The translations under genes were made by a program, and so were the position numbers. The notes beneath the pieces are model-generated. The model was not told the DNA's origin. It did no database searches and was given only the letters and a program-made list of their open reading frames with translations. A stretch of 9,103 bases of DNA from a bacterium (GTDB lineage Bacteria; Blakebacterota; Blakebacteria; Blakebacterales; Blakebacteraceae). Below are positions 1-9,103 of the stretch, one piece after another (within the stretch, counting starts at the first letter, position 1; each line of letters opens with the position of its first letter). The DNA is taken from NCBI GenBank assembly GCA_025774615.1, contig JALGVQ010000121.1, positions 1 to 9,103 on the forward strand, in the 5' to 3' direction.

Positions 1-93
1 GAGCCCCCCTGGGGGGCGAGCTGTAGCCGGGTATCTCTCTTCCCCCCACCAGAGAGAAATTCTCTTCACTTGTAAGGAAAGCACTTGATATGA

Positions 94-107
94 ACACATA
101 TATGTGT
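94..107. promoter_or_regulatory. 14-bp perfect palindrome, candidate HicB operator
   Basis: ACACATATATGTGT reads the same on both strands. It lies just upstream of the likely hicA start at 119, and an additional outer G/C and T/A pair flank a single A/A mismatch. HicB antitoxins with a C-terminal DNA-binding domain commonly repress their own operon through palindromic operators, and the hicB remnant here encodes an HTH-like segment. The position and symmetry therefore suggest the operator of this module. The palindrome is AT-rich and could also overlap the promoter. The link to HicB is inference. Confidence 0.5.
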
Positions 108-118
108 ACATTAATATA

Positions 119-310
119 TTGAAACGTAAAGATCTTGAGAAAATGATGGGAGAAGCAGGGTGGTGGCTGAAACGTCACGGCTCGAAGCATGACCTATGGA
201 CAAATGGCGATTCCACCATTAGAGGAGGAATGAGAAGGTGCGATTCGAAGGACATATCTGGAAGGATGGCAAATATTGGCTTGCAGAAATACCGGTACTG
301 GTTGCCATGA
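119..310 (+). pseudogene. hicA: HicA-family toxin, C-terminally truncated remnant
   Basis: From the TTG at 119 the frame reads (M)KRKDLEKMMGEAGWWLKRHG, then SKHDLWTNGDSTI. This matches the first half of HicA mRNA interferases: an N-terminal helix, a GW turn, then a glycine-histidine motif whose His (in SKHD) corresponds to the catalytic histidine. The family normally continues for about 25 more residues with a basic P-R-H segment and a C-terminal helix. Here similarity stops near 219 and the frame runs into the ribosome binding site and start of hicB, ending in unrelated residues at TGA 308-310. A deletion of the second half of hicA is the simplest reading. GTG at 104 is an alternative start but sits inside the palindrome at 94-107. 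No clear Shine-Dalgarno site precedes 119. The product is probably inactive. Confidence 0.72.
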
Positions 311-665
311 CCCAGGGAAGAACCAGGGAAGAACCAGGAAAGAAGTTTTCGAGATGGCCGCAGATTTGGTGGAAACCCTTGTCGATGTAGAGGGTTTTAC
401 AGTCCAGGTATATCCGCTCCAGCAGAACCGCTTCGAACTGGCTTCCGGAGATTCGAGGTTGATGATTGCCTTGATGCTCAAACGGCAGAGACAGCACCAT
501 GGGCTTTCACTCGCTCAGGTTGCTGTAAAACTGAACTCCAGCTCACGGAATGCTTACGCTCGATACGAGCAGGGACGTGTCACGCCGACAGTTGAGAAAT
601 TGGCTGAGTTGCTCAGCGCTGTCTCAGATACCGATCTGGTTATCTGTCAGAGTGAGGCCGGATAG
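238..665 (+). pseudogene. hicB: HicB-family antitoxin with HTH domain, frameshifted by an 11-bp duplication
   Basis: A GTG at 238, with GGAGG at 224-228 in front, opens a frame reading VRFEGHIWKDGKYWLAEIPV and then LVAMTQGRTRE. This is the typical HicB N-terminal partial-RNase-H-like domain. The frame is then lost. The family continuation (EMAADLVETLVD..., then LASGDSRLMIALMLKRQRQ and an Xre/HTH-like segment, GLSLAQVAVKLNSSSRNAYA, with RYEQGRVTPTVEKLAELL) is found in another frame up to TAG 663-665. The shift coincides with an exact tandem duplication of CAGGGAAGAAC at 313-323 and 324-334. Removing one copy restores a continuous frame (TQGRTRKEVFEMAAD). The HTH part lies around 475-630. With hicA also truncated, the module looks dead. 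A sequencing error is the main alternative. Confidence 0.8.
313..334 (+). repeat. 11-bp exact tandem duplication inside hicB
   Basis: CAGGGAAGAAC occurs twice without a gap (313-323, 324-334) and is followed by an imperfect third unit, CAGGAAAGAAG (335-345). Eleven is not a multiple of three, so the extra copy moves the hicB frame from the upstream frame (GTG 238) into the downstream frame (stop 665). The imperfect third unit means the ancestral gene already had a near-repeat, which could promote slippage. Confidence 0.9.
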
Positions 666-671
666 CTCACA

Positions 672-732
672 CTCCTTCAGCGCCGATGGTACCTGGGATG
701 AAGATCCCCGGGAGAGTAGGACGCTGCCGGCA
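672..732 (+). rRNA. rrf: 5S rRNA, 3' half only (truncated gene)
   Basis: From CTCCTTCAGCGCCGATGG, through GGGAGAGTAGG, to the terminal GCTGCCGGC, the sequence matches the conserved 3' half of bacterial 5S rRNA, about E. coli positions 60 to 118. The helix IV/V arm is preserved: CCTGGGAT and ATCCCCGG flank a GAAG loop. The conserved 5' half (CCGAAC...GGAAGTTAAG type loop and the 5' strand of helix I) is absent. The bases directly upstream are instead the end of the hicB remnant, whose stop is only 6 bp away. The transcript could not form helix I, II or III, so this is a remnant, and another intact 5S gene must exist in the genome. The exact left junction is uncertain by several bases. Confidence 0.8.
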
Positions 733-741
733 ATTTTTCAG

Positions 742-766
742 AACCCCCTCTTCGGAGGGGTTTTTT
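742..766 (+). terminator. Strong intrinsic terminator after the 5S remnant
   Basis: CCCCTC (745-750) pairs with GAGGGG (755-760) across a TTCG tetraloop (751-754) and is followed by six T (761-766). UUCG loops on GC stems are typical of rRNA operon terminators. Its place 10 bp after the 5S 3' end shows it is the original rrn terminator, left behind with the 5S fragment. Confidence 0.88.
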
Positions 767-801
767 ATACCTCATCCCATCTCAGGTCAGGTGTATCTCC
801 A

Positions 802-945
802 GCTGAAGAATGCGGACTACCGTCTGAAGTGTGTCATATTATTGCAGCTCATGCCAGTGAAGGTGATCAGATAAGAGGAGTCACCTGGGCCTGTGTGGTT
901 CACCGCGCCGGTTTCGTGACATTATTGCCTGTGAAGACAGGCTGA
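802..945 (+). pseudogene. C-terminal remnant of an HD/HDIG-domain phosphohydrolase
   Basis: This frame encodes 47 residues, AEECGLPSEVCHIIAAHASE then GDQIRGVTWACVVHRAGFVT, ending LLPVKTG and TGA. It resembles the C-terminal end of HD/HDIG-domain hydrolases, which typically have a GLP-EVxHIIAAHSxEGD segment followed by a IIVHHADF segment. Here the latter reads VVHRAGF, so the usual His and Asp have changed. No start codon or Shine-Dalgarno precedes it. The same frame upstream reads through the terminator and 5S fragment and is not protein-like, so the gene lacks its N-terminal part with the HD metal site. Together with its neighbours it marks a decayed junction. The family call is from memory of the motif; the truncation is visible directly. 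Confidence 0.62.
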
Positions 946-967
946 GAGCATAACTGATCAGGATCTC

Positions 968-1912
968 ATGAAAAAAATCAGGATATCAGCATTGCTGCTC
1001 GCGACAGCCCTGCTCGGTTCGTGCAGCCCGGCTGAAGAAGCTTATCAGTTCAAGGTGATGGTATGGAATATCTGGCATGGTGGTCATGATGAGTCACTGC
1101 CCTCTGATGGCAGACCATCAGTCGTGGACATCATCAGAGAATCGGGGGCGGATGTCGTATTAATGATCGAGACATATGGTTCCGCGCCATATATCGCAGA
1201 TTCGCTCGGATTCGAGTATCATCTTATCTCAAGTAACCTGTGTATTTTCAGCAGGTATCCCATCGTTGAAACCTTCAGCTATGAAGATGCGGTTTCTCCA
1301 TTCAATTTTGGTGGTGCCAGGATCATGATCGCTGGCATTGCACCTGTGATATTCTACGATACCTGGCTCCATTATCTCCCGGATACGAGACTGGTTCCCC
1401 TGCAGGCACCGCATGACAGTATTCTGGATTGGGAAAGTGCGGGCTCACGCGATGATGAGATGCAGGCGATTCTGTCGGCTATATCCCGACATATCGACGG
1501 ATCCGATGCCATCCCTGTTATCATGGGCGGTGATTTCAACTCCTTCTCTCATCTCGACTGGGTTGCGAGTACTAGAGATACTTTCAATCATGGAGGGAGG
1601 ATCGTGGACTGGACACTATCAAGAGCCATGACCAACAGGGGTTTTACAGATACCTACAGAAGCATCAATCCCGATCCACTTTCCGATCCGGGTATTACCT
1701 GGCTTTCCGGTGAAAGCATATCGGGGGAGCAAGGATATCACCGGCAGGATAGAATCGACTATATCTACTCTATTGGTTCACGACTTGAAATCACCGACAG
1801 CAGATCATTTAACGTGCCGGCTGGCGATATACTGCACTTTGGTGAAGGTAGTTACATGTATCCCAGTGATCATGGTTTTGTACTCACCACCTTCAGGTTC
1901 CGCTACCGGTGA
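968..1912 (+). CDS. Endonuclease/exonuclease/phosphatase (EEP) superfamily lipoprotein
   Basis: This 314-residue protein begins with a lipoprotein signal (KK-R, hydrophobic core, LLGSC; lipidated Cys19), so it should be anchored in a membrane and act outside the cytoplasm. The EEP fold motifs appear in order: VWNIWHGG with Asn34, a metal-binding Glu68 in DVVLMIETYG, the GGDFNS core with Asp189 and Asn191, RQDRIDYIY, and the terminal PSDHGFV with Asp301-His302 as the general base pair. All expected metal and catalytic residues are present, so a Mg-dependent phosphodiester hydrolase is likely. The superfamily includes nucleases, inositol phosphatases and sphingomyelinases, and the substrate cannot be read from the sequence. 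AGGA at 960-963 is a modest Shine-Dalgarno for the ATG. The 3' end overlaps the convergent amide hydrolase gene by 10 bp. Confidence 0.88.
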   Translation: MKKIRISALLLATALLGSCSPAEEAYQFKVMVWNIWHGGHDESLPSDGRPSVVDIIRESGADVVLMIETYGSAPYIADSLGFEYHLISSNLCIFSRYPIVETFSYEDAVSPFNFGGARIMIAGIAPVIFYDTWLHYLPDTRLVPLQAPHDSILDWESAGSRDDEMQAILSAISRHIDGSDAIPVIMGGDFNSFSHLDWVASTRDTFNHGGRIVDWTLSRAMTNRGFTDTYRSINPDPLSDPGITWLSGESISGEQGYHRQDRIDYIYSIGSRLEITDSRSFNVPAGDILHFGEGSYMYPSDHGFVLTTFRFRYR

Positions 1913-2790
1913 AACAGGTTTGATGAGTGTACATTGAACAGCGTGGCCAGTTCGATCCGCTGCCTGCCCTTCTGCAGTTCATCGGCGAGGTCCATGACGA
2001 TCACCTGATCGAAATTCCGGAGATTATACGTGTATATCAACCCGTTCTTCAGGTCGTAGATATTGGAATAGACTGTGAGGGATCTACCCTCCTGATGTGT
2101 TCTCTCCAACACATCCCGAACAAGATCGATACTGAGATGATCCGCTTCTGAAAGCATCTCATCTGCAGCTCTATACCGCCAGCCGGGATAGTCACGGTCC
2201 TTTACTTCAGACATGACGAAATTTGTGGCGATCTGATACCAGGTATCACTCTTGACGATCTGGAGCGCTCCGTTACCCCATTCCACGACAATGGAAGCAC
2301 CGGTGCTGTCGGCTATCGGGAAGCGGGCCCGGTTGAGCGCCGGGAAATTGGATTGTCTGAAAAAAGTCTCGGCATCCTCGCATGTGGCACAGGTGGAAAG
2401 TACGGCCATGATCACATTGAATCTGAAAACAGGTTTGTCCGGGTCACTCCTGTAACCTGTCGGGGCCAGTGCGTTTCCGTCAATGAACAGGCCCTGATCA
2501 TTCATTCCGCCCTGAATCGGTGCATCATCATAACCGAAGATGACACGCCCATAATATTCGTCTGAAGCGGGGAGGAACTGAACTATGGTCTCCGTATGAT
2601 TGCGGTCTTCATTGTTCCCTGCCAGGACGAGCCCGTTGCGAGCGGCCATGACGATGGTGCAACCGAATGGACCGTTTGAATCCGACTGCCCCGGACCGGT
2701 TCGACCGGTCAGCGCAGAGGCTGCCGCCAGGAGAATAAGCGTTGAAATGATCCAGAATGGTCGACGTATGGTCCGGCGGCAATTTCTCAC
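1903..2790 (-). CDS. Ntn-type linear amide C-N hydrolase (choloylglycine hydrolase/C45-like), exported or membrane-anchored
   Basis: This 295-residue protein starts at GTG 2790 and has a basic N terminus (RNCRRTIRR) and a hydrophobic segment at about 12-28. Next comes GCTIVMAARNGLVLAGNNED. In this clan the Cys (Cys44) is the catalytic nucleophile, usually exposed by removing preceding residues, and the NNED block with Asp62 occupies the place of the conserved (G/R)NxD pocket. Further family-like blocks are GGMNDQGLFIDG, IATNF (candidate oxyanion-hole Asn), the Trp-Arg-Tyr-Arg region, and THQEGR followed by YSNIYDLKNGLIYTYNLRNF. Members cleave non-peptide or isopeptide amide bonds such as bile salts, penicillin V or acyl amides; the substrate here is unknown. 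The first ATG comes only at residue 48, so the GTG start is the best choice, although no strong Shine-Dalgarno is seen. Confidence 0.82.
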   Translation of the reverse strand: MRNCRRTIRRPFWIISTLILLAAASALTGRTGPGQSDSNGPFGCTIVMAARNGLVLAGNNEDRNHTETIVQFLPASDEYYGRVIFGYDDAPIQGGMNDQGLFIDGNALAPTGYRSDPDKPVFRFNVIMAVLSTCATCEDAETFFRQSNFPALNRARFPIADSTGASIVVEWGNGALQIVKSDTWYQIATNFVMSEVKDRDYPGWRYRAADEMLSEADHLSIDLVRDVLERTHQEGRSLTVYSNIYDLKNGLIYTYNLRNFDQVIVMDLADELQKGRQRIELATLFNVHSSNLFHR

Positions 2791-2818
2791 GGAGACAGTC
2801 CTGTTAGTCGAGGGTTCA

Positions 2819-2824
2819 TTTATA
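2819..2824 (-). promoter_or_regulatory. Possible -10 element for the amide hydrolase gene
   Basis: Read on the minus strand this is TATAAA, 29 bp upstream of the GTG start. No good -35 hexamer lies at the usual distance, so this is weak support for a promoter in the divergent 2791-2973 spacer. Confidence 0.25.
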
Positions 2825-2850
2825 CAACATGATCGACTATACGGAGAATG

Positions 2851-2882
2851 TTCCGGAAAGTTTTAGAGAGGATATTCCGGAA
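2851..2882. promoter_or_regulatory. Two TTCCGGAA palindromes, 24 bp apart
   Basis: The perfect 8-bp palindrome TTCCGGAA occurs at 2851-2858 and 2875-2882 within the spacer between two divergent genes. The spacing is a little over two helical turns. Paired sites of this kind can be operators for a dimeric regulator acting on one or both promoters. No regulator is encoded in the window, so the role is inferred from position only. Confidence 0.3.
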
Positions 2883-2887
2883 TGTCA

Positions 2888-2915
2888 TTGAATGGTTCCT
2901 TGCTGCGGTTATAAG
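2888..2915 (+). promoter_or_regulatory. Candidate sigma-70-type promoter for the homing endonuclease gene
   Basis: TTGAAT (2888-2893) and TATAAG (2910-2915) are separated by 16 bp and lie about 60 bp upstream of the ATG at 2974. The hexamers are near consensus, but the phylum's promoter preference is unknown. Confidence 0.4.
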
Positions 2916-2973
2916 GTATATTTTGCACTTAGAACGTTATCGTCGTCTCAGATGATTTTTCGGAGGATCATCG

Positions 2974-3390
2974 ATGAATCTTGAAGCGCAATGGATAGTG
3001 GGCTTTGTGGATGGCGAGGGTGGTTTCCATGTGGGGATCAACAAACATCCCGACATGAAGATCGGGTACCAGGTGCTTCCGGAATTCACGGTCGTTCAGC
3101 ATGAACGGGACATTCAGGTCCTGCATGCTTTGAAATCATATTTCGGTTGTGGTGTAGTGCGCTCAAACCATGGAGACCGGATGGCGTATCGGGTGCGAGG
3201 CCAGCAGCATCTGCTTCAGCACATCATCCCATTTTTTGAGAAACACAAGCTGAAGACGAAGAAGGGCATCGAATTCCGCAAGTTCCGGAGGGTCCTGCTC
3301 ATGATGCAGGAGGGGCTGCATCTGACAGAAGACGGGCTGTTGAAGATCCGGGAGATAGCGGCGGAGATGAATCGTGGGGCTGTACGATAA
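2974..3390 (+). CDS. Free-standing LAGLIDADG homing endonuclease, single motif
   Basis: This 138-residue protein has the LAGLIDADG helix at its N terminus as WIVGFVDGEG (residues 7-16), with Glu15 at the catalytic acidic position. It continues with features usual for this family: G-Y-Q-V..PEF.V.QHERD, an FGCG turn, a YRVRG strand, and the FFEKHKLKTKKGIEF-KF helix. One motif in about 140 residues implies a homodimer that cuts a palindromic or near-palindromic site. It looks full length and intact. GGAGGA at 2962-2967, six bases before the ATG, is a strong Shine-Dalgarno, so it is translated as its own gene. Such enzymes usually sit inside introns or inteins, often in rRNA genes. Here the flanks are intergenic and no interrupted host gene is visible. 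It might also have been co-opted for regulation, as some LAGLIDADG proteins have. Confidence 0.9.
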   Translation: MNLEAQWIVGFVDGEGGFHVGINKHPDMKIGYQVLPEFTVVQHERDIQVLHALKSYFGCGVVRSNHGDRMAYRVRGQQHLLQHIIPFFEKHKLKTKKGIEFRKFRRVLLMMQEGLHLTEDGLLKIREIAAEMNRGAVR

Positions 3391-3485
3391 AATAAAAATG
3401 AATAAATGGTGTGAAATGGCGAATGGTTGCAAGCTATTCATGGAGCTTCTAGAATCTGTCTATTCCACAGTTGAGGAGGTAGACG

Positions 3486-4355
3486 ATGGTAAGGCAGTTG
3501 AAGTACTACCATGTCCCTCTGCTAGCCGCCGCTTTGATATCGACATTGGTCCTTACCGGGGGATGTGACGAGTTCCCTACTGATCCGAAGAAGTCAGGGG
3601 AGCTGGCCGAGGTTGTTTTCCATATTGCATGGCCTTCTCCTCACCTGGCTAAAAGTGCGTCTATACCAACCCAGACAACAGATATAGCAGTGAGAATCGC
3701 CAAACCCGGGGATTCGTTGAAAAAGGGATTGACCGGTCACATCACCAGGGCAGATTCAACCGTTACCATGATGGTGGAAGCGGGTACCGATTACATGGTC
3801 GAGGTCCTGTGTGCGTATGAGATTGCCGCAGGCGCGGAGGCCTATGCCCCGATCGGATACGGGATAACCAAGGAACTCACCCTGAGTGCAGACTCCACGA
3901 ATTATGTCAGTATAATTATTGATACCCTTGATCTGGTTTTCTCACGAACTGATACGGTCACAACCGGGGATATCCTCTCCATCGAACTCACGATTTCGAT
4001 TGATGAATACTGGGACGATTTTGCGCTGTATGTACCTGACAAGCTGGATTGTCTGCTCAATGACCCCGAAAAGGTCATAGGGAAATCGATCACTCTGCAT
4101 GAATCCTCCAGGGATGCAACCGGCGCCGTTCTGGCGTGGGAATCGGAGATCACCAAGGGGGGAGGAATAATCGATTTCTTTGTAGCAGGGGCCTCAGGGG
4201 ACAAACTTTCCGCCCTGACCGATGCTTTCGGACTCGATATACAGGCGGCATGGAGTCCGATTGATTTTGGTGAATCGGGTGAAAATTTTTCGATCCTCGT
4301 CATCGAGGGCGCGTTAGTCATTGTGACCATTCCGAAGTCCATCGTGCCAAGGTAA
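3486..4355 (+). CDS. Uncharacterised lipoprotein
   Basis: The protein has 289 residues. The N terminus is a lipoprotein-type signal: basic residues at 3 and 6, a hydrophobic run at about 10-23, then LTGGC with Cys27 as the likely lipidation site. The lipobox is slightly off consensus. The mature part is rich in Thr, Ser, Asp and alternating hydrophobic residues, which suggests beta-sandwich domains. The first about 100 residues (AEVVFHIAWP..., DIAVRIAKPGDS, TVTMMVEAGTDYMVEVLCAY) resemble the repeated beta-sandwich modules of many orphan lipoproteins. I do not recognise a family and assign no function. A strong Shine-Dalgarno (GAGGAGGT, 3473-3480) precedes the ATG. The gene follows the homing endonuclease by 95 bp and ends at its own terminator, so it may be transcribed separately. 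Confidence 0.75.
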   Translation: MVRQLKYYHVPLLAAALISTLVLTGGCDEFPTDPKKSGELAEVVFHIAWPSPHLAKSASIPTQTTDIAVRIAKPGDSLKKGLTGHITRADSTVTMMVEAGTDYMVEVLCAYEIAAGAEAYAPIGYGITKELTLSADSTNYVSIIIDTLDLVFSRTDTVTTGDILSIELTISIDEYWDDFALYVPDKLDCLLNDPEKVIGKSITLHESSRDATGAVLAWESEITKGGGIIDFFVAGASGDKLSALTDAFGLDIQAAWSPIDFGESGENFSILVIEGALVIVTIPKSIVPR

Positions 4356-4387
4356 TCACTTCTCGCTTCTGGCAAATAATTCCAATG

Positions 4388-4419
4388 CCCCCTGTGTAGA
4401 TATCCGCGGGGGGTTTTTT
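4388..4419 (+). terminator. Intrinsic terminator after the lipoprotein gene
   Basis: CCCCC (4388-4392) pairs with GGGGG (4409-4413). U-G and G-C pairs inside extend the stem to about nine pairs around an eight-base loop (4397-4404), followed by six T (4414-4419). It lies 33 bp after the stop at 4355. The T run and the bases GGGGTTTTTTATA repeat those of the terminator at 742-766. On the minus strand the same hairpin directly follows the end of the small lipoprotein remnant, but without a T run. Confidence 0.85.
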
Positions 4420-4605
4420 ATAGCAGCACCTCCCGTTCAAGATACCCCACGGTCTGGAAATTCACACCGATCGCCTCTCCAGTTAGAACTACCCGGAGGA
4501 CATCCCCACACTCCACTGGTTCACATCCGACTCCCGCGGCCCACCTGCGCATCCTGCGATCAGTATTCCCATCAGCAGCATAGAGAAGGTTTTAAATGTC
4601 TGCAT
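4418..4605 (-). pseudogene. Small lipoprotein gene, apparently frameshifted
   Basis: On the minus strand, ATG 4605 is preceded by GAGGA (4613-4617) at a seven-base spacing. It encodes MQTFKTFSMLLMGILIAGC, a well-formed lipoprotein signal with lipobox and Cys19. That frame stops at TAG 4489 after 38 residues. A second minus-strand frame overlaps it from ATG 4552 to TAA 4418 (44 residues) and reads CEPVECGDVLRVVLTGEAIG then VNFQTVGYLEREVLL, which has the hydrophobic alternation and composition of a real protein. The simplest reading is one gene of about 60 codons with a single-base indel between 4489 and 4549. Two alternatives are a sequencing error, or that only the 38-residue peptide is real. 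No family is recognised. It faces the M14 operon divergently. Confidence 0.5.
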
Positions 4606-4722
4606 CCTTTTGTCCTCAACTTCCCGGTCGGGATTCCGCTATTGTCAAGAATATGGAATGTGGATCAGAAGGTATCATTCTGTCTGGACTGACATCAAAC
4701 CCGTAACAAAGTAGCGCGGCCA

Positions 4723-6564
4723 ATGAGGATCTGCGAAGTATGCATCAAGATGGGGCTGACGGCTCTTCTGGTTTCGATCCTGATCATACCAGGGGTCGGC
4801 CTGGGACAGACGGCCTCTTACCTGGATTACGACGGATTCACCCGGGAGCTCCGCACTGTCGTCAACAGCTCAGACCTGGTCACCATGGAATCCCTGGGCA
4901 CCACCCTGCAGGGTCGTGACGTGTGGATGGTGCAGGTAGGAAACCCCTCGGGAACGCCCCTTGATGAACGCCCCGGTGTTCTGGTGGTGGGGAACCTGGA
5001 AGGCGACCACCTGGTGGGGAGCCACCTGGCTCTGGAAGCAATCCGTTACCTGCTGGAGAACGCCCTGGACCCGGCGGTCCAGACAGCGTTGGCCGACCAC
5101 GTCTTCTACGTCTTCCCCCGGCTGAATCCCGACGGGGCCGAGGCCATGTTCGCCGGGGTTAAGTGGAACCGAACCACCAACTCTCTTCCATGGGATGCCG
5201 ACAATGATGGGCGGACTGACGAAGACGGACCCGAAGATCTGAACGGCGACGGCTTCATCACGGTGATGAGGGTTGCCGATCCTTCTGGTCCCTACATGAT
5301 CGATCCGGCGGATACCCGTCTCATGAAGCGGGCCGATCCCGCGCAGGGGGAGAGTGGGGCGTATGTGCTCTACTGGGAAGGGATGGATAACGACGGTGAC
5401 GGCTTCATCAATGAGGACGGCCCCGGCGGAGTGGACCTGAACCGGAATTACCAGCACGTGTATCCTTACTGGGAAGGTGACGCCGGTCCTCACATGGTGA
5501 GCGAGGTGGAGAGCAGGGCTCTCATGGATTTTACCATCGCTCACCGCAACATCGCGGCCATCCTGACATTCGGAAAGAGTGATAACCTGGTATCGCCACC
5601 CGATTCCCGGGGCGCTCTGGCCGGGGAAAAGGTGCCGAGTCTGACGGGGTTCGCTGACGCCTCCATCGACGAGATCTGGCAGGTCGGAGTGTTCAGCGCC
5701 AGTGGTGGAGGAGGTCGAGGTCGAGGTGGACGTGGCGGAGGTGGTGGAATCTACCTCCGGGGGGCTCAGCCGGGACGGGACAACGATCCTGGCTCGGGCA
5801 CCCGGCCGGTCACCGCTGTGGCGCCACAGGATCTGGTGTATTACGCGGCCATCTCAGAGGCCTACAAACGGATCACAGGCATCGAGAACGTTCCCGTTCA
5901 CCGTACACCTGAGGGAGCCTTCTTCGAATACGGTTACTTCCAGTACGGGGTGCCCTCCTTCAGTACGCTGGGCTGGGGCGTGCCCGCCGGTGAATCGGGA
6001 AGAGAGGGGCGTCAGCGGGGAGGTTCCGGCGCGGATGCGGCGATACTCTCAGGCCTCGAGGCCGCGGGTATCACGGCGTTCGTGGAGTGGGGCCCCTTCC
6101 AGCATCCCGACCTGGGAGATGTGGAGATCGGCGGATTCATTCCTTATGTGACCCATAACCCACCAGTGGAGCAGGTACCGGAACTGGGGGCGAAACACGG
6201 TGAATTTCTTGTGGAGCTGGCGGGAATGCTTCCCCGGGTCCGTATAGCCGACACCGAGGTGACGGCACATGGCGGTGGACTTTTCACCATCACCGCGGAA
6301 GTGGAGAATGTGGGATTCCTGCCCACTTCGCTGCGCCATGGTCAGCGCTCCCGCGCTGTGGGGCCCACGCTGCTGCAGCTCCAGGTCGATAGCGATGACA
6401 TCCTCTCCGGAGCAGCCAAGACGGCCACGGTGAGTGTGCTGGAGGGTTCCGGCAGCCGGGCCAGTGTGACCTGGTTCATTCGGGGCAGGGAGGGAAGTGA
6501 AGTAAAGATCACGCTCCGGTCGATGAAGGCCGGCCATGACACCATAACAGTGACCCTGAGGTAA
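4723..6564 (+). CDS. M14 carboxypeptidase-like exported protein with degenerate active site
   Basis: This 613-residue protein has a signal peptide (hydrophobic residues 11-27, cleavage likely after GLG) and a zinc-carboxypeptidase-type fold closely parallel to the next gene. It has LGTTLQGRDVWMV, a metal-site block, RLNPDG, an insert with two Asp-rich loops (DADNDGRTDEDG from 158; DNDGDGFINEDG from 222), VDLNRNY (237-243), and a C-terminal beta-sandwich domain. The catalytic residues differ. The metal motif reads EGDH (93-96) rather than HxxE, the third zinc His is missing (TFGKSDN, Gly284-Lys285), and the catalytic Glu position reads Leu416 (SFSTLGWG). It also has a Gly/Arg-rich insert at 327-342 and a second at about 424-434. 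It may be a pseudoenzyme or an altered-site enzyme. No Shine-Dalgarno precedes ATG 4723, so the start is uncertain; ATG 4750 would lose the basic residues. Confidence 0.85.
   Translation: MRICEVCIKMGLTALLVSILIIPGVGLGQTASYLDYDGFTRELRTVVNSSDLVTMESLGTTLQGRDVWMVQVGNPSGTPLDERPGVLVVGNLEGDHLVGSHLALEAIRYLLENALDPAVQTALADHVFYVFPRLNPDGAEAMFAGVKWNRTTNSLPWDADNDGRTDEDGPEDLNGDGFITVMRVADPSGPYMIDPADTRLMKRADPAQGESGAYVLYWEGMDNDGDGFINEDGPGGVDLNRNYQHVYPYWEGDAGPHMVSEVESRALMDFTIAHRNIAAILTFGKSDNLVSPPDSRGALAGEKVPSLTGFADASIDEIWQVGVFSASGGGGRGRGGRGGGGGIYLRGAQPGRDNDPGSGTRPVTAVAPQDLVYYAAISEAYKRITGIENVPVHRTPEGAFFEYGYFQYGVPSFSTLGWGVPAGESGREGRQRGGSGADAAILSGLEAAGITAFVEWGPFQHPDLGDVEIGGFIPYVTHNPPVEQVPELGAKHGEFLVELAGMLPRVRIADTEVTAHGGGLFTITAEVENVGFLPTSLRHGQRSRAVGPTLLQLQVDSDDILSGAAKTATVSVLEGSGSRASVTWFIRGREGSEVKITLRSMKAGHDTITVTLR
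5701..5748 (+). repeat. Low-complexity Gly/Arg-coding tract in the first M14 gene
   Basis: A run of GGN codons with interspersed CGN codons encodes Ser, then four Gly, then R-G-R-G-G-R and five Gly (residues 327-342). The DNA is built of short GGT/GGA/CGA/CGT units, a slippage-prone arrangement. The paralogous downstream gene has no such tract at the equivalent place, so it is an insertion into a surface loop rather than part of the fold. Confidence 0.8.
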
Positions 6565-6569
6565 GGAGG
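6563..6569 (+). promoter_or_regulatory. Shine-Dalgarno overlapping the upstream stop codon
   Basis: AAGGAGG begins within the TAA stop (6562-6564) of the first M14 gene and lies six bases before ATG 6576. This arrangement couples translation of the second M14 gene to the first and supports the two as one operon. Confidence 0.85.
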
Positions 6570-6575
6570 CCCATC

Positions 6576-8363
6576 ATGATGAGCATTATCAAATGTCTGG
6601 CGGCTGCCTCTCTTGCCGTCATCGCACTGGTTGTCTGCCCGTTAATCAACCCAACCATGCTTCAGGCTCAGGAGAAGCGGGGTTCTGACCCGCCTCACAC
6701 GCTCGACCTGACCTGGGACCGGTGGCTGGACCATGATGAAATCGGGGAACGCATGCAGCTCATGGCCCGCACGTGGCCTGATTTCCTCTCCCTGTCATCC
6801 ATGGGGGACAGTTATGGGGGCCGGGAACTCTGGGTGATGACCATCAACAACCCGGACACGGGTCCCGAGCTGGGTAAGGCCGCGATGTATATCGAGGCCG
6901 ATGTCCACGGCAACGAGATCCAGGGTTGCGTAGTCTGTGTGTACACTATCTGGTATCTCATGGAGAACTACACCCGGATCCCGGAGATCAGGCGGCTGGT
7001 GGACGAGAAGGTGTTCTATATCGTTCCCAGCGTCAACCCGGACGGTCTGGACTACTTCCTGGACGAGACGGGATCGGGCGCCCGAACCGGGCATGTACCG
7101 GTGGATTCAGACGGGGACGGACTCTTTGACGAGGATGGACCTGACGATCTGAACGGGAACGGAGTCATCGAACAGATCCGGAAGTATGTGCCGGGAGAAG
7201 GAACCCACCGTATCAACCGGGGCGAGCCGCGGATGATGGAAGCAGTGCTCCCCGGGGAGAAGGGAGACTGGATCCTTCTCGGCTCGGAAGGATTGGACAA
7301 CGACGGCGATGGCCGGGTGAACGAAGACCCGCCGGGGGGGTACGACGGTAACCGGAACTATGGAGCCGGCTGGCAGCCGCAGTACGTGCAGGGTGGCGCC
7401 ATGGACTATCCCTTCCAGCTTCCGGAATCAAGGGCGACCCAGGAGTTCTTTGCGGCTCATCCCAACATCGGGGGAATGCAGACCTACCATAATGCTGCCG
7501 GTATGATCCTGCGGCCTCCCGGAGTGGCCTGGAACGGCGATCTGCCCGCCGCCGACATCCGGGTCTACAACGAGATCGGGGAGAACGGGGAGCGGATACT
7601 GCCCTGGTTCAACTACCACATAACCTGGCAGGGGCTCTACACCATCCATGGAGGTTCGATCGACTGGGCCAATGACGGCCATGGTATTGTCTCCTTCCTC
7701 AACGAACTCTGGAACGGTGGTCAGTATTTCCAGAGTCCCCTGCTGATGGAGCAGATGGAGAACGATCGCACTCCCATCTCCAGGGGGCTCGACCGGTTCT
7801 TCTTCAACGACTTCCTGGAGTTCGGGGATATGTGGATCGACTGGGCCCCCTTCGATCATCCCGAGTACGGTGAAGTGGAGATGGGAGGGTGGAAGAAGTA
7901 CGCGAACCGTCTCAACCCGCGGTTCATGAGCATGGAGGTGTTCCACCGGAACATGGCCTTCACCCTCTACCATGCCGATCAACTGCCCCTCATGAGAGTG
8001 GGGGAAACCAGGGTGGAGCGACTGGGTGACGGACTGTACAGGGTCTGGGTGGATATCACCAATGAGAGACTCATCCCCACCATCACATCCCGGGCGATGG
8101 GCACCCGGGCGGTCCGACCTGATCTTCTTACCGCGGACGGGAACGTGGAGATCGTAGCTGCCGGATGGGTGAGGAACAGGCACTTTCCCGGACCGATCGA
8201 CCTCATCGATCAGGAGGATCTGAATCGGATCATGATCCGGAGTGGACATCCGGGCCGGACCACCAGGACCATCGAATACCTGGTCAGGGGGAGCGGCACC
8301 ATGGAAGTGACCTATTCCTCGGTGAAGGGCGGAACGGTGACTACTACCGTGAGAGTGCGCTGA
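6576..8363 (+). CDS. M14-family zinc carboxypeptidase, exported, active site complete
   Basis: This 595-residue protein has a signal peptide (hydrophobic about 8-22, cleavage near LQA/QEK at about 31). All M14 landmarks are visible: zinc ligands His111 and Glu114 in DVHGNE, NPDG, substrate-binding Asn-Arg in GNRNY (259-262), third zinc ligand His305 in TYHNAAG, and catalytic Glu377 in SFLNELW. The spacing from His305 to Glu377 (72) is close to that of carboxypeptidase A. The distance from His111 to His305 is about 70 residues longer because of an insert with two calcium-loop-like Asp-rich segments (DSDGDGLFDEDG; DNDGDGRVNEDP). The C terminus from about 465 is a beta-sandwich domain shared with the upstream protein. 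It should remove C-terminal residues from peptides, or cleave peptidoglycan-type peptides, outside the cytoplasm. It starts 11 bp after the upstream paralogue. A second ATG at 6579 is equally possible. Confidence 0.92.
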   Translation: MMSIIKCLAAASLAVIALVVCPLINPTMLQAQEKRGSDPPHTLDLTWDRWLDHDEIGERMQLMARTWPDFLSLSSMGDSYGGRELWVMTINNPDTGPELGKAAMYIEADVHGNEIQGCVVCVYTIWYLMENYTRIPEIRRLVDEKVFYIVPSVNPDGLDYFLDETGSGARTGHVPVDSDGDGLFDEDGPDDLNGNGVIEQIRKYVPGEGTHRINRGEPRMMEAVLPGEKGDWILLGSEGLDNDGDGRVNEDPPGGYDGNRNYGAGWQPQYVQGGAMDYPFQLPESRATQEFFAAHPNIGGMQTYHNAAGMILRPPGVAWNGDLPAADIRVYNEIGENGERILPWFNYHITWQGLYTIHGGSIDWANDGHGIVSFLNELWNGGQYFQSPLLMEQMENDRTPISRGLDRFFFNDFLEFGDMWIDWAPFDHPEYGEVEMGGWKKYANRLNPRFMSMEVFHRNMAFTLYHADQLPLMRVGETRVERLGDGLYRVWVDITNERLIPTITSRAMGTRAVRPDLLTADGNVEIVAAGWVRNRHFPGPIDLIDQEDLNRIMIRSGHPGRTTRTIEYLVRGSGTMEVTYSSVKGGTVTTTVRVR

Positions 8364-8406
8364 CTGTCTGATCACGGCCCGCAACTTGTCAGCGTCATTA
8401 TTTCCA

Positions 8407-8439
8407 GAACCCCCTCAGGAGAGATCCTGCAGGGGGTTC
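8407..8439. other. Long hairpin after the M14 operon, probable transcript 3' end
   Basis: GAACCCCCT (8407-8415) pairs with AGGGGGTTC (8431-8439), and CAGGA (8416-8420) pairs with TCCTG (8425-8429) around a GAGA loop, leaving one bulged C at 8430. This gives 14 pairs in all, 44 bp after the M14 stop. No T run follows on either strand, so it is not a standard intrinsic terminator. It may act as a 3'-end stabiliser or a terminator with an atypical tail. Its left arm shares CAGAACCCCCTC (8405-8416) with the rrn terminator (739-750). Confidence 0.65.
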
Positions 8440-8440
8440 C

Positions 8441-8661
8441 ACTATATCATCCGTCCCCATTTAGTGAAGTAGGGCGAGGTGGACCGCCTGCTCGATCCCG
8501 GACCCCGATGACATGGGACCTGCTCGTGAGGGATGCCGCTTTAATCGTTCGTACACCTAACATGTTTTAAAGTACTCTCCATGCTGACTGCCGTTGCTAA
8601 CCATGTTGATGCTCTCAGGTCCTGGCAGCTACTGAGGAGTGCCTGAAAAGGAATCTCAGAA
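8441..8661 (+). other. Intergenic spacer without a supported gene
   Basis: I see no gene in this stretch. Two very short frames exist: 8508-8567 (19 codons, no Shine-Dalgarno) and 8581-8646 (21 codons, MLTAVANHVDALRSWQLLRS plus Ala, ending directly before the next gene's ribosome binding site). The second is in frame with the downstream oxidoreductase but separated by TGA 8644-8646. It could be an upstream leader peptide, but nothing proves translation. Confidence 0.5.
8648..8652 (+). promoter_or_regulatory. Shine-Dalgarno that fixes the TTG start of the oxidoreductase
   Basis: AAGGA lies nine bases before TTG 8662. An in-frame TGA at 8644-8646 rules out any start further upstream, and the Rossmann motif begins only about 20 codons downstream, so TTG 8662 is the best start. 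Confidence 0.65.
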
Positions 8662-9103
8662 TTGCCGAAGGTTAATCTCATAGAACAGTTGTCACGGCTC
8701 CGGGAAGGAGCATTAGTGGCAGTTGTGGGAGCCGGGCCGGCGGGATCATTTTTTGCAATAAACCTGCTGCGCAATGCTCGAGAGGCAGGTCATAAACTTG
8801 ATCTGGTCATCCTTGAAAGAAAGCGGCATCTGAATATCAGTAGAACTGATGGTTCGACTGCTTTGCTCGAGGGATGCAATTGCTGTGCCGGCGGTTTATC
8901 CCCAAGAATGTGTGACATCCTGGATGATATGCAGCTCACGCTGCCGGAGGAGATAATTCAGGGCCGGATTACTTCGATTACTGTTCAAGGGCACTGGAAG
9001 AACGTCGAACTCGCTGTTCCACCAGAAAGACGCATGCTTTCGGTCTTCCGCGGTTCAAAACCAACAAGCAGATCGGACAGGACTGGCAGTTTCGATGCAT
9101 TTC
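8662..9103 (+). CDS. FAD/NAD(P)-binding oxidoreductase, N-terminal part (runs off the window)
   Basis: From TTG 8662 an open frame of 147 codons continues past the right edge. After a short amphipathic lead (LPKVNLIEQLSRLREGA) comes VAVVGAGPAGSFFAINLLR, with the GxGxxG dinucleotide-binding loop at residues 23-28. LDLVILER follows, whose Glu should bind the FAD ribose. A cysteine-rich segment, GCNCCAGGLSPRM (Cys72, Cys74, Cys75), is next, then LPEEIIQGRI and a MLSVFRG strand. This order resembles geranylgeranyl-reductase/FixC-like flavoproteins, one subgroup of which has a CN-CAG segment followed by an LPP-VVQRGI-type stretch. The substrate is unknown and the catalytic half is outside the window. 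The protein is cytoplasmic, with no signal peptide. Confidence 0.82.
   Translation, partial: MPKVNLIEQLSRLREGALVAVVGAGPAGSFFAINLLRNAREAGHKLDLVILERKRHLNISRTDGSTALLEGCNCCAGGLSPRMCDILDDMQLTLPEEIIQGRITSITVQGHWKNVELAVPPERRMLSVFRGSKPTSRSDRTGSFDAF

Follow-up and report, generated by a model that had tools for sequence, protein, structure and literature searches.

Two tandem M14 genes in the window

The window, that is, the whole stretch of 9,103 nucleotides that was analysed, carries two intact reading frames in tandem, at 4723-6564 (613 aa, P0001) and 6576-8363 (595 aa, P0002). We refer to the upstream protein and its family as UP, and to the downstream protein and its family as dn. By sequence similarity, both belong to peptidase family M14 in fold and homology, with Pfam M14 scores of 94.6 bits for UP and 134.3 bits for dn, above the curated cut-off of 21.6; no NCBIfam family matched either of them. 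The two proteins are 31% identical across their first 310 residues. The UP frame ends with a TAA stop at 6562-6564, and the ATG of dn at 6576 lies 11 bases past this stop. The start of UP is uncertain, being either M1 (4723) or M10 (4750), with a strong ribosome site at neither. The features of the locus, in which CPA residue numbers are given for reference, are the following:

4723-6564, forward strand: UP, M14 pseudo-carboxypeptidase with an N-terminal hydrophobic signal-like stretch (open frame, Pfam M14, catalytic residues all replaced)
4999-5010, forward strand: EGDH of UP (E93..H96), aligned with the first zinc motif HxxE (alignments; ExxH in 24/29 of one half of the family)
5194-5253, forward strand: Asp-rich calcium-type loop 1 of UP (D158-G177), from family conservation
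5377-5418, forward strand: Asp-rich calcium-type loop 2 of UP (E219-D232), from family conservation
5572-5574, forward strand: G284 of UP (TFGK), aligned with the third zinc ligand, His196 of CPA; His in no UP
5968-5970, forward strand: L416 of UP (STL), aligned with the catalytic residue Glu270 of CPA; Glu in no UP
6565-6569, forward strand: GGAGG, resembling a ribosome-binding site, directly 3' of the UP stop and 6 bases ahead of the dn start (sequence reading)
6576-8363, forward strand: dn, canonical secreted M14 carboxypeptidase of 595 aa (open frame, Pfam M14, full active site)
6906-6917, forward strand: HGNE of dn (H111..E114), first zinc motif, in 44/44 dn
7083-7085, forward strand: R170 of dn, probably corresponding to Arg127 of CPA, in 44/44 dn; not conserved in UP
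7488-7490, forward strand: H305 of dn (TYHN), third zinc ligand, in 44/44 dn
7638-7640, forward strand: Y355 of dn, probably corresponding to Tyr248 of CPA, in 44/44 dn; not conserved in UP
7704-7706, forward strand: E377 of dn (NEL), catalytic Glu, in 44/44 dn

These observations confirm what an earlier note on this DNA had read from the letters, namely two intact tandem frames in which E93/H96, G284 and L416 of UP stand where dn has H111/E114, H305 and E377. The alignment also bears out that both Asp-rich inserts, the NPDG and NRN motifs and the C-terminal beta domain are common to the two proteins. In an independent alignment to carboxypeptidase M, the EGDH of UP falls on HGDE, and when the UP-family profile is compared with carboxypeptidase T, the TF-S/G position falls on TFH. 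Since these alignments agree, the residue assignment does not depend on the comparison with dn alone. By profile, carboxypeptidase T is the nearest solved relative of UP and dn alike. It is also the best Foldseek match of the UP structure model (E 8e-11), which, the model being weak, speaks for the overall fold only; the two models built, from the window and L063 sequences, have mean pLDDT values of 53.9 and 51.4, with much of the active-site region below 50.

Fixed loss of the active site in the UP family

Residues were scored in an alignment with 50 scorable UP (51 at loop 2) and 44 dn proteins. At the places of His69, Glu72, His196 and Glu270, the original residue is found in 0/50 UP at each position and in 44/44 dn. 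All 44 dn proteins also carry the equivalents of Arg127 and Tyr248, neither of which is conserved in UP, so that every dn has the complete set expected of an active M14 metallocarboxypeptidase. In UP, the His69 place is occupied by an acid in 45/50 proteins (E 39, D 6), the Glu72 place mainly by His (27 of 50) and Asp (11), then by Arg, Gln, Tyr and Thr, and the third-ligand place by residues that are mostly small (S 21, G 21, C 4, A 2, N 1, T 1). The same result was obtained with a hold-out of 14 loci from one class of Acidobacteriota that had been excluded from profile building, where no UP (0/14) retains a catalytic residue. Thus, the absence of the His and of the Glu noted in the window is conserved across genomes, and no homologue of UP with the ordinary HxxE...H...E set, which the earlier note had named as the finding that would undo its reading, was seen among the 50 scorable UP or in the hold-out. 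Because homologues show the same loss, local decay is ruled out for UP. The conserved pattern of the family is the loss of every active-site residue and not the exact letters EGDH.

Other parts of the protein are strongly conserved. In loop 1, D158, D160, D162, E167, D168 and D172 are present in 49-50/50 UP and 44/44 dn and, in loop 2, E219, D222, D224, D226, E231 and D232 are present in 51/51 UP and 44/44 dn. The NRN motif is partly retained in UP (N 36/50, R 33/50). Positions that are conserved specifically in UP include N288 (46/50) and D287 (37/50) by the lost third ligand, and also N153 and T180. Signal-like N-termini were found in 48/52 UP and 44/44 dn.

Distribution, pairing and history of the two genes

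The pair is not restricted to the window. A single-sequence search of 60 genomes recovered, in a genome from another phylum (G057), a 51% identical and nearly full-length UP followed by dn, and a scan of named genomes revealed the pair in a Vicinamibacterales bacterium (Acidobacteriota; L063). The genome of the window itself has a second, diverged UP-dn pair on another contig (C183). Profiles of UP (A1) and dn (A2) were searched in whole genomes. In the phylum of G057, UP is present in 5/6 genomes; in that of G018, the pair is present in 3/10 genomes; and in the class of the Vicinamibacterales genome, UP is present in 13/193 genomes. Altogether, the pair is carried by dozens of bacteria, from which 56 pairs were assembled; these bacteria belong to at least five phyla, judged distinct from the differing numbers of genomes per group. 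Viral contigs were scanned and no relative was found in them. Plasmid searches returned one archaeal M14 relative, in Halomontanus.

The co-occurrence of UP and dn is almost without exception. Of the 386 genomes in a broad sample, 15 carry dn (threshold of at least 530 bits), and the same 15 and no others carry UP, three very diverged UPs (family f109) having been recognised separately. In the phylum of G047 (82 genomes), 30 genomes have both genes, one of them (G104) with a dn fragment at a contig end, 2 have UP only, 1 has dn only and 49 have neither; the three exceptions are all near contig ends. Fisher's exact test gives p ~7e-19 for the 82 genomes and 3e-27 for the 386, values that are descriptive, the genomes being related. 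A solitary UP copy (L170) was found in one genome (G077) that has a complete pair elsewhere.

The arrangement is equally stable. UP precedes dn on one strand in 43/43 pairs, and the frames overlap or are separated by at most about 155 bases in 39/43. In the hold-out, dn follows UP on the same strand at 13/13 loci where the contig continues, several of these dn being split or truncated by the end of their contig. The pairs of one family have a gene of opposite orientation, htpG by its sequence, between the two partners, which nonetheless remain neighbours; therefore, the co-translation that the earlier note had pointed to is not essential, and the adjacency about which it had asked is kept across genomes. 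No neighbour beyond UP and dn was seen in common when 13 loci were inspected by eye.

In a tree of 115 proteins, the UP proteins lie on one side of a branch with a support of 94 and the dn proteins on that of another (98). The pairwise distances within UP and within dn are correlated (Mantel r 0.853, 43 pairs), with 0/5000 permutations giving a value as high. For the two pairs of the window's genome, each UP groups with the partners of its own dn. The tree and the distances fit one old duplication, after which both genes were passed on together as a cassette, and horizontal transfer of the UP-dn cassette is possible. UP evolves faster than dn, with a mean p-distance of 0.67 versus 0.54. Among near relatives, dN/dS lies at 0.10-0.25 in UP and at 0.05-0.20 in dn, indicating that UP is under purifying selection. 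At the sequence level, UP thus has the attributes of a pseudopeptidase, its active-site loss being fixed in a lineage that remains under purifying selection.

Possible roles of UP and comparison with known systems

Active-site loss, lasting purifying selection, near-obligate pairing and co-diversification with dn characterise UP. The pairing, co-occurrence, selection and co-diversification sustain one part of the earlier note's interpretation, that of a retained non-catalytic function tied to dn; the other part, a re-arranged metal site, did not hold and is taken up below. On these grounds, UP is very probably a functional pseudoenzyme. Because at least five phyla keep both genes together, it probably has a real non-catalytic job for dn, and it is best seen as an obligate partner without catalytic activity, the two probably forming a heteromeric carboxypeptidase that is secreted.

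We can propose the following scenario. UP and dn would go back to a secreted M14 carboxypeptidase whose gene was duplicated long ago, both copies having since been inherited as one cassette. Catalysis would fall to dn, as a zinc carboxypeptidase of the CPA/CPT type that probably prefers hydrophobic C-terminal residues, judging from the residue close to position 255 and from established knowledge of M14 enzymes. UP would have kept the folded scaffold and the calcium-type loops, but lost the zinc ligands and the catalytic Glu along with the residues equivalent to Arg127 and Tyr248. Presumably exported alongside dn, it would pair with dn and stabilise it, hold the polypeptide substrate or set the specificity of dn. 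As a whole, this reading of UP as a dedicated non-catalytic subunit paired with dn in a secreted carboxypeptidase is the one that we favour, with reasonable though limited confidence, from the sequences. That UP acts through a physical complex with dn seems to us slightly the better bet; the Mantel correlation and the co-occurrence would equally be expected from a vertically inherited operon whose products work in parallel without contact. The solitary UP copy and the pairs separated by htpG also speak against the favoured reading. The chances appear even that the cassettes found in at least five phyla represent a widespread and as yet undescribed type of secreted bacterial carboxypeptidase with two subunits, where dn depends on a fully dead M14 protein for its activity or for its choice of substrate.

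The main alternative is that UP is an independent peptide- or matrix-binding protein, a carboxypeptidase fold turned receptor, which is made together with dn without forming a stable complex, both proteins serving the same peptide-uptake or surface function. The partly retained NRN motif and UP's own conserved D287 and N288 beside the former metal site are in line with such a role, as is the fact that known M14 pseudopeptidases interact with collagens (PMC11266112). However, UP is almost never found without dn, and the equivalent of Arg127, a residue that helps in gripping the C-terminus, is not conserved in UP. We consider this alternative rather unlikely, if the strongest of the competitors.

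The pro-domain keeps many M14 enzymes latent. In a comparable manner, UP, which is translated first and whose gene adjoins or overlaps that of dn in most genomes, could be a built-in inhibitor or decoy that, until export is done, keeps dn inactive or protects the peptides of the cell itself. There is no specific evidence for such a function, and UP is kept as a full-length scaffold instead of a short inhibitory segment, which makes this possibility improbable.

The exact H/E reversal at the first metal site had led the earlier note to consider a re-arranged metal site, which would give UP a new metal-dependent activity. The reversal is indeed more than a peculiarity of the window: ExxH is found in 24/29 proteins of one half of the UP family, across several phyla, and M14 proteins can use an altered motif, as does Csd4 with QxxE...H (PMC4220969). 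However, its conservation stops there, as only one of the scorable remaining proteins has it and this other half displays ExxD, ExxR, DxxT, QxxQ and similar combinations; within the hold-out, the His is kept in 5/14 and replaced in 9/14 (by Q, Y, V, L and similar). Moreover, none of the scored UP proteins has a His as third ligand or retains the catalytic Glu. No substitute His that would be both general and specific to UP was seen in the scored alignment, the other widely kept His residues being common to dn or not general in UP. The reversal is inherited in part of the family only and, therefore, the general rule is the loss of the metal site; as no substitute His was seen, a re-arranged zinc site is very unlikely. 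Finally, while the loss of all the catalytic residues could in itself suggest that UP is the product of a decaying pseudogene or of an assembly error in the window, the homologues refute this explanation, with intact UP frames in dozens of genomes, a dN/dS of 0.10-0.25 and 51% identity to a relative from another phylum over nearly the whole length.

M14 pseudopeptidases are already known from animals and fungi, including yeast (PMC11266112, PMC7706225). No description of a bacterial pseudo/active M14 pair was found in the literature searched, most subscription journals and all bioRxiv preprints being outside its reach. The M14 pseudopeptidases covered in one review come from animals and fungi, and what they do at the molecular level is poorly understood (PMC11266112). 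A bacterial pseudo/active pair that is kept almost without exception across phyla thus offers a clean system for studying the role of a dead peptidase toward its sister. It also carries a warning for annotation, as UP passes the Pfam M14 cut-off as a zinc carboxypeptidase, yet could scarcely bind zinc as such enzymes normally do. The pair is often found in fragmented assemblies, and it informs on extracellular peptide handling by little-studied bacteria.

Among known proteins, AEBP1/ACLP, CPXM1, CPXM2, domain III of CPD and Ecm14, the M14 pseudopeptidases of animals and fungi (PMC11266112, PMC7706225), resemble UP in combining an M14 fold with a loss of active-site residues and a non-catalytic role. 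They keep parts of the zinc site, His69 being present in all five that are tabulated (PMC11266112), whereas UP has lost every site. Furthermore, CPD domain III is a domain within a protein that carries active domains, whereas UP is a separate bacterial protein beside an active sister gene. Carboxypeptidase T from Thermoactinomyces vulgaris, to which UP and dn are related as described above, differs from UP in being an active enzyme and from both proteins in its length (~323 residues) and in having none of their Asp-rich inserts. Csd4 is a bacterial M14 protein with an altered first metal ligand (PMC4220969); it keeps the Glu and His ligands and binds metal, one of three ligands being substituted, whereas UP has no ligand in its place and a small residue at the third. 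In working principle, and not in family membership, UP and dn can be likened to the alpha and beta subunits of MPP and to Csd1-Csd2 (PMC11266112, PMC5053510), since an active and an inactive homologue occur together in each case. MPP, the mitochondrial processing peptidase, belongs to another family (M16B) and another compartment. Csd1-Csd2 from Helicobacter pylori, an active and a metal-free M23B homologue that form a heterodimer (PMC5053510), are like UP and dn active and inactive metallopeptidase homologues within one bacterium, but they differ in their family (M23B, LytM domain) and in dimerising via helical domains.

Variants of the pseudo-carboxypeptidase and carboxypeptidase pair

Several loci differ in some way from the usual pair, in which the M14 pseudo-carboxypeptidase (UP) precedes the canonical secreted carboxypeptidase (dn) on one strand. 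In family f109, very diverged UPs (with GLRGDEPYS, for instance) stand ahead of dn at L184 3093-6547, L186 1862-5172 and L187 2681-5991; the two frames overlap at the stop in L186 and L187, and the genomes of this family are small, judging from the sizes given. In one family, UP and dn are separated by a gene of the opposite strand that reads as htpG, or this gene directly precedes dn; the loci are:

L167 4087-6033
L172 4164-6065
L190 20-1966

A lone, long-branch UP with no adjoining dn was also found (L170 4031-5962), in a genome (G077) that carries a complete pair elsewhere. Finally, dn is split over two frames at L173 3957-5811 (G115) and L211 56-1881, and UP at L213 1345-3342; these are possibly frameshifts or assembly errors.

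Within the UP of the window, residues 327-346 (about 5701-5760) form a low-complexity, Gly/Arg-rich stretch, and the length of the region around them is strongly variable among UP relatives.

Other genes of the window

Three further frames were annotated upstream of the pair, the first two of which converge at their ends:

968-1912, + strand, endonuclease/exonuclease/phosphatase-family protein with a lipoprotein-like start
1903-2790, - strand, choloylglycine-hydrolase-family protein (weak assignment)
2974-3390, + strand, free-standing frame for a LAGLIDADG endonuclease (84.9 bits against PF00961)

Other M14 pairs and subfamilies

The window's own genome (G000; 3.3 Mb, 82% complete) gave 30 M14 matches, which correspond to fewer than 30 genes because some genes are split. 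This M14 expansion is unusual. Another tandem M14 pair of the same genome (L010 398-4437, contig C2) has overlapping frames and a canonical site in both members.

A second kind of M14 pair has the reversed order, the active member preceding the pseudo member (L179 3510-7665, L180 3077-7256 and L189 2115-6098). From the alignment, the pseudo member retains a Glu (QGDE, RGDE), but neither His residue nor the catalytic Glu remains. Two genomes with such a pair, G094 and G095, also possess the UP-dn pair.

A further M14 subfamily comprises L012 550-2478 (G000, contig C206) and L061 75-2018 in G057, a genome of another phylum. Its members retain HSxE and the catalytic Glu, while the third zinc ligand is changed from His to Asp in the alignment. 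The subfamily may consist of active enzymes that use an altered ligand, or it may represent another dead branch.
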